From Geopsychrobacter electrodiphilus DSM 16401 (GTDB lineage: Bacteria > Desulfobacterota > Desulfuromonadia > Desulfuromonadales > Geopsychrobacteraceae): 64,000 nt of DNA. How positions within the stretch are numbered: the first letter of the stretch is position 1; each line of letters opens with the position of its first letter. Made by a program: the position numbers and the translations under genes. Under the pieces are notes generated by a model. The model saw only the letters and a list, made by a program, of their open reading frames with translations, was not told where the DNA came from and searched no databases. The stretch is taken from contig NZ_ARWE01000001.1 in the NCBI RefSeq assembly GCF_000384395.1, forward strand, positions 2,392,501-2,456,500. The letters run 5' to 3'. Below, one piece after another: positions 1-64,000 of the stretch.

Positions 1-800
1 TTCTCGGCATCGACGTCGGAGACATTGAGCCAGAACTGGTAGAATTTGTACGGCGTGGTCAGCTTCGGATCGAGCCAGACGTTGCCGCTCTCGGTTTTAC
101 CGAATTTACCGCCGTCCGCCTTGGTAATGAGTGGGCAGGTCAGGGCAAAAGCCTCACCACCTTCCTTGCGGCGGATAAGCTCTGTCCCTGTGGTGATATT
201 CCCCCATTGGTCCGACCCACCCATCTGCAATTTGCAGTTCTTCTCGCGGTAGAGGTGGAGAAAATCGGTCCCCTGAACTAGCTGATAGGTGAATTCTGTG
301 AAAGACAACCCGGTCTTGGCTTCTTCACTCAGACGTTTTTTTACGCTGTCCTTCGCCATCATGTAATTGACAGTAATATGCTTACCGATGTCACGGATGA
401 AATCCAGAAAAGTGAAATCTTTCATCCAGTCATAATTATTGACCAGCTCAGCCGCATTGGCAGAATCCGATTCAAAATCAAGAAACTTTGCTAGCTGTTT
501 TTTTAAGCAGGCCTCGTTGTGACGGAGGGTCTGTTCATCAAGCAGATTGCGCTCGGCCGATTTCCCCGACGGATCGCCGATCATGCCGGTCGCCCCACCG
601 ACAAGCGCTATCGGCTTATGGCCAGCGAGCTGAAGATGCTTGAGCATCATCACGCTGACCAGATGGCCGATGTGCAGTGAATCAGCAGTCGGGTCGATCC
701 CAACGTAAGCCGATGTCATTTCTTTTTGAAGCTGCTCTTCCGTCCCGGGCATGATGTCGTGGATCATGCCACGCCAAGTCAATTCTTCAACAAAGTTCAT
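1..800 (-). CDS. tyrS: Tyrosyl-tRNA synthetase, 3' end outside window
   Basis: This gene charges tRNA-Tyr with tyrosine in the cytoplasm. About 266 N-terminal codons are present, and the C-terminal part lies beyond the left edge. The class I signature HIGH is at residues 43-46 (context SLHIGHL). The second ATP-binding motif appears as [14 protein letters not shown], the form found in E. coli-type TyrS. The tyrosine-pocket stretch GSDQWGNI is also present. The ATG at 800 is chosen because the protein then begins [11 protein letters not shown] as in the family. It lies 114 bp downstream of the phosphoesterase gene on the same strand and could be co-transcribed with it. Confidence 0.95.
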
Positions 801-914
801 TTTCAATACTTATCAGTTTAGCCTGTTAGGGTTATCTCTTTATCCGAGCTTCATCCGAGCTTCATCCGCAGCCAGGGAGGTGCCTCTATTAATTCTATGT
901 GTGGCCGCATTAGC

Positions 915-1694
915 TTACGGGCGCTCCTGTATGCGCTCAATCGCCTCACAATGGCCCGTCTCTTCATTAATCGTTATCAAAACCGCGCAGAGCAACGGAT
1001 CTTTTTTTGCCACTTCAAGCCGCACTGGCAATTGGGTCAAAAACCTTTGCAATGCGGGCTCCTTCTGATTACCGATAATCGCGTCCTGAGCCCCGGTCAT
1101 CCCGGCATCTGTCAGATAACCGGTGCCACCGATAAGAATTTTTTCATCAGCAGTTTGAACGTGGGTATGGGTGCCGACAACAGCCGAGACACGGCCATCA
1201 AGATAATGGCCCAAAGCCTGCTTTTCACTTGTGGCTTCGGCATGAAAATCCACCAGAATCATATCGGCTTTTCCAGAAAGATCTGTGAGAATACGATCGG
1301 CCGTTTTAAAAGGGCAATCAAGATTCTTCATAAAAACCCGACCTTCAAGATTAACTACCGCCACCTTCAAGCCGGCTGCAGTCTCATAGATCCCATAACC
1401 GCGGCCAGGCAAACCCTCGGGGTAATTATGCGGGCGCAACAGCCGCTTGTCACGATCAAGGACGTCAAGGATCTCCTTCTTGTCCCAGATATGGTTACCA
1501 GATGTCAGGACATGAGCTCCCGCCTTATAAAGTTCACCCATCACCGACAGCGTCAAACCATAACCGGCGGCAGCGTTTTCAGCATTTACAACGACCAGAT
1601 CAACAAAATGTCGATCAATCAACGAAGACAATTTCTGCTCGAGAATTTGCCGCCCGGCCTGACCAACGACATCGCCCACAAAAAGAAGTTTCAA
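915..1694 (-). CDS. TIGR00282/YmdB-family metallophosphoesterase
   Basis: This 259-residue protein belongs to the calcineurin-like YmdB (TIGR00282) family, whose characterised members hydrolyse 2',3'-cyclic nucleotides or act as regulatory phosphodiesterases. Visible metal-ligand motifs are GDVVG near residue 7, NAENAAAGYG near 37, SGNHIWD near 65, VDFHAEATSEK near 148 and GTHTHVQTAD near 175. Length is typical of the family. It starts 24 bp after the rny stop, and the rny-ymdB pair is a common bacterial arrangement, so the two are probably co-transcribed and linked to RNA turnover. The exact substrate cannot be read from the sequence. Confidence 0.9.
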   Translation of the reverse strand: MKLLFVGDVVGQAGRQILEQKLSSLIDRHFVDLVVVNAENAAAGYGLTLSVMGELYKAGAHVLTSGNHIWDKKEILDVLDRDKRLLRPHNYPEGLPGRGYGIYETAAGLKVAVVNLEGRVFMKNLDCPFKTADRILTDLSGKADMILVDFHAEATSEKQALGHYLDGRVSAVVGTHTHVQTADEKILIGGTGYLTDAGMTGAQDAIIGNQKEPALQRFLTQLPVRLEVAKKDPLLCAVLITINEETGHCEAIERIQERP

Positions 1695-1718
1695 ACGTCT
1701 CGCCTTTCGAATACCAAA

Positions 1719-3284
1719 CTATTTGGCGTATTCAACCGCACGGGTTTCACGGATAACATTGACACGAATTTGGCCAGGATAAGTCATCTCAGCCTCTATT
1801 TTACGCGCAATCTCTTTTGCCAGGGCATGAGATCTGACATCAGAGATTTGATCACTGGCGACCATGACGCGAATCTCGCGACCGGCCTGTATGGCAAAGC
1901 AACCCGTTACGCCATCAAAAGAAGTGCCAATCCCCTCCAGTTCGCGCAAGCGTTTAACATAGGTTTCCAGGGTCTCACGGCGTGCGCCAGGCCGAGCGCC
2001 CGACAAAGCATCCGCTGCCTGGGCCAGAATCGCCAAAATCGAATTAGGCTTTTCATCTTCGTGGTGTGCCGAAATCGCATGAACAATTTCAGGGGATTCA
2101 CCATACTTGCGCGCTAACTCACCACCATTAACGGCATGGGAGCCTTCCATTTCGTGACTAACGGCTTTACCGATATCATGTAAGAGTCCAACACGCTTGG
2201 CCTGTTTGACATCAACTCCAAGTTCGGCGGCCATCATGCCGCACAAAAATGCGACTTCAATGGAGTGTTGCAACTGGTTTTGTCCGTACGAGGTGCGGTA
2301 TTTCAGCATTCCGAGCAATTTTATGATCTCTGGATGGATACCATGAACGCCAACATCAAAGGTCGCCTGCTCTCCAGCCTCACGAATAGTTTCATCAACT
2401 TCGCTTTGGGCTTTTTCTACCAGCTCTTCAATGCGTGCTGGATGAATCCGGCCATCGGCAATCAACCGTTCGAGAGAAATCCTTGCAACTTCACGTCGTA
2501 CCGGATTAAATCCCGAGATGACAACAGCTTCTGGCGTATCATCGATAATCAGATCGATCCCGGTAGCAGCTTCAATCGCACGAATGTTCCTTCCCTCGCG
2601 GCCGATGATCCGCCCTTTCATTTCATCGTTTGGCAAAGGCACAACGCTTACCGTCTTCTCGGCAACATAATCACCCGCATAACGCTGGATCGCTACCGCC
2701 ATAATCATTTTTGCTTTTTTGTCGGCAATTTCACGAGCATCATCCTCAATCTGCTTAAGGCTCTTAGCCGCATCATGTCTTGCCTCACCCTGCATTGCTT
2801 CGATCAGCTGCTGCTTGGCTTGCTCTGCGCTCATCCCTGAAATAATTTCGAGCTTTTCACGTTGCTCTGCAATGATCTGAGCAGTTTCAATGTCACGTTT
2901 ACTTAGTTGACCATCAAGGGACTTCAGTTGGTGATCTTTTTTATCCAACTCAGCAACTCGCGCATCCTGAGCGTCGGCCTTGCGCTCAAGATTTTCCTCT
3001 TTCTGCTGCAGGCGATGCTCTTGAATTTGAATCTCTTTACGTAGTTCGCGTGCTTCAGCTTCCCAGCCGGTCTTGGCCTGAAGAACAAGATCCTTTGCCT
3101 GGATTGTCGCCTCTTTTATAATTGAATCTGCTTCTTTTTTGGCTTCAGCCGCAAGTTGGCCGGCAGCAGCACTGGCATTGGCAAGCTTTGATTCTGATAA
3201 TTTTCGCCGCAGAATCATACCGATAAAAACCCCTGCCGCTAGTGCAGCAAGGACCATTACAACAATGAGAAATTCCATCTCCAC
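1719..3284 (-). CDS. rny: Ribonuclease Y
   Basis: This 521-residue membrane-anchored endoribonuclease initiates mRNA decay. An N-terminal transmembrane helix (about residues 4-24) precedes a long charged coiled coil (about 30-190). A KH RNA-binding domain follows, with the [15 protein letters not shown] motif. Then comes an HD domain with [12 protein letters not shown] near residue 370. Length matches the family (about 520). The start is read as GTG at 3284 because AGGAGG lies eight bases upstream; the ATG two codons later is the alternative. It precedes the YmdB-type gene by 24 bp. Its C-terminal end VEYAK is typical of RNase Y. Confidence 0.96.
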
Positions 3285-3324
3285 AGCAGATACCTCCTAG
3301 TAGAGTCTATGGTTAACCCAGTCA

Positions 3325-3906
3325 TCAAGATGACAACGGGGAGTAAATTCCATTATTTGTCACCAGCAGAGCAACCCCCTGATCGTGCTCTTCGACTGGA
3401 AGTGTTTCGACAAGCTGAAAATGAAAGCAGAAACCCACACTCAGCCCCAAAAAACGGTTACTACTCAAAAATCGATCAAAATAACCCCGCCCATACCCAA
3501 GACGGTATCCGCGTTGATCAAAGGCTACACCCGGGACCAAAAGCAGTTCAATTTCAACAGGATCAACAACTCTTCCTTCTAACGGTGCGGGTTCACAGAC
3601 GCCAAAATTACCGATCCCAAGATCTTCTAACGAATGAATTTCATAATAACTAAGTTGATCCCCATTTACACGGGGATAACAAACCTTCTTCCCTGCACTC
3701 AACGCCGCTTTATGAAGGAGCGCCGTTGCAACCTCATTGCGAATCGGGCTGTAGAGGGCCAAGACCCTCGCCTGTCGAAAAACAGGCAACCCCAGCAACA
3801 GGGTCTGAGCGAAGAGGCTCTTTGCGTCTATCTCAAGCTGAGTGAGTTGTTGACGCTTCTGTAATAAAGTGTTTCTAAGCGATCGTTTGGCGCAGGACTG
3901 AGACAT
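3325..3906 (-). CDS. 5-formyltetrahydrofolate cyclo-ligase
   Basis: This 193-residue enzyme of the 5-FCL/MTHFS (YgfA) family converts 5-formyltetrahydrofolate to 5,10-methenyltetrahydrofolate with ATP. The family signature is seen near residue 135 as PGVAFDQRGYRLGYGRGYFDR. The N-terminal basic stretch with LRNTLLQKRQQL is also typical. The start codon at 3906 is embedded in a segment that can pair with sequence about 200 bases upstream (see the 6S candidate). The zapA-6S RNA-5-FCL order is conserved in many proteobacteria, and 5-FCL is often co-transcribed with 6S RNA. The rny gene begins 40 bp downstream on the same strand. Confidence 0.93.
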   Translation of the reverse strand: MSQSCAKRSLRNTLLQKRQQLTQLEIDAKSLFAQTLLLGLPVFRQARVLALYSPIRNEVATALLHKAALSAGKKVCYPRVNGDQLSYYEIHSLEDLGIGNFGVCEPAPLEGRVVDPVEIELLLVPGVAFDQRGYRLGYGRGYFDRFLSSNRFLGLSVGFCFHFQLVETLPVEEHDQGVALLVTNNGIYSPLSS

Positions 3907-4106
3907 TCATACTCCGAACGTCTCCAGGACAGGAAGGAAGCAGGACAGACAGAGGAGGGGTCACCTCCGCAAACATCAGACGATTCAGATTTCCCTCGGG
4001 TTAATGCCAAAGATAAGCAAAAAAGCAGAGAACGGGATCGGGCTTAAAAGCGACATATCCTGATCAGGAAACCTGCGGGGGCAGGGTTTATTATGAATGC
4101 CCCCAA
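3899..4106 (-). ncRNA. ssrS: Candidate 6S RNA (ssrS) locus between zapA and 5-FCL
   Basis: The 313-bp gap between zapA and 5-FCL holds no convincing ORF. It sits exactly where 6S RNA, the sRNA that binds sigma70 RNA polymerase, is found in many proteobacteria. Read on the minus strand it contains an outer 11-bp pairing, GGGGCATTCAT (about 4093-4104) with ATGAATGTCTC (about 3900-3910), nine Watson-Crick plus two G-U pairs. Inner hairpins are CCTGC/GCAGG, TCCTGATCAGGA and GGAGG/CCTCC. The outer stem includes the 5-FCL start codon. Ends are approximate and I could not confirm the central bubble, so the call rests mainly on synteny and structure. A hairpin CCCTGA/TCAGGG at about 4172-4192 may end the zapA transcript. 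Confidence 0.5.
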
Positions 4107-4219
4107 TAAAGCTGCTCGAAAAAAAGCAGTCTGAGGTTGTAAGCCATGCTAATACGACTATCTATCTTCCAGCCCTGAAGAACTCAATCAGGGTTATTTC
4201 CTGTGTCAGATTACACTGC

Positions 4220-4543
4220 TCAAAACTGAAGAGCTTTTTCAATCCGATCAATCAGCACCAACTCAAGCTGTTGTTTCTGTATATCCGCTGAGACGTTCTG
4301 CTTTCGGAGTTCGTCCTGCTCCAGCTCGAGCGCTAAGCGTCGGCGCTTTTCATGAAGGTAATCACCTGCTAAATTGAGCATCGCGAGAATCTGCCGGTCA
4401 CGGGTATCAACTGAGACCGTCGTTGACACAGACGCAAATTTCTCCTCAACCAACTGTGCAGCTTCCTGAAGCGTTTCCACATCCCCTGAGCTACTCAGCA
4501 CGTAATCACGACCGAGCAGATGCACCTTCACTGTCTCATTCAT
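4220..4543 (-). CDS. zapA: Cell division protein ZapA
   Basis: This 107-residue protein is of the ZapA family, which bundles and cross-links FtsZ filaments at the division ring. The N-terminal MNETVKVHLLGRDYVL matches the family's beta-hairpin start, followed by the conserved region around VDTRDRQILAMLNLAGDYL. The C-terminal half is a predicted coiled coil rich in Leu, Glu and Gln. It begins 2 bp after a ZapB-like gene on the same strand, which supports a division-related pair. It lies upstream of the probable 6S RNA locus and 5-FCL, a conserved order. A GGGAG ribosome-binding site precedes the ATG. Confidence 0.92.
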   Translation of the reverse strand: MNETVKVHLLGRDYVLSSSGDVETLQEAAQLVEEKFASVSTTVSVDTRDRQILAMLNLAGDYLHEKRRRLALELEQDELRKQNVSADIQKQQLELVLIDRIEKALQF

Positions 4544-4545
4544 GT

Positions 4546-4731
4546 TTACCGCTCCCGGAGCAACTCAAGATCAGCTAGAACTTCCTCAATTTCGGCCAAC
4601 AATGCCTGTCGTTGATGTTGCCATCCCTGTTGCTCGAGAAGCAGTCGTTCACATTGAGCCTGAAGCTGTTCATTTCGCTGTAACAATCGACCAACCGCAC
4701 GTTCAAGCGGTTCCATAGAGGATGTCCCCAT
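4546..4731 (-). CDS. Small coiled-coil protein, ZapB-like
   Basis: This 61-residue protein is almost entirely heptad-rich (LERAVGRLLQRNEQL, CERLLLEQQGWQ, LLAEIEEVLADLELLRER). It has no transmembrane segment. Its size and composition resemble ZapB, the coiled-coil partner of ZapA, and it ends 2 bp before zapA. The functional call is inferred from position and coiled-coil character, since such proteins have little sequence signature. Translation is likely coupled with zapA. Confidence 0.7.
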   Translation of the reverse strand: MGTSSMEPLERAVGRLLQRNEQLQAQCERLLLEQQGWQHQRQALLAEIEEVLADLELLRER

Positions 4732-4788
4732 TTATGATACTCCTCGGCGAAATTTAGGCTTTCGTCCCAAAAAAGTCAAGGTTATCGG

Positions 4789-6189
4789 TCAGTTTTCAAA
4801 CAACGCCGCAACAAAATCCTGTGGATCAAATTCTTGCAAATCGTCAACTCCCTCGCCGACCCCTACATAACGAACAGGCAAGCCTAGTTCACAGGCGATG
4901 GCAACCACAATCCCTCCTTTGGCCGTTCCATCGAGCTTGGTCAAAGCAATTCCATCAACCCCGACAGCCAGATTAAACTGCTGAGCCTGTGTTAATGCGT
5001 TCTGGCCAGTGGTTGCGTCTACGACCAAAAGAGTCTGATGCGGGGCGCCAGGAATTTCACGTTCGAGAATCCGTCGCACTTTTTTAAGTTCTTCCATCAG
5101 ATTGGCCTTGGTGTGCAAACGTCCAGCAGTATCTAGAATTAGAACATCGGCCTTACGCGCAAGCGCCGCACGCGCAGCATCAAACGCCACCGCACCAGGG
5201 TCGGCGCCCTCGGAATGGCGAATTAGGTCGACACCTGCCCGCTCTCCCCAGGCAGCCAGCTGTTCAGCCGCGGCCGCGCGGAATGTGTCTCCAGCGCCGA
5301 GCACAACTTTCAACCCCTGGTGTGTAAATTTGCGCGCCAGTTTGCCAATGGTCGTTGTTTTTCCGACGCCATTAACCCCAACCACCATCATCACAAAAGG
5401 TCCGGAGGTCTCAACGATCGCCAAAGGTTCAGGTTTAATTAATAGCGTACCCATTTCGGACATCAGCGCCGCGCGTAATTGGGCGCCATCTTTAAGCCCT
5501 TCTCCCTTGCGACGTTTATCAAGGGCCGCCATCAAGCGTTGGGTTGTCGGCATCCCGATATCAGAAGTAATCAAGATCTCTTCGAGGTCTTCCAATAACT
5601 CATCATCGACCTTTCGACCGACACTGAGGAGTGCATCAAGGCGCCCGATCAACCCCGAACGGGTTTTGGCCACGCCAGCTCGAAAACGTTCAAATAAGCT
5701 GACTGACTCGGTTTCGGTTTCGGTTTCGGTTTCGGTTTCGGTTTCGGTTTCGGTTTCGGTTTCGGTTTCGGTTTCGGTTTCGGTTTCGGTTTCGGTTTCG
5801 GTTTCGGTTTCGGTTTCGGTTTCGGTTTCGGTTTCGGTTTCGGTTTCGGTTTCGGTTTCGGTTTCGGTTTCGGTTTCGGTTTCGGTTTCGGTTTCGGTTT
5901 CGGTTTCGGTTTCGGTTTCGGTTTCGGTTTCGGTTTCGGCTTCGGCTTCGGCTTCGGCTTCGGCTTCGGCTTCGGCTTCTCTGATTATTTTATCTGCTTC
6001 TATTTTTCTGGCAACCTCGCCACCCCAACTGCGGGATATTTTCAACAGCAGGAGAATAACCAACAACACACCCAGAATCGCGCCGGCATATATCACGCCC
6101 AAAGCGGCCACGTCCAAGCTCTCTGGCGGGACACCAGCCGATTTTAGAAAGCCTGTCAAACTTCTCAACAACTGATCAAACCAGAACAT
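4789..6189 (-). CDS. ftsY: Signal recognition particle receptor FtsY with long Glu-Thr repeat
   Basis: FtsY is the SRP receptor GTPase that docks ribosome-SRP complexes at the membrane. The NG domain is complete: [42 protein letters not shown] and [10 protein letters not shown]. The N-terminus carries a hydrophobic segment (about residues 20-45, [22 protein letters not shown]) that should anchor the protein. Between anchor and NG domain, residues 71-160 are a pure run of seven Glu-Ala and 38 Glu-Thr dipeptides, in the place of the usual acidic A domain. The ATG at 6189 is chosen over one at 6270 because MFWFDQLL starts the conserved part and the upstream codons overlap the roadblock gene. Total length is 466 aa. 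Confidence 0.95.
5710..5979. repeat. Perfect hexanucleotide tandem repeat, 45 copies, inside ftsY
   Basis: The + strand reads ggtttc 38 times without interruption (5710-5937), then ggcttc seven times (5938-5979). In the ftsY frame these are GAA-ACC (Glu-Thr) and GAA-GCC (Glu-Ala). The unit is a multiple of three, so copy-number change alters length but not frame. The block boundary between the two unit types suggests expansion from a shorter Glu-Ala/Glu-Thr tract. Short-read assembly could misjudge the copy number. Confidence 0.98.
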
Positions 6190-6236
6190 CTCTTTTAAAC
6201 CTTTCAAACCAACACAGGGCGCACCCCTGCAAAAAT

Positions 6237-6596
6237 TCAGGAGATTTCCAGACGCAACCTTACGGCACAACGACGCAGTTCAAAGGCCGCCTTGCCAACC
6301 ATCTCATCGGGATCAATAGTCAGAACCAAAAAGTAATCTTCATTTAAGGGAACGATCAATACTTTAGCATTTTCATATTGAATCAATACCTCCTCAAGCT
6401 CACCGCCATCCAGCCGATGCAAGGTCTCACGCAGTCGTGTCAGGATTATCCCCTTGTGAGCGCCTAAAACCTTGATTTCAAAATCATCAATTCGAGCGAC
6501 CTGGTCGACCGCCTCTCCTTCCCAATCGGCGATAATCGCCCCTTGAGCTCCAGGCAATCTGTCAAGCATCTCCTGTAAAAGAATTTTAAACGGCAT
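6237..6596 (-). CDS. Roadblock/LC7-domain protein
   Basis: This 119-residue protein looks like a single Roadblock/LC7 (MglB-like) domain. It shows LPGAQGAIIADWEGEAVDQV at the first strands, then a helix, and KVLIVPLNEDYFLVLTID at the later strands. Proteins of this fold act as activators or scaffolds of small Ras-like GTPases. It lies 30 bp downstream of smc and just before ftsY, a placement I recall from Geobacter relatives. No MglA-type GTPase gene is in the window, so its partner is unknown; the neighbouring ftsY GTPase is a speculative candidate. Confidence 0.75.
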   Translation of the reverse strand: MPFKILLQEMLDRLPGAQGAIIADWEGEAVDQVARIDDFEIKVLGAHKGIILTRLRETLHRLDGGELEEVLIQYENAKVLIVPLNEDYFLVLTIDPDEMVGKAAFELRRCAVRLRLEIS

Positions 6597-6626
6597 GGTT
6601 TCTTTTACCCCTTTATAAAAAAATTA

Positions 6627-9600
6627 TCAGGACAACGCAGGCGCTGACTCCGGCAGGTAATCGTTAACTCGCACCGACACGAGCTTCGAGACGCCCGGTT
6701 CCTGCATGGTTATACCGTGCATAATATCGGCAGCCGCCATCGTTCTTTTGCTGTGGGTAATAATGATAAACTGGGAGTTTGTCGACATCTCCGCCACCAT
6801 TTCTGCAAAGCGATCGATATTGGCATCGTCCAGCGGAGCGTCCACCTCATCGAGCAAACAGAATGGAGTCGGCTTGATCAAAAAAATTGAAAAAATGATC
6901 GCTACCGCGGTCAGGGCCTTCTCCCCCCCCGAGAGCAGATTCACGCTTTGCAAGCGTTTTCCTGGAGGTTGCACGATGATATCGATCCCGGTTTCAAGCA
7001 GGTCCTCTTCGTCCGTAAGACGTAACTCAGCCTGACCGCCGCGAAACAGCCGGGGAAACACCAATTTGAACTGTTCATTAACCAGATCAAATGTTTCCTT
7101 AAATCGCCGTCGCGTCGTCCGATTGATCTTGCTGATGGCCTTTTGCAGGTCATCAAGAGACTGATTCAGATCATCACGTTGGCGGCCTAAAAATTCATAG
7201 CGCGCTTCGAGCTCGCGATATTCGTCAATCGCCGTCAGGTTAACTTCACCGAGCAACGCTATTTTCTGCTGAAGCTGCAGTACCTGAAGTCTCAAGCGCT
7301 CGAGTTCCTCATCATCGGCCTCCGCCACCTGATGTTCTGTAAGATCGACATCAAATTTCTCGGCGACACCACCCAACAGATGGTCAATTTCTCCTGTCAG
7401 CTCCTTCTGTCGTAACTGTTGTTGACTGACCTCCCGCCGCATTTTTTCGACCTCAGTACGCAAGAGGCGATAGTTTTCGTGCTGTTGCTCCAATATTGCC
7501 CGACCATTCTCGAAGAGTTCTCGCGCCCGCCGAACATCCAACTGAATTGCCTCACGCCGAGCGATCAGTAACCCCAACTCCACGCGATATTTTTCTTCGG
7601 TCTGCAGTAATTGAGCCGCCTGCGCAACCCCGTCGGTGGTACGCGCGGCCAATAAAGCCAGGCGTTGCTGATACTCTGTACGATTTTCAGCCAACCTTTG
7701 GCGTGCAGCTTGACCGCCCTCATGCTGTTGACGGAATTCGGCGAGCCGTACTTTCAAAACAGTCAGGTAGTCACGAATCTCTTCAACCGCATCGCGAGCC
7801 TCAACCTGGAGCATCTGGTGCTGTTCGGTTTCACCTTGAAGCTGGGACTGACGCTCTTCAAAATTTTGCCGCCGCTGCGATATCTCCAGTTGCTCGGCCA
7901 GAAGCTGCTGCTTTTCATCGTTTAGTTGTGATGCCTCAAAAGCGAGCAATTCAAGCCGCTCACGAATTCTCAACTGCTCATGATTCAAGCGATCTGTGTC
8001 TTTTTGCAGTTCCAACCTCGTTAACGCCTGCTGCTGAAGGAGAAGGTCAAGTTGGCGCAGAGCCGCTTCGAGCTCGTCCCTCTGCTGCTGTTGCTCATAA
8101 ACCTTCTGCTGCTGCAAGGCAAGCTGACGCTCCAACTCGACCACCCGAACCTCAAGCTCGCCAATTTCACGCTTTTTGCGTAGAAGGCCAGCGCCCGCCA
8201 TGGTTGTTGCACCACCAGACAGATCTCCTCTCCACCCCAGGCAACGCCCAACAGAATCGATCAGCAAAGTTCCCGGCAACAGAGCGTCTTGCAAATGTAC
8301 CATCACATCATCGACCAGATAACAGCCAGCAAGCAGCGACACAACGAAACCCTCATATCCCGGCAGAGGTTCCACCAGTTCAATCAGGGGGCGTCCGAAC
8401 CCAAGTGACCCGACCGCAACCTCGGCGACAGGGTACAGCAATGCGGCTCTCGCTTCACAGCGCGTCAAGGCGGCCAGCAGATCGCGGGCCTGAACAAGGT
8501 CCTGAACCGGGACGGCTTGAAGCCGTTCTCCCAATGCGATTTCGATCAGGGTTTCGTAAGCAGGATCCGCTTGCAACAGATCCGCAGCCATCCTTTGAGG
8601 CAGCTCTGGTTGCGCACCGAATAAGGCCTGTACCCCCTCAGCATAACCGTCGAGATTTCGCTCCAACTCTTCCAGAGACTCAAGTCTTGACCGCTGTTTT
8701 TCCAGCACCTGGCGTTTTTCGAGCAATTCCCCCTCTAGGGAAAGCTGTTCCCCTTTGAGTTGCAAAATCGTTTCCGCCAGCTGTTCGCGACTTTCCTGCT
8801 GAACCGCTTCTAACTCAGCCAGGTCAATCGCCGCCGCCGAAACGGAGGCCAGTTTTAATTCGAGAGCGGAAAGCTCCTCTTGTTGTCCCAGTGCTTCACG
8901 TTGATTGCGAGACTGACGCTCACCTTCGGAAGTCAGGCGCCGCACAATTTCTTCCTGTCGATTTGCCAACCGTCCCGCATCCGACAGCAGCCCCATCAGC
9001 TCACGTCGCTGTATCTCGATCCGCGTTGCAAGTTCCTGTTCAGTCGCCAGTCGTTGCTGCAGAACCTCCTGCTGGATTTCAACAGCTTCAGTGGTATTTT
9101 CAAGTTCACTGCTGATCTGACGGGACGAGCGCTCAAGCTCTTCGGATTCCGCCTCAAGCTGGGACAGGCGTTCGTCGATTTGATGTTGTTCAGCCTCCAT
9201 CCCTAACGCTTGTTCACGCAAGCTGGCCGCCTGTCGTCCGGCCAGAACAATCTCTGTCTCGACACGCTGCACTTCAGCGCCTAATGAATAATCTTGCTCC
9301 TGCTTACGACTCAGCTCATCCTCGACTCTCAGTAGTTGCAACCGTTTTTCTTCCAGGTTCAACTCCCCCGCTTCGAGGCGCGACTCTGCTCCACCCAGTT
9401 GTTCAATCTGGCCCGCGAGCCCTTCTTCGAGTTTGTGCAATTCCGCCTGCAGCACCTTAAAGCGGTTTCCCGCCATACAGATTTCAATCCGCTTGGCCTC
9501 ACCGCGTAGCTCACGATAACGCTCTGCCTGTTGGGCCTGGCGTTTTAAACTGCCCGTTTGACGGCGAACCTCGGAGATAATATCTCCCAATCGCACCAGG

Positions 9601-10169
9601 TTCTGCCGGGTCGCGTCCATTTTTCGTTCAGCTGTCTTCTTGCGCGATTTGAACTTGGTTACCCCGGCGGCCTCTTCTATCAATGCGCGACGCTCTTCGG
9701 GGCGCGCGCTGACAAGCATACCGATTTTCCCCTGTTCGATGATCGAGTAGGCACGTGCACCTACACCGGTATCCATAAAGAGTTCGGTAATATCGAGCAG
9801 ACGACAGGGGGTTTTATTGATCAGATATTCGCTCTCACCGTTGCGGTAGAGACGACGGGTGACCATGATTTCGGCGTAATCACGATAATTTTCGGGACAG
9901 AGCTTGGCGCTGTTATCAAAAATGATCGACACTTCGGCCATACCATGCGGCCTGCGCGATTCGCTCCCGCCGAAGATGATATCCTCCATCGCACGGCCAC
10001 GCAGATTCCGCGCATTCTGCTCCCCCATTGCCCAACGGATGGCATCGACAATATTGCTTTTACCACATCCGTTCGGCCCAACAACTCCGGTGACGGGTTG
10101 CTGGAAATCGAGCGACACCTTGTCGACAAAAGATTTAAACCCCAGAATGTCAACCCGCTTGATGTTCAT
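6627..10169 (-). CDS. smc: Chromosome segregation protein SMC
   Basis: This 1180-residue condensin ATPase organises and separates the chromosome. The Walker A motif GPNGCGKS is at residues 31-38, followed by DAIRWAMGEQ. The C-terminal ABC signature LSGGEKALTA starts near residue 1079, and Walker B LLDEVDAPLDD is near 1107. Two long Gln- and Glu-rich coiled-coil arms flank a hinge at about 505-660, which contains GTLLIDSVGRCLGWRGDLSGG. Length is typical of bacterial SMC. No scpA or scpB is visible nearby. It is the first gene of a leftward block with the roadblock gene and ftsY, and diverges from the AsmA-like gene. Confidence 0.97.
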   Translation of the reverse strand: MNIKRVDILGFKSFVDKVSLDFQQPVTGVVGPNGCGKSNIVDAIRWAMGEQNARNLRGRAMEDIIFGGSESRRPHGMAEVSIIFDNSAKLCPENYRDYAEIMVTRRLYRNGESEYLINKTPCRLLDITELFMDTGVGARAYSIIEQGKIGMLVSARPEERRALIEEAAGVTKFKSRKKTAERKMDATRQNLVRLGDIISEVRRQTGSLKRQAQQAERYRELRGEAKRIEICMAGNRFKVLQAELHKLEEGLAGQIEQLGGAESRLEAGELNLEEKRLQLLRVEDELSRKQEQDYSLGAEVQRVETEIVLAGRQAASLREQALGMEAEQHQIDERLSQLEAESEELERSSRQISSELENTTEAVEIQQEVLQQRLATEQELATRIEIQRRELMGLLSDAGRLANRQEEIVRRLTSEGERQSRNQREALGQQEELSALELKLASVSAAAIDLAELEAVQQESREQLAETILQLKGEQLSLEGELLEKRQVLEKQRSRLESLEELERNLDGYAEGVQALFGAQPELPQRMAADLLQADPAYETLIEIALGERLQAVPVQDLVQARDLLAALTRCEARAALLYPVAEVAVGSLGFGRPLIELVEPLPGYEGFVVSLLAGCYLVDDVMVHLQDALLPGTLLIDSVGRCLGWRGDLSGGATTMAGAGLLRKKREIGELEVRVVELERQLALQQQKVYEQQQQRDELEAALRQLDLLLQQQALTRLELQKDTDRLNHEQLRIRERLELLAFEASQLNDEKQQLLAEQLEISQRRQNFEERQSQLQGETEQHQMLQVEARDAVEEIRDYLTVLKVRLAEFRQQHEGGQAARQRLAENRTEYQQRLALLAARTTDGVAQAAQLLQTEEKYRVELGLLIARREAIQLDVRRARELFENGRAILEQQHENYRLLRTEVEKMRREVSQQQLRQKELTGEIDHLLGGVAEKFDVDLTEHQVAEADDEELERLRLQVLQLQQKIALLGEVNLTAIDEYRELEARYEFLGRQRDDLNQSLDDLQKAISKINRTTRRRFKETFDLVNEQFKLVFPRLFRGGQAELRLTDEEDLLETGIDIIVQPPGKRLQSVNLLSGGEKALTAVAIIFSIFLIKPTPFCLLDEVDAPLDDANIDRFAEMVAEMSTNSQFIIITHSKRTMAAADIMHGITMQEPGVSKLVSVRVNDYLPESAPALS

Positions 10170-10405
10170 ACGTTCCAGAATCCGTTTATTCCGTGGAAAC
10201 CCTCTTCACCAGGATCCGCCAATCAGAGTTTGAGCAAAAGGTTTGCCATGGTATCAGCAGGCGCCGGTGGTGTAAAGAATCTATCCAGGCTACCCAGTCA
10301 CTATGTTCAGCACTTGTGGCGCCCAGAAATAACCGTTATGATTCTCTTTTTCCCATAATCTCAAGCCGTCTGCTTTTCCACAAGGCAGACCCCCGGAAGC
10401 CCAAG

Positions 10406-13400
10406 ATGATCAGACCTGCCCGCCAACACAGAAGCCCTTTAATCAGTCTCCTGATTTTTGTGTTCGTGTTGTCCGCGATCTTGATAGTGGTGGCTTTACT
10501 ACGGCTTGATCTCGGTTCCTATAAACAACAACTGGCAGAACGTCTCGGGAATGCCCTGAAAATGCCGGTCACGCTAGGTGACGCAAATCTCAGCTTCCAT
10601 GGCGGTATCGCGCTCGATTTTCGTAATTTGCAGATCGGTAACGATGAAAAATTTCGTCTGGATGTGCCAAAATTCACAGCCCTGGTCAAACCCTGGGAAC
10701 TGCTTCGTGGCGAAATAATTATCGAGCAGATTCATATCGACGCACCGCGCCTTGCCATCAGCCTGCCCCTCAAGCTCCGCGATTCGGCCTTTAATCTCGA
10801 CAATCTGGGGCTTAAAACCCTGCAGATTCGCAACGGTACCCTGCAAATCACCCCCGAATCGACCTCGGATCCGTTAAGCCTGAACGATTTCAATCTGGTT
10901 TATCATGGCCCCGGCAAAAAAAGAATTAGTCAACTGGCAATTGCTACGACCTTGCAACACAAGGGACAAACCTCTGCATTGAGCGCGTTTTTAGAGCTGT
11001 CCCATGACCAACCAGACCAACCCTGGAGGCAAGGAAACCTGAGTGGAAATATAACGCTGCGTAACCTCAGTACCCCCGACTTCGCACCGTTGAAATTCGC
11101 CTCACTCCCCCGAATGTTCGACCTGACCCTTGGGGTCAAGGGGATTCCCGCTGACGGCGTTCAACTTGACGCCGCGCTGACTGGCAACCAAAAGACCAAG
11201 GCCCTAGCCAACCTTTCTGCGAATTGGCAATCAACGGCAACCACGGACACCCTGAGGAATCTGCGCCTTGAGATGTTGGGGATTCCTCTCACCGGTGACC
11301 TTTTATTGAGCAGAAAGGGAGACGAACCTCATCTTAGCGGTCGCCTTGGCGCCAGTAATCTGGACCTGAACCCCATACTCAGCGGCCCCGTACCAAGCCT
11401 GACCAATCTTGCGGGACGACTTGAGACCCTTGAAGTAATCCTGAACGGTCCTCTGCATCCCACGGCTGACAACCCCTGGTCCCCGCTATACAGTGGCACT
11501 CTGAAACTCGACAAACTGGCCTATCCCCTTGGTACCACCAGCATCTCTAATGCCAGCCTGCTGCTTGAACTACAGAACGCGCGCCTCAGCTTAAAGGCAG
11601 GCCATGCCATGCTGGCAAAGACCCCATTCACCTTCAGCGGAACCTCCGGCCCGCTTCAGCAACACCCGCTTGAAATCAGTTTTGCGTTGACCGGCTCGGC
11701 GGATCTGGCTCAACTTCAGCAAGAATCACCTTCAACATTCCTCAAACGACAAAAATTGACCGGCAAAATGCCTTTTACGCTAGCTCTTACAGGCTCGTCA
11801 GAAAAGCTGGAAACCAACCTGACCCTTGATTTAACCGATACGGATTTAAGCATCTCCAAGCTGCTCGAAAAGAAAGCCGGTACGCCCTTTCATCTCGACC
11901 TCAAAGGACAGTTGACCCCACAGCAAATGACCATCTCCCAGGCAAACATCCGCCTGGCACAAAGCCGGATTCAACTCACCGGACAGTTTACCCAATCAGA
12001 GCAAAACTGGTCCGGCGCACTGCAACTGGCCCCACTTGAGCTTAAACCTCTACAGGCGGTTTCACCCCTCTTTAAAGACCTGCAACTGCACGGTAAGGCA
12101 AACGGTGACCTGGTACTCACTCCGGCAGACTGGCATGGCCGAATCAGCCTGCTTGAGGCGGGCGCCCATCTGACCCATATTATCGGCGATCTTAATCAGA
12201 CCCAGGGCACGTTCACGCTTAACCGAGAAGGTATTGCCTTTGACAAGATCTCCACCCGACTCGGCGAATCACCGCTCCGTGTCAGTGGCGGCTTGAAAAA
12301 CTGGGAAGCACCCCTGATCAGCCTGCATGTCACCGGTAAAGAGTTACGGGCACAGGATCTTGTTTTCACCAACCCTGACATGAAGTTACAAAATTTAGAC
12401 GGTCAACTATGGATCAACGCAGGCGGAATCACCTTTGACCCGGTCGATGTCACAGTTGAAAACCGAACCACCGTCAGGGTTTCCGGCCAGTTGCGTAGCT
12501 ATCATGACCCACAGACCTATCTCGAGATACAATCTGACGATGCAGACATCCTTGATGTTATTCGCCTTTTTACCGGGCATAAAGCGAATCAGGGTCCCAA
12601 TCTCAGCGAGAGCCACGCCTCCCTTAAAATTAAAGCCATAGTAAAAAAGGGGCGACTTGGGAGTCTCTACTTCGAAAATGCTGAAGGAACAATTATCGAT
12701 CGTAACAACATCTTTACCCTGTACCCCCTAAGCGTCCATTTCGGGAAAGGACGGGCAACAGGGCGCGTTGAACTCGACGGGACACGCAATCATTTATTGA
12801 AGGTATCTGGTCAAGCCCAACACTGTGATGCCGACCGGGTTTATGAAATGTTGTTCGAAAAGAAAGGAATTTTCCGTGGCACCCTGAGCGGAGACTTTTA
12901 CCTTGAGGGAGAACAGGTCGGCGAGCAATTCTGGAAAACGTCCCATGGCGGTGGGCATCTACAAATCAAGGATGGTGCCATGCGTGAACTGAATGGCTTC
13001 GCCAAAATTTTCAGCCTGCTCAATGTTGCACAACTCTTTAAGTTCAGCCTGCCAGATATGGACAAAGAAGGCCTGCCCCTCTCATTGCTTGAAACCAGCG
13101 CGCGCATGACAGACGGAATACTCCACTTTGATGATTTCCACATTACCAGCCCAGCGATCAATATTTCAGCCGTTGGCCAGCTCAACACCCTGACAAAAAC
13201 CATCGACTGCACTCTGGGGATCAAGCCGTTACGCACGATCGATATTATTCTCAGCAATGTACCCCTTTTCGGCTGGGTTTTGACCGGGGATGAAGAAGCC
13301 CTTATCACCGCACTGTTTACCCTAAAGGGCCCAATCGACAACCCCAACGTCAGCGCGGCACCGGCGTCTTCAATAGCAAATACTGCTCTGGGGATCATTG

Positions 13401-13519
13401 GGCGAACACTGGGATTACCCTTGAGAATGTTACAGAAAACCGGAAAGTTTCTCACCAACCCACCACGGCCAAAAACTGAATCTCCCGCGCCCTTAGACAA
13501 TGGGGGGCAACAGCAATGA
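10406..13519 (+). CDS. AsmA-family envelope protein
   Basis: This protein of about 1037 residues has one N-terminal transmembrane helix (PLISLLIFVFVLSAILIVVALL). A long beta-rich periplasmic body follows, opening with the AsmA-like LGSYKQQLAERLGNALKMPVTLGDANLSF. The C-terminal part (about 800-1000) resembles the AsmA_2/DUF3971 type, with GGHLQIKDGAMRELNGFAKIFSLLNV. AsmA-like proteins are now thought to bridge the periplasm for phospholipid movement to the outer membrane; that role is inferred here. The ATG at 10406 is preferred over one at 10193 because residues before it look non-coding and GGAAG precedes it. It diverges from smc across about 236 bp, where I see no clear regulatory motif. 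Confidence 0.85.
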   Translation: MIRPARQHRSPLISLLIFVFVLSAILIVVALLRLDLGSYKQQLAERLGNALKMPVTLGDANLSFHGGIALDFRNLQIGNDEKFRLDVPKFTALVKPWELLRGEIIIEQIHIDAPRLAISLPLKLRDSAFNLDNLGLKTLQIRNGTLQITPESTSDPLSLNDFNLVYHGPGKKRISQLAIATTLQHKGQTSALSAFLELSHDQPDQPWRQGNLSGNITLRNLSTPDFAPLKFASLPRMFDLTLGVKGIPADGVQLDAALTGNQKTKALANLSANWQSTATTDTLRNLRLEMLGIPLTGDLLLSRKGDEPHLSGRLGASNLDLNPILSGPVPSLTNLAGRLETLEVILNGPLHPTADNPWSPLYSGTLKLDKLAYPLGTTSISNASLLLELQNARLSLKAGHAMLAKTPFTFSGTSGPLQQHPLEISFALTGSADLAQLQQESPSTFLKRQKLTGKMPFTLALTGSSEKLETNLTLDLTDTDLSISKLLEKKAGTPFHLDLKGQLTPQQMTISQANIRLAQSRIQLTGQFTQSEQNWSGALQLAPLELKPLQAVSPLFKDLQLHGKANGDLVLTPADWHGRISLLEAGAHLTHIIGDLNQTQGTFTLNREGIAFDKISTRLGESPLRVSGGLKNWEAPLISLHVTGKELRAQDLVFTNPDMKLQNLDGQLWINAGGITFDPVDVTVENRTTVRVSGQLRSYHDPQTYLEIQSDDADILDVIRLFTGHKANQGPNLSESHASLKIKAIVKKGRLGSLYFENAEGTIIDRNNIFTLYPLSVHFGKGRATGRVELDGTRNHLLKVSGQAQHCDADRVYEMLFEKKGIFRGTLSGDFYLEGEQVGEQFWKTSHGGGHLQIKDGAMRELNGFAKIFSLLNVAQLFKFSLPDMDKEGLPLSLLETSARMTDGILHFDDFHITSPAINISAVGQLNTLTKTIDCTLGIKPLRTIDIILSNVPLFGWVLTGDEEALITALFTLKGPIDNPNVSAAPASSIANTALGIIGRTLGLPLRMLQKTGKFLTNPPRPKTESPAPLDNGGQQQ

Positions 13520-13524
13520 ACCGT

Positions 13525-14235
13525 TCAGGCCTTATCTCCGATATAAACCGTCGCAATCCCGAAAGTCAGGTCAATAAAGGTACTGTCAACAAAACCGGCA
13601 GAGGTCATCATCGCACTAAAATTTTCCTGAGAAGGGAACTCAAGGACCGAATCGGGGAGGTACTGATAGGCGCTACGCTGAGAAAACAGACCGCCTATCG
13701 TCGGCAACAAGTGACGAAAATAAAAATAATACAGGCGACGAAACATCCGGCTACGTGGATTTGAAAACTCAAGAATTACCGCACGACCACCCGGCTTCAA
13801 TACCCGGAGCATCTCACGCAATCCCTGTTCCCGCTCCACCACGTTACGGATCCCGAACGCAATAGTGATTGCGTCAAAACTGCAATTCGGATGCGGTATC
13901 GCCTCACAGGGAGCATTCACCAGCATAATACGCTTTCCCAGATTTGACTGGTTGAGTTTCTTTTGCCCATGAACCAGCATCCCCTGGGTAAAATCTTCTC
14001 CGACAATTCTGACTGAAGCATCGGTGTTTGCGGCGATTTCAAGGGCAACGTCACAGGTGCCGGTCGCGATATCAAGCACCCGGCCATCCACTGGTATATG
14101 TAATTGAGATACGGCGAAGCGACGCCAACGACGATCAATGCCGAATGAGAGTAGACGGTTGAGCAGATCATAGCGGGGTGCTATGGTGTCGAACATCTTA
14201 CGCACACCACGTCCCTTGTCGGACAGTTCAAACAT
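13525..14235 (-). CDS. ubiE: Demethylmenaquinone/ubiquinone C-methyltransferase
   Basis: This 236-residue SAM-dependent enzyme performs the C-methylation step of menaquinone (or ubiquinone) synthesis. Family motifs include VRKMFDTIAPRYDLLNRLLSFGIDRRWR at the N-terminus, the SAM-binding VLDIATGTCDVALEIA, AFGIRNV and KPGGRAVILEFSNP. In an anaerobe with menaquinone respiration the physiological role is probably MenG. The ATG at 14235 is chosen because AGGAGA lies upstream and the family start is reached. Its stop lies 5 bp from the convergent AsmA-like stop. It diverges tightly from the Nudix gene, with about 80 bp between starts. Confidence 0.93.
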   Translation of the reverse strand: MFELSDKGRGVRKMFDTIAPRYDLLNRLLSFGIDRRWRRFAVSQLHIPVDGRVLDIATGTCDVALEIAANTDASVRIVGEDFTQGMLVHGQKKLNQSNLGKRIMLVNAPCEAIPHPNCSFDAITIAFGIRNVVEREQGLREMLRVLKPGGRAVILEFSNPRSRMFRRLYYFYFRHLLPTIGGLFSQRSAYQYLPDSVLEFPSQENFSAMMTSAGFVDSTFIDLTFGIATVYIGDKA

Positions 14236-14314
14236 AATTAAGATGTCTCCTGAAAAATCAATCGTACGGCCCGTTTTTTTATCACAGGCTGTCGCAGCAG
14301 GCCACAAAAAGATC

Positions 14315-14728
14315 ATGATCAAATCAATGACACATAACCTATCTCCCCTGCTGGTAAGTGCAGCCATAATAATAGTAGATGGAAAAGTTCTCATCACGCG
14401 CCGCCCGGAAGAGAAGCCTCATGGCGGATTCTGGGAGTTCCCAGGCGGGAAAATTGAGCCCGGCGAATCACCCGCCAGCGCCCTGCAGCGGGAAATTTTC
14501 GAAGAGTTGGGGCTTCAAATTGAAGTTAAACAGATCTTCGACGCCCTGTACCATGTCTATAGCTGGGGCAGTGTCCTAATTCTGGCTTACCATTGCCAGA
14601 TTCTTGGCGGAACTCCACGCAATATTGAAGTCTCCGAACACCGTTGGGTTTCCCTTCTAGATTTGCACCTATTCAAACTGCTCCCCGCAGATGCCCCCTT
14701 GGTCAAAAAACTTCAACATCTAAGCTAA
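14315..14728 (+). CDS. MutT-type Nudix hydrolase, (deoxy)nucleoside triphosphatase
   Basis: This protein of about 137 residues has a complete Nudix box, GX5EX7REXXEEXGU, seen as GKIEPGESPASALQREIFEELGL. The opening SAAIIIVDGKVLITRRPEEKPHGGFWEFPGG is typical of MutT, which removes 8-oxo-dGTP from the nucleotide pool. The start could be ATG at 14315 or 14327, and neither has a strong ribosome-binding site. It stands alone on this strand, divergent from ubiE. A broader nucleotide substrate range cannot be excluded. Confidence 0.9.
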   Translation: MIKSMTHNLSPLLVSAAIIIVDGKVLITRRPEEKPHGGFWEFPGGKIEPGESPASALQREIFEELGLQIEVKQIFDALYHVYSWGSVLILAYHCQILGGTPRNIEVSEHRWVSLLDLHLFKLLPADAPLVKKLQHLS

Positions 14729-15045
14729 ACAAACACAACTTCCATCTTGCAATTGATGTTTCACCTGGTAAACCTATATCTAGCTCACCAAAACGCATAA
14801 TTTAAATCGATCATCTCGGAAAGATTGTCGGCCGAATCAACCGTATCCAGAAGAGGCGTTTCCTTAAAAGTGAGAATACTTCAATCATGACCTCTATTGT
14901 CCTAAATATCTCCCAATTCTACAACCAAAAACACGGTCATCATTTTTATAATGGGCCTGATAAATCTCTTCTATAATACATCAGATAACACTGTTATTTT
15001 ATAACTTAAAGCTCATCTAGGCCAATAATTCAAAACCTTTAAACT

Positions 15046-15062
15046 ACCCTAACTATTAGGGT
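15046..15062. promoter_or_regulatory. Inverted repeat, possible IclR-family operator
   Basis: CCCTAA and TTAGGG flank a 3-bp centre about 140 bp upstream of the IclR gene and 44 bp upstream of a TTGACA hexamer. IclR proteins often bind short palindromes near their own promoter. The assignment rests on symmetry and position only. Confidence 0.3.
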
Positions 15063-15105
15063 TAATAGGTATTTTTACGCCAAACTAAGGTGAACAAAAT
15101 TTTTA

Positions 15106-15134
15106 TTGACAAAAATAAAACGCTGTATTAGTTT
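15106..15134 (+). promoter_or_regulatory. Possible sigma70 promoter upstream of the IclR gene
   Basis: A perfect TTGACA at 15106-15111 is followed after 17 bp by TAGTTT, a weak -10 with three of six consensus bases. TATTAG at 15126 would be a better -10 but leaves only 14 bp of spacer. The -35 is convincing and the -10 is not. Confidence 0.3.
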
Positions 15135-15204
15135 CTATCGGAGTTAAAGGCATGAACGCATGTTCTACATTTGATAAAATTATAATCACAAAAGGAGCCT
15201 CCGA

Positions 15205-15975
15205 TTGCCGCCACGCCAAAAAGAGTCCTATTCAATCCAATCGGTTGATAACGCTCTCGACGTGCTCGAAGCTCTTTGTGAAGAGGGTGAAGAAGTTCGT
15301 ATCTCCCAACTCAGTGAACGCCTCGGCATGAACAAAACCAGCATCTTTCGCCTGCTGGCAACCTTTGAAAACCGCGGTTACGTAGAAAAAGAGCCAAGAT
15401 CCGGTAAATATAAATTGGGAATTTCGGCCTACGAAATGGGCCAAAAATTTCTTTCATGTATGGGTCTGTTACGCAATGCCAAACCCGTCATTGAACGCTT
15501 GGCCCGTGAATGCAATGAAGCACTCTATCTGGCAGTCCCTCGTGGCAACGAAATCCTTATGCTCGATATGGTCGACACCTTGCAGCAGGTCAAAATTATA
15601 CCTCTGGTCGGCAACCGCTATCCAGTTACCACAGTCTCAGCCGGCCTGGTTATTTTGGCAAACAGCGAAGCACACCGCAGAAACTGCAATTGCGAAGAAC
15701 TTTCAGCTATCTCCGTCACGCTACCCGAAATACTTAAAAACGGCGGATATATTGACCGGGGCGTCATGGGTGAAGGCATCACGTCACTATCTGTCCCTAT
15801 CATAGACGCTCAGGGAAATGTCCCGGGTAGCCTGTGCATGGTCGGCCCGGAATTCAGACTGACGCCTAAAAAGATTAAAGAAACTTATCTACCTCAACTA
15901 ATTGAAGCTGGGGTCGTTATCTCATCCAAGCTAGGTTATGTCGGACATTTTATCAGCAAAGATTCATACAGATAA
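15205..15975 (+). CDS. IclR-family transcriptional regulator
   Basis: This 256-residue regulator has an N-terminal winged helix (about residues 8-70: SVDNALDVLEALCEEGEEVRISQLSERLGMNKTSIFRLLATFENRGYVEKE). The C-terminal IclR effector domain follows, with IGISAYEMGQ-like, PVTTVSAGLVILA and GVMGEGITSLSVPI segments. The start is TTG at 15205 with AGGAG nine bases upstream. It is followed 144 bp later by the DUF4212-symporter pair on the same strand. By position it probably controls uptake of a carboxylate such as acetate; the ligand cannot be read from the sequence. Confidence 0.93.
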   Translation: MPPRQKESYSIQSVDNALDVLEALCEEGEEVRISQLSERLGMNKTSIFRLLATFENRGYVEKEPRSGKYKLGISAYEMGQKFLSCMGLLRNAKPVIERLARECNEALYLAVPRGNEILMLDMVDTLQQVKIIPLVGNRYPVTTVSAGLVILANSEAHRRNCNCEELSAISVTLPEILKNGGYIDRGVMGEGITSLSVPIIDAQGNVPGSLCMVGPEFRLTPKKIKETYLPQLIEAGVVISSKLGYVGHFISKDSYR

Positions 15976-16118
15976 GATTTTCAACTTGTAACGTGAGGAA
16001 AGGAGGCAGCCGAAGAATCAGACTGGCTACCTGGCCCGGCAGGATTCCGGACCAAAGCAGTTCAACCTGTGTTTGTTGTTGAAACTAAATCATGCAAGAA
16101 AAAGAGAGAGGAGACTTT

Positions 16119-16373
16119 ATGCAACACGATTCAGCAGGATATTGGAAAGCGACTCTGGGTCTGATCAGAAATGTTTTGATCGTCTGGTTTGTCGTCTCTT
16201 ATGGCTTCGGCATTCTGTTGGCACCAGCCCTCAACAGTATCCACATCGGTGGATATCCTTTGGGTTTCTGGTTCGCGCAACAGGGTTCAATGTACGTTTT
16301 CGTGGCGCTCATCTTCATCTATGCGAAGCTGATGGGTAATATCGACAAAAAATTCGACGTTCACGAAGATTAA
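16119..16373 (+). CDS. DUF4212 small membrane subunit of sodium:solute symporter (module 1)
   Basis: This 84-residue protein has two transmembrane helices (VLIVWFVVSYGFGILLA and MYVFVALIFIYAKLM) and the motif GYPLGFWFAQQGS typical of DUF4212. Such proteins are encoded directly before VC_2705-type sodium:solute symporters and are presumed small subunits. The ATG at 16119 is chosen because GAGGAG lies eight bases upstream; an in-frame ATG at 16092 lacks such a site. The symporter starts 15 bp downstream, so translation is probably coupled. Confidence 0.9.
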   Translation: MQHDSAGYWKATLGLIRNVLIVWFVVSYGFGILLAPALNSIHIGGYPLGFWFAQQGSMYVFVALIFIYAKLMGNIDKKFDVHED

Positions 16374-16388
16374 GGGAGGATTACTAAC

Positions 16389-18194
16389 ATGAGTTTACAG
16401 GCAACTACATATCTGTTCGTTGGTTTGAGCTTCGCGCTCTACATCGGCATCGCCGTCTGGGCCCGCGCTGGCAGCACCAAAGAATTCTACGCTGCGGGTG
16501 GTAACGTTCACCCGGTTATGAACGGAATGGCGACCGGCGCTGACTGGATGTCTGCCGCTTCCTTTATCTCCATGGCCGGATTGATCTCCAATATGGGCTA
16601 CGGTGGCGCGCTTTTCCTCATGGGTTGGACAGGTGGCTATGTCCTGCTCGCCATGCTGCTTGCCCCTTATCTGCGTAAGTTTGGTAAGTTTACGGTTCCA
16701 CAGTTCTTCGGCACCCGTTACTACTCAAAAGGGGCCAGCACGGTCGCCGTTTTCTGTCTGTTGGCAGCGTCATTGACCTACATCATCGGCCAGATGACCG
16801 GTGTCGGGGTTGCTTTCTCCCGTTTCCTCGGGGTTTCGAACTCCACCGGGATCTATATCGGCATGGCTATCGTCTTCTGCTACGCCGTTTTCGGCGGCAT
16901 GAAGGGGATCACCTACACCCAGGTAGCCCAGTACTGCGTTCTGATCCTGGCCTACACGGTTCCGGCGATCTTTATTTCACTGCAACTGACCGGCAACCCG
17001 ATTCCGCAGCTCGGTCTTGGTTCCGACATGGTCGGTTCCAGTGTCAGCCTGTTGCACAAGCTTGACCTGATTTCAACTGACCTTGGTTTTGCGCAGTACA
17101 CCACCCACATCCGTATCAGCATGCTGAACACCTTTGTTTACACCGTCTCGCTGATGATCGGTACCGCAGGACTGCCACACGTTATCATGCGCTTCTTTAC
17201 CGTCCCTAGCGTTAAGGATGCCCGTTCATCTGCTGGCTGGGCGCTGGTCTTCATTGCCATTCTCTATACCACGGCCCCGGCCGTTGCCGCGATGGCACGG
17301 ATGAACCTGCTCAAGACTGTCAACCCGACCATCATGACTAACGGTGATGTTTTCGCTCCCGACGCTCAGATTGAGCATGCGAAGCGTCCCGACTGGATGA
17401 CTCGCTGGGAAGTTACCGGTCTCTTGAAATTCAAGGATTTGAACGGTGACGGCCGCATTCAGTATTACAACGACAAGAATACAGACCCCGCGTTCCAGGC
17501 CAAGGTTGCTGCTGCAGGCTGGAAGGGAAGCGAACTGTCGGTTAACCAGGACATAATCGTTCTGGCCAACCCTGAGATCGCGCTCTTGCCGAACTGGGTT
17601 ATTGCGCTGGTCGCAGCTGGTGGTCTGGCTGCAGCGCTCTCAACGGCTGCCGGTCTGCTGCTCGCTATCTCTTCGGCGATCTCACATGACTTGCTTAAAG
17701 AAAAATTTATGCCTGACCTGACCGAAAAAGGTGAGCTGATGGCCGGCAAAATTTCCATGGCCGTCGCTATTGTTGTTGCTGGTCTCCTCGGCCTGCATCC
17801 CCCGGGATTCGCAGCCGGAACTGTAGCCATCGCTTTCGGTCTGGCTGCCAGTTCAATCTTCCCGGCCCTGATGATGGGTATCTTCAGCAAGACCATGAAT
17901 AAGCATGGAGCCATCGCCGGGATGATCGCCGGAATCGGTGTGACCATGTTCTACGTCTTCGCTCACAAAGGGATCTTCTTCATCAAAGGGACCGACTTTG
18001 TCAGTCACCTTGGTGGGGCCAACTTCTTCTTCGGCATCGAGCCGAATGCTTTTGGTGCCATCGGTGCCGTAGTTAACTTTGCGGTGGCCTTCGCGGTCAA
18101 AAACATGACCGAGCCGGTTCCAGCCGATATCGCTGCCATGGTTGAAGCCGTGCGTATCCCTCGCGGTTCAAAAGTTGTTGATGGTACACACTAA
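16389..18194 (+). CDS. Sodium:solute symporter, VC_2705 subfamily (acetate-permease type, module 1)
   Basis: This 601-residue multi-helix transporter of the SSS family is related to the acetate permeases of Geobacter and to ActP. Family signatures include ATGADWMSAASFISMAGLI near residue 48, FTVPQFFGTRYYS, GTAGLPHVIMRFFTVPSVKDAR and AGGLAAALSTAAGLLLAISSAISHD. Acetate is the likely substrate but is inferred. A polar insertion at about residues 315-380 carries DLNGDGRIQYY from residue 350, which fits an EF-hand-like calcium loop. The second symporter in this window lacks that insertion. It follows its DUF4212 partner by 15 bp and is followed by a strong terminator. Confidence 0.93.
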   Translation: MSLQATTYLFVGLSFALYIGIAVWARAGSTKEFYAAGGNVHPVMNGMATGADWMSAASFISMAGLISNMGYGGALFLMGWTGGYVLLAMLLAPYLRKFGKFTVPQFFGTRYYSKGASTVAVFCLLAASLTYIIGQMTGVGVAFSRFLGVSNSTGIYIGMAIVFCYAVFGGMKGITYTQVAQYCVLILAYTVPAIFISLQLTGNPIPQLGLGSDMVGSSVSLLHKLDLISTDLGFAQYTTHIRISMLNTFVYTVSLMIGTAGLPHVIMRFFTVPSVKDARSSAGWALVFIAILYTTAPAVAAMARMNLLKTVNPTIMTNGDVFAPDAQIEHAKRPDWMTRWEVTGLLKFKDLNGDGRIQYYNDKNTDPAFQAKVAAAGWKGSELSVNQDIIVLANPEIALLPNWVIALVAAGGLAAALSTAAGLLLAISSAISHDLLKEKFMPDLTEKGELMAGKISMAVAIVVAGLLGLHPPGFAAGTVAIAFGLAASSIFPALMMGIFSKTMNKHGAIAGMIAGIGVTMFYVFAHKGIFFIKGTDFVSHLGGANFFFGIEPNAFGAIGAVVNFAVAFAVKNMTEPVPADIAAMVEAVRIPRGSKVVDGTH

Positions 18195-18236
18195 GTCCTA
18201 GGCTTTAATCCTGATCGGGTTTTATGACCCAACCAA

Positions 18237-18266
18237 CCCCGTCAGTCGTGACTGACGGGGTTTTTT
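18237..18266 (+). terminator. Rho-independent terminator after symporter 1
   Basis: CCCCGTCAGT and ACTGACGGGG form a perfect 10-bp stem with a CGTG loop, followed by TTTTTT at 18261-18266. It lies 42 bp after the symporter stop and separates module 1 from the downstream genes. Confidence 0.93.
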
Positions 18267-18365
18267 AACAAATTACTGCTTGCCCACGCATGACCATCTC
18301 AGGTAAAACCAGTATCTGTTTGCCAAGGGCAACCCGCCCATTTTCAGCTTCAACAGGAGACCTTA

Positions 18366-18737
18366 ATGGTTTTTGATATCAGTATTGCAATCACATGGAT
18401 TCTCTTTCTGGCCCTCTTCCCCATGGCATTTATCTGGCTGCGCCGTGCGTGGCGAATTTTTATCCAAAAAGATTATTCTGAAGTTGCCCTCAAGCGAGGC
18501 TCAGCTCCGCCAAACCCAAAGAAATGGGCCCCCTATACCGGGCTGACCAACCTGGTCGCCGGAGGGGTTGCACTCACGGCAATCCTGGGCGTAGGAGCAG
18601 CCATCTTCCCTTATAAGACCTGGAGCGCCATGGCCGGGATAACCCTCTGGGGGAAGATTATCGCGGACTTCATCATCAGTCGCCAGGCTCACCCCTTCAC
18701 CTCCCCCGTCATGAAAAAGAAACAACCCAAGGGTTAG
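18366..18737 (+). CDS. Small membrane protein of unknown function
   Basis: This 123-residue protein is not recognised. It has an N-terminal hydrophobic helix (ISIAITWILFLALFPMAFIWL) with basic residues after it, and two further hydrophobic segments (TGLTNLVAGGVALTAILGVGAAIF and WSAMAGITLWGKIIADFII). The tail is basic. It sits between symporter 1 and the CNB-CBS-DUF294 gene, on the same strand, so an accessory role in transport is possible but unproven. AGGAGA precedes the ATG. Confidence 0.75.
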   Translation: MVFDISIAITWILFLALFPMAFIWLRRAWRIFIQKDYSEVALKRGSAPPNPKKWAPYTGLTNLVAGGVALTAILGVGAAIFPYKTWSAMAGITLWGKIIADFIISRQAHPFTSPVMKKKQPKG

Positions 18738-18884
18738 CCCTGGGGGAAAATTTAATTTATCCTCCCTGTGCCTGATCGATACTTTTTTGATATCATTCAG
18801 TTTTAGCAAAATTAATACAAATCGACCTTCGCGATAATAGATCCTCTTCGCTAAGTCGAATATGTTTTCAGCCAGACAAGGGGA

Positions 18885-20798
18885 ATGGCAATGGGACTCA
18901 GAAGAACTCTGCGCGATACAGAACCCTTCAATCTGCTCCCTGAAGACAGCTTTAATACTTTAAGCCTGGTTGCAGTCAGCAAAAAATATCCACCGCACAC
19001 TCACATAATCAGTCAACACGACTCTCCAACCGGCTTTCTCTATGTTATCAGCAAGGGGCTGGTTGAGATCGTCGCGCTCACGCCCGGCGGCTCCGAGATG
19101 GTTGTCGACTATCGCCGAGAGGGTTCATTCTTCGGCAGTACTCCGGTTTTCACCAATGAACCCTATACCGCCGGCGCCCGAACGGTTCAGGAAACAGAAT
19201 GTTTTCTGATCCCGTCCCAGGCCCTGACACAAGTCGCAAACCAGTACCCTCACATCACTGAATATTTTACTAAAGCAATCTTTTCCCGTGTCCGCCGCCT
19301 CTATTCAGACATCGTTCGCGATTATGGGGGGAAGGCATTGACGCAGATGGAGGCGTACCCTTTTCAGAAGCGCCTCTCTGAAATCATGTCAGCCCCGGTC
19401 GAAATCTGTAACTCAACCGCCTCGGTCAAAAGTATCGCCAAACAGATGGCTGCACACAGCATCGGCGCTATCTTGGTCAGTGATGCTCAGGATGAAATTA
19501 AAGGGATCATCACGGAGCACGATCTGGTGAGCAAGGTTCTGGCGAGTGAACATGTTGATTGCCAACAACCGACTGCAGCGGACGTCATGACTCCCCGCCC
19601 TTTCACCATGTCCTCTGAAACCTATATGTATGAAGCGACCAGCTTCATGATAGCCCACAAAATTAAACACATGCCGATTGTCGACGCAGAGAAAATTGTC
19701 GGAATCGTTTCATTGCGTGATTTGATGCGCTACCGCAGCCAAAAATCAATGTTGCTGGTCGGCAGCATAAAAGAAGCAACGACCATCGCCGAGCTGTCAA
19801 CAGCCCGAACCGAAGTGGTTAAGGTCGCGCGGGCGCTCTTGAGCGAATCCCGGTCCCCGATTGAGACCATGGAGATTCTTTCCTACATACATCACTGCAT
19901 CCTCAAAAAGGGTTACGACCTTGCTTTGGAAGGACTGCTCTCAGAAGGGGTAACCCCGCCCAAAATCAAATTCTGCTTCATTATCATGGGGAGCGGCGGG
20001 CGCAAAGAGATGCTGCTCGGGCCAGATCAGGACAACGGTTTCATTTACCAGGACTACCCGGATGATCAACATGAAATGGTTGAAAACTTCTTTAATTGGT
20101 TCGGGGAAAAACTGGCCGACGCCTATGAAACCATCGGCTATCCACGCTGTAACGGCGGCGTCATGGGGAGCAACCCCTTCTGGCGCGGCCGTTTGAAGGA
20201 CTGGAAATGGCGAGTGTCAGACTGGATCAACAATCCGGAGCCCAAAAAGGTCATGTATTCAACAATTTTTTTCGATTTCATGCCCCTCGCCGGGGATTCA
20301 GTATTGTGCGAGGAACTGCGAGATATCGTTTACCAACAGATCCGCGAATTTCCGCTCTTCCTCTACCATATGATGGAGCAGGATTTTAAACACAAGGTCC
20401 CTCTGGGCCTGCTGGGACGATTCAGTGTCGAGCGGAACAAAGAACACAAGGGGATGCTCTCGCTTAAACAGGCAGGCAGCGTCTTCATCGTCGATTGCAT
20501 CCGGATGTATCTTCTCGAAAATCAGCTGGATGCCTCAACAACCATCGAACGCTTGAAATGCCTGGTCGAAGCCCGCGTCTTTAATCCAGATACGGCCGAG
20601 CATATCAAAGCCGCATTTGAAGCCTTCACCTTTTTACGCCTGCGTAACGAAATCAACCTCATCGAGCAGGGAAAGCCCCCCTCCCATTATCTTAATCCCT
20701 ATGACCTCACGAAGAATGAGCAGGACCTTCTTAAAGAAGGATTTCGGGCCGCAAGTAAGCTCCAGGACTCGGCCCGCCGCCATTTCAATGTGGGTTGA
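18885..20798 (+). CDS. Cyclic-nucleotide-binding/CBS/DUF294 nucleotidyltransferase-like regulator 1
   Basis: This 637-residue soluble protein has three parts. Residues about 15-140 are a cNMP-binding fold (FLYVISKGLVEIVALTPGGSEMVVDYRREGSFFG). Residues about 165-285 are a CBS pair (IGAILVSDAQDEIKGIITEHDLVSKVL and KHMPIVDAEKIVGIVSLRDLM). The rest is DUF294 plus its C-terminal domain. The DUF294 part keeps the nucleotidyltransferase pattern GSGGRKEMLLGPDQDNGF, resembling GlnD-type enzymes. Such proteins accompany sodium:solute symporters and are thought to regulate them, but activity is undemonstrated. A second copy lies at 23188. ATG at 18885 or 18891 could be used. Confidence 0.9.
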   Translation: MAMGLRRTLRDTEPFNLLPEDSFNTLSLVAVSKKYPPHTHIISQHDSPTGFLYVISKGLVEIVALTPGGSEMVVDYRREGSFFGSTPVFTNEPYTAGARTVQETECFLIPSQALTQVANQYPHITEYFTKAIFSRVRRLYSDIVRDYGGKALTQMEAYPFQKRLSEIMSAPVEICNSTASVKSIAKQMAAHSIGAILVSDAQDEIKGIITEHDLVSKVLASEHVDCQQPTAADVMTPRPFTMSSETYMYEATSFMIAHKIKHMPIVDAEKIVGIVSLRDLMRYRSQKSMLLVGSIKEATTIAELSTARTEVVKVARALLSESRSPIETMEILSYIHHCILKKGYDLALEGLLSEGVTPPKIKFCFIIMGSGGRKEMLLGPDQDNGFIYQDYPDDQHEMVENFFNWFGEKLADAYETIGYPRCNGGVMGSNPFWRGRLKDWKWRVSDWINNPEPKKVMYSTIFFDFMPLAGDSVLCEELRDIVYQQIREFPLFLYHMMEQDFKHKVPLGLLGRFSVERNKEHKGMLSLKQAGSVFIVDCIRMYLLENQLDASTTIERLKCLVEARVFNPDTAEHIKAAFEAFTFLRLRNEINLIEQGKPPSHYLNPYDLTKNEQDLLKEGFRAASKLQDSARRHFNVG

Positions 20799-20893
20799 CG
20801 CCTCCAGTGCCGCATGCTAGAAATCAAGTCAGAAGTTCTTGATTTCGCAGGGGAACAGCTGATTCACTCGCCTCACAACCTGAAGGTTGAGCC

Positions 20894-21208
20894 ATGACGA
20901 AAAAATCACGCGTTACCGTCAATTTCTTTGCCCCATCGACACCAGCAATGAAAGCCGAAACCTCGGTCGCAAAAACGATCATCGTCTTCTGGTTTCTGCT
21001 CAGCTACGGCATCCCGACTCTAATCTGGCTGGCCGGGCTCTCTGATCCGCAAGGGCTAGGGGAATCGTTCCTCACCAAGGCCCGCTTTCTGGGGTTCCCT
21101 CTGCACTACTGGCTGCTGGCTCAGGGATGCACCATCGGGTACCTGCTGTTGTGTAAACTTTATTGCATGCTGTGGGATGCGAAAAATATAAAACTGCGAA
21201 AGTCCTGA
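20894..21208 (+). CDS. DUF4212 small membrane subunit (module 2)
   Basis: This 104-residue protein is homologous to the module 1 small subunit, with helices TIIVFWFLLSYGIPTLIWLAGL and LLAQGCTIGYLLLCKLYCML and the motif LGFPLHYWLLAQG. It has a longer, polar N-terminal tail of about 25 residues. It precedes the second symporter by 37 bp. Confidence 0.87.
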   Translation: MTKKSRVTVNFFAPSTPAMKAETSVAKTIIVFWFLLSYGIPTLIWLAGLSDPQGLGESFLTKARFLGFPLHYWLLAQGCTIGYLLLCKLYCMLWDAKNIKLRKS

Positions 21209-21245
21209 GTCTTTTACCTCACGCCGTCATGAAGGATTCAACATC

Positions 21246-22949
21246 ATGAACAGATGTTATGCGATCGCAATTCTTACTGCTTCATTGCTACTGCTAAGCT
21301 GCGGGTTCGCCATAGGCGCTGCTGGTGAAGAAATCTACCAGCTGAACCAGGGCTTCAAGTTGGTCCCTGCAATCATCATGGTAGCCCTGCTCTGCATCTA
21401 TGTCGGCGTCGGATTTCTATCGAAGGTCTCAAACACTTCGGGCTATTGGGTCGCTGGCCAGGGGATCGGCAAAATCGGAAATGGTGCGGCTATCGCGTCC
21501 GACTGGATGTCCGCCGCGTCATTCATGGGCGTCGCTGGTCTGCTCTATTTAAAAGGCTGGTTCGGTCTAGGCTACATCATCGGCTGGACCGGCGGTTACG
21601 TTCTGCTGCTCTGTCTGATCGCCGCTCAGATCCGCCGCTTCGGCAAATACACCATCCCCGAATTTTTGGGGGATCGCTACAACAGCCACGCAGTACGACT
21701 GATAGCGGCCAGCGTGACCGTTATTATCGCCATCACCTACTCGACCGCACAGTTTAAAGGCATCGGCCTGATTTGCGGCTGGATTTTCGGCATGAACTAT
21801 ACCGCCAGTGTTTTTTTTGCCGCAGGTGTCGTTCTCACCTACATGCTTATCTCCGGCATGTCAGGCGTCACCCGTAATCAGCAAATTCAGTATGTTGTTC
21901 TGATTTCAGCCTTCCTGATTCCGCTTTGGGTGCTGCTGAAAAAAGCCGGCGGCGCCGGAATTTTGCCTCAGCTTGAATACGGCACGATTATTTCCAATCT
22001 GATGAAAGGGCAAACGGCTGTAGGCCAGATGAATCCGGAGGTAACCGCCACCCTTAAAAATGCTTACCTCCCCTGGAGTCATGGTGATTTTTATCAATTT
22101 ATCGCGCTGGTCTTTACCCTGATGGTCGGCACCGCCGGTCTGCCACACATCATGATTCGTTTTTACACCGTTAAAAATGAAGATGTCGCGCGGCGCTCAG
22201 TGCTCTGGGGACTATTTTTCATCGGTCTACTCTACTGGTCGTCCCCGGTCTACGCCGCCATGGGGCGATTCTGGGATCCGACTGGTGGCAAAGCGGTCGC
22301 CGACGTGATCATCCTTTCGGCCCCCGAACGTGCGGGTCTCGGCAGCGCATTTATTGGATATCTGGCTTCAGGCGCGCTTGCCGCAGGCCTGTCGACGGTG
22401 GCCGGGCTTCTGGTCGCGGGAGCTTCCGCAATCGCACACGACTGGTATGCAACAGTTTTCAGACCGGAAAGTTCTGACCGGCAGGCTCTGCTGATCGGCA
22501 GAATCTGCACCGCACTGCTCTGTGGTGTAGTTGTCCTCTTTGCCCTCAACCCACCGGCGCTCATCGCCCAAATCGTGGCGATGGCCTTCGCAATCGCGGG
22601 GAACACCATCTTTCCCGTCGTTGTCCTCGGTATCTGGTATTCACGCTCTAACAAATATGGTGCCCTGGCCGGGATGAGTTTTGGACTCGGCATGACTCTG
22701 CTCGCCATGTTTGGCTGGATGTTGAAAATTCACATGTTTGGCGATCATGGCATTTTACCCGCCACCTCGAGTGCTCTGCTGGTCTGCCCGCTGGCTTTTC
22801 TGATCAATATTCTGGTTTCGCACGCCATGGAAGACAAACTGGATGATGAATCTGCCGAACGGGGTGACAACATTTTACGCAAACTGCATAACCTTCCAGG
22901 ATACGTACCTGAAAAGGATGGACCGAAGAAAACGGCCGTCTCACTTTAG
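21246..22949 (+). CDS. Sodium:solute symporter, VC_2705 subfamily (module 2)
   Basis: This 567-residue SSS transporter starts with a signal-like hydrophobic segment (CYAIAILTASLLLLSCGFAIG). It then shows the family motifs IASDWMSAASFMGVAGLLY, YTIPEFLGDRYNSHAVRL, GTAGLPHIMIRFYTVKNEDVARR and SGALAAGLSTVAGLLVAGASAIAHDW. It is clearly related to symporter 1 but divergent, and it lacks the EF-hand-like insertion, with only a short GRFWDPTGGKAVADVI link in that place. It is preceded by its DUF4212 partner and followed by a small membrane protein and a second regulator. Substrate is probably a short carboxylate. Confidence 0.92.
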   Translation: MNRCYAIAILTASLLLLSCGFAIGAAGEEIYQLNQGFKLVPAIIMVALLCIYVGVGFLSKVSNTSGYWVAGQGIGKIGNGAAIASDWMSAASFMGVAGLLYLKGWFGLGYIIGWTGGYVLLLCLIAAQIRRFGKYTIPEFLGDRYNSHAVRLIAASVTVIIAITYSTAQFKGIGLICGWIFGMNYTASVFFAAGVVLTYMLISGMSGVTRNQQIQYVVLISAFLIPLWVLLKKAGGAGILPQLEYGTIISNLMKGQTAVGQMNPEVTATLKNAYLPWSHGDFYQFIALVFTLMVGTAGLPHIMIRFYTVKNEDVARRSVLWGLFFIGLLYWSSPVYAAMGRFWDPTGGKAVADVIILSAPERAGLGSAFIGYLASGALAAGLSTVAGLLVAGASAIAHDWYATVFRPESSDRQALLIGRICTALLCGVVVLFALNPPALIAQIVAMAFAIAGNTIFPVVVLGIWYSRSNKYGALAGMSFGLGMTLLAMFGWMLKIHMFGDHGILPATSSALLVCPLAFLINILVSHAMEDKLDDESAERGDNILRKLHNLPGYVPEKDGPKKTAVSL

Positions 22950-22994
22950 ATTAGACGCTGTCACACAGCCGCAGCTGATAAGGATGCTTACATC

Positions 22995-23168
22995 ATGACT
23001 CCTCGGACACAGAAACGCGTCGCGCTCAGTTTTGGCATACTGGGTATCGGGCTGATGGGGGTCGACCTGATGATCACGCGAAATATTTTTGTCCATACCG
23101 CTGAATTAATGTTTGCCAGCATCGCCTGTTTCATCATTGCACTGATCCTTGACCGCAAGGCCACTTAA
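22995..23168 (+). CDS. 57-residue two-helix membrane protein
   Basis: An ATG at 22995 opens a frame of 57 codons ending at TAA 23166-23168. The product begins MTPRTQKRVALSFGILGIGL and has two hydrophobic helices (about residues 9-27 and 34-52), ending in DRKAT. The family is not recognised. It fits neatly between symporter 2 and the second regulator (20 bp before the latter), which supports a real gene and a shared transcript. Confidence 0.65.
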   Translation: MTPRTQKRVALSFGILGIGLMGVDLMITRNIFVHTAELMFASIACFIIALILDRKAT

Positions 23169-23187
23169 GGCCCGACGGAGATTCCTG

Positions 23188-25098
23188 ATGAGCATCACTC
23201 AGCTTAAAGAGACAGCCCCTTTCGACATTCTGCCCGAAAAGATCCTGCTTCAACTTCGCGATTCAGCTCTGCAGCAAACCTTCCCGGCCGACACCTATAT
23301 TTTTAAGCAGAAAGATGAACCGACCGACTTTCTGTACGTCATCCAGGAAGGGATGGTCGAAATCACCGCCGCTGTCCCTGGCGGGCAGGAGATGGTGGTC
23401 GACTATCGCAAGGAGGGGAATTTCTTCGGTGGAACCCCGATCTTCTCTGGTCAGCCCTACACCGGCGGAGCGCGTGCCGTCACCGCCACCAGCTGTTTTC
23501 TGATCCCGCGTGAAGTCCTGACCAGTGTCTCAAATGACTATCCGCAGATCCGTGAGTTCTTCACCAAGGTTATCCTGACCAGGGTTCGCAGCCTCTATGC
23601 CGACATGGTCAAAGAAAATACCAGTAATGCCCTGACCCAGATGGAGGCCTACCCATTTAAAAAGCGCCTCTCTGAAATCATGCAGTCCCCTGTTGAAACC
23701 TGTATCGAAGAGACCCCGGTTCGACAGGTTGCACGCACCATCACTCACAAGAAGATTGGTGCACTGATCGTCGTTAATGCCAAGGGGACCCCGATCGGGA
23801 TCATCAGCCAACGAGATCTGGTGGCCAAAGTTCTGGCTCCAGACACCGCCGACTGTGAAAACGCCCAGGCCAAAGATGTAATGACCCCTCACTGCCACGC
23901 GATGCGCCCGGCTACCTACATGTACGAAGCGATGACCTACATGACCGCACATAAGGTCAAGCATCTGCCGATTGTCGATGATGGTGAACTGGTCGGCATT
24001 GTTACCCTTCACGACCTGATGCGTTTCCGCAGTCAGAAAGCGATGCTGCTGGTCGGTTCAATCCGGGATGAAAACAGCCTGGCCGGACTCGCCCGCATCA
24101 AGCATGAAATTCTGACCATTGCCCGGGCCTTGCTGACCGAGACCCATTCAACCCCCGAAGTGATGGAGATCCTCTCCTATATTCACCAGAACCTCATCAA
24201 AAAGACCTACGCCATCTGTTACCAGCAGATGCTCGATGAGGGGCACCAGCCCCCTTCCATCAGGCACGCTTTTTTGCTGATGGGGAGCGGCGGTCGCCGG
24301 GAAATGCTGACCAGTCCGGATCAGGATCACGGCTTCGTCTTTGAGAATGTTTCGCCGCAACAGCTGGCGAAAGCCGAAGCCTTCTTTATCCCTTTTGCTG
24401 AAAAGCTGGTGACTGCCTTTCAAGAGGTTGGATTTCCTCTCTGCGAAGGGCAGGTCATGGTCAACAATCCGGCCTGGCGCGGACGGCTCGATGACTGGCG
24501 AGAACGCATCCACGACTGGATCAACGACCCCGAACCCCAAAAGGTCCGTTACTCGTCGATATTTTTTGATTTCGTCTGCCTTGAGGGTGACCAGGCACTG
24601 GCTGATGAGCTCCAGCAGATCGTCTTTTCCGAGGTCCGTGAGTTCAAACGCTTCCTCTACCACATGATGACTCTCGATCAGACCTACCGCGTGCCAATCG
24701 GCATGCTGGGCCGTTTTTTACTTGAAAAAGAGGGAACGCACAAAGGGCAACTCTCGCTCAAACAAGGAGGGATTATCTATATCGTTGACTGTATCCGCAT
24801 GTTCTCCCTTGAACAGGAAACCCCTGAAACCTCAACCCTTAAACGCTTGGAAGCCTTGACCCGGAACCACATCTTCGAACGCGAAACCGCCGAGCATATC
24901 AAAGCGGCCTTTGAAGCACTGACCTTTCTGCGGCTACGCAACGAGATCGGTCTGCTTGATCAGGGTCAGGAGCCAGGCCACTATCTTGATCCGAATGAAC
25001 TGACCAAAGGAGAGCAGGAATTGCTCAAAGAATCATTTAACGCCGTCAGCAAGTTACAGGACGCGACCAAACGGCACTTCTCGAAATCCTTTATTTAA
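23188..25098 (+). CDS. Cyclic-nucleotide-binding/CBS/DUF294 nucleotidyltransferase-like regulator 2
   Basis: This 636-residue paralogue of the 18885 gene has the same order of cNMP-binding fold, CBS pair and DUF294 domains. Diagnostic segments are FLYVIQEGMVEITAAVPGGQEMVVDYRKEG, KHLPIVDDGELVGIVTLHDLM and GSGGRREMLTSPDQDHGF. The ATG at 23188 gives the same N-terminus as the paralogue (the protein then starts MSITQLKETAPFDILPE), with GACGGAG upstream. It sits at the end of symporter module 2, so the two regulators are each paired with one module. The next gene starts at the base after its stop. Confidence 0.9.
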   Translation: MSITQLKETAPFDILPEKILLQLRDSALQQTFPADTYIFKQKDEPTDFLYVIQEGMVEITAAVPGGQEMVVDYRKEGNFFGGTPIFSGQPYTGGARAVTATSCFLIPREVLTSVSNDYPQIREFFTKVILTRVRSLYADMVKENTSNALTQMEAYPFKKRLSEIMQSPVETCIEETPVRQVARTITHKKIGALIVVNAKGTPIGIISQRDLVAKVLAPDTADCENAQAKDVMTPHCHAMRPATYMYEAMTYMTAHKVKHLPIVDDGELVGIVTLHDLMRFRSQKAMLLVGSIRDENSLAGLARIKHEILTIARALLTETHSTPEVMEILSYIHQNLIKKTYAICYQQMLDEGHQPPSIRHAFLLMGSGGRREMLTSPDQDHGFVFENVSPQQLAKAEAFFIPFAEKLVTAFQEVGFPLCEGQVMVNNPAWRGRLDDWRERIHDWINDPEPQKVRYSSIFFDFVCLEGDQALADELQQIVFSEVREFKRFLYHMMTLDQTYRVPIGMLGRFLLEKEGTHKGQLSLKQGGIIYIVDCIRMFSLEQETPETSTLKRLEALTRNHIFERETAEHIKAAFEALTFLRLRNEIGLLDQGQEPGHYLDPNELTKGEQELLKESFNAVSKLQDATKRHFSKSFI

Positions 25099-26181
25099 AT
25101 GTCCAGACGCATCAAACTACTGTTCGTTCTGTTCGGGTTGTTGTTGTTTCTGCTCGGCGCCTGTACCGATAGCGCCTACTATTTGCAGGCAGCAAGGGGG
25201 CAATACGCCATTCTCGAGAAGCGCCAGCCGATTGCTGAATTACTGAGCGGAACAACCATTGACTCCCAACGCAAGGCCGAACTTGCGCGAATTCTCCAGA
25301 TTCGTGATTTTGCCACGACTCAGCTTGCCCTGCCCGACAACGCCAGCTACCGCAGCTATGTTGAGCTGGATCGGCCCTACCCGATCTGGAATGTTGTGGC
25401 CGCCCCTGCCCTGTCACTTAAGCCAAAAACCTGGTGTTTCCCGATCGCCGGCTGTGTCAGTTATCGGGGTTATTTTTCAAAGAGCGCGGCAAAATCCTTC
25501 GCTCAGAGCCTGCAGGATGAGAATTACGACACCCTGGTCGCGGGCGTTCCGGCCTACTCCACCCTCTCCTGGTTTGACGACCCGGTCCTCAGCAGTTTCA
25601 GCCATTGGCCCGCAGCATCGATCGCACGGCTCATTTTTCATGAACTGGCACATCAGCAACTTTATCTGACGGGTGATTCCGCCTTTAACGAAGCCTTTGC
25701 CACCAGCGTCGGAATTGCCGGCACACGGTTGTGGCTGAGCCAATACGGGTCTGCCGAGGAACGCCGGCAATTCGCTATCCAGCTGGAGAGGGAAGTGGCT
25801 TTTGTTAACTGGACCAACAGTCTGCGTCAACAGCTGGCCGACCTTTACGCTTCATCTTTGTCTGACCAGGAGAAGCTCACCAGAAAAAATAACCTGTTCG
25901 CGGCGGCACACCTCCAGTATCAGGCTCTCAAAAACAGCTGGGGCGGCTATGGGGGTTACGACAACTGGGTCAAAACCCTGAACAATGCGCGCCTGGCTTC
26001 ACTGCAGACCTACCGCCGTCTATTACCGGCTTTCAATCGACTGTTCGAAGAGAACCAGCGAAATTTTTCGCGCTATTATCAGGCCTGCAAAGAACTGTCA
26101 AAGAAATCCACTGAACAGCGACGACAATTTCTGGCAAGCCTTCAGCCCACACCCCAACCGACAACACGCGAGAACCCATGA
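25099..26181 (+). CDS. Putative zinc aminopeptidase lipoprotein (PF10023 type)
   Basis: This 360-residue protein has a lipoprotein signal, a hydrophobic run ending LLGAC with Cys at residue 22, so it is probably membrane-anchored outside the cytoplasm. The centre carries a zinc protease motif, FHELAHQQLYL, with a downstream SAFNEAFATSVG supplying a third ligand. This matches the putative aminopeptidase family PF10023. The ATG directly abuts the previous stop, so expression is likely tied to the regulator gene. The next gene overlaps it by 4 bp (ATGA). The natural substrate is unknown. Confidence 0.87.
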   Translation: MSRRIKLLFVLFGLLLFLLGACTDSAYYLQAARGQYAILEKRQPIAELLSGTTIDSQRKAELARILQIRDFATTQLALPDNASYRSYVELDRPYPIWNVVAAPALSLKPKTWCFPIAGCVSYRGYFSKSAAKSFAQSLQDENYDTLVAGVPAYSTLSWFDDPVLSSFSHWPAASIARLIFHELAHQQLYLTGDSAFNEAFATSVGIAGTRLWLSQYGSAEERRQFAIQLEREVAFVNWTNSLRQQLADLYASSLSDQEKLTRKNNLFAAAHLQYQALKNSWGGYGGYDNWVKTLNNARLASLQTYRRLLPAFNRLFEENQRNFSRYYQACKELSKKSTEQRRQFLASLQPTPQPTTRENP

Positions 26182-27011
26182 GCATGCAACTGACCATTCT
26201 GTGCGACAACAGCGTCGCCTCTCACCCCGGCCTGATCGGCGAACACGGTTTCGCCTGCCATATTGCAACAGCGGGCAAGCAATACCTTTTTGATACCGGC
26301 AACGGGTTGGGTCTGTTAAATAATGCAAAGACCTGCGGGATTGACCTGAGCCAAATTGATGCCATCCTGCTTAGTCATGGCCACTGGGACCACTGCGGTG
26401 GACTGCTCCCCTTGTTAAAGCTGCGCGCAGGACTCACAACGCCAATCTATGCTCACCCGGCAATTTTTGAGGAAAAGGTCAACGTCACTCAAGGCCGCAA
26501 GCGCGATAGCGGTACAGGCTTCACCAGGTCTGAAGCTGAAGCTGCCGGAGCAGTATTTATGTTATCAGCGGATCCCGTAGTGCTGTGTGATGGAATGCTG
26601 CTCTCAGGCGAAATCCCGCGACCATTCCCCTTGGAGGCGGACAAACGACTTCGTCACCGGCAACAAGGGGAGCTCGTGCCGGATCCACTTCTTGATGATC
26701 AAAGCCTCTATCTGCAAACGACATCAGGATTGACCATCCTCTGCGGCTGCGCGCATGCCGGGGTGAGAAATATCCTCAACCATGCATTTGCTCTAACTGG
26801 CGTGACATCCCTTTTCGGTATAGTCGGTGGCTTGCACTTGATGTTTACCGAAAATGAGCATCAAATGCTCATCACCAATGAACTTCAGCAACATAATATT
26901 CAGCTGCTTGCCCCCTCTCACTGCACCGGAACTTATGCCACCGGACAATTAATGCACCATTTTGGCCAGCGCGTCTTGCCTGCAACTGTTGGTACCCTGA
27001 TCCAACTTTAA
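26178..27011 (+). CDS. Metallo-beta-lactamase-fold hydrolase, MJ0301/DHPPP-synthase type
   Basis: This 277-residue protein has the metal motif LLSHGHWDHCGGLLPLL (HxHxDH), the later GCAHAGVRNIL and the C-terminal LLAPSHCTGTYAT. The overall pattern resembles the MBL subgroup that includes the methanopterin-related MJ0301-type enzyme. In bacteria that annotation is broad and the true reaction is unknown. The start overlaps the aminopeptidase stop by 4 bp, which suggests coupled translation. After it come 272 bp with no recognised feature, before the sucrose cluster. Confidence 0.85.
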   Translation: MSMQLTILCDNSVASHPGLIGEHGFACHIATAGKQYLFDTGNGLGLLNNAKTCGIDLSQIDAILLSHGHWDHCGGLLPLLKLRAGLTTPIYAHPAIFEEKVNVTQGRKRDSGTGFTRSEAEAAGAVFMLSADPVVLCDGMLLSGEIPRPFPLEADKRLRHRQQGELVPDPLLDDQSLYLQTTSGLTILCGCAHAGVRNILNHAFALTGVTSLFGIVGGLHLMFTENEHQMLITNELQQHNIQLLAPSHCTGTYATGQLMHHFGQRVLPATVGTLIQL

Positions 27012-27283
27012 CCTCAGCAGATCTGGTCAGCAATGCCGGAAGCCCAGAGGCAATACCTGTCTAATCGGCGCTGATTAAATCTCGCCGCTGAATCCGGGCT
27101 TGCGCGCTCGGGTTCTTACCCCTAAAGCACAGAACGCAGGACCCCTTGAAAACCATCCTCGGTCTGATAGCATTTAATGAGGAAATAGACTCAGCTACCG
27201 GGCTTGAACCTCCCCTCAAAACCCTCTGTCTTCGGATGTCCGTGGAGATACTTGTTGGACCAAGTTGCTAAACAAGGACGAGT

Positions 27284-29452
27284 ATGAAAGCACAACCTGC
27301 AGGTCTCTACATTGCTCATTTAAGTATTCACGGATTAATCAGGGGTAAAAATTTGGAGCTGGGCCGTGATGCCGACACGGGCGGCCAGACCCTGTACGTC
27401 GTTGAACTTGCTCAGGCACTGGCCAGGCAGCCTGGCGTCGGCAAAGTTGACCTGATCACGCGACGCGTGGTGGATGATGCGGTCTCTGCTGACTATGCCG
27501 AGCGGATAGAGGCCGTCTCCGACAAATTTCGCATTCTGCGAATCAACGCTGGCCCGGATGGCTATCTCCCTAAAGAGCAGTTGTGGGATCATCTGGACGG
27601 TTTTGCCGATAACCTGGCGAATTTCTTTCGCGAGAACAGTCCCCTGCCAGATATTCTTCATAGTCATTATGCTGATGCCGGCTATGTCGGTTCGCGTTTG
27701 GCGAATCTCCTCGGAATCCCCCTGATTCATACAGGGCATTCGCTTGGACGGATAAAACGCAGCCGATTCCTGGCGAGTGACTTCACGACTCAGGAGATCG
27801 AAGAGCGCTTTAATATGAGTCGGCGCATTGAGGCCGAGGAGATAACCCTCGCCACTGCGCAGCGGGTGATTACCAGTACCTATCAGGAGATTGAGAACCA
27901 GTATGAACTTTACGATTATTACCAACCTGAACAGATGCGGGTTATCCCGCCCGGCACCGATTTTAAGCAATTTATGCCTCCGCAAGGGGGCGAATTGGAA
28001 ACTCCACTATTCGCTAACCTTACCCGGCATCTGAAAGACCCGAAAAAGCCGATTGTGCTCGCCCTGTCGCGGCCGGACAAACGCAAAAACATTGAGGCTC
28101 TGGTTGCGGCTTACGGTCAATCAGACGCCTTGCAGAAGCTGGCTAATTTGTTGATTATTGCCGGGAATCGTGAGGATATTGATGATCTGGAAGAGGGCGC
28201 TCAGGAGGTCTTTCATGATCTGCTGGTTGCCATCGACCGTTATGATCTTTACGGCAAGGTTGTCATGCCGAAGCACCATCAACGCGATCAGGTCCCGCTG
28301 ATTTATCGCATTGCGGCCGCGTCAGGGGGGGTATTTGTCAATCCGGCTCTGACCGAACCCTTCGGCTTGACCCTGATCGAGGCCGCTGCTTCCGGCCTGC
28401 CGTTGGTGGCCACCGAAGATGGCGGCCCGCGCGATATTATCGACAACTGTCATAACGGTTTTTTGATTAATCCGCTCGAACCGCAATCCATCACCCGGGT
28501 CTTATTAAAGCTTCTCGGCGATAAAAAGCTGTGGCAGAGTTATTGTGACAAGGGCCTGCAGGGCGTGCATGAAAACTATTCATGGGATGCACATGCCGAG
28601 CGTTATCTGACCGAGGTGAAACCGATCGCACAGCGTTCGGCATTGCTGGTACGCAAGTCGCTTTCGCGGCGCTCAGCGCTTTATCGTGACCGAGCAATCG
28701 TGAGTGACCTTGATCAAAATCTGGTTGGCGATCCTGATTCGTTGCTGCGCCTGGTCGAAGCGTTGCGTCAGCATCGACAGAGTACCCAGTTTATTATTGC
28801 CACTGGCCGTCGGCTCGACTCGGCGCTGAAGTTGATGAAGAAACACAGGATTCCGGAACCGGATGTATTGGTGACCAGCTGCGGCACCGAAATTTACCAT
28901 ACCCCCGAGTTGAGGCCGGATATCGCCTGGGCGAAGCATATTGATCACCTGTGGTCCCCGAAGCAGGTGAAAATGATTCTGACCGATTACCCGGGATTGA
29001 AAGCCCAACCAAAACTGGAGCAAAGTCGTTTCAAGTTGAGTTACTTCATCGATCCGGAACTTGCGGATTTGGATGAGATAAAAACGCGGCTCCATCAGGC
29101 GGAGCAAGCGGTTCATGTCCAGTTGGCCTTTGGCCAATTTCTGGACATACTGCCGTTACGAGCTTCAAAGGGGACAGCTTTACGCTATGTTGCTGAGCGC
29201 TTGAATATCCCGCTGGAGTCGGTGTTTGTCGCGGGGGGGTCCGGTGCCGACGAGGATATGATGCGTGGCAATCCGTTGGCGGCCGTGGTGGCGAACCGGC
29301 ACCACGAGGAGTTGTCGCAACTGGTCGATGTCGAACGAATCTTTTTTTCGAGTAAGCCGCATGCCGCCGGAATTATCGAGGCTTTGGAGTTCTACGATTT
29401 TTTCGGCAGCTGTAAAGACCCCAGGGAGATTGCCCGTTCTGATGAGCCCTAG
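27284..29452 (+). CDS. sps: Sucrose-phosphate synthase with C-terminal HAD-like domain
   Basis: This 722-residue enzyme makes sucrose 6-phosphate from UDP- or ADP-glucose and fructose 6-phosphate. The N-terminal GT4 glycosyltransferase part (about 1-460) shows SIHGLIRGKNLELGRDADTGGQT, HSHYADAGYVGSRLA, HTGHSLGRIKR, ALSRPDKRKN and PALTEPFGLTLIEAAASGLP. Residues about 475-715 form a HAD-IIB-like domain (IVSDLDQNLVGD, VFVAGGSGADEDMM). Its motif I reads DLDQN, not DxDxT, so the phosphatase half is probably inactive. AAGGACGAGT precedes the ATG. It overlaps the phosphatase gene by 11 bp. Confidence 0.94.
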   Translation: MKAQPAGLYIAHLSIHGLIRGKNLELGRDADTGGQTLYVVELAQALARQPGVGKVDLITRRVVDDAVSADYAERIEAVSDKFRILRINAGPDGYLPKEQLWDHLDGFADNLANFFRENSPLPDILHSHYADAGYVGSRLANLLGIPLIHTGHSLGRIKRSRFLASDFTTQEIEERFNMSRRIEAEEITLATAQRVITSTYQEIENQYELYDYYQPEQMRVIPPGTDFKQFMPPQGGELETPLFANLTRHLKDPKKPIVLALSRPDKRKNIEALVAAYGQSDALQKLANLLIIAGNREDIDDLEEGAQEVFHDLLVAIDRYDLYGKVVMPKHHQRDQVPLIYRIAAASGGVFVNPALTEPFGLTLIEAAASGLPLVATEDGGPRDIIDNCHNGFLINPLEPQSITRVLLKLLGDKKLWQSYCDKGLQGVHENYSWDAHAERYLTEVKPIAQRSALLVRKSLSRRSALYRDRAIVSDLDQNLVGDPDSLLRLVEALRQHRQSTQFIIATGRRLDSALKLMKKHRIPEPDVLVTSCGTEIYHTPELRPDIAWAKHIDHLWSPKQVKMILTDYPGLKAQPKLEQSRFKLSYFIDPELADLDEIKTRLHQAEQAVHVQLAFGQFLDILPLRASKGTALRYVAERLNIPLESVFVAGGSGADEDMMRGNPLAAVVANRHHEELSQLVDVERIFFSSKPHAAGIIEALEFYDFFGSCKDPREIARSDEP

Positions 29453-30300
29453 ACGCTTGCTGCTCTGCACCGACCTGGATAGAACGCTTATCCCCAATGG
29501 CGTTCAGCCCGAACACCCAGCTGCACGCAAACTGTTCCGGGAGTTTTGTCGGTTGCCCGAGGTCACCCTGATTTACGTGACCGGGCGGCATCAGCTTTTG
29601 GTGGAACAGGCGATCGAGGAGTATGGCTTGCCGGAACCCGACTATGCGATCACCGATGTCGGGACCCAGATTTACCGGATTGAGGCTGCCAAATGGCAGG
29701 AGATGAGCGCTTATGGCCCAGATTTCGGAGGACTGGCATGGGCATAGTCGTGAGCAGATTCAGGAATATCTCCGTCCACGGTCTGAGCTCAGGTTGCAGG
29801 AAGCCAGCAAGCAGAACACCTTCAAACTCAGTTATTATCTGGCCTTGGAGGGAAACAAGGGGCCTGTGCTAAGCTGGGTCGATAGCTGTCTAAACCAAAA
29901 GGGGGTGGAAGCCAGTCTGGTCTGGAGTATTGATGAACGCAAAAGCATCGGTTTGCTCGATGTTTTGCCGCGCAACGCGACAAAGTTGCACGGGATTCAG
30001 TTTTTGCAGCAACAGCTCGGATTTCAGCAGGACGAGGTGGTTTTTGCCGGCGATAGTGGCAATGACCTGGCAGTTCTCGGCAGTGCTGTCCCTGCAATTC
30101 TGGTCGCCAATGCCGGCTCCGAAGTACAGCGACAGGCCAAGCAACTTGCCGTGCAGAATGGTCAGACCGATTCACTTTATTTGGCGACAGAAGCGGGCTC
30201 TGGTCTGGGTGGCCATTATGCCGCCGGGATCCTTGAGGGAGTCTGGCATTTTGTCCCGGAATTTCGCGCCAAGTTGACGCAAATGGAACGTTCACTATGA
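29442..30300 (+). pseudogene. spp: Sucrose-6-phosphate phosphatase split by a +1 frameshift
   Basis: Two overlapping frames together make one HAD-IIB phosphatase that would release sucrose from sucrose 6-phosphate. Frame 1 (29442-29747) holds motif I (CTDLDRTLIP), YVTGRH and DYAITDVGTQIYRIEAAKW, then stops after AWA. Frame 2 (ATG at 29713, to 30300) continues the same protein with AQISEDWHGHSREQI, KLSYYLALEG and motif IV (FAGDSGNDLAVL). Frame 2 is offset by one extra base in the overlap. Neither half has all catalytic motifs. This may be a real mutation, a sequencing error, a recoding site, or two chains; AGGAG at 29698 could serve the internal ATG. The neighbouring genes are intact. Confidence 0.85.
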
Positions 30301-31172
30301 GTCGATCTTCAGGTCTAACCGTTTTTGGCGAGGTGCTCTTTGACTGTTTCCCGAGCGGGGAACAGATTCTGGGTGGAGCTCCCTTTAATGTCGCCTGGCA
30401 TTTACAGGCGCTGGGAAATCGACCGCAATTTATTTCGCGGGTTGGAGATGACGAACTCGGCAAAACGATCCTCGCCGCCATGCAGACTTGGGGGATGAGT
30501 ACCACAGGAGTTCAGTTTGATCCTGTGCATCCGACCGGGCAAGTCGCCGTTAAGGTGGTTGGGAACGAGCCTAGTTACACTATCCTCCAGGACTCGGCCT
30601 ATGATTTTGTCGATGCCGCTAAAATCGGTCCTGCCGCGAGCGACGGGGTTCTGTATCACGGCACCCTGGGGCTGAGAAATAGCGTTTCTCGCGATGCATT
30701 TCAGTGGCTTGTCCAGGCTGCAGATTTAAAAATTTTTCTGGATGTCAATTTGCGTACCCCCTGGTGGCAACAGGCTGAGGTTCACAACTGGCTGGCGCAG
30801 GCGCATTGGGTCAAACTGAACCTGGATGAACTCCGTCTGCTCGGCTTCGATTCTCTCGACATCCACCAGGAGATGGCAAGGTTTCAGGTCGAGTTCCAGC
30901 TGGAACAGCTGATTCTGACCCGTGGAGAAGCGGGCGCCCTGGTGCGCACGGCTCAAGGGGAATACCACGAAGTTGTGCCCAAACAAGCCCCACTTCTGGT
31001 TGACACGGTCGGCGCCGGCGACGCATTTAGTGCGGTGTATATCCATGGGCTGCTCGCCGGCTGGTCGATAACCAAAACACTTCAGGTCGCGCAACAATTT
31101 GCCAGTAAAATCATTGGCTTGCGCGGTGCCACCACCAAGGATGCTTCTTTTTATCAGGAGATCATCGATTAG
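30297..31172 (+). CDS. PfkB-family carbohydrate kinase, probable fructokinase
   Basis: This 291-residue sugar kinase has the PfkB N-terminal GEVLFDCFPSGEQILGGAPFNVAWHLQALG and the C-terminal anion-hole motif DTVGAGDAFSAVYIHGLL. Its place between sucrose-phosphate phosphatase and amylosucrase, with a 4-bp overlap with the phosphatase frame, points to fructose as substrate. It would recycle fructose released when amylosucrase uses sucrose. Sps-spp-fruK-ams clusters are known from methanotrophs and some other proteobacteria. Substrate is inferred from context. Confidence 0.9.
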   Translation: MSRSSGLTVFGEVLFDCFPSGEQILGGAPFNVAWHLQALGNRPQFISRVGDDELGKTILAAMQTWGMSTTGVQFDPVHPTGQVAVKVVGNEPSYTILQDSAYDFVDAAKIGPAASDGVLYHGTLGLRNSVSRDAFQWLVQAADLKIFLDVNLRTPWWQQAEVHNWLAQAHWVKLNLDELRLLGFDSLDIHQEMARFQVEFQLEQLILTRGEAGALVRTAQGEYHEVVPKQAPLLVDTVGAGDAFSAVYIHGLLAGWSITKTLQVAQQFASKIIGLRGATTKDASFYQEIID

Positions 31173-31238
31173 GGCTTTTGCTTCATCAGGCAAGCGGATG
31201 CTATAAATACGAAAAACCCACTAGAATCTAGGAACAGC

Positions 31239-33191
31239 ATGTACGAACAGGTCGCCCACTCCCTTTTGAACGATATTCTCAATCAGATTAAACCCGAAAT
31301 CCACCAGCAGGATCTCCGCCACTTCTATACCCGCCTCGGCGCTAATTTCTATGCCATTCACGCCCTGTTTGAAAAACTGTACGGCGACCGCGACGATTTC
31401 GAGCAACAGGCGCAAACCCTGGTCGAAACCATGGCCAGACAGTATATCAAGCGTTCCGACAAACTCCGACAGCTCGATCTGGCCCGCGAGAGGGATTATA
31501 ACTGGTTTCTCAGCCAGAAATGGGTTGGGATGGCGCTCTACTGCAACGGTTTTGCTGGGGATTTAAATGGTCTGCGCGAGCGGTTGAACTATTTCCAGGA
31601 ACTGGGCATCAACCTGGTTCACGTCATGCCGATTATGCCCTGCCCGGAGGGGAGCAGCGACGGGGGTTATGCGGTCAGCGATTTTCGCGAGATCGATCCG
31701 CAGGTCGGGACCCTTGCCGACTTGAACGCGCTGGCGGCTGAAATGCAGGCCCGGGACATCCTGTTGGTGCTGGATGTAGTGGTGAACCACACCTCGAATC
31801 GTCACTATTGGGCGGAACAGGCCAAGGCTGGAAATCCCGTTTATCAGGACTACTACTATACCTTCGAAACCCGCAGCGTCCCGGATATGTTCGAGCAGAG
31901 TATGCCGGAGATCTTCCCCGAAAATGCGCCCGGAAATTTTACCTGGGATGAAGAGATGGGGCGCTGGGTCATGACCGTTTTTAATGATTATCAGTGGGAT
32001 CTCAACTACAGCAACCCGGCCGTCTTTATCGAAATGTTGAACATCATTCTCTTCTGGGCCAATCAGGGTGCCGATATCCTGCGCCTGGATGCGGTGGCTT
32101 TTTTGTGGAAGAAGATCGGCAGCACCTGCCAGAACGAGCGCGAAGCGCATTTAATCCTGCAATTACTGAAAGACTGCTGCCAGGTCACGGCACCTGGCGT
32201 GCTGTTTATTGCCGAAGCGATTGTGGCGCCGGTCGAGATGATTAAATATTTTGGCGAGGATGCGGTGATCGCCAAGGAATGCGAAATCGCCTACAACGCA
32301 ACCTTTATGGCGTTGATGTGGGATGCGGTTGCCACCAAGAATGCCCGGTTGTTAAATCAGGGGATTAAAAGCCTGCCGGTCAAGCTGGAGCGCGCAACCT
32401 GGCTCAATTACATCCGCTGTCATGACGATATCGGGTTAGGTTTTGACGACCGGGATATCCTGCTGTGTGATTATCAGCCTGCAGAGCACCGCAAATTTCT
32501 CATCGATTATTTCACCGGTCAGTTTGCCGATTCCTATGCCCGTGGCCTCCCCTTTGGTCAGAATGATAAGACCGGCGACGCGCGGATTTCAGGTTCATTG
32601 GCTTCACTGGTGGGGCTGGAGTATGCGCTGGAAGTTGGGGATGACTCAGCGATTGATGATGCAATCAAACTCATCCTGCTGCTGCATGGCATGATCATGT
32701 CCTTTGGCGGGATTCCCCTGCTCTACTATGGTGATGCTCTCGGCACCCTGAACGACGATTCCTATCGCACCGACCCGAACAAAAGGGGAGATACCAGATG
32801 GGTTCATCGCCCGGCGATCGATTGGGAAATAGCGGCCCGCAGAAATACGCCTGGTTGCGTCGAGTATAAGATCTTCAGCGCGCTCAAGCGGATGATTGCC
32901 GTGCGTAAAGAGATCTCGGTTTTTGCTGATTTCAACAATCGTGAACTGCTTGAGGTGGAAAATCCGCATCTGTTTGTGTTTGGCCGCTACAATCTGAACC
33001 ATCAATCCGGGCGGGTTTTGGTCGTCGCCAATTTTAACGGCAAGCCCCAGCACCTCAATCTGGATGATCTGGGTACCTGGAGTTCGCAACAGGGCCAGCT
33101 GGTTGATCTGTACCGAGGGACGAGTCCCGATCTTTTCAAAAATAGTCTCGTCATCCCTGGGTTTGGTTTTTATTGGCTCGGAGAAAAGTAA
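31239..33191 (+). CDS. ams: Amylosucrase (GH13)
   Basis: This 650-residue enzyme transfers glucosyl units from sucrose to alpha-glucan and releases fructose. The GH13 regions are clear: DVVVNHTS near 179-186, the nucleophile in LRLDAVAF (Asp284), the acid/base in FIAEAIV (Glu326), and CHDDIG at 394-399. The alignment of Asp284 and Glu326 is close to that of the Neisseria enzyme (Asp286, Glu328 from memory). The N-terminal all-helical domain (about 1-90) is typical of amylosucrase and separates it from plain sucrose hydrolases. AGGA precedes the ATG. With the upstream genes it makes sucrose convertible to glucan plus fructose 6-phosphate. Confidence 0.93.
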   Translation: MYEQVAHSLLNDILNQIKPEIHQQDLRHFYTRLGANFYAIHALFEKLYGDRDDFEQQAQTLVETMARQYIKRSDKLRQLDLARERDYNWFLSQKWVGMALYCNGFAGDLNGLRERLNYFQELGINLVHVMPIMPCPEGSSDGGYAVSDFREIDPQVGTLADLNALAAEMQARDILLVLDVVVNHTSNRHYWAEQAKAGNPVYQDYYYTFETRSVPDMFEQSMPEIFPENAPGNFTWDEEMGRWVMTVFNDYQWDLNYSNPAVFIEMLNIILFWANQGADILRLDAVAFLWKKIGSTCQNEREAHLILQLLKDCCQVTAPGVLFIAEAIVAPVEMIKYFGEDAVIAKECEIAYNATFMALMWDAVATKNARLLNQGIKSLPVKLERATWLNYIRCHDDIGLGFDDRDILLCDYQPAEHRKFLIDYFTGQFADSYARGLPFGQNDKTGDARISGSLASLVGLEYALEVGDDSAIDDAIKLILLLHGMIMSFGGIPLLYYGDALGTLNDDSYRTDPNKRGDTRWVHRPAIDWEIAARRNTPGCVEYKIFSALKRMIAVRKEISVFADFNNRELLEVENPHLFVFGRYNLNHQSGRVLVVANFNGKPQHLNLDDLGTWSSQQGQLVDLYRGTSPDLFKNSLVIPGFGFYWLGEK

Positions 33192-33257
33192 ATGCTGACA
33201 GCTAATATTGTCACTGCTTACCTACGCAATTCTCAATTCACAGCAAGGCTGCTTGCC

Positions 33258-33290
33258 TTGACAGTATCCCCGCCTATACGGATATACCCG
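33258..33290 (+). promoter_or_regulatory. Probable ars promoter/operator before the arsR remnant
   Basis: TTGACA at 33258-33263 is followed after 17 bp by GATATA (33281-33286). The short palindrome ACGG-ATATAC-CCGT overlaps the -10, as in ArsR-type repressor sites. Just upstream is a perfect hairpin CAAGGC-TGCTT-GCCTTG at 33244-33260. The -10 is only a partial match. Confidence 0.45.
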
Positions 33291-33332
33291 TCATCATGAA
33301 ACAGACTGTACGATTTTTTAAATCGTTGGCCG

Positions 33333-33791
<459 letters not shown>

Positions 33792-33804
33792 AAGGGTTAA
33801 AACC

Positions 33805-34854
33805 ATGCCCCAAGGACTGACGAAGAAACTCTCATTTCTCGACCGCTACCTGACCCTGTGGATTTTTCTGGCCATGTTTGTTGGCGTTGGTACCGGATGG
33901 CTCTTCCCCGGCGTAAAGAACCTGGTTAACGCCTTCTCAGTAGGCACCACGAATATTCCGATTGCCATCGGCCTGATTTTGATGATGTATCCCCCGCTGG
34001 CAAAGGTGCGTTACGAGGAGTTAGGCGAGGTGTTTGCCAACAAGAAGATTCTCGGCATCTCGCTGTTGCAGAACTGGGTCATCGGCCCGGTGTTGATGTT
34101 TATCCTGGCCATCGTCTTTCTGCACAATTACCCGGAATACATGGTCGGACTGATCATGATCGGCCTAGCGCGTTGCATCGCCATGGTCATCGTCTGGAAC
34201 GAGCTGGCGCAAGGAAACACCGAATACTGCGCCGGGCTGGTCGCCTTCAATTCAGTCTTTCAGGTCCTCTTCTATTCGGTCTACGCCTGGTTCTTTATCA
34301 CCGTGTTGCCGCCGCTCTTCGGACTGGAGGGGGCGGTGGTGCAGGTCTCGATCGGCCAGATCGCCAAGAGCGTGGCGATTTACCTCGGCATTCCCTTTAT
34401 CGCCGGGATGCTGACCCGCTTCACCCTGCTGAAGGCCAAGGGACGGGACTGGTACGAGCAGAAGTTCATCCCCCGAATCAGTCCGATGACACTCATCGCG
34501 CTGCTCTTCACGATTCTGGTGATGTTCAGTCTCAAAGGGGAGTTGATCGTTTCCATTCCACTCGACGTGGTGCGGATCGCCATCCCGCTGCTGATCTATT
34601 TCGTCATCATGTTTCTGGTTAGCTTCTGGATGGGGATCAAGGCGGGAGCCGACTATTCCAAAACCGCAACTGTGGCGTTTACTGCATCGGGCAACAACTT
34701 TGAACTGGCGATCGCAGTAGCGGTGGCGGTCTTCGGGCTGGATTCTGCGGTCGCGTTTACCGCAGTCATCGGCCCGCTGGTCGAAGTTCCGGCGCTTATC
34801 GGGCTGGTGAATGTGTCATTCTGGCTACGGAAGAAGTATTACAGTGCAGGATAA
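33805..34854 (+). CDS. acr3: Arsenite efflux permease, ACR3 type
   Basis: This 349-residue membrane protein has about ten transmembrane helices and the ACR3 signatures [30 protein letters not shown] and [19 protein letters not shown]. The last contains the conserved cysteine needed for arsenite transport. It would export the arsenite made by ArsC. It follows arsC closely and both depend on the same damaged upstream region, so expression may be constitutive or lost. Confidence 0.94.
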
Positions 34855-34939
34855 ATTGAGATAGCCCTTTGCGAGTCCCGGGCACTGAAATCCAATAACC
34901 TGAATTGAACTTGCTAACCTCGTCTAAGCCGTCCTCCGA

Positions 34940-36106
34940 CTACTGACTCTCAGTTTCTCCGATGCAGCGTGTCAGAAGAAATGCCAGCGGAATTGTGCCG
35001 ATGGCAAACATAACACTCAGCTCATAGGTACGCTCCAGGCCGATCCAGTCCCCCAAGAATCCCAGCGTAAATACGAGTAGGGAACTGACCCCAAAGTTTA
35101 TAAACATGTACATGCTGTTCATAAAAGTCGGCATGTTCGAATTTGTGTCCTGGATGCAAGCCATAAGCACCGGACCCGAGGCAAACAAGAAAAATCCGAG
35201 GATAGCCAGCAAGATAATATTCTGTGTGAGGATAAACATTGCCATGGCGATCACAGAGCCGATACTCGAAATGACCAGGGTATTTTGACGACCGATTTTA
35301 TCCGAAATATTGCCAGCGCAAAATGTCCCGATGACCCCGAAAAACTGCAGAACAGACAATGAAATACCGGCAAACCATAGCGAGGCGCCTTGATGGGTTA
35401 AATAAACCGGCAGATAGAGGGTCAGCGCGCTTTTCATAGCAGACTGAAAACAGAGAAACCCGGCGATCACGCTGAAAAGCGGCCAATAGAGTCGCAACAG
35501 CTTGCGGGTATCCCCTTTTTCTTTGGCCTTCTGCACGCGCCGGTTAACATCAAGATCCTTCAGCTTGATATAAAGCACCAGGGAAGCAATCACCCCCAGG
35601 GGGATCAAGCGGTATATTCCTTCCAGACCCCACAGCGATACCGCCGAAATAACCAGCAGTGGCCCCAGTGTTCTGGCCAGTTCGCCACCTACCATAAAAA
35701 AGCTCATCCCCGTTCCGACCTTGTCACCTGAAGCTTCTTTCACAATCACTGGGGTAGGGACATGAAAAAGTGCTGCTGAAATGCCCGCGACAAACAGGAG
35801 AATAAACAACACGGCAAACGAATTCGCCAACCCCACCAACCCCATACTGATGGCGGTTATCGCCGGGGTAAGAATGACAAAATATTTAACCCCGGTTTTT
35901 TCTGCCAGCAGCCCAAGAAATGGATTAAACAGGGCCGGAATCCTCCTGCTCACGTCGAGAAGAGCGCTCATCGATAACGACATGCCCAACTTAGCAATCA
36001 GCAATGGCAGCAGCGGGGCCAAAAATGAGGAGAAGGTATCGTGAGCAAGATGCGCCAGCGACAAAATAATAACGTCTGGTTTTTTGAATTTCGTGTTCAG
36101 TCCCAA
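34940..36106 (-). CDS. MFS transporter
   Basis: This 388-residue protein has about twelve hydrophobic helices and an MFS-type organisation. The first half includes LAHDTFSSFLAPLLPLLIAKLGMS, similar to the opening of fosmidomycin-resistance-like exporters. The second half has GNISDKIGRQNTLVISSIGSV, the loop motif of the family. The start is read as TTG at 36106 because no ATG fits, and the ribosome-binding site is weak. It is convergent with acr3. Substrate is unknown; an arsenic link is possible only by proximity. Confidence 0.82.
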   Translation of the reverse strand: MGLNTKFKKPDVIILSLAHLAHDTFSSFLAPLLPLLIAKLGMSLSMSALLDVSRRIPALFNPFLGLLAEKTGVKYFVILTPAITAISMGLVGLANSFAVLFILLFVAGISAALFHVPTPVIVKEASGDKVGTGMSFFMVGGELARTLGPLLVISAVSLWGLEGIYRLIPLGVIASLVLYIKLKDLDVNRRVQKAKEKGDTRKLLRLYWPLFSVIAGFLCFQSAMKSALTLYLPVYLTHQGASLWFAGISLSVLQFFGVIGTFCAGNISDKIGRQNTLVISSIGSVIAMAMFILTQNIILLAILGFFLFASGPVLMACIQDTNSNMPTFMNSMYMFINFGVSSLLVFTLGFLGDWIGLERTYELSVMFAIGTIPLAFLLTRCIGETESQ

Positions 36107-36241
36107 AGATTATCCATTCGTAATAAATACAAAGGTTTTAGGTCGTCTGCAGCTTGAGTAGACGGCCCAAGCCGCTCCCCCTGAATACATTGGTCGTTGA
36201 TTGAGAAGGATCAAAACTCGCGTCACTTCTTACCAGCATAT

Positions 36242-37954
36242 TCAATTTGTTATTGGTACCTCAGGTGCGCCGCGCTCAAGCTCATAAGGCCAGCCCAGCA
36301 AACCACCTTCAAGGTAAGCAACCTTCTCAAACCCGGCAGCATGCAGGATTCGCACGGCTTCATACCCGCGCAGGCTGATCTTGCAGAAGGGGACGATCAG
36401 TTTATCCTTCGGCAACTCTGCAACTTTGGCGCGCAATTTTCCCAACGGAAGCAACGTTGCTCCGGCCATCCGCACTTCGGCGTGCTCGGCGGGTGAGCGG
36501 ACATCAAGCAGGAGCAGATCCTCGCCGAGATCAAGGCGTTGTTTAAGTTTCAAAGGAGAGAGACTGTCAGCCAGACCATCCAGCTTATTGCGCAGGGCGT
36601 TCGCGGCCTGATGCAGCGGATCCATCGCCGCAGAGAAAGGTGGTGCATAGCCGAGATCAACCTGCGCGAGTTGATCGATATCGGCGCCGAAACTTAGTGC
36701 GGTAGCGACCACATCAATCCGTTTGGCGACCTCGCCTGGTCCAACAATCTGGGCACCGAGTAATTTGCGACTTTCGCGGTCGATGGTGAGTCGTGTCAGG
36801 ATAGGTTTTGCGCCACGCATGGAATGGACACGGTCGGGAGAAGGAGCAAAAATACTGACCGGATCAAAGCCACTTTGCGCCGCTTTTTCGGGGGACAATC
36901 CAGTGCGACCAACATTCAGGCCGAAGACCTTGACCAACAAGGTCCCGAGAATTCCAGGGAAATGTGCCGGCCGGCCACATATGGCGTCAGCAACGATGCG
37001 GCCATGCTTGTTGGCGGTCGAGCCGAGCGGCAAATGCAGCGGTTGGTGATTGAGCAGATGATAACTTTCGACACAATCGCCAGCAGCCCAGATATTCGGG
37101 TCGCTGGTTTGCATCTGTTGATTGACCGCAATCGCGCCGCTCGGCCCAATGTTCAGACCTGCTTCCTGGGCGAGTTCGATATTCGGCTTGGCGCCCAGAG
37201 CAAGAATCACCAGATCTGCCGGATAGCTGCCAATGGTCGTTGTGACCTTCTGAACTTGGTCGTTCTGACCGCTGATAGTCTGCAGCGCCTCGCCAAGATG
37301 CAGCTTGATCCCCGCGTTGCGTAGCACCCGGTGGATATGCTCGGCCATGTCGCTATCGAGAATCCCGAAAAGCACCTGCTCCTGCATCTCCAGCAGGGTC
37401 ACATCCATACCGCGTGACCCCAGGGCTTCGGCCATTTCAAGCCCGATCAACCCTCCTCCAACAATAACGGCCCGCGCACCAGGTTCAACAAGCTTGGCAA
37501 TGCTGGCCGCATCATCCATATTTTTTAACGCACAAACCCCCGCCAGATCTCTCCCGGGGAATGGCGGGACCAAAGGGCGGCTCCCGGTCGCCAACACAAG
37601 CACGTCATACGACATGCTCTGATAGCGGTCATCATCGAGGAAATGAACCTCTAACTCTTGTTTTTCACGATCGATGCGGACCGCCTCGCAGCGGGTCAAG
37701 ACCTCAACGTCCTTGACCATCGAAAAGAAGGCCTCATCGCGCACAGTGCCGTTCGCAGTCTGACGCACCTCGTCAAGGTCTTCGATCTCTTCGCTGATCA
37801 CGTATGGCAGGGCACAGGCCCCATAAGAAAGATGGATTCCGCGTTCGACTACGGTAATCTGGGCCTTGGGATCGAGGCGACGCAGGCGGGAAGCTGATTT
37901 CATCCCGGCGGCAACCCCACCAACAATCAGGATTTTGCGCGGTTCTGTGGACAT
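36242..37954 (-). CDS. CoA-disulfide reductase/NADH oxidase family flavoprotein with C-terminal rhodanese
   Basis: This 570-residue protein joins a pyridine-nucleotide-disulfide reductase (about 1-455) to a rhodanese domain (about 475-560). The flavin site is GGVAAGMKSASRLRRLDP. The single redox cysteine appears in HLSYGACALPY near residue 47, as in CoA-disulfide reductases. The NAD site is VIVGGGLIGLEMAEALG. The rhodanese loop is VPFCKISLRGYEA, with its catalytic Cys. Known CoADR-RHD proteins act on CoA persulfide or polysulfide, so a role in sulfur or thiol redox balance is likely. AAGGAG lies ten bases before the ATG. Confidence 0.92.
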   Translation of the reverse strand: MSTEPRKILIVGGVAAGMKSASRLRRLDPKAQITVVERGIHLSYGACALPYVISEEIEDLDEVRQTANGTVRDEAFFSMVKDVEVLTRCEAVRIDREKQELEVHFLDDDRYQSMSYDVLVLATGSRPLVPPFPGRDLAGVCALKNMDDAASIAKLVEPGARAVIVGGGLIGLEMAEALGSRGMDVTLLEMQEQVLFGILDSDMAEHIHRVLRNAGIKLHLGEALQTISGQNDQVQKVTTTIGSYPADLVILALGAKPNIELAQEAGLNIGPSGAIAVNQQMQTSDPNIWAAGDCVESYHLLNHQPLHLPLGSTANKHGRIVADAICGRPAHFPGILGTLLVKVFGLNVGRTGLSPEKAAQSGFDPVSIFAPSPDRVHSMRGAKPILTRLTIDRESRKLLGAQIVGPGEVAKRIDVVATALSFGADIDQLAQVDLGYAPPFSAAMDPLHQAANALRNKLDGLADSLSPLKLKQRLDLGEDLLLLDVRSPAEHAEVRMAGATLLPLGKLRAKVAELPKDKLIVPFCKISLRGYEAVRILHAAGFEKVAYLEGGLLGWPYELERGAPEVPITN

Positions 37955-37996
37955 GAGGTTGTAACTCCTTCTTGATATTTTTTTGGTTGAGGGCCA

Positions 37997-38323
37997 TCAG
38001 GAGGGTTGAAAGGATTCTGTCGCCGTTGCTGACTCTTCGGTTGGAAGCAAGACTGCATGCCCTTCGAGAAGAGCATCAATCAACTTCTTGCGCCCGCTTA
38101 CAACCAAACGTTGCACCGTCCCGCGGGAGATTCCCATCCGCTCACCGGCCTGCTGTTGCGTTAAGCAAAGACCGTCACACAGATGCATGGCTTCAATTTC
38201 ATCATGATTGATAATGGTCTTTTTCAAGTCTTTTAAAGGGGTGCCCGCTGGCTTATAGATCAGCGTGCAGTTTTCTCTCAGCATGCAACAACATGTGCGT
38301 GGTTTTTTTGGACGTGGAGACAT
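37997..38323 (-). CDS. DUF134-family DNA-binding-like protein
   Basis: This 108-residue protein is of the DUF134 type. An N-terminal cysteine-bearing segment (PRTCCCMLRENCTLIYKPAG) precedes a sigma-like helix-turn-helix (LTQQQAGERMGISRGTVQRLVVSGRKKLIDAL). Members are probable transcription regulators and are often found beside NifX-like proteins, as here. Its ATG overlaps the stop of a possible 34-codon gene (TGATG). The cysteines suggest metal or redox sensing, which is inference. Confidence 0.87.
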   Translation of the reverse strand: MSPRPKKPRTCCCMLRENCTLIYKPAGTPLKDLKKTIINHDEIEAMHLCDGLCLTQQQAGERMGISRGTVQRLVVSGRKKLIDALLEGHAVLLPTEESATATESFQPS

Positions 38324-38427
38324 CAGCGTTTCTCTCGATGCAGCGCCAACCCTGCTTGTCTCTTAACAAGAAAGACAGACAGGAGCATTCCGCAGTTGAG
38401 GATTAGTACAATATTCAGGATCATCAT
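38323..38427 (-). CDS. Possible 34-residue single-helix membrane peptide
   Basis: The frame begins MMILNIVLILNCGMLLSVFL and ends LALHREKR, with one hydrophobic helix and a basic tail (positive-inside toward the C-terminus). Its stop TGA overlaps the DUF134 ATG, a typical coupling arrangement. A GGGAA stretch upstream is a weak ribosome-binding site. The family is not recognised and it may be chance. Confidence 0.35.
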   Translation of the reverse strand: MMILNIVLILNCGMLLSVFLVKRQAGLALHREKR

Positions 38428-38442
38428 GGATCTTTCCCGATT

Positions 38443-38475
38443 AAGCCAGGGCAGTCGAAACGGTTGCCCTGGCTT
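38443..38475 (-). terminator. Hairpin after the NifX-like gene, possible terminator
   Basis: AAGCCAGGGCA and TGCCCTGGCTT form a perfect 11-bp stem with an 11-base loop, 34 bp after the NifX-like stop. No long T tract follows on either strand, so intrinsic termination is uncertain and it could act as an mRNA end-stabilising stem. It is flanked by direct repeats ATGGATCT (38426-38433 and 38485-38492). Confidence 0.45.
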
Positions 38476-38508
38476 TAGGATTAAAATGGATCTGAATTCA
38501 ATGACGCA

Positions 38509-38910
38509 TTAGTGGTGGCAACCGCCAGCTTCCGCCCCATGACCATGTCCATGAGCGTGACCGCCACAGGTCTGACCAGGAGTTAAAATCGGTAACTCAT
38601 TCAGGGCAAAGCAGGTGATGTTGTCGGCAATCGTCAGTCCCTGAGCCTGATAGACCATAAGGCCGGCCCGATTGAGCCCCATCAGAGCTCCACCGCCGAT
38701 GCCACCGACCACGACAGCATCAACATCTTGCCCGCCGAGGGCCTTGAGTGGTTGACAGGCACCGTGAGCATGGTGCTCGTCGCCATTCTTCAGCGCTTTG
38801 ATTTCGCGGGTTTCAGTATCAACGACAAGAAATTGTGGCGCCGAACCGAAATGCCCATAGACTTCACTTTCCAAACCTTGATTTTCGGCAACCGGGAAAC
38901 AGATTTTCAT
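38509..38910 (-). CDS. NifX/NifB-type dinitrogenase iron-molybdenum cofactor-binding domain protein
   Basis: This 133-residue single-domain protein starts MKICFPVAENQGLESEVYGHFGSAPQF, the family opening. It has a GDEHHAHGACQPLKAL segment and VDAVVVGGIGGGALMGLNRAG. The C-terminus is a His- and Gly-rich tail (GGHAHGHGHGAEAGGCHH), a likely metal-binding site. Standalone members are widespread in anaerobes and mostly of unknown role in Fe-S or metal cofactor handling. The ATG at 38910 is preferred over upstream in-frame starts because the conserved part begins there. The 203 bp before it contain an AT-rich TATATATA stretch that probably holds the promoter. Confidence 0.88.
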   Translation of the reverse strand: MKICFPVAENQGLESEVYGHFGSAPQFLVVDTETREIKALKNGDEHHAHGACQPLKALGGQDVDAVVVGGIGGGALMGLNRAGLMVYQAQGLTIADNITCFALNELPILTPGQTCGGHAHGHGHGAEAGGCHH

Positions 38911-39113
38911 GGTGATTCTCCTTGGCTCAAAGGGTAGCGATCGAGTAGATGTGTGTATATGCACAATAATAAGTCCATATATATAAAAGTCAAGATAATA
39001 TTTACACCTAAAAGATGTGGAAATAGTGTTGGTTGCATTTTCTCGGCTCCGGAGACGATGCGAACGCTGGGGGCTCCGAACCATGGATGTTTTCGATTTA
39101 CTCGGTGCGCGGC

Positions 39114-39560
39114 TCAGCTTTGCGGCCGAACCGTCAGAACTGGGCAGGGGGCGGTTTTTACGACGCTCTCGGCGGTACTGCCAAAAATAAAGTGCTCAAA
39201 ACCCTGGCGTCCGTGAGTTCCCATGACGATCACCGACGCCGTAACCTCCTGCGCCTGTTTGAGAATCTCTTCCTGCGGTATCCCGGTCACGACACGCGCG
39301 ATCAGATCGGGAAATTGTCCCTGCCATCTGACGCAAAATTCAGACATCCTCTGTTTTGCTCCGACCTCGACTTGCCGATCGATGTCGTCAAAAGAGATGT
39401 GCGGGACGTAAAAGCTGCGCAGATCGGTCTGATGGGCGACTACGTGTAGAACAACCAGGCGCGCGTTATAGGTTGTGGCCAGGGACGCGGCATATTCAAA
39501 CGCCGAGTCGGAAACTTCCGAAAAATCGGTTGCAAAGAGGATGGTCGTCATTTCGTTCAT
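39114..39560 (-). CDS. Universal stress protein UspA family
   Basis: This 148-residue protein has the Usp fold: TTILFATDFSEVSDSAFEYAASLA at the start, the central RVVTGIPQEEIL, and the ATP-binding signature VMGTHGRQGFEHFIFGSTAESVVKTAPCPVLTV. The G-2X-G-9X-G(S/T) pattern is present, so it probably binds ATP. The ATG at 39560 is chosen because AGGA lies shortly upstream; 39551 is the alternative. It follows the YeiH-type gene by 28 bp on the same strand and may share its transcript. Confidence 0.92.
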   Translation of the reverse strand: MNEMTTILFATDFSEVSDSAFEYAASLATTYNARLVVLHVVAHQTDLRSFYVPHISFDDIDRQVEVGAKQRMSEFCVRWQGQFPDLIARVVTGIPQEEILKQAQEVTASVIVMGTHGRQGFEHFIFGSTAESVVKTAPCPVLTVRPQS

Positions 39561-39588
39561 ATCCTGTCCTTTCTTACCGGGGGACACG

Positions 39589-40521
39589 TTAATTGATCCA
39601 GCCTGCCATTATGGCGATACCGCTTGATACCGAGACCAACATCCAGAGCGTTATGCCCTGCGCCAGCGGTTTAACACCGGTCCTGCCCAAAACCTCTCTG
39701 GTGAGACCGATGCCGATCAGGAACAGAGTCACAACCAGACTCTGTTTGGCTATGTTGTTCAACGGGTGCCAGAGTTGATCAAACTGAGGGAGCAGGGTCC
39801 TGACGGCTGCGGCCGCAATAAAGCCGACAATAAAGAGGGGAATTTTTACCTTGCCCTCAGACTTGGTGACCCAGGTCGCAACCAGAGCCGCAGGCATAAT
39901 CCATAGGGCCCTGGTCAATTTAACAGTGGTCCCGATAGCTAAGGCCAGCCCGCCATAGGCGGCGGCGGCTCCGACCACACTACTCGTGTCATGGATCGCC
40001 AAAGCAGCCCAGAGTCCAAACTGCCGTTGTCCCATCCCCAACAGGTGGCCCACGAAAGGAAAAAGGAGCAGAGCAATGGAATTCAGGGTAAATATGGTCG
40101 CCAGGGCGACCCCGGTTTCTTCGGGTTCCGCTTTAATGACCGGCGCCATGGCAGCAATGGCGCTGCCGCCGCAGATGGCGGTGCCGAAGGAAATCAGGGT
40201 GGAGGTCCGCTGCGGGGTTTTGAATAACCTGCCGAGCAAATACCCTGCGAGCATGGTAAAGCTGATGCTCACGGCGGTATATACAAAGGCCTCTTTGCCG
40301 GTTTTAAGCAGCTCCGGCAGGTTCATGCCGAAGCCGAGCCCCACAACTGAAGCTTGTAGCAGCCGCCTGCTCCAGGTCGATGTCGTTGCCGCCCAGGGAT
40401 TGCCAATTAGAATCCCGAATGAAATTCCGGCCACCAGCGCGATCGGTGCGGTGATCACCGGCCAGCAACAGCCCAGCAGCAGGATCCAGAACAAGACTTT
40501 CAAACCAGGATAATTTTTCAC
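39589..40521 (-). CDS. YeiH/UPF0324-family putative sulfate or sulfonate exporter
   Basis: This 310-residue protein has about ten hydrophobic helices and UPF0324 motifs, including VGLGFGMNLPELLKTGKEAF, SFGTAICGGSAIAAMAPVIKA and AIHDTSSVVGAAAAYG. The start is GTG at 40521 with AAAGGAG upstream. A LysR-type regulator diverges from it across 96 bp, a common arrangement for this family (compare YeiE-YeiH). The transported compound is not established. A role in sulfite or sulfate handling is suggested by other YeiE-type systems. Confidence 0.87.
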   Translation of the reverse strand: MKNYPGLKVLFWILLLGCCWPVITAPIALVAGISFGILIGNPWAATTSTWSRRLLQASVVGLGFGMNLPELLKTGKEAFVYTAVSISFTMLAGYLLGRLFKTPQRTSTLISFGTAICGGSAIAAMAPVIKAEPEETGVALATIFTLNSIALLLFPFVGHLLGMGQRQFGLWAALAIHDTSSVVGAAAAYGGLALAIGTTVKLTRALWIMPAALVATWVTKSEGKVKIPLFIVGFIAAAAVRTLLPQFDQLWHPLNNIAKQSLVVTLFLIGIGLTREVLGRTGVKPLAQGITLWMLVSVSSGIAIMAGWIN

Positions 40522-40617
40522 AATGGGCTCCTTTGGTTGCAGCGAATGTTGACACTTTAGTCCGATTAGAATATAAATAAAAATGAATAATATTGAACAA
40601 AATCATCAATTGGATTT

Positions 40618-41505
40618 ATGGATATGCAACTGACCTTGAGAAAGCTGGAAATTTTTGAAAAGATCGCCGCGACCTCCAGTGTGACCAGGGCCGGCGAAGA
40701 ACTACTACTCACCCAATCGGCGGTCAGCATGGCCTTGTCGCAGATTGAGCAACTGAGCCCGACGCCCCTGTTTGAACGCTCAGGGAAGAAACTGCTGCTG
40801 AACGACAGCGGACGCCTGTTGCTCAAAGACGCACGTGATATCCTGCAGGCGGTCAGACGCCTGGAGCAACAGCTGCAGGGAGAGAGCGGTGAACTGGTTG
40901 GAGAGTTGCTGGTCGGAGGGAGTACCACCATCGGGAATTATCTGCTGCCGGCGCTCCTGGGCAGTTTTGCCCGGCAGTTTCCCAAGACCCGGGTCGAATT
41001 ACGCGTAGGGAACACCCTGCAGGTTGCGGAATGGCTTGAATCCGGTGAGCTTGATATCGCCTTTGTCGAGGGGCCTTGCCACAGCCGGAGGCTGGTTGCA
41101 AATCATTGGCGCGATGACGAACTGGTGGTCGTGGCGGGCCCGCACCACTCCTGGGCTGTTGAGAAACATGCTACGCTCGAGATGCTGGCAGCGGCGCCCT
41201 GGATCATCCGCGAGCAAGGCTCAGGAACGCGCGAAATCTTTGAAGATGCCATGGAGAAAGCGGGCGTAAAATATACTATTGCCCTGGAATTTGGCCATAC
41301 AGAAGCCATCAAAAATGGCGTCGCCGCGGGGCTCGGGGTCAGCTGCCTGTCACGTGCGGCCGTCCACCGTGAACTTGAGCACGGCGAGCTGGTTGAAGTG
41401 GAGAGTTCCCTGCTGCTCAGGCGTTCGCTCTCCCTGCTCAAGCGGCGTGACACCAGTTATTCGGCGCTGCTGTCGGCCTTTTTAGAGGTCGCCGGGGCCC
41501 AGTGA
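40618..41505 (+). CDS. LysR-family transcriptional regulator (YeiE/CysB-like)
   Basis: This 295-residue regulator has an N-terminal winged helix (LRKLEIFEKIAATSSVTRAGEELLLTQSAVSMALSQIEQL) and a periplasmic-binding-like effector domain (VGGSTTIGNYLLPALLGSFARQFP, EQGSGTREIFEDAMEKAGV). The GSGTRE segment is characteristic of the CysB/YeiE side of the family, which often senses sulfur compounds. It diverges from the YeiH-type exporter and probably controls it. ATG at 40618 or 40624 may be used. The 96-bp intergenic region is AT-rich and likely holds both promoters. Confidence 0.92.
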   Translation: MDMQLTLRKLEIFEKIAATSSVTRAGEELLLTQSAVSMALSQIEQLSPTPLFERSGKKLLLNDSGRLLLKDARDILQAVRRLEQQLQGESGELVGELLVGGSTTIGNYLLPALLGSFARQFPKTRVELRVGNTLQVAEWLESGELDIAFVEGPCHSRRLVANHWRDDELVVVAGPHHSWAVEKHATLEMLAAAPWIIREQGSGTREIFEDAMEKAGVKYTIALEFGHTEAIKNGVAAGLGVSCLSRAAVHRELEHGELVEVESSLLLRRSLSLLKRRDTSYSALLSAFLEVAGAQ

Positions 41506-41604
41506 CAGGACATCTGTCAATCGCACCAGAGCTCGCGGCACTAACCAAAAGGGGGATTACTCTTCAGCATGTCACCCCGCGGATCAAACCGCCACTGCCG
41601 CAAC

Positions 41605-42246
41605 TCAAGCAAGGCCGGGCAGGAGGATGGCCAAGCCGGAAGTCATCATTTGGACACCAATGGCGACAAGCAGCAGCCCCATAACCCGAGTCGCGATGTT
41701 CAGTCCGGTAATCCCCATTTTTTTACCAATAGGCGTTGCCAGGCGTAAGGTCTGCCAGACCGTGCAGGCCACAATGACAATTCCAACACTCAATATCAAC
41801 CGGCCGCTCCAGCCAGCGGCTTGATGTGCATCAACAATCACCAGGCTGATCGCTCCTGGTCCAGCCATGAGTGGGATTGCCAATGGGACAACGCTGATAT
41901 TCTCTTTGTTGTCCGCTTCTTCGGCCTCGTCCGGGGTATGGCGTACATGACTCTGCTTGGCATGTAACATATTGATCCCCATCAACAGAACCAACAGGCC
42001 ACCTCCGCAGCTGAACGCGGAGAGACTAATCCCGAAGAAACCCAGAATCATATCTCCAGCCCAGATCGCGACCATGAGAACCACGGCCACGGAGAAAGCG
42101 CTGCCGCGTGCAATTCGCTGGCATTCTACGGGGGTGCGGTCGCTACTGAGAGCCAGAAAAATCGGAATGACCCCCAGAGGATTAACGATGGCCAGAACCC
42201 CGATCAGCGATTTGACGAAAAGCATGTATTCAGGTGGAAAAATCAT
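41605..42246 (-). CDS. MarC-family integral membrane protein
   Basis: This 213-residue protein has about six transmembrane helices and the MarC motifs LIGVLAIVNPLGVIPIFLALSSDRT near the start, VVPLAIPLMAGPGAISLVIV in the middle, and LNIATRVMGLLLVAIGVQMM near the end. The family's function is unsettled despite the historic multidrug-resistance name. It begins 10 bp after the HD-GYP gene stop on the same strand, so the two are probably co-transcribed. Confidence 0.92.
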   Translation of the reverse strand: MIFPPEYMLFVKSLIGVLAIVNPLGVIPIFLALSSDRTPVECQRIARGSAFSVAVVLMVAIWAGDMILGFFGISLSAFSCGGGLLVLLMGINMLHAKQSHVRHTPDEAEEADNKENISVVPLAIPLMAGPGAISLVIVDAHQAAGWSGRLILSVGIVIVACTVWQTLRLATPIGKKMGITGLNIATRVMGLLLVAIGVQMMTSGLAILLPGLA

Positions 42247-42256
42247 GATGGAATAT

Positions 42257-43267
42257 TTACTCCAGTTTGAACCCCTCGTTAAACAGGATCAGGCAGGCAT
42301 CAACGACTTCAGGGTCATAATAGCCGTCCCGGTGTGTTTTTATCTCGTCCAGGGCAAAATCAATTCCGTTGGCCGGTCGATAGGGTCGATACGAAGCGGC
42401 CGCTTCAACGACATCGGCCACGGTCAGGATTCTCGCCTCCGGCAGTATTTCGTCGTCTTTAAGCCCAAAGGGGTAACCGCTGCCATCCCTCCGTTCGTGG
42501 TGCTGTTGGACGATGCGGGCAATCGGCCAGGGGAATTCGATCCCTTCCAATATTTCAAAACCTGATTGAGGATGAATTTCAAGGAAGCTGCGCTCGATAT
42601 CAGAGAGCCAGCCCGATTTACATAAAATCTCAACCGGGATGGAAATCTTGCCGATATCATGAACAATGGCGGCGGTACGAATACCTTTAACCTGCTCCGT
42701 CGGCAAACCCATTTTTTCGGCGATGGCACCAGCCAGCCGTGCGACCCGGTGCTGATGACCGGCGGTATAAGGGTCGCGCTTTTCAACCTCAGCGGCCAGG
42801 GCATGAATCGTTTCATCAAATATCCGCTGCGATTTCTGCAGGCTCGCGCGCAGTGCTTCTTCCATCCGTTTGCGTTCGCTGATATCTTTGACCACGGCCA
42901 TCAAACCGAAAATGACCTCAGCTTCGTCCCTCAGGGGCGCCGTGGAAATGCTGATCTCGACTTGCGAACCATCCTTCCTGAGCACGCGCACGTCCATGTC
43001 GGTATAAACCTCTCCAGCCAGGGCGCGATCTCGCAACTGCTGGAACTCTGACTCTCGTCCCTCTGGAATAATCGGGTTGGTTCGACCCAATATCTCCTGC
43101 TCTACCCAGCCGAACAGCCGCTCGGAGGCTTGGTTCCAGATCAGAATTGAACCCTCTTTATCGACGGCAAAGACCGCCAAAGGGGACCCCTGTAACAAGG
43201 CCCAGAGGGTCTGAAGGCCGATTTGCTCAGCCGTCATTCGCCCCGTTCTGGTCGCTTCATGATGCAT
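42257..43267 (-). CDS. PAS-domain HD-GYP cyclic-di-GMP phosphodiesterase
   Basis: This 336-residue protein has a PAS domain (about 22-140, with LQGSPLAVFAVDKEGSILIWNQASERLFGW). A short helix follows, then an HD-GYP domain (about 155-320). HD-GYP motifs are AGHQHRVARLAGAIA, VHDIGKISIPVEIL and QHHERRDGSGYPFGLK, with catalytic HD and the GYP triad intact. It should hydrolyse c-di-GMP in response to a PAS-sensed signal. No transmembrane segment is seen, so it is cytoplasmic. The PAS cofactor is not evident. Confidence 0.93.
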   Translation of the reverse strand: MHHEATRTGRMTAEQIGLQTLWALLQGSPLAVFAVDKEGSILIWNQASERLFGWVEQEILGRTNPIIPEGRESEFQQLRDRALAGEVYTDMDVRVLRKDGSQVEISISTAPLRDEAEVIFGLMAVVKDISERKRMEEALRASLQKSQRIFDETIHALAAEVEKRDPYTAGHQHRVARLAGAIAEKMGLPTEQVKGIRTAAIVHDIGKISIPVEILCKSGWLSDIERSFLEIHPQSGFEILEGIEFPWPIARIVQQHHERRDGSGYPFGLKDDEILPEARILTVADVVEAAASYRPYRPANGIDFALDEIKTHRDGYYDPEVVDACLILFNEGFKLE

Positions 43268-43332
43268 GCCGGTGAATTCCCCTGTCGCTATTCTGTTCTA
43301 CTTTGCCTCAGCTAAGCTTAGCGCTTAAGCAT

Positions 43333-46300
43333 TCACTTTGCATCCTTCTTCTCCACGCTGTAGGCAAACATCGGAATATAGATCAGAGTCAAAATGGTGC
43401 CGATCAGCAGCCCGCCGATGGCCACATCGGCCAGCGGGGAGAGCCGCTCAAGACCGACCGCCCATTCAAAGGCGATAGGAATCATGCCGGCGATGGTGCC
43501 GAAGGCGGTCATAAGAACCGGGCGGAAACGCACCCGCACCGATTCCATGGCGGACTCGATGGGGGATTCCCCCTTTTTGCGGTGTTGTTGATAGAAGTCG
43601 ATCAGCAGCACCGAGTTTTTGATGATGATGCCGAACAGCAGCATGATGCCGACCAGGCTCGGCATGCAGCTCGGCTTATTAAAGATCAGCATCCCCCAGG
43701 AGGCGCCGATCATCGCCAGCGGCAAAACAAGAATCATGACAATCGACATGCGCACTGACTGGTAGATGGCGATCAAGGCCATCAGCAACAGCACCACGCC
43801 GATGCCGATCGCCTTGATCATGCGCCTGAAGGTGTCCCCCATCTGTTTCATGTCGCCTTCCTGATGAATTTCCACCCCCGGAAGATTCAAAGTTTTCAGG
43901 GCCTTGTCGGTATCTTCGGTCATGGTCGAGATAGCACGTCGGGCGCGATAACCGCTGATATCTACGGAGTAGAGCAGGTTGTTGCGTTCGATCTTGTTGG
44001 CGGTCAGACGGTAGCGAATTTTAGCCAATGACTCCAACGGAACCGGTCCTTTAGCGGTCTGGATCGGGATCAGGCGTAAATCCTGAAGGTTTCGGTCAAA
44101 GGGCCGATTGAAATAAAGCCGAACAAACTGGCCCTGCATCGTCACCAGATTGCCGCTCATGGTGACCGGGATGCCGGCCAGCGGCAACTGCGCCGCGAGC
44201 TGCACCGGGGTGATGCCGTAAGCCAGCGCGCGGTTGGTGTCGACATCAAGTTCCGCTTCGGTGAAGTCCTTGTCCCAGCTGGTGCTGATCGAGGTCAGCC
44301 CCTTGACGGTTTTCATCGCCGCAGCCACCTGATGGCTGGCTGCGGGCAACAGGTTGTAATCTTCGGCCAGCAGCTGCACGTTGACCGGGGCCTTGATACT
44401 GGAGAGGGGCGTCGCGCCGAAATCGTAAACATCGACCGCTTTAACGTTCTGCAGCTCAGCGAGTTGCTGGCGGATGCGATCCTCCAGCTGCCAGATGCTC
44501 GCTTCGCGCTGGAAGCGATCGACGCAGTTGATGGTCATGATCGTTTCGGTCGGCAAGGATCCCGATCCGAGGGAGAGCACGCCCGGCTCACTGCCGAAGC
44601 TGACCGAACTCATCTTGACCTCAGGCTGTGCATGCAACCATTTAAGAAAAGGCGCGATCCGCTTTTCCGTGGTCTCGACCGTTTCATTAGCGCTGAATTT
44701 AACGTGGGCCTTAATGATGCCGGTATCCATCGGCGGCATCAGGTCGCGTCCGATAACCGGCATGATCCCGCGCACACTCAGGGCCAGCAGCACCACCACC
44801 CCCAGAATCATCAGGCTGCGGCGCAGCCGCGAGCGTCCTCCGGCGGAGAACTTCAGGATCGCCAGGTAATGCTTGACCAGACGTCCGAAACTGTTCTGGT
44901 AGAGTCGCTCCAGCCAGAGTTCAACCCGGTTTTTTTTGGTTCCATTGCGATAGAGGTAAAAGGAGATCGCCGGGATAAAGGTAATCGAAAGAAAGTAGGA
45001 GACCAAGAGCGCGATAATCAAAGTCGAGATCAACGGGCGAAAGATCTGCTGGGGAAAGTCTCCGGCAAACAAAAAGGGGAACATGATGGCGATCGTCGCG
45101 ACGGTCCCGGCAAACACCGGCGCGATGACCTCTTTGGTCCCCTGAACGATGGCAGTCTGCAAGTCCTCCTTTAACTCGGTCAGATGGCGTTCAATATTCT
45201 CCAGAACCACCACCGCATCGTCGACCAGCATCCCCAGGGCGAGAATGATCGCGGTGTAGATGATCAGATTCAACTCACCGCCGAACATCCAGATAATCGC
45301 GATGGTGGCAAAAAAGACCATCGGGATCGAGGCCAGCGCCGCCGCCACTGCGCGCAGATTCCCTAGAAACAGCAGGATCACCAGCAAAGTGAAGATGATC
45401 GCATCGCGCAGCGCGTCGAGCATGTTGCTGTTAGCGGTCTGGATCAAATTGTGCTGGGTATCGGTGAGTTCAAAATGAACATTCGGGTAACGCGCCTGGA
45501 GCTTGGCAATCTCAGCCCGCGCGGCATTGCTGGTGGAGAGCACCGAGCCTCCGGGTGCGCGTTGGATGACCAGGGCGATCGCCTGCTTGCCGTTTCCCAG
45601 GTAACCAGAGAAGCGCCGCTGATGTTCCCAGCGGATCGTCGCGATATCGCTCAGCGTCACATTGGGGGCGACCGGCAGACGTCGCAGATCTTCAATCCGG
45701 TCGCGCTCGCCGTAGAAAGTCACCGTAAAAAAGGAATCATCCCCCTTGCTGAAGCCGAGGGGAATGTCGCGATCAAGCGTCCGGATTATCCCCGCTATTT
45801 TATCCAGGTCGATCCCTTTAGCCTTGGCGGCGAAGGGGTCGACATTGATGTTGATGGCACTTTGGAAGCCGCCGAAGACCTCGACATTGCCAACCTCGGG
45901 ATTGCGCAGCAGGGCGGGCTTGAAGTCACTGATCGCCAGCTTGCGGATCGTGTCGATATCAACGTTGGCGTTGGCGGGAGAGAGAGCGAAGACATCTACC
46001 GGCAGGACGAAAGATCCGGCAGTGTAGATGGAAGGATTCACCCCTTCCGGAAGCTGGCCTCGCACCTTGTTGATGGCATTGTTGACGTCGACCGCTGCGG
46101 CGTCGAGCCCTTTTTTGTACTCAAATTCGGCGCTGACGATGGACATCCCGGCGATATTGGTCGAACTGACCTTGCGGATCAGCGCCAGGGTCGAGACCTC
46201 CTGCTCCACCGGTTTGGAGACCGTCGCCGCGACCAGGCTGGCGGTCGCCCCCGGCACCTGACTCATGATGATAATGGTCGGCCGATCGCTGTCGGGAAAC

Positions 46301-46401
46301 AGGTTTTTCGGCATGACGATCAGACCGTAGACCCCGAGCACAAAGAGCCCGGCAATCAGGCTGTAGAGCAGGTACGGGCGTTTATGGAAAAACTCAAACA
46401 T
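43333..46401 (-). CDS. RND efflux pump, inner-membrane transporter
   Basis: This 1022-residue proton-driven exporter has the AcrB/HAE-type layout. A first helix (YLLYSLIAGLFVLGVYGLIVM) and large periplasmic loops frame helices 2-6, with GMLVDDAVVVLENIERHL. That stretch holds the two adjacent Asp residues of the proton relay. The second half repeats this with GIIIKNSVLLIDFYQQH. It is the last gene of a TolC-adaptor-RND operon. Substrate class is not clear. The second relay segment lacks a CusA-type metal signature, so organic compounds are more likely than metals, but this is inference. Confidence 0.94.
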   Translation of the reverse strand: MFEFFHKRPYLLYSLIAGLFVLGVYGLIVMPKNLFPDSDRPTIIIMSQVPGATASLVAATVSKPVEQEVSTLALIRKVSSTNIAGMSIVSAEFEYKKGLDAAAVDVNNAINKVRGQLPEGVNPSIYTAGSFVLPVDVFALSPANANVDIDTIRKLAISDFKPALLRNPEVGNVEVFGGFQSAININVDPFAAKAKGIDLDKIAGIIRTLDRDIPLGFSKGDDSFFTVTFYGERDRIEDLRRLPVAPNVTLSDIATIRWEHQRRFSGYLGNGKQAIALVIQRAPGGSVLSTSNAARAEIAKLQARYPNVHFELTDTQHNLIQTANSNMLDALRDAIIFTLLVILLFLGNLRAVAAALASIPMVFFATIAIIWMFGGELNLIIYTAIILALGMLVDDAVVVLENIERHLTELKEDLQTAIVQGTKEVIAPVFAGTVATIAIMFPFLFAGDFPQQIFRPLISTLIIALLVSYFLSITFIPAISFYLYRNGTKKNRVELWLERLYQNSFGRLVKHYLAILKFSAGGRSRLRRSLMILGVVVLLALSVRGIMPVIGRDLMPPMDTGIIKAHVKFSANETVETTEKRIAPFLKWLHAQPEVKMSSVSFGSEPGVLSLGSGSLPTETIMTINCVDRFQREASIWQLEDRIRQQLAELQNVKAVDVYDFGATPLSSIKAPVNVQLLAEDYNLLPAASHQVAAAMKTVKGLTSISTSWDKDFTEAELDVDTNRALAYGITPVQLAAQLPLAGIPVTMSGNLVTMQGQFVRLYFNRPFDRNLQDLRLIPIQTAKGPVPLESLAKIRYRLTANKIERNNLLYSVDISGYRARRAISTMTEDTDKALKTLNLPGVEIHQEGDMKQMGDTFRRMIKAIGIGVVLLLMALIAIYQSVRMSIVMILVLPLAMIGASWGMLIFNKPSCMPSLVGIMLLFGIIIKNSVLLIDFYQQHRKKGESPIESAMESVRVRFRPVLMTAFGTIAGMIPIAFEWAVGLERLSPLADVAIGGLLIGTILTLIYIPMFAYSVEKKDAK

Positions 46402-46417
46402 GATCTAGCTCCTGGGG

Positions 46418-47563
46418 TCAGACGTTTTTGTTGCTGAGAATTTTTACCGGCACACCGGAAGTCGCGCGCAGCAGGATATCCGGTTTGGCGAGGAGCAGCG
46501 TTTTTCCGCTCAGATCTTCAGCAACCATGACCCCTTCGCTCCCCCGACGCACAATGGTCACGGTTGTTTTACTGACCTTGCCAGCGGTATAGACCAGCAC
46601 GCTGGTCTGCCCGCCCGTGGAGAGCAGCACATCGTTGGGCAGCAGCACGCCGTTCCCCGTATAAAGCACCAGCGCAACATTGAGGAATTCTCCTTCAACC
46701 AGAGAGCTGCCAAGAGGTAAGGCTGCGCGATATTCACGCAGGCCGCTGCCCCCCGCCTGATTCTTGGCGACCAGGGGAAACTTTTGCTGGTCAAGCAGGA
46801 TGGCCGAGGCTTTCAGGTCAGAGGGCAATTTGATATCGAGGTAAAGACCATCGGTCGCGGCAATCTTCAGCAGCGCCTTGCCCGGCACCGCCAGATCTCC
46901 CGCCATCACCAGCCGGGCACTCAGCGTCCCGTCAGTCGGCGCGGTGATGCGTGTGTAACTGAGTTGGCTATCGAGCTCTTTTTCGCTCTCGCTCAGTTCA
47001 TTAATGCCGGAACGCAACATGTCAATGCCGCTTTTGGCGCTTTGCAGTTGCGCTTTCAGCTGGGCGATTCCGGTCTCTTCCTGGTTATATTGCTCAATAG
47101 AAGCCCCCTTGACATCGAGCAACTCCTTGGTACGGGCATGACTCTCGTTGGCGTTTTGCAGGGCAGTTTGCAAGGCCTTGAGGTTCCCCTGTTTGGCGGC
47201 GATATCATAGCCCAGGCTTTCGCCCTTAAGCTGCAGCCCGGCCTTTTTCGCTTTTAATTCACGATCATCAATTTGCACCAGCAGATCCCCTTTTTTGATG
47301 GCATCCCCTTCCCGCTTGTAAAGCTTGAGGATCCGCCCACTGACTTTGGTCGACAGGGTGGTCGAGAGATCCGATGAAACGATCCCCATGGCGGGCAGGG
47401 TGAGAGTGACTTCCTGAGGTTGAACGCTGATCGACTCGACCATCACCGGCAGGATGCTGGCCACCGGGGCCTTTGCCAGGTTGGCCTTACGCGTTTTCAG
47501 CAGGACGATGGCGCTGCCCACGACCAGCAGGATCACCAGAGCTGTAATGAGTTTCTTTTTCAT
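46418..47563 (-). CDS. RND efflux periplasmic adaptor subunit
   Basis: This 381-residue membrane-fusion protein has an N-terminal anchor (LITALVILLVVGSAIVLL) and a lipoyl-like half motif (LSTTLSTKVSGRILKLYKREGDAIKKGDLLVQIDD). A coiled-coil hairpin spans about 110-200, and the second half motif is YTRITAPTDGTLSARLVMAGDLA. The beta-barrel and C-terminal parts follow. It links the RND pump with the TolC-like channel. Its start overlaps the TolC stop by 4 bp (ATGA), and the pump gene begins 16 bp after its stop. Confidence 0.94.
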   Translation of the reverse strand: MKKKLITALVILLVVGSAIVLLKTRKANLAKAPVASILPVMVESISVQPQEVTLTLPAMGIVSSDLSTTLSTKVSGRILKLYKREGDAIKKGDLLVQIDDRELKAKKAGLQLKGESLGYDIAAKQGNLKALQTALQNANESHARTKELLDVKGASIEQYNQEETGIAQLKAQLQSAKSGIDMLRSGINELSESEKELDSQLSYTRITAPTDGTLSARLVMAGDLAVPGKALLKIAATDGLYLDIKLPSDLKASAILLDQQKFPLVAKNQAGGSGLREYRAALPLGSSLVEGEFLNVALVLYTGNGVLLPNDVLLSTGGQTSVLVYTAGKVSKTTVTIVRRGSEGVMVAEDLSGKTLLLAKPDILLRATSGVPVKILSNKNV

Positions 47564-48846
47564 TGAACGACTCCTGTCAGTTCGTCGCCGTAAAGGACAG
47601 CCTGTTGGCTGATGATCTGCCAGCGGTCGACGTAGGTTTTATGCAGGTTGGCTTCGGCATCGAGAACCTGGGCTTCAAAACGTAAGTATTCTTCAGTGGT
47701 CATGCGCCCACTGCGATAGGCGACCTTGGCGATCTCCAGCAGCCGCCGGTTGTTATCGAGGCTGGTCTGGGCCAACGCCGTTGAGCGATCGATCACCGGC
47801 AGTTGCTCACGCAGGGTTTGCGCTTCCACTCTCAGATCGGACCGCAGTTGCGAAAGTATGCGCTGCTCACGCTCTAGCTGGACTTTTGCCTGGTTAATCG
47901 AACCACCGAGGCTGCGGTTAAAGAGGGGCAGTGAGACGGAGATGCCGACATAGTTGTAGCTGCGATCGATGGAACTCCCGGTGTTGTAGGCCTCGCCGGC
48001 GTTTTCGGAGACAACTCCTTCGAGTTTGACTGACGGATAATGCTGATCCCAGGCTTGTTGCAGCTCCTTTTCGGCGGCAGCGACATTCGCTTGCTGTTGG
48101 GTCTGTCGCAAAAAATCGCCGGTGACGACTTCATGCTTAAGAGAAAGTGGGACGAAGTGATGCAGCCTGATACCGGTCAACTGTTCCAATTGACTGGTCA
48201 GGGAGATCGCCTGACGCTGCAGATCGTTGCGCTGTTTCTGCAGATCATTCAGGGTGGTTGCGACCTTCAGGATTTCTGATTCTGGAACCCGGCCATTGTT
48301 GACCGCCAGTTGCAGGTCGTCACGGGTTTTGGTTAAGGATTCAAGCCGCGAGGCGATGGCCTCCTCAAGATGACTGGTGAAGGCTAATGAGGCATCAAGT
48401 GAAACGACAGCCGCCTGCCGTGTGATTAACCTCAACCTGTGCCCGGCCTTACTCGCCTTTTGCAGCTGTTTGACCTTGTCGGCCAGTGAATAGAGACCCT
48501 TGACGAAGAGTGGCATCTCCGCTTTCAGGCCATAGCGGGTAATATTTTTAGAAAAGGGGATTGAGTCGCCGGCGGCAATATTGACTTCGGTCGGCGTCAT
48601 CGGCCGCAGGTTGGTCGGCGAGCTATAGCTGGTGTAACTGCCGAAGGCCGTCAGGGTGGGATACAGTTCGGCGTGGGCCTGCTCCAGGCGAATTTCGGCT
48701 GAGCGCACACCTAAGGCGCTGGCCTCGATATCCGGCTGTTTCGCTACGGCTTCGAGCAGGCTGGTGATACTCGGCTCGGCCGCCAGCACCGGAAGCCCCC
48801 AGAGCAGCAGCGCAAGTAAAAATGTCAGATATTTTTTCAAAATCAT
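47560..48846 (-). CDS. TolC-family outer-membrane efflux channel
   Basis: This 428-residue protein has a cleavable signal peptide (LTFLLALLLWGLPVLAAEP). Two outer-membrane-efflux repeats follow (about 30-220 and 225-420), rich in long helices such as GVRSAEIRLEQAHAELYPTL and AAAEKELQQAWDQHYPSVKL. It is the first gene of the efflux operon, with AAGGAG before the ATG. The 300 bp upstream hold a 102-bp inverted repeat and a MITE-like element that may affect its expression. Confidence 0.93.
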   Translation of the reverse strand: MILKKYLTFLLALLLWGLPVLAAEPSITSLLEAVAKQPDIEASALGVRSAEIRLEQAHAELYPTLTAFGSYTSYSSPTNLRPMTPTEVNIAAGDSIPFSKNITRYGLKAEMPLFVKGLYSLADKVKQLQKASKAGHRLRLITRQAAVVSLDASLAFTSHLEEAIASRLESLTKTRDDLQLAVNNGRVPESEILKVATTLNDLQKQRNDLQRQAISLTSQLEQLTGIRLHHFVPLSLKHEVVTGDFLRQTQQQANVAAAEKELQQAWDQHYPSVKLEGVVSENAGEAYNTGSSIDRSYNYVGISVSLPLFNRSLGGSINQAKVQLEREQRILSQLRSDLRVEAQTLREQLPVIDRSTALAQTSLDNNRRLLEIAKVAYRSGRMTTEEYLRFEAQVLDAEANLHKTYVDRWQIISQQAVLYGDELTGVVQ

Positions 48847-48885
48847 TCTCCTTATTTTTTCCGTTAAGGGCAGTCGCTGTCATAA

Positions 48886-48987
48886 AGTTCAGGACAGAAC
48901 CACAGCGGGGCAGGATGAAATCATGATTTCAAATGGAGGGGACAATTCCACCCTGCTCTCTCCCCTGCTGTGGTTCTGTGCTGAACT
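48886..48987. repeat. 102-bp inverted repeat upstream of the efflux operon
   Basis: The left arm AGTTCAGGACAGAACCACAG and the right arm CTGTGGTTCTGTGCTGAACT are inverted with one mismatch. Pairing continues less perfectly through GC-rich inner segments. The centre includes the 14-bp palindrome GAAATCATGATTTC. It lies 40 bp upstream of the TolC start and 3 bp from the neighbouring MITE-like element. It may be another small mobile repeat or a strong cruciform or hairpin. The 301-bp gap 48847-49147 contains only these two elements. Confidence 0.85.
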
Positions 48988-48990
48988 CTA

Positions 48991-49148
48991 GTGTCCCGAT
49001 TGGTTAATTCCATTCATTAATTCTGGTCCTTTTGACCGCCGGCTGTGTTGCGTCTCCTCGGTTTAACTATGCTAGGCCTGCGTCGACACGCCTTGCCGAC
49101 GGTCAAAATGCCGCAGAATTATCTAAAAGGACTAACCAAACGGGACAC
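48991..49148. mobile_element. MITE-like element with TA target duplication
   Basis: The 158-bp element has terminal inverted repeats GTGTCCCGATTGGTTA (left) and, read inward from the right, GTGTCCCGTTTGGTTA. It is flanked on both sides by TA (48989-48990 and 49149-49150). Subterminal TTTTGACCGCCGGC and GCCGACGGTCAAAA are also inverted. No ORF of use is present. TA duplication and terminal repeats of this kind fit a non-autonomous relative of the IS630/Tc1-mariner group. The right-hand TA plus the first element base forms the stop codon of the TauE/SafE gene. Confidence 0.8.
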
Positions 49149-49909
49149 TATCCAAACAGTTGCATCCCCATCTTGAGTGCCAGCAGCAACAACAACCCGC
49201 CAAGAAACTTCTTGACGGTGACGGGTTTGAGCTTTGCCTGCATGACCCTGGTACCCAGAACTCCGCCGATAAATGCGGCGACCGCGGCCGGGATCATCAA
49301 CCGTAAATCGGCATACCCCATGACCAGGTAGGCGATGAGGCCGCTCAGCGAGGAAAAGGGCACGACAAAGGCTGTGATGACCGCGACCTTCTTCGGGTTG
49401 AAGCCGAGCATGATCATCAAGGGCGCGATCAAACCACCGCCGCCGACCCCGAGCAGACCGGAGAGATATCCGGCGACAGCACCGATCAGCGCTGGGGCGA
49501 GAATCGGCCGGTCTTCACGGAACTGACCTTCAAACTTTCCGGCGCGAAAGAAGATCAGTATCAACCCTGAAAAGAGTAGAAACAGGGTAAAAACCGCCAG
49601 CACCATCGGCATAGGAATCCAACGGGTTGACCAGGCACCGAGCGGGGCAAGCAGAAACGAACTGATGATGATCGGCACGCCAAGTCGAAAGTCGAGGCGT
49701 TTCGCGCGGATATTACTAACGCTCGCACCCGTCATGCTCAGGGTATTCACCAGCAGCCCGGTCGGTTTGGCGATGAGCAGCGGCACCTCCAACCAACTGA
49801 GTGCCGGCACCAACGCAATCGCCGAGCCGACCCCGCCGAGGGCGAAGACAAAGCTCAGACCAAAGGCGAACAGCGGGATGATCAGTTGGTTTAATAATTC
49901 AGTGTCCAT
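49148..49909 (-). CDS. TauE/SafE-family membrane transporter
   Basis: This 253-residue protein has about seven to eight hydrophobic helices, with family motifs FVFALGGVGSAIALVPALSWLEVPLLIAKPTGLLVNTLS and AGYLSGLLGVGGGGLIAPLMIMLGFNPKKVAVITAF. Members move sulfite, sulfonates or related anions. It is at the end of the ArsR-controlled leftward cluster, 67 bp after the CDF gene. Its stop TAG is made of the TA target duplication and the first base of the MITE-like element. The original C-terminus may therefore have been altered by insertion, although the length is normal for the family. Confidence 0.9.
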   Translation of the reverse strand: MDTELLNQLIIPLFAFGLSFVFALGGVGSAIALVPALSWLEVPLLIAKPTGLLVNTLSMTGASVSNIRAKRLDFRLGVPIIISSFLLAPLGAWSTRWIPMPMVLAVFTLFLLFSGLILIFFRAGKFEGQFREDRPILAPALIGAVAGYLSGLLGVGGGGLIAPLMIMLGFNPKKVAVITAFVVPFSSLSGLIAYLVMGYADLRLMIPAAVAAFIGGVLGTRVMQAKLKPVTVKKFLGGLLLLLALKMGMQLFG

Positions 49910-49976
49910 AAGATTCGCTTGGTTAAAATGCCAAATAGACGGTCAAAAAAATTCCCCACAGAGGTGACGACAATTA

Positions 49977-50870
49977 TCAGTGATTCCCGGTCAAACAACT
50001 TCCGGCTTCAAATTGCAGTGTGACATGGTTGATGCCGAAGTCATCATGCAGTATCTGCTCAATCTGCACGGCGATCGGTGCCGTCGCGCTCAGCAGCGCA
50101 TCATCCACCGCGATGTGCGCTTCGAAGTGAATGTCCCGATCATCGACCTGCCACAGGTGGATATGATGCGCGTCACACACCCCGGGTAGTTCTGCCAGTT
50201 TTGACTCTAACTCTTCGAGGGTGATGTTCCCCGGGACCTTGAGCATCAACACGTCAACGGCGGTCTGGATAATTTTCCAGCTCTCCCAACCGACATAGAT
50301 GGCAATCACAATACTTAGCAGCGGATCGATCCAGGTCAGTCCGAACAGCTTGATCGCCAAGGCGCCGAGAATAACTGCGATACTGGATACCGCATCAGAC
50401 AGCAGATGCAGATAGGCTGAGCGGATATTCAGATTATTCTTCGAACCACGGTGCAGCAGCCAGGTACCGACCAAATTGGCAATCAGCCCGAAACTGGCGA
50501 CGATCAGCATCAGACCACCATCGACCGGTTGCGGGTGAAGCAGTTTGTCGAATGCTTCGCGCAGCAGATAAATACAGACCGCCAACAGCACCGCTGAATT
50601 GATAACCGCCGCCAAAATCTGGGCGCGTTTGAGACCGAAAGTATACTGGCTGGTGCGCGGCTTCATACTCAGGTGCAGCGCGATGTAGCTGATGATAATC
50701 GCAATGCCGTCACTGAAATTGTGCAGCGCATCAGAGATCAGCGACAGACTGCCCGAAAGCAGTCCGCCGATGATCTCAATAACGGTGATAGCAAAATTGA
50801 GCAGCATGGTCGCCAGCAGGCGCGCGCCGGAAATATTTTCATCTTGATCGTGATGATGGTGACCGGACAT
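49977..50870 (-). CDS. Cation diffusion facilitator (CzcD/ZnT type)
   Basis: This 297-residue metal/proton antiporter has six helices. The N-terminus is His-rich (MSGHHHHDQDENISG). The transport-site motifs are SLISDALHNFSDGIAIIISY and YLHLLSDAVSSIAVILGALA, each with the His/Asp-Asp pattern of zinc transporters. The C-terminal cytoplasmic domain is present (HHIHLWQVDDRDIHFEAHIAV). Zn(II) or a related divalent metal is the likely substrate. The ATG at 50870 is chosen because the His-rich start matches the family and AAGGAG precedes it. It follows FmdE copy 2 by 11 bp. A decayed second copy of its start lies at 51600-51681. Confidence 0.94.
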   Translation of the reverse strand: MSGHHHHDQDENISGARLLATMLLNFAITVIEIIGGLLSGSLSLISDALHNFSDGIAIIISYIALHLSMKPRTSQYTFGLKRAQILAAVINSAVLLAVCIYLLREAFDKLLHPQPVDGGLMLIVASFGLIANLVGTWLLHRGSKNNLNIRSAYLHLLSDAVSSIAVILGALAIKLFGLTWIDPLLSIVIAIYVGWESWKIIQTAVDVLMLKVPGNITLEELESKLAELPGVCDAHHIHLWQVDDRDIHFEAHIAVDDALLSATAPIAVQIEQILHDDFGINHVTLQFEAGSCLTGNH

Positions 50871-50881
50871 GCTGAAGCTCC

Positions 50882-51484
50882 TTATTTTGCTTCTGAACAG
50901 GGGATACAGACCTGGCCTGCGGCAGTATCCTGCAACTTGTTGATGAAGGTCAACTCGCCACATTTGACACAGGGGTAGGCTTCAAAGACCCCTTTGCCCT
51001 GGGGTACCTCAACCTGCTTGATCGTGCTGATATTGAGGAATTTTTCTTCCGGCATCTTCAGAATGTTGTTCACCATCGGATCCGCCACTTCGGCTGGAAT
51101 ATTCTGCGGTGCCACGCCGGCCTTCCGTTGCTGAACAAACGGAGAATTCAGAGCATTGCTGAAGAATTCCGGTTTGAGCGAGACCCGCACAGAGCGGCCG
51201 GATTTGGCGTCGATCAGGGTGAAGGCCATCTTATTGTAATAGAGCTTCTTGATATTTGACTTGCCATAGGTGCATCCGGTCGCGGTCATCAGGCCATCAA
51301 GAAAACATCCGGCGGCATGCCCTTCTCCTGTTTCAGAGATCAGGCGCAGCTCTTTGTCCTGCGAGCGTTCAACGCCCAATGCCTTCATCGCCGCCAAACC
51401 GGCACGCAGCCCCATGGGCATGGCCGGGCATTTGTGTCCGTGAAATTTCATCCCAGTTTCAAACAGTTCATTCAGGTTTTCCAT
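50882..51484 (-). CDS. FmdE-family protein with C-terminal zinc ribbon, copy 2
   Basis: This 200-residue protein has an FmdE domain (about 1-150), with [22 protein letters not shown] and [23 protein letters not shown]-terminal zinc-ribbon-like part follows (CVKCGE then CIPCSEAK). The family is named after a subunit of formylmethanofuran dehydrogenase, but most bacterial members stand alone and their function is unknown. The conserved Cys and His residues suggest metal binding. It is a tandem paralogue of the gene at 51691. GAGGAG precedes the ATG, and the CDF gene follows by 11 bp. Confidence 0.88.
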
Positions 51485-51599
51485 GAAGATCTCCTCGGTT
51501 TAGTGTTAAATATAGTCAGCGGTCAAACCCTGAACCATGCTGACCAGAACTTGCGCTTAAGCAAGGCCCTGCAAGTTAGTAAATCCCACCAACAGCACC

Positions 51600-51681
51600 T
51601 CTGAATTGAGCAGCATGGTCACCAGCAGACGCGCGCCTGACATGGTTTCATCCTGTAAGTGACGATGAAGACCGGACGAGC
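51600..51681 (-). pseudogene. Decayed 5' fragment of a second CDF transporter gene
   Basis: Directly after FmdE copy 1, the minus strand reads SSGLHRHLQDETMSGARLLVTMLLN, nearly matching the start MSGHHHHDQDENISGARLLATMLLN of the intact CDF gene after FmdE copy 2. Homology also covers the upstream FmdE tail read in that frame. The start codon is lost and homology ends after about 80 bp. The remaining bases up to FmdE copy 2 show no gene. This marks a former FmdE-CDF duplication. Confidence 0.85.
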
Positions 51682-51690
51682 TGAAACTCC

Positions 51691-52293
51691 TTATTTTTCT
51701 GCCGCGCAAGGAATACAGATCAAGCCATCCGCCGAATCTTGCAATTTGTTGACAAACGTCAGCTCCCAGCACCGGGCGCAGGGTTTGACATCGAACATTC
51801 CTTCCCCTTCAGGCAAATCGATCTGTTGGATTTCACCTATTTCGAGAAAATTCTCTTCGGCCAGATTAAGGATCTTCTCAACCTGAAAATCAACGTCTTC
51901 AGACGGAATATTCTGCGGCAAAACACCCGCCCGGCGCTGTAGAACAAACGGAGAGTTCAGTACCTGATTAAAAAAACTCGGTTTGAGGGAGACCCTTATT
52001 GACCGACCGGTCAAGGTGTCAATCAGGGTGAAGGCCATCTTGTTGTAATAGAGCTTCTGGATGTTCGACTTGCCATAGGTGCAACCAGTTGCGGTCATAA
52101 TACCGTCGACAAAGCAGCCAGCAACATGGCCAGCGCCCGTCTCTGACACCACGTGTAGTTCCTTGTCCCGGGAGTGCTCAACGCCGAGCGCATCCATGGC
52201 CGCCAGACCGGCGCGCAGCCCCATCGGCATGGCAGGGCATTTGTGACCGTGAAACTGCATGCCAGCTTCAAATAGATCATGTGCATTCATCAC
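51691..52293 (-). CDS. FmdE-family protein with C-terminal zinc ribbon, copy 1
   Basis: This 200-residue paralogue of the 50882 gene shares the FmdE core [43 protein letters not shown] and a zinc-ribbon-like tail (CARCWE and CIPCAAEK). The start is either GTG at 52293 or ATG at 52290, both 3' of GGAGG. It lies 17 bp after the ArsF-like gene. Because it is next to a decayed CDF copy, it belongs to the older duplicated unit that has lost its transporter. Its own reading frame is intact, so a function independent of the transporter is likely. Confidence 0.88.
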   Translation of the reverse strand: MMNAHDLFEAGMQFHGHKCPAMPMGLRAGLAAMDALGVEHSRDKELHVVSETGAGHVAGCFVDGIMTATGCTYGKSNIQKLYYNKMAFTLIDTLTGRSIRVSLKPSFFNQVLNSPFVLQRRAGVLPQNIPSEDVDFQVEKILNLAEENFLEIGEIQQIDLPEGEGMFDVKPCARCWELTFVNKLQDSADGLICIPCAAEK

Positions 52294-52309
52294 AGATTTT
52301 TACCTCCGT

Positions 52310-52741
52310 TTAGTTTTTCAGATAATCCGCGATCAAGTCGTGGACAAAGCTGACAAATTCCGGCTTCTGGTTCTCACCGAAATCCCAGAATTCCTCGACG
52401 TTCTTCCAACGCACCGGCTTGCCATCTTCTTCACGCACCAGCACCAGCGACTTGTCGGCAAGACCATAGTCCTTGATGTAATGCTTGTTCTCCGGCAGAT
52501 CAAAATTGATTAATTGCCACTGTAGTGAGCCGTTTGCCAGCTCTTTGGGGAAGGACTCCAACGCGGTTTTTGACCAGTCTTCAAAGGCCAGGCAGGTGCT
52601 GCAGCGCACATCGCCGTGAAAATAACGAACCAGCACCTGAGCTTGGGCCTGGCTCTGGCCGGGGGTAAAGCCCATCAGCAGTAATGGCAGGATGAAGGTC
52701 ATGATCAGAAGCTGAGCAATTTTCTTGTGCCGTTGTTGCAT
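52310..52741 (-). CDS. Exported thioredoxin-fold protein, ArsF-like
   Basis: This 143-residue protein has a signal peptide (IAQLLIMTFILPLLLMGFTPGQSQA). A short thioredoxin-like domain follows with HGDVRCSTCLAFEDW, a CxxC pair. Its C-terminal half is DKSLVLVREEDGKPVRWKNVEEFWDF. It matches proteins annotated as ArsF in arsenic clusters that also hold an ArsG-type membrane protein, as here. It likely shuttles electrons outside the inner membrane with the CcdA-like neighbour. The ATG at 52741 is chosen because GGGGGAGG lies upstream and the signal peptide follows. Confidence 0.85.
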   Translation of the reverse strand: MQQRHKKIAQLLIMTFILPLLLMGFTPGQSQAQAQVLVRYFHGDVRCSTCLAFEDWSKTALESFPKELANGSLQWQLINFDLPENKHYIKDYGLADKSLVLVREEDGKPVRWKNVEEFWDFGENQKPEFVSFVHDLIADYLKN

Positions 52742-52766
52742 GTTGTCGCCTCCCCCAAAAATGGTT

Positions 52767-53468
52767 TTATGCGGCCGTGTAGAGCAACCAGAAACCGCCG
52801 GCAATGACCAGGGTTCCGCAAACCCGTTTAATCCACTGAGTGCCTCTGGAGCCGGAGCTCCAGTTAAGATACTGCTGGACCTTTTCGGTAAAGGTCCCGG
52901 CAAAGACAATCACCGAGCAGTGGCCGACGCCGTAGGCGAACATCAAGGACGCGGCGAAGAGCATGCTGTGGTTCGCTTCGGTAAAAGCGACCCCGAGCAC
53001 CGGGCCCATAAAGGCGAAGGTGCAAGGGCCGAGGGCGACACCAAAGACCAACCCCAAAATCAAGGCGGCAAGCAGCCCCTTACGCCCTATATTGATCTTG
53101 CCCGGTCCCGACCAGGGCATGGGAAACAATCCCCAGAGATGCAGCCCGAACAGAAAGAAAATCGCCGCCACCAGCCAGTTGCCATAAACGCCGAGGTCAC
53201 CGAGCATCCGCCCGGCTAACGCAGTCAGCAGTCCGATCAGGGCGATGGAAAGCAGAATGCCGACCGCAAACAGGTTGGAAATCACAAACGCCCGGCGGAC
53301 ACTCATGCGCCCCTGGCCATCGATGAACCCGACGATCAGCGGAATGCTCGCCAGGTGGCAGGGGGAGAGCAGGATGCTCAGCACGCCCCAACCCACGGCG
53401 GCTGTCAGAGCAATGGCCGGGGCAGCGTAAACGCCATGGCTCAGGCTGGTCAGCAGTTGCTCGATCAT
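52767..53468 (-). CDS. CcdA/DsbD-like membrane electron carrier, ArsG-like
   Basis: This 233-residue protein has six or more helices and the CcdA-type motif LSPCHLASIPLIVGFI, plus a second-half ALGPCTFAFMGPVLGVAF. The paired cysteines of these two motifs carry electrons across the membrane from cytoplasmic thioredoxin to exported thiol proteins. The ATG at 53468 overlaps the thioredoxin-like stop by 4 bp (ATGA). Similar ArsG-family proteins are encoded in arsenic resistance clusters. With the ArsF-like and thioredoxin-like proteins it forms a complete transmembrane thiol relay. Confidence 0.88.
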   Translation of the reverse strand: MIEQLLTSLSHGVYAAPAIALTAAVGWGVLSILLSPCHLASIPLIVGFIDGQGRMSVRRAFVISNLFAVGILLSIALIGLLTALAGRMLGDLGVYGNWLVAAIFFLFGLHLWGLFPMPWSGPGKINIGRKGLLAALILGLVFGVALGPCTFAFMGPVLGVAFTEANHSMLFAASLMFAYGVGHCSVIVFAGTFTEKVQQYLNWSSGSRGTQWIKRVCGTLVIAGGFWLLYTAA

Positions 53469-53836
53469 TCCTTCGGTTCCGTAAAACGGTAGCCAAGCTC
53501 CTGCCACTTGTTGAGGATATCCTCGCGAGCAAAGAAGCCAGTATGCCGATAAAGTTCCTGACCTTCGGGGGCGAAAAAGATCTGGGTCGGGATCATCTGC
53601 ACACCGTAGCTGGCGGCCTCATCCCGATTTTTCCAGGCATCGACAAACTGAACCTCCAGACGTCCGGCGAAGTCGGTTTTGAGGGATTCCAGGATCGGCG
53701 CCATCTTGATACAGGGGATGCACTTGTCGGCGCCGACATCGACCAGCTTCGGCAGCGGGTTGGCCCAGGCAGTGCTCACCGGAAGCACCAAGACCAGCGC
53801 CAGGATAAGCAGTGTTTTCAATTTAGACATGGTCAT
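53465..53836 (-). CDS. Exported thioredoxin-family protein
   Basis: This 123-residue protein has a signal peptide (LKTLLILALVLVLPVSTAWA). A thioredoxin domain follows with the active site GADKCIPCIKMAP (CxxC) and the later cis-Pro region VQMIPTQIFF. It should act outside the inner membrane, receiving or passing electrons through the CcdA-like protein. It overlaps both neighbours by 4 bp, so the four-gene thiol block is tightly coupled. It carries a longer canonical thioredoxin fold than the ArsF-like protein. Confidence 0.9.
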   Translation of the reverse strand: MTMSKLKTLLILALVLVLPVSTAWANPLPKLVDVGADKCIPCIKMAPILESLKTDFAGRLEVQFVDAWKNRDEAASYGVQMIPTQIFFAPEGQELYRHTGFFAREDILNKWQELGYRFTEPKE

Positions 53837-54069
53837 TTCCCCAACAGTTTTTCAATCTCAGCTACCGCCGGGACCTTACCGGTCAGCAGTACCTTGCCGT
53901 CGACCGCGAGGCCCGGAGTGGTCATAACCCCGAAACTCATGATCTGGTTGATATCGGTGACCTTCTCCATTTGATAATCAAGGCCGAGGTTGTCGGCTGC
54001 CTGCTTGGCGCTTTCGGCCAACTTCTGACATTTGGCACAGCCGGTGCCGAGGATCTGAATCGTCTTCAT
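53833..54069 (-). CDS. Redox-active disulfide protein 2-type small thioredoxin
   Basis: This 78-residue cytoplasmic protein of the TM0996/MTH895 family begins MKTIQILGTGCAKCQKL, with a CxxC redox site. The cis-Pro loop is VMTTPGLAVDGKVLLTG. Such proteins are often encoded next to UPF0718 permeases, as here. The ATG at 54069 is supported by AAAAGGAG upstream. It overlaps the permease stop region and the thioredoxin-like start by 4 bp. It may deliver electrons or bind the substrate metalloid on the inner face. Confidence 0.9.
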   Translation of the reverse strand: MKTIQILGTGCAKCQKLAESAKQAADNLGLDYQMEKVTDINQIMSFGVMTTPGLAVDGKVLLTGKVPAVAEIEKLLGK

Positions 54070-54082
54070 GGTCAATCTCCTT

Positions 54083-55390
54083 TTAGAAAAATGCGCCAAA
54101 AATTAAACCGCTGACGGTCGCCATCACCATCACCAGCAGCACAAAAACCACAGTCTTTTTGGCCCCCATCACGCTGCGGATGACCAGCATATTCGGCAGC
54201 GACAGGGCCGGACCAGCGAGCAGCAAGGCCAGAGCGGGCCCCTTCCCCATTCCGGCGCCAATCAACCCCTGCAAAATTGGCACTTCGGTCAGGGTGGCGA
54301 AATACATGAAGGCCCCAAAGACCGAGGCGAACAGGTTAGCACCCAAAGAATTGCCGCCGACCAGCGAGGCGACCCAGGCCGAGGGGATAAGCCCTTCGTG
54401 CTCCGGACGACCAAGCAAAACCCCGGCGATCAGCACACCGATCAGCAAAAGCGGTAGAATTTTCTTGGCAAAATCCCAGCTCTCCTCGAACCAGGCGCCC
54501 ATCTCGCCGTCACGGGTGCTCTTTAAATTACTCAGCAGTGAAAGACCGATGACACCGAAGGTGAAGGCCAGTTCCGGGTGTTGCGGCAGAATGACCGCCA
54601 TCAACAGCGCCGGCAGACCAGCGAGCAGTATCCGACCGAAACCGAGCTTGAACCAGGTGGCGAGCATCACCGCCAGGGCGATGGAGAAGCCGGCAGTGAT
54701 CCACCATTTGGCAGCGTAGATATCATGCCAGAGGCCGCTAGTCTCAGCGGTCTTGCCCCAGTTGGCAAAGACCAGAATCCCGACCATGCTGGCAAAATAG
54801 AGCGCGGTCTGCCACAGCGGTCGACCTGCGTCCTCCTCACCCATAAGTGGTGCGGCGGCGGCTTTTTCGGCCTCCTCATGGCGGAAGAAGAAGTGCATCA
54901 GCAGGCCAATAATAACAGCGAAAAGGATGGCTCCAACCGCACGCGCAATGCCCATTTCGGGGCCAAGAATCCTCGCGGTCAAGACAATCGCCAGGATATT
55001 GATCGCCGGACCTGAGTAGAGAAAAGCGCAAGCCGGACCGAGACCGGCGCCCATGCGGTAAATACCTGCGAAGAGCGGCAGAATAGTGCAGGAGCAGACC
55101 GCGAGAATGGTGCCCGAGACCGCCGCCACGCCATAAGCGAGAAGTTTGTTGGCCTTGGGACCGAGATACTTCATCACCGCCGCCTGGCTGACGAAAACCG
55201 CCACCGCACCGGCGATAAAGAAAGCCGGCACCAGACAGAGCAGCACATGCTCACGCGCGTACCAGCGGACCAGATAGAGTGATTCGATCAGCGCCGCCTG
55301 CACCCGTGGCATATCAACCGGCAGGAAAAAACAGCCCGTAAAGACGACGATGATCCAGAAGAGTGGTTTCCACTCAGTTTTCCAATTCAT
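54083..55390 (-). CDS. UPF0718/DUF318 permease (ArsP-related)
   Basis: This 435-residue membrane protein has about ten helices. It shows VAAVSGTILAVCSCTILPLFAGIYRMGAGLGPACAFLYSGPAINI, the UPF0718 signature with a conserved CSC pair, and a second-half repeat GLIGAGMGKGPALALLLAGPALSLPNMLVIRS. Some members (ArsP) export trivalent organoarsenicals, but most have unknown substrates. It is the first gene after arsR, with a second ArsR-type half palindrome before it. A central charged loop (HEEAEKAAAAPLMGEEDAG) divides the halves. Confidence 0.9.
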   Translation of the reverse strand: MNWKTEWKPLFWIIVVFTGCFFLPVDMPRVQAALIESLYLVRWYAREHVLLCLVPAFFIAGAVAVFVSQAAVMKYLGPKANKLLAYGVAAVSGTILAVCSCTILPLFAGIYRMGAGLGPACAFLYSGPAINILAIVLTARILGPEMGIARAVGAILFAVIIGLLMHFFFRHEEAEKAAAAPLMGEEDAGRPLWQTALYFASMVGILVFANWGKTAETSGLWHDIYAAKWWITAGFSIALAVMLATWFKLGFGRILLAGLPALLMAVILPQHPELAFTFGVIGLSLLSNLKSTRDGEMGAWFEESWDFAKKILPLLLIGVLIAGVLLGRPEHEGLIPSAWVASLVGGNSLGANLFASVFGAFMYFATLTEVPILQGLIGAGMGKGPALALLLAGPALSLPNMLVIRSVMGAKKTVVFVLLVMVMATVSGLIFGAFF

Positions 55391-55408
55391 GTTAACCCTT
55401 ATAAGTAT

Positions 55409-55424
55409 TTGGCAATATCGCCAA
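55409..55424 (-). promoter_or_regulatory. Second ArsR-type operator before the permease gene
   Basis: TTGGC-AATATC-GCCAA is almost identical to the core TTGGC-AATATA-GCCAA of the arsR operator 390 bp away. It lies 19 bp upstream of the permease ATG. A TATAAG hexamer between it and the start could be a -10. It suggests separate repression of the permease operon by the same regulator. Confidence 0.75.
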
Positions 55425-55469
55425 GAACCTGGTTAATAAAAAGCGCCGCTTAAATGCCAGCAGGACATT

Positions 55470-55784
55470 TTAGCAGGCGCAGTTGGTTGCTTCAGACTCT
55501 CCGTTGATAACGGCTTCGATGCAGCCGAAAAAGTTCAGGATACAAGGTGTGACAAGGCGATAGAAAACCTGGTTGCCACGTTTGTCATCGACCACGATTC
55601 CGGCATTTTTCAGCACACTCAGGTGCTTGGATACGGTAGAGATGTCAAAACCGACCATGGCGGTCAACTCACAGACACAACACTCCTGACGCGCGAGCTC
55701 CTCAACAAAGAAGAGGCGGACCGGGTGGGCGAGAGCCTTGATAATGCGGGCGCGTTCGGTGAAATGTTTTGGATCATATGACAT
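55470..55784 (-). CDS. arsR: ArsR-family metalloregulator
   Basis: This 104-residue repressor has the ArsR winged helix. It shows RARIIKALAHPVRLFFVEELARQECCVCELTAMVGFDISTVSKHLSVLKNAGIV, with an ECCVCEL cysteine motif in the helix-3 region that matches arsenite- or antimonite-sensing ArsR proteins. A second cysteine group is at the C-terminus (NCAC). The ATG at 55784 is chosen over an upstream in-frame start because GGAGG precedes it. It controls its own promoter and probably the permease operon. Confidence 0.93.
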   Translation of the reverse strand: MSYDPKHFTERARIIKALAHPVRLFFVEELARQECCVCELTAMVGFDISTVSKHLSVLKNAGIVVDDKRGNQVFYRLVTPCILNFFGCIEAVINGESEATNCAC

Positions 55785-55832
55785 ACAGACCTCCATCTAC
55801 TTGGCAATATAGCCAAATAGATGGAGGTCTGT
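55785..55832. promoter_or_regulatory. 48-bp palindromic operator of arsR
   Basis: Two 24-base arms are inverted with a single mismatched pair (55800 with 55817). The core is TTGGC-AATATA-GCCAA and the outer arms are ACAGACCTCCATCTA and TAGATGGAGGTCTGT. It ends at the arsR start codon and overlaps the promoter listed next. The long perfect arms exceed the usual 12-2-12 type ArsR site. Confidence 0.93.
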
Positions 55833-55835
55833 CAA
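55806..55835 (-). promoter_or_regulatory. sigma70 promoter of arsR
   Basis: On the minus strand TTGACA (55835-55830) is followed after 18 bp by TATATT (55811-55806). The predicted start is near 55799, giving a leader of about 15 bases with the GGAGG site. The promoter lies inside the operator palindrome, so bound ArsR would block polymerase. Confidence 0.8.
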
Positions 55836-55913
55836 GGCAGATGTCAGGAATTTCGTGAAGGTCCAAAACTGCCGCAGCAGGAGATATCGAGGCCAGTTCA
55901 GCGGATAGATCTC

Positions 55914-57128
55914 TTAGTAAGGAGAATCAAGTTCGCCTATCAGATGAATCGAGAGCTCTTCGCCAGCCTCAAACCGGCCACGTTCGGCAGGAAGAACCGC
56001 AATTCCATTAGCCCGCAGCATGGTACTCAGAATGCCGGTGTTCTGATCGCCGGAACTTGAAGCCAGCAGATGCTCGCCTGTATCAACCACCCGCACCCGT
56101 AAAAACTGGACCCGCCCCGGCTTCTTGCTGAAGTTCTCTTTCAGGCGTGCCTTGACATACGGTTTGATAAGCCGTGAATGTCCCATCATTTTCAGCAACG
56201 CCGGCCGCACAAATTCCTCAAAGGTGACCATCGACGAGACTGGATTACCCGGCAGCGAGAAGACTGGCGTGCCATCTTTAAAACTAAAGGCAGTCGGACG
56301 GCCGGGTTTGATGTCAATCTTCCAGAACAGCCGTTCGACCTTCAACTCCTGAAGCACCTCACAGACCAGATCACGATCCCCCATCGAGACCCCGGCGGTG
56401 GTGATCAACACGTCGGCTTTAAGGCCAGCAGTCAGTTTTTCCTTAAGGCTCTCATGGTCATCGCGGGCGATGCCTAGCAGCAAGGGCTCCGCGCCAACTT
56501 CGCGGATCGCAGCCGCCAGAGAATAGGCATTGCTGTTGATAATCTGTCCCGGGCCAAGGGGATCCCCAGGCTCGACAAGTTCGTCTCCGGTGGAGAGGAT
56601 TGCAACCCGGGGCCGCCGGATTACAGCGACCTGGCTGTAACCGAAGGCCGCAAGGATGTTGATCCCGGCCGGGAGCAGAATACTCCCCGCAGCGAGAACC
56701 TCCTCCCCCTGTTTGACATCTTCACCGCGCTTGCGGATGTGATCGCCGACCTGAACTGCCCCCTTGATAAAAACCTGATCGCCGTTCTCCTGTGTCTCCT
56801 CAACCGGAACAATCGTATCGCAGCCCATGGGGACCGGGGCACCGGTCATGATCCGCACCGCCGTCCCGGGTTTAACCTGAATACCCTCGGCGCTTGCGCC
56901 GGCAGGGATGTAGCCGTCGATCCGGAGCGGTTGATCCGTCCCGCAATCCTGACTGCGCACGGCAAAACCGTCCATGGCTGAATTGTCCCAACTGGGAAGA
57001 TCGCAGAGCGCACTGAGAGCGGAGGAGAGAATCCTGCCGCCGGCCTCAACCAGCGGTATCGATTCCGCCGGCAGAATCGATACTTTTTCGAGGATCAACG
57101 CTCTTGCAGATTCAAAACTTTCAGCCAT
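55914..57128 (-). CDS. moeA: Molybdopterin molybdotransferase MoeA
   Basis: This 404-residue enzyme inserts molybdate (or tungstate) into adenylylated molybdopterin. Diagnostic segments are DLPSWDNSAMDGFAVRSQD, GTAVRIMTGAPVPMGCDTIVPVEE, ILSTGDELVEPG, TTAGVSMGDRDLV and PVFSLPGNPVSSMVTFEEFVRP. The ATG at 57128 overlaps the end of the ABC ATPase gene by 8 bp and uses the AAGGAGG inside that gene as ribosome-binding site. Its place directly after tupABC suggests a form serving tungsten cofactor synthesis, though the protein itself does not show metal preference. Confidence 0.95.
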   Translation of the reverse strand: MAESFESARALILEKVSILPAESIPLVEAGGRILSSALSALCDLPSWDNSAMDGFAVRSQDCGTDQPLRIDGYIPAGASAEGIQVKPGTAVRIMTGAPVPMGCDTIVPVEETQENGDQVFIKGAVQVGDHIRKRGEDVKQGEEVLAAGSILLPAGINILAAFGYSQVAVIRRPRVAILSTGDELVEPGDPLGPGQIINSNAYSLAAAIREVGAEPLLLGIARDDHESLKEKLTAGLKADVLITTAGVSMGDRDLVCEVLQELKVERLFWKIDIKPGRPTAFSFKDGTPVFSLPGNPVSSMVTFEEFVRPALLKMMGHSRLIKPYVKARLKENFSKKPGRVQFLRVRVVDTGEHLLASSSGDQNTGILSTMLRANGIAVLPAERGRFEAGEELSIHLIGELDSPY

Positions 57129-57813
57129 ATTTTTCCTCCTTGGCAGGATTAAATTCAAAAGGTGAGAGGGGCCTGTCGAGAAGGCGTCCGTTTTCGATAC
57201 ACAGCATCTCACCACCCAGGCGCCCCGGTTGTGTCAGGTCGTGAGTTGACAAAATTACTGTGACTCCAAATTCAGGCAAGCGACTGAGCAGGGTTTCAAA
57301 CGACGCCAGGCTCTTGCTGTCAATATTTGATGTCGGCTCATCCAACAGCAACACTGCTGGTTCTAAAACCAGAGCACGCGCCAGCGCCACCCGTTGAATT
57401 TCGCCACCGGAAAGTTCTCTAGTTTTACGCTGTTCAAAGCCCTTAAGTCCAACCCTTTCCAGGGTCGCATTGATACGCCGATGTTGCTCTTTGCCGCGAA
57501 TACCCCGCAGTTTCAGCCCAAAGGCGAGATTATCCGACACGCTTCCCGCCAGGAGATAAGGGGACTGTTCAACCAGGGTGATCTTCTGCCGCTGCTGAGC
57601 CAGGCTTGCGGACTCCATATTGGAAAAAATGATTCTGCCTTTTTGGGGCACGATTAATAACGCCATGATCCTGAGCAGAGTACTTTTGCCCGCACCGTTC
57701 AGGCCAGTTAGAGCATAAATCCGTCTCGGCAGCAGCTCCAGGCTCTCTATTGACAGGCTGAAGTTCTCTCCTTGAGTGAACAGGATATCTTTGAGAACAA
57801 GGACCGGTTCCAT
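57121..57813 (-). CDS. tupC: Tungstate ABC transporter ATP-binding protein
   Basis: This 230-residue ABC ATPase shows Walker A GLNGAGKSTLLR near residue 37, the signature LSGGEIQRVALARAL near 134, Walker B VLLLDEPTSNID, and the H-loop STHDLTQ. It powers uptake through the TupB-like permease directly upstream. Its final codons carry the ribosome-binding site of moeA. Function is assigned by its neighbours, since ATPases of oxyanion transporters look alike. Confidence 0.92.
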   Translation of the reverse strand: MEPVLVLKDILFTQGENFSLSIESLELLPRRIYALTGLNGAGKSTLLRIMALLIVPQKGRIIFSNMESASLAQQRQKITLVEQSPYLLAGSVSDNLAFGLKLRGIRGKEQHRRINATLERVGLKGFEQRKTRELSGGEIQRVALARALVLEPAVLLLDEPTSNIDSKSLASFETLLSRLPEFGVTVILSTHDLTQPGRLGGEMLCIENGRLLDRPLSPFEFNPAKEEKYG

Positions 57814-57817
57814 CAGG

Positions 57818-58504
57818 TCACCTTTGCTGTAACAAGTTCAGAAACAGATTAACCACCAGAGCCACGCTTAACAGAACAATGCCAAGGGAGAGGCCAAAGG
57901 CAAATTCCCCCTTGCTGGTCTCTAGCGCGATCGCTGTGGTCATGGTGCGCGTCACACCACGAATATTGCCCCCGAGCATCATCGCCACGCCGACTTCGGC
58001 GATCACCCGGCCGAACCCGGCAATCACGGCGGCCATCACCCCGAAACGGATCTCCTTCAGCAGTTGATTCGCGGCCTGAAAGCGCGATGCCCCTAAGGTG
58101 ATGACCGTGCCCATGATTCGCGGATCAGAGCCATTGACAGCGGCCAGCACATAATTAGCCACAATCGGCGTGGCCAACACCGTCTGCCCGGCGATCATCG
58201 CCCAGGGAGTAAAGAGCAGCCCCAGACTACCGAGCGGTCCCTGCCGGCTGAAGACACCAAAAAGAACGAGTCCGACCACCACCGTCGGCAGCGCCATCAG
58301 GGTGTTGAGCAGGGTGATGATCAGGCGTCGGCCACGAAAGCGATCAATCCCCAACCATAGGCCAGCCGGAATCCCGACCAGCGCGGCGAACAGGATTGAA
58401 CAGCTCGACGTATAAAGGGAGGTCCAGACAGTAAGCTGGACCTCCCGATCAAAACTGAAAATCAGCCCGACGGCGGTAATAAATGAGTCGGCCAGATAGC
58501 CCAA
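57818..58504 (-). CDS. tupB: Tungstate ABC transporter permease
   Basis: This 228-residue protein has about five helices and the permease EAA-like loop near GASRFQAANQLLKEIRFGVMAAVIAGFGRVIAEVGVAMMLGGNI. The pattern, including RTMTTAIALETSKGEFAFGLSLGIVLL, matches TupB. It begins with TTG at 58504 preceded by AGGAG. It lies 4 bp before tupC and 9 bp after tupA, so all three are one transcript. Confidence 0.92.
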   Translation of the reverse strand: MGYLADSFITAVGLIFSFDREVQLTVWTSLYTSSCSILFAALVGIPAGLWLGIDRFRGRRLIITLLNTLMALPTVVVGLVLFGVFSRQGPLGSLGLLFTPWAMIAGQTVLATPIVANYVLAAVNGSDPRIMGTVITLGASRFQAANQLLKEIRFGVMAAVIAGFGRVIAEVGVAMMLGGNIRGVTRTMTTAIALETSKGEFAFGLSLGIVLLSVALVVNLFLNLLQQR

Positions 58505-58513
58505 AGTAACTCC

Positions 58514-59305
58514 TTATTGGACGTAAAACAGTTGTTCGCCGCTTCTGTGGTAGCCGGTGATCAAAGCCTTGCCCTCAGCTGAGGTCAGAAAGTCGATAAA
58601 TTTCTGTGCCAGTTTAACCTTGACGGCCGGGTGCCGCTTCGGATTGACCATAATAACACCATAAGGGTTGAACAGTCGTTTATTCCCTTCGACGACGATG
58701 TGCAGTGGGGTTTTTTCTTTAAAGGCCAGATAGGTGCCACGATCACTCAGGGTATAACCCTGACGCTCACCGGCCATGATGATAACCTGACCCATTCCGA
58801 GTCCGGCGTCCAGGTACCAGGAGCCGGCCGGGGTAATACCAGCCGCTTTCCAGAGTTGCTTTTCACGGGTATTGGTCCCCGAATCATCACCACGCGAGAC
58901 AAAAGTTGACTTGCTGCTGGCAATTTTACGCACGGCGGCTACGGGATCGCTGGTCCCTTTGATCTTGGCCGGATCACTATCAGGGCCGAGAATGACAAAA
59001 TCGTTATACATTACGTCACGCCGACCAACCCCGAACCCCGCGGCGACAAACTTGTCTTCCTTGCTGCGGGCATGCACCAGGACGACGTCAACGTCGCCGG
59101 TTTCGCCGAGCTTGAGTGCTTTGCCGGTGCCGACGGCGATCACATCGACCTTGCAGTCGTTGGCTTTTTCAAACGGCGGGAGTAGGTAGGCAAGCAGCCC
59201 TGAATTATCGGTCGAGGTGGTGGTCGCCAGACGCAGGTGCTCGGTGGCGAAGGCGGGTGTGGCGAGGAGCAGTAACAACAGGAAAATCGATAAACGACGA
59301 AACAT
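58514..59305 (-). CDS. tupA: Tungstate-binding protein TupA
   Basis: This 263-residue exported binding protein has a signal peptide (LSIFLLLLLLATPAFA) and then LRLATTTSTDNSGLLAYLLPPFEKAN. The TTTSTDNSGL segment is the TupA oxyanion-binding signature. Other family parts are GDVDVVLVHARSKEDKFVAAGFG and VSRGDDSGTNTREKQLW. It captures tungstate in the periplasm with high affinity in characterised relatives. The ATG at 59305 is chosen because the signal peptide follows and GGAG precedes it. A strong intercistronic hairpin lies 20 bp upstream. Confidence 0.95.
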   Translation of the reverse strand: MFRRLSIFLLLLLLATPAFATEHLRLATTTSTDNSGLLAYLLPPFEKANDCKVDVIAVGTGKALKLGETGDVDVVLVHARSKEDKFVAAGFGVGRRDVMYNDFVILGPDSDPAKIKGTSDPVAAVRKIASSKSTFVSRGDDSGTNTREKQLWKAAGITPAGSWYLDAGLGMGQVIIMAGERQGYTLSDRGTYLAFKEKTPLHIVVEGNKRLFNPYGVIMVNPKRHPAVKVKLAQKFIDFLTSAEGKALITGYHRSGEQLFYVQ

Positions 59306-59325
59306 GGAGGTTCTCCTTCGGATAA

Positions 59326-59349
59326 GGCCCCGGCAAAGCTGCCGGGGCC
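59326..59349 (-). promoter_or_regulatory. Strong intercistronic hairpin between porin and tupA
   Basis: GGCCCCGGCA and TGCCGGGGCC form a perfect 10-bp stem with a 4-base loop, 22 bp after the porin stop and 20 bp before the tupA ATG. No T run follows on the minus strand. It probably stabilises the porin mRNA or partly attenuates read-through, allowing unequal expression within one operon. Confidence 0.75.
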
Positions 59350-59371
59350 GTGCTTGATACAACCATAAAAA

Positions 59372-60622
59372 TCAATAATAGAACTGCGCCTGCAGGCGGA
59401 AGATGGTGTCATCCTTGTTGGCCGAACGGTTATCCGAAACCAGGGTGATGTCGGACTGAAGTTTTAGCGCCTGCTTGGCGAAGTAATAGTTGGCACCCAA
59501 CTGGGTTTCATGTTTATCGAACTTGGCCGAAGCGTTGGCGTCGGTTGATTTGATCGCCGAATAGCGTGCGCCCAACTCCAGAGTTTTTGGAATAACCTGA
59601 TATCCGGCCTGAACATAGTAGCCGTCGGCTGTCCAGCTGGCCCCGAGCTGCGGAGCAGCATTGAGGTTGTAGTACTCAGCGGCGAAGCTTGCGCCCATCC
59701 AGCGCGCGTTGACGTTGGCGGTTAATTGCCGCCAGGTCAGATCGGTACCATAGGCTGCGGTGAAGGTCGTCGGCGTCAAGCCGTCAAGATTAAGGGCCAC
59801 GTCCATCACGTCGTTATCAGTACCGAACTTTGTGCCGACATCGTTCGGTCCGACCTTCTCCCAGGCAAAGGAACCGCCGATATTCAGCAGCGGTTTGTCA
59901 GTCGCCCAACCGGCTTCGTCCATCTTGTAAGCGCCAAAGGGGTTGATGTCGACGCGGCCGGCGAGCATGTTATTATCGTCTGCGTTACTGACGTTCGGAC
60001 CGTTGCCATTAAACAGACCGATGCGGTAATCGATCAGCTTGTCGGCAAAGCTGCCTGCGGCCTGGATACCCTGGTCACGGCCGAGGTTGAAGGTATCATT
60101 GGCCAGCGAACGCTCAGGAAAAAGCTGCTTGCCAGCGCCGGTCAACTCCTGGCGCGCCTGCGGTGGCTTGAACTGGCCAACCTGCAGGGTCAGAGTCGGC
60201 GCAAACTTGTATTTAACGAAGACATCTTCAGTGCGGAAGCCGCTCGAAACGTCCCCCTGCAGCTTGTAGCCAAAGTTTTTACTGAACACGTTGCCGTCAA
60301 CCACCAACTTGAAGCGCCGGATATCGAAATCACTCTTGTTATCTTTTGCCGCATCATCCGTGTTGGTAAAACGGTAGATCAGCTGGGCGTAACCGCCGAT
60401 ATGCATCCTGGAGATGCCGTCCGAGCTGGTTGCAGTCAACCCCTTGCCCGGGGTGTATGCGACCGGGCTGCTCTTACTCACCTCTGCGTAATCGGCAGCC
60501 GTAATCACGCCCTTGTCTTTAAGAATGTCCTCCAGCGTCCGCGCCTGAGCATTCATCGCCGGCCAACACAGGAAAACCATCAACCCGCACAGGGCAACCC
60601 CCACCAATTTTTGCACTTTCAT
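59372..60622 (-). CDS. OprO/OprP-type outer-membrane porin
   Basis: This 416-residue protein has a signal peptide (VGVALCGLMVFLCWPAMNAQA). A beta-barrel with alternating polar and hydrophobic strands follows, ending in the aromatic FRLQAQFYY typical of outer-membrane proteins. Segments such as MHIGGYAQLIYRFTNTDDAAKDNKSDFDIRRFKLVVDG and FKYKFAPTLTLQVGQFKPP match the phosphate-selective OprO/OprP family. Next to tupABC, it may admit tungstate or molybdate, which are chemically like phosphate; this is inference. The ATG at 60622 follows GGAGGAC. Confidence 0.88.
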   Translation of the reverse strand: MKVQKLVGVALCGLMVFLCWPAMNAQARTLEDILKDKGVITAADYAEVSKSSPVAYTPGKGLTATSSDGISRMHIGGYAQLIYRFTNTDDAAKDNKSDFDIRRFKLVVDGNVFSKNFGYKLQGDVSSGFRTEDVFVKYKFAPTLTLQVGQFKPPQARQELTGAGKQLFPERSLANDTFNLGRDQGIQAAGSFADKLIDYRIGLFNGNGPNVSNADDNNMLAGRVDINPFGAYKMDEAGWATDKPLLNIGGSFAWEKVGPNDVGTKFGTDNDVMDVALNLDGLTPTTFTAAYGTDLTWRQLTANVNARWMGASFAAEYYNLNAAPQLGASWTADGYYVQAGYQVIPKTLELGARYSAIKSTDANASAKFDKHETQLGANYYFAKQALKLQSDITLVSDNRSANKDDTIFRLQAQFYY

Positions 60623-60752
60623 CTGTTTTGTCCTCCAAATATTAAATAACACGTAAGTCGCTCAAGCCAGTCCTGAGCCATTTATCAACAGCAGGTATCT
60701 GTTGAATTTTTCATATGTCTTTATTGCCGCCGAATACCTAAACCAGATCCTA

Positions 60753-61700
60753 TTATCGCGACTCCAAATGAAACCGCACCGGTAACAACACCTCACATGC
60801 TACCGGTTGATTGTTGGTTGAAGCAGGGACAAACTTCGCCCGCCTGACCGCAGCCAGGGCCGATTCATCAAACCCATAGCCGGCCGATTCGACCACCTCG
60901 GCAGATTGCAATTGTCCGGTCCTGCTCAGCCTCAGCCTCAAGACAACTCGCCCTTCGCGGCCCAGACGCCGGGCATGCAACGGATAGACCGGTCTTATGC
61001 TGCCCAGTACCCGAGGCCCGTTAGCGGCACCGAAATGGGTTAGCAGCGGCGACTCCACTGTGCCGCCACTAACCGCCGCTGAGCCATTCGCCGTTAAAGC
61101 GACGGGACTGGAGGCCTCCAGCATTGACCTGGGCATTGACCTGGGCGTTGACCCGGGCATCGACCCTGCCGTCACCAGCTGTCTCGCCGCCGGAGAGAAC
61201 TTTGCCGGAGGTGGTACAACTCTCGGAGGTGGTACAACTCTCGGCGGTGGTACAACTCTCGGCGGTGGTACAACTCTCGGAGGTGGTACAACTCTCGGCG
61301 GTGGTACAACTCTCGGCGACACCGGTTGAACACGATGGACGATTTGAGGCGCCGATTTCATCGGGATTAAGGTCCGCCTTGCTGCCGGCCGGGTCGTTAC
61401 AGACGAACGGCTCGGAGGCAAGCCCTGCAGCCAGAGAGCTGGTTGCTGGCTTGCACTTTTAAGGCGCACGGCAAATATCTGTGACCGACCAGGGAACAAC
61501 CTATTCAGCGGCGACCAAAATACCAGCAATAATCCTGCGTGCAGAACCAAAGAACAGAGCAAAAAAAACAGCAGTCCCCGATGCCGCCTGACTGGGTTCA
61601 ACTTCAGTTTCAGAAGCGACTGCCGCTGACCTGTCTCAAAGGAGAAGGCATAAGGTTCTATATGTGACTCAGGTCTCCGATCTGCAGAAGAAAGTCTCAT
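60753..61700 (-). CDS. TonB-family energy transducer with Val-Val-Pro-Pro-Pro-Arg repeats
   Basis: This 315-residue protein has an N-terminal helix (GLLFFLLCSLVLHAGLLLVFW) with the SLVLHA segment typical of TonB. A proline-rich periplasmic linker includes six VVPPPR repeats. A C-terminal TonB domain follows (YPLHARRLGREGRVVLRLRLSRTGQLQSAEVVESAGYGFDESAL). It passes proton-motive force to outer-membrane receptors. No ExbB, ExbD or TonB-dependent receptor is in the window. The ATG at 61700 is chosen because GGAGG lies six bases upstream. It lies between the porin and TiaS-like gene on the same strand, so its partner may be elsewhere. Confidence 0.88.
   Translation of the reverse strand: MRLSSADRRPESHIEPYAFSFETGQRQSLLKLKLNPVRRHRGLLFFLLCSLVLHAGLLLVFWSPLNRLFPGRSQIFAVRLKSASQQPALWLQGLPPSRSSVTTRPAARRTLIPMKSAPQIVHRVQPVSPRVVPPPRVVPPPRVVPPPRVVPPPRVVPPPRVVPPPAKFSPAARQLVTAGSMPGSTPRSMPRSMLEASSPVALTANGSAAVSGGTVESPLLTHFGAANGPRVLGSIRPVYPLHARRLGREGRVVLRLRLSRTGQLQSAEVVESAGYGFDESALAAVRRAKFVPASTNNQPVACEVLLPVRFHLESR
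61207..61314. repeat. Six 18-bp tandem repeats in the tonB-like gene
   Basis: The + strand unit is ggaggtggtacaactctc with only a/c variation at its third base, six copies in a row. On the coding strand each unit encodes Val-Val-Pro-Pro-Pro-Arg in frame. The near identity at DNA level indicates recent expansion. Copy number should vary among strains without frame loss. Confidence 0.97.
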
Positions 61701-61803
61701 CGGCGACCTCCACTTCGAGATACCGGGTTGACGGCGCATTGTCCTCAAGCCTCATTTTTGCATCCACGCTGGAGCTGTAAGTTCAATGACAAGGTCATTT
61801 GTT

Positions 61804-62547
61804 TCAATAGTTCTTCAACTGCTGCCGCGAACAGGTCCGCCATACCATCCCTCCCTGTTCGCGCACAGCTTCCAGCAACAGTACCGATTGCCCCTCCAAC
61901 AATACCGTTTTAATCTTCTCACCGAGCACAACCTCTTCACCGTCGGATGGCGTCAGTCCATCCAGGGTACGTACGCAGTCGACCAACGGGTGAGCGCGCA
62001 AGGCAGAAATCTTAATCCGCTCCGCCGGCATTCCGAAGCGCAGCTGCCCCTTGAGTCGTCCGTCGTTCCCCCCCAGACGCAGCCCGACACCTGCTAAAGC
62101 CCCAATCACCCCCTGACCTGTACCACCATGCTCGGAAAGGTGGATGTCCGTTTGGCGGGCCAGGGTATAGGCCTCATTCTTGGTCAATACCTGCTTTTTG
62201 GCTGCCCGACCAAAGGCGAGCAGAGCCGACTCATCACCCAGGTCGGCGGGAATCATTACACATAGACCAGGGTCGGATTCCGGAGCAGATTCCTGCAACA
62301 GGAAGCGTCCGGCATAATCAATAAATTGTTCCACTGGGCAGTTTTCATTGAGGGAAGCGGCGAAGCACATGGCGCTGTTGTGCGAGGTGTAAGGGATGTC
62401 GGGGTGAACCAGCAACTGATGACGCGTCACATAGCTGCTGCTGCCCCAGCCTTGTTCTTCAAGCTGAAGCGCCAGCATTGAAGCAAGCTCGCCGGTGCCG
62501 CGACTCTCGAGGTTATCGGTATCATCGATACAAACCAAAAGATTCAT
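61804..62547 (-). CDS. TiaS-like/COG1571-related protein of unknown role
   Basis: This 247-residue protein begins MNLLVCIDDTDNLESRGTGELA. The DDTDN-x-SRGTGE pattern is like the ferredoxin-like domain of archaeal tRNA-Ile2 agmatidine synthetase TiaS and related COG1571 proteins. Later GGTGQGVIGALAGVGLRLGGNDGR looks like a nucleotide-binding glycine-rich loop. The zinc ribbon and OB fold of full TiaS are missing. Bacteria use TilS for this tRNA step, so tRNA modification is unlikely. It overlaps the ECF S gene stop by 4 bp and is probably co-transcribed with the transporter. The function is not known. Confidence 0.7.
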   Translation of the reverse strand: MNLLVCIDDTDNLESRGTGELASMLALQLEEQGWGSSSYVTRHQLLVHPDIPYTSHNSAMCFAASLNENCPVEQFIDYAGRFLLQESAPESDPGLCVMIPADLGDESALLAFGRAAKKQVLTKNEAYTLARQTDIHLSEHGGTGQGVIGALAGVGLRLGGNDGRLKGQLRFGMPAERIKISALRAHPLVDCVRTLDGLTPSDGEEVVLGEKIKTVLLEGQSVLLLEAVREQGGMVWRTCSRQQLKNY

Positions 62548-63089
62548 TGTCTCCTCCCATTCGTGGCGGGGCTGAGCACGCTATAAGCCCTCAACCGACG
62601 TAAAACCGGTGGGATTCCCATGGCCCCGATACCACCAAAAGCCATGGCAGCAACAGCCTCAAGTAATGAATGGCGCCAGACAATGGCCGGATCCATGCCG
62701 ATCAATAAATCTAGCCCGGCGGTCCCAAAAAATTTACTCGCCCCGGCTACCGCACCAACCAGAGCACAGAGCAGAACGCTGCCGAACAGCCACGGCAGAA
62801 GCAAGGCACCAAGGTCGACTGCCAGTGCCGGCAACAGGAATTTGCTTATCACCAGGGGCCCACCTTTGCCCATCCCTAACAGAGCTGCGGCCATCCCGGC
62901 CAACAGGCCAGCGATACTGGCCGCACCACGAAACTGCACACAACCACGCGCCAACAAGAGGAAAAAAGCGGTAAAAAACATGGCATGACCTGAGATCCCC
63001 AGGTGCCAGCGCAAAGCGGCCTTGGTGATGATCAGCAACGCCGCACAGAAGCCGAGAAAAAGTGATTCTTTGAGGGATATTTGATTCAT
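62544..63089 (-). CDS. ECF-type transporter S component-like membrane protein
   Basis: This 181-residue protein has five to six hydrophobic helices (LFLGFCAALLIITKAALRW, AMFFTAFFLLLARGCV, AASIAGLLAGMAAALLGMG, LLPALAVDLGALLLPWLFG, LEAVAAMAFGGIGAMG). Size and the position directly after a T component and an ATPase mark it as the substrate-binding S unit of an energy-coupling-factor transporter. The vitamin or metal it binds cannot be told. It begins 2 bp after the T component stop. Confidence 0.75.
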   Translation of the reverse strand: MNQISLKESLFLGFCAALLIITKAALRWHLGISGHAMFFTAFFLLLARGCVQFRGAASIAGLLAGMAAALLGMGKGGPLVISKFLLPALAVDLGALLLPWLFGSVLLCALVGAVAGASKFFGTAGLDLLIGMDPAIVWRHSLLEAVAAMAFGGIGAMGIPPVLRRLRAYSVLSPATNGRRQ

Positions 63090-63091
63090 GA

Positions 63092-63772
63092 CTACGTCTC
63101 CTGATCATCCGGCCAACAGGTCCGGCGGGGAAAACGCCCAAATTCGCGGGTCCGGGCGGCACAAGATATATTATCCGCAATCTCAAGCGCCCGAACGACA
63201 ACCGGCGCCACCAGACAGTGCAGCAGATCGCCCCAGTGCCCAGGCCAGAGCTGATCCCGTGGTCTGATTCTGGCCCCACGTAACCTTTGGGCCTCGTAAA
63301 TTGCAGATATTTCCGTCAGCAAAAGGGGTAAAAATTTGAGCGAAGTTGTCAGGACAAAGGCACTTCGCGCCGGCAGGATCTTCCCCAGGGCGTTCAGCAT
63401 GCGACTGCCCGAATCTCCTGAGAGCAGGATCAATCCAGGCAAAAAGACCAATAACAACTGCCAACTGATCCTCAAACCAGGCATTAACCCCTGCGCCATG
63501 CCATAGCGCAACACATAGAGAGCGGTCACCATGCCACCCTGCCACAAACAGACTCGCCCCCCCCGCACCAGGACCTGGCGGTCCAGTCGATGGACAAACA
63601 ACAACGCCAGGTTGGCCACACTCAGACAACCGAGGGCTACCGGGTCCTGAGTGAGAATTGCTCCGAGAGACAGGAAGAAACAGAGACCAAGAGCCACCCC
63701 GGCAGAGAGTCGCGGAGGACTCTTCGGTTGCTTCCTGCGCAGTTGTTGAAACAGTAAGCTAGTGCCGGACAA
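63092..63772 (-). CDS. ECF transporter T component (EcfT/CbiQ family)
   Basis: This 226-residue membrane protein has about five helices and the EcfT coupling region with AIYEAQRLRGARIRP, in which the A-R-G segment contacts the ATPases. It starts with TTG at 63772 preceded by AGGAGG. It overlaps the ATPase gene by 14 bp. Together with the S unit and the ATPase it makes an ECF transporter. Confidence 0.85.
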   Translation of the reverse strand: MSGTSLLFQQLRRKQPKSPPRLSAGVALGLCFFLSLGAILTQDPVALGCLSVANLALLFVHRLDRQVLVRGGRVCLWQGGMVTALYVLRYGMAQGLMPGLRISWQLLLVFLPGLILLSGDSGSRMLNALGKILPARSAFVLTTSLKFLPLLLTEISAIYEAQRLRGARIRPRDQLWPGHWGDLLHCLVAPVVVRALEIADNISCAARTREFGRFPRRTCWPDDQET

Positions 63773-64000
63773 GACGTCCTCCTGTTATCCCCAAGGTGAC
63801 ATGATTCCACTCACCATCCTGTGGCGGGTGATGACTCGTCCAGAGAATTGTCGTCCCGCGTTCTTTAACGCACAGCTGCAGAGTTGCCATCACCTGTCCC
63901 GCCGTCACCGGGTCAAGCCCCGCCAATGGGTCGTCAAGCAACAGCAGTTCCGGTTCCCGGGCCAGTACCGACGCCAGGGCGACCAGATGCTGCTGGCCGT
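63759..64000 (-). CDS. ECF transporter ATP-binding subunit, 5' end outside window
   Basis: About 80 C-terminal codons are present. They include the end of the ABC signature (GQQHLVALASVLAREP), Walker B (LLLLDDPLAGLDP) and the H-loop area (ILWTSHHPPQDGEW). The rest, with Walker A, lies past the right edge. It overlaps the T component by 14 bp. Short C-terminus and gene order fit an ECF A subunit serving T and S. Confidence 0.9.
   Translation of the reverse strand, partial: GQQHLVALASVLAREPELLLLDDPLAGLDPVTAGQVMATLQLCVKERGTTILWTSHHPPQDGEWNHVTLGITGGRLVRH

Follow-up and report, generated by a model that had tools for sequence, protein, structure and literature searches.

The 64,000-nucleotide stretch of the Geopsychrobacter electrodiphilus DSM 16401 genome analyzed here (contig NZ_ARWE01000001.1, positions 2,392,501 to 2,456,500; hereafter, the window) raises the question of what a bacterial relative of TiaS, the archaeal tRNA(Ile2) 2-agmatinylcytidine synthetase, does beside an ECF transporter. 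A sequence-only reading had placed near the end of the window a DDTDN protein whose gene overlaps that of the transporter's S component by 4 bp, and had suggested that the two are coupled in vitamin or metal import, with ATP-dependent modification of the imported compound. Both reading frames are found there, and the overlap with ecfS, ATGA at 62547-62544 with GGAGG upstream of the TiaS-like start, bears out the coupling.

The operon is not confined to the window and runs on for about 8 kb upstream and about 6 kb downstream; genes beyond the end of the window were read from locus L002 (window position = L002 position + 54000). In order of transcription, all on the minus strand, it comprises the riboswitch, AOR, MoaD-like/WorX, MoeB/ThiF, ModE, TonB receptor, ECF AA-T-S, TiaS-like, TonB, porin, TupA, TupB, TupC and MoeA. 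The features, in window numbering, are as follows.

72661-73563 (beyond the window), plus strand: MoSto, divergent at the cluster head; 1e-60 to the solved beta subunit
71872-71990 (beyond the window), minus strand: Moco/Tuco riboswitch, RF01055
70107-71846 (beyond the window), minus strand: AOR
69397-70002 (beyond the window), minus strand: MoaD-like/WorX protein
68295-69122 (beyond the window), minus strand: MoeB/ThiF
67323-68135 (beyond the window), minus strand: ModE
65135-67198 (beyond the window), minus strand: TonB receptor
63759-65129 (in-window part 63759..64000), minus strand: ECF double ATPase, 456 aa, two ABC domains
63092..63772, minus strand: ECF T component, CbiQ family, 226 aa; Pfam CbiQ 42.6 bits, cut-off 25
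62544..63089, minus strand: ECF S component, 181 aa; no Pfam/NCBIfam family
62544..62547, minus strand: ATGA overlap of the ecfS stop and the TiaS-like start, translational coupling
61804..62547, minus strand: TiaS-like protein, 247 aa, with a TCKD-type kinase domain (about 1-158) and a small beta-rich C-terminal part, as indicated by profile, model and alignment
60753..61748, minus strand: TonB, 331 aa; Pfam TonB_C 1.3e-21
59372..60652, minus strand: OprO/P-type porin (Porin_O_P), 426 aa; Pfam 2.6e-26
58514..59362, minus strand: TupA-like tungstate-binding protein; NF041772 E=1.7e-66, 224 bits against an equivalog cut-off of 400
57818..58504, minus strand: TupB-like permease; NF041773 E=5e-62, 210 bits against a cut-off of 320
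57121..57813, minus strand: TupC-like ATPase, assigned mainly by position; NF041774 E=5.5e-34, 118 bits against a cut-off of 400
55914..57215, minus strand: MoeA, metal insertase of Moco/Tuco synthesis; NF007960 E=1.7e-112

The riboswitch (67.6 bits) is the sole copy of RF01055 in the 4.24-Mb genome. It lies 26 nt before AOR, with about 9 kb separating it from the TiaS-like gene, and is missing the P3 stem, a form that Regulski et al. found almost exclusively in tungsten-cofactor users (PMC2408646). A ModE-like palindrome with 2 mismatches to the consensus printed for Geobacter (PMC2700814) stands 26 nt before modE, with 0.01 such sites expected, and class I tungsten oxidoreductases have been described with this same arrangement of AOR beside WorX and ThiF (PMC13328260). 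Because all three Tup genes score under the NCBIfam equivalog cut-offs, "Tup-like" stands here for homology plus gene order and does not amount to proof of tungstate specificity; tungsten and molybdenum are separated only by the P3-lacking riboswitch, the AOR and the Tup-like genes. Together, the riboswitch, the ModE box, AOR/WOR with WorX and ThiF, MoeA, the TupABC-like genes and the divergent MoSto mark the cluster, almost certainly, as a module for the acquisition and use of tungsten (or molybdenum).

Some further features of this region were recorded. Two tandem FmdE-family proteins (50882-51484 and 51691-52293, minus strand), about 4 kb beyond MoeA, may be W/Mo-linked too, FmdE being named after the molybdenum formylmethanofuran dehydrogenase operon; between them and MoeA (52310-55390, minus strand) lie genes for an exported protein without a Pfam family, a DsbD_TM protein and an ArsP_1 permease. 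Within the TonB receptor gene, an array of 21 GCC/CCA-type triplets (L002:11990-12052) encodes a long glycine run; as the array is in frame, changes in copy number would alter the length of a loop and not switch the gene on or off.

The association extends to relatives. Of 395 genomes sampled from the phylum, 32 encode a homologue of the TiaS-like protein, while the few other sampled members of the organism's own class have none. At least 546 stretches of named genomes also carry one, from Desulfuromonadales, Firmicutes (Sporomusa, Neobacillus), Kiritimatiellales and Burkholderiales among others; the named-genome set used here, the best 80 of at least 546, leans to close relatives. The single annotated record looked at calls the family "hypothetical protein." In the unbiased set, W/Mo genes lie near the TiaS-like gene in 16 of 28 loci, compared with 3 of 40 random stretches drawn from five genomes, the window's own included (p=1.3e-5). 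MoSto at 42-49% identity occurs in 12 of these 28 loci, usually as the next gene on the same strand, and in 0 of the 40 control stretches, where the sole match is weak (6.7e-9). An AFOR_C protein is encoded by all 32 homologue-positive genomes, compared with 310 of 395 overall; the chance of this, (310/395)^32, is about 4e-4.

The riboswitch follows the same pattern, being present in 13 of the 28 related loci scanned and absent from 11 random control stretches and from the 64-kb window itself. It heads the TiaS-like operon in nine loci (L061, L075, L084, L098, L105, L106, L112, L113 and L121) and the EcfAA-EcfT-EcfS operon in three (L061, L068 and L075). RF01055 was found in 14 of 19 genomes at about one per 0.4 Mb, which corresponds to about 0.05 expected per 20-kb locus, and in 13 of these 14 genomes one falls at the TiaS-like locus. 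None was found in seven loci of a second branch of the family, in which the TiaS-like gene accompanies MoSto and TupABC-like genes, usually without a TonB-dependent receptor (TBDR).

The transporter has the makeup of a group I ECF system, its operon encoding two ABC ATPase domains together with a T component of the CbiQ type. Its S component, for which no Pfam or NCBIfam family was found, was modeled as an all-helical membrane protein (pLDDT 88), and its top Foldseek hits are S components (5edl, ThiT and RibU; TM 0.6-0.67). G34-H35 is conserved, and the homologues have in common an invariant Asp92 and the motif L-[HP]-L-H-x-P-G-H. Most ECF transporters import vitamins, as do the systems to which these best hits belong, and the ECF could accordingly import a vitamin (a corrinoid or thiamin, say) that the kinase modifies, the closeness of tungsten genes being coincidental. 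The structural hits, however, reach only E=1e-3 at 16% identity, the riboswitch on the operons is RF01055, and W/Mo genes are enriched near the TiaS-like gene; no cobalamin riboswitch was found in the 28 related loci and no vitamin riboswitch is attached to the TiaS-like/ECF operons, the single TPP and Na+ riboswitch matches in L107 and L084 lying elsewhere. Vitamin import is therefore very improbable. A corrinoid ligand was rejected also because the binding protein of the FecBCD-type transporters found in relatives is far closer to MolA (HI_1472; 3.8e-47, second after an uncharacterised chain) than to BtuF (only about 1e-8 to 1e-11). The metal part of the original suggestion stands, by virtue of the W/Mo gene context and RF01055, while its vitamin part does not, and the ECF transporter probably imports a tungsten or molybdenum species.

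NCBIfam models, profile searches against the PDB and AlphaFold2/Foldseek agree that the DDTDN protein is related to TiaS, as had been claimed. The best-scoring named family is Mmp11 (methanogenesis marker protein 11, TIGR03280; E=2.6e-11, 43.2 bits, below the curated cut-off of 255.8), matched only over profile positions 135-282, to the exclusion of the N-terminal part, followed by TiaS (NF040849; E=1.5e-7, 30.4 bits, under the equivalog cut-off of 600) and Pfam TiaS_TCKD (E=0.0056, below cut-off). A profile of 25 homologues matched PDB entry 3u02 at 6e-13 and TiaS structures at about 3e-11, over residues 1-155 only, and every one of the nine Foldseek hits of the AlphaFold2 model (pLDDT 91.2, pTM 0.86) at E<0.001 is a TiaS chain. 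The conserved domain is the Thr18-Cyt34 kinase domain (TCKD), with its DDTD and Thr18, instead of the FLD-type domain first proposed. The other TiaS domains are absent, as had been noted: the profile match ends at residue 155, neither it nor Pfam detected FLD, OB-fold or zinc ribbon in the 247-aa protein, and the small beta-rich part at residues 160-247 had no match in the searches made.

Asp8, Asp9, Thr10, Asp11, Thr18 and Gly19 are invariant across 104 TiaS-like sequences, and in the profile alignment Thr18 falls on the same-numbered TiaS residue, reportedly the one that TiaS phosphorylates on itself; these residues argue for an ATP-using enzyme. The TiaS segment YKTRGNG is replaced by YTSHNS with invariant His56, Asn57 and Ser58, which suggests a substrate unlike that of TiaS. 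Cys61 is invariant in all bacterial sequences seen and is Thr in the haloarchaeal homologue. Conservation of His56, Asn57, Ser58 and Cys61 is partly by construction, as this segment was the search pattern of the named-genome scan; the loci of the phylum sample, chosen without that pattern, agree. By sequence, then, the protein is built on a TiaS-type kinase core, yet is not TiaS, and it is the fold and the invariant residues that suggest an enzymatic role for the predicted kinase. Homology to the TiaS kinase domain and the retained Thr18 would also suit a minimal TiaS modifying tRNA or another RNA, a reading that is exceedingly improbable given that the OB-fold and zinc ribbon were not detected, the YKTRGNG segment is replaced, and the neighborhood is one of W/Mo genes, not of translation. 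Apparent fusions of the TiaS-like domain to another domain in L012, L013 and L015 (470-aa open frames) were dismissed as over-extended ORF calls.

The substrate could instead be the pyranopterin (MPT or Tuco), phosphorylated or adenylylated by the TiaS-like protein in place of any metal species. Riboswitch, MoeA, MoaE and AorDE/ThiF are all among the neighbors, and HPPK pterin kinases come next, if weakly, behind TiaS in the fold comparison. Those matches (E>=0.006, TM about 0.25) are too weak to be read as a sign of a pterin substrate and mean only a common ferredoxin-like fold, and the tightest neighbors are transporters and MoSto, not MPT synthesis genes. We consider this reading unlikely and prefer metal handling to pterin chemistry because the closest partners are importers and a metal store.

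Homologues co-occur with ECF genes, as the original proposal implied, in 38 of 105 loci, and 92 of the 105 show ECF, MolA-like FecBCD, Tup, MoSto or a TonB receptor, the other 13, some on short contigs, having no recognised partner. ECF and MolA-like transporters are alternatives, almost never found in one locus (ECF in 36, MolA-like in 37 and both in 2 of the 105, with about 14 expected to have both; Fisher p=7.5e-8, which ignores relatedness). At least five switches were counted on the tree and a phylogenetic sign test had too few informative pairs and lacks power; the exclusivity is partly common ancestry. Because the TiaS-like gene stays while the transporter changes, its role would lie after import and not in one transporter.

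What that role acts on depends on the form in which the metal arrives. The ligands of TonB receptors and of FecBCD/ECF transporters are usually bulky organic molecules, and the modification of an imported compound can be made specific as follows: the TonB receptor and ECF/FecBCD import chelated W/Mo, and the TiaS-like kinase phosphorylates the organic chelator so that the metal is freed. A TBDR lies near the TiaS-like gene in many Gram-negative loci, and TiaS itself reportedly phosphorylates an organic carbonyl oxygen. Release from a chelator is nevertheless rather unlikely, as the second branch pairs the gene with MoSto and TupABC-like genes, usually without a TBDR, and no chelator-synthesis genes were noticed near the TiaS-like gene. 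The gene is thus also found in the company of MoSto/TupABC and not of ECF, so that action on the metal or on its store would fit at least as well as modification of an imported compound.

Other recurrent or unusual neighbors were seen in the relatives. The TiaS-like gene is adjoined in L102 (10806-11063), L107 (10708-11001), L113 (10767-11039) and 8 other loci by a gene for a small protein (80-98 aa) that contains a CYNCRYRRW...C motif and belongs to no Pfam family. In Firmicutes, exported proteins with Big_5 Ig-like domains head or follow the Moco/Tuco riboswitch in the operon of FecCD, ABC, binding protein and TiaS-like genes (L098:5998-6834, L105:6148-7026, L084:6069-6977 and others), perhaps as a Gram-positive surface capture protein replacing the TonB receptor, and in Geobacter-type ECF loci the TonB receptor has fibronectin type III proteins beside it (L069:14978-16231, L064:9937-11370). 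Syntrophomonas loci L138 and L139 have two or three adjacent ORFs related to the TiaS-like gene, either tandem copies or a broken gene. A haloarchaeal homologue (Natribaculum, L182:6953-7717, plus strand) is oriented divergently from a FecBCD-type transporter, the binding protein of which is similar to 2etv and not to MolA. The locus showed no W/Mo gene and was therefore treated as neutral and not as W/Mo support.

As a whole, the locus is best explained, with somewhat more confidence than doubt, as a W/Mo module in which TonB receptor, TonB and ECF effect import and a cytosolic, ATP-using TiaS-like enzyme acts just after uptake. The TonB receptor and TonB would carry a W/Mo species through the outer membrane and the ECF complex (AA-T-S) would carry it through the inner membrane, ECF probably filling here the role of the MolA-like FecBCD transporter in relatives. 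The TiaS-like protein, whose substrate would not be tRNA, might then use ATP to activate or release the imported species for storage in MoSto or insertion by MoeA. The assignment of an ATP-dependent post-import step to this protein is tentative, somewhat short of an even chance. More tentative still is a broader proposal. ECF transporters whose S component is of the LHLPGH type would form a new W/Mo importer class, with TonB driving passage across the outer membrane, and the TiaS-like protein would be the first kinase of TiaS descent to serve metal metabolism, its target in bacteria and archaea being a W/Mo species that has just been imported; Mmp11 of methanogens may have the same function.

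A W/Mo role of an ECF transporter or of a TiaS-like protein was not found described in the open-licence PMC literature, and searches there on methanogenesis marker 11, TiaS with molybdenum and ECF with tungsten returned nothing relevant. The handling of tungsten between membrane importer and cofactor is an open question, and a 2025 study of tungsten storage states that it is not clear how the metal gets from its store to the cofactor (PMC11980592). The module gives a conserved, putatively ATP-using candidate for that step, together with a kind of importer that had not been linked to W/Mo before and a TonB-driven passage through the outer membrane; if this is true, it is also the first functional lead for Mmp11.

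Among known systems, TiaS (PDB 3amt, 3amu, 4rvz, 5xob) has the kinase-domain fold in common with the TiaS-like protein, DDTD and Thr18 being in register, whereas the latter is bacterial, has a W/Mo gene context, shows no detectable FLD, OB-fold or zinc ribbon and has TSHNS in place of KTRGNG. Mmp11, whose methanogen carriers are W/Mo users, scores best over the kinase core and has about 134 N-terminal profile positions absent from the TiaS-like protein. MoSto, the conserved and often adjacent neighbor in one TiaS-like branch, is likewise an ATP user but has an unrelated amino-acid-kinase fold. Group I ECF transporters of the CbiMNQO, NikMNQO and YkoEDC type likewise have the S-component fold and a single operon of dedicated A, T and S genes; here, the S component matches no described S family, regulation is predicted to be by W/Mo instead of vitamin, Co or Ni, and the transporter's gene partners include a TonB receptor and a kinase-like protein. 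In the non-ECF version of the module, found in relatives and not in the G. electrodiphilus genome, the binding protein matches MolA (HI_1472) of the Haemophilus molybdate/tungstate transporter MolBCA (HI_1470-1472), second to the uncharacterised chain. Finally, a 2025 paper names three types of W/Mo ABC importer, Tup, Wtp and Mod, and no ECF type (PMC11980592); TupABC, WtpABC and ModABC are oxyanion importers with classical binding proteins, unlike ECF, and the Tup-like genes share a predicted regulon and the locus with the ECF and TiaS-like genes.
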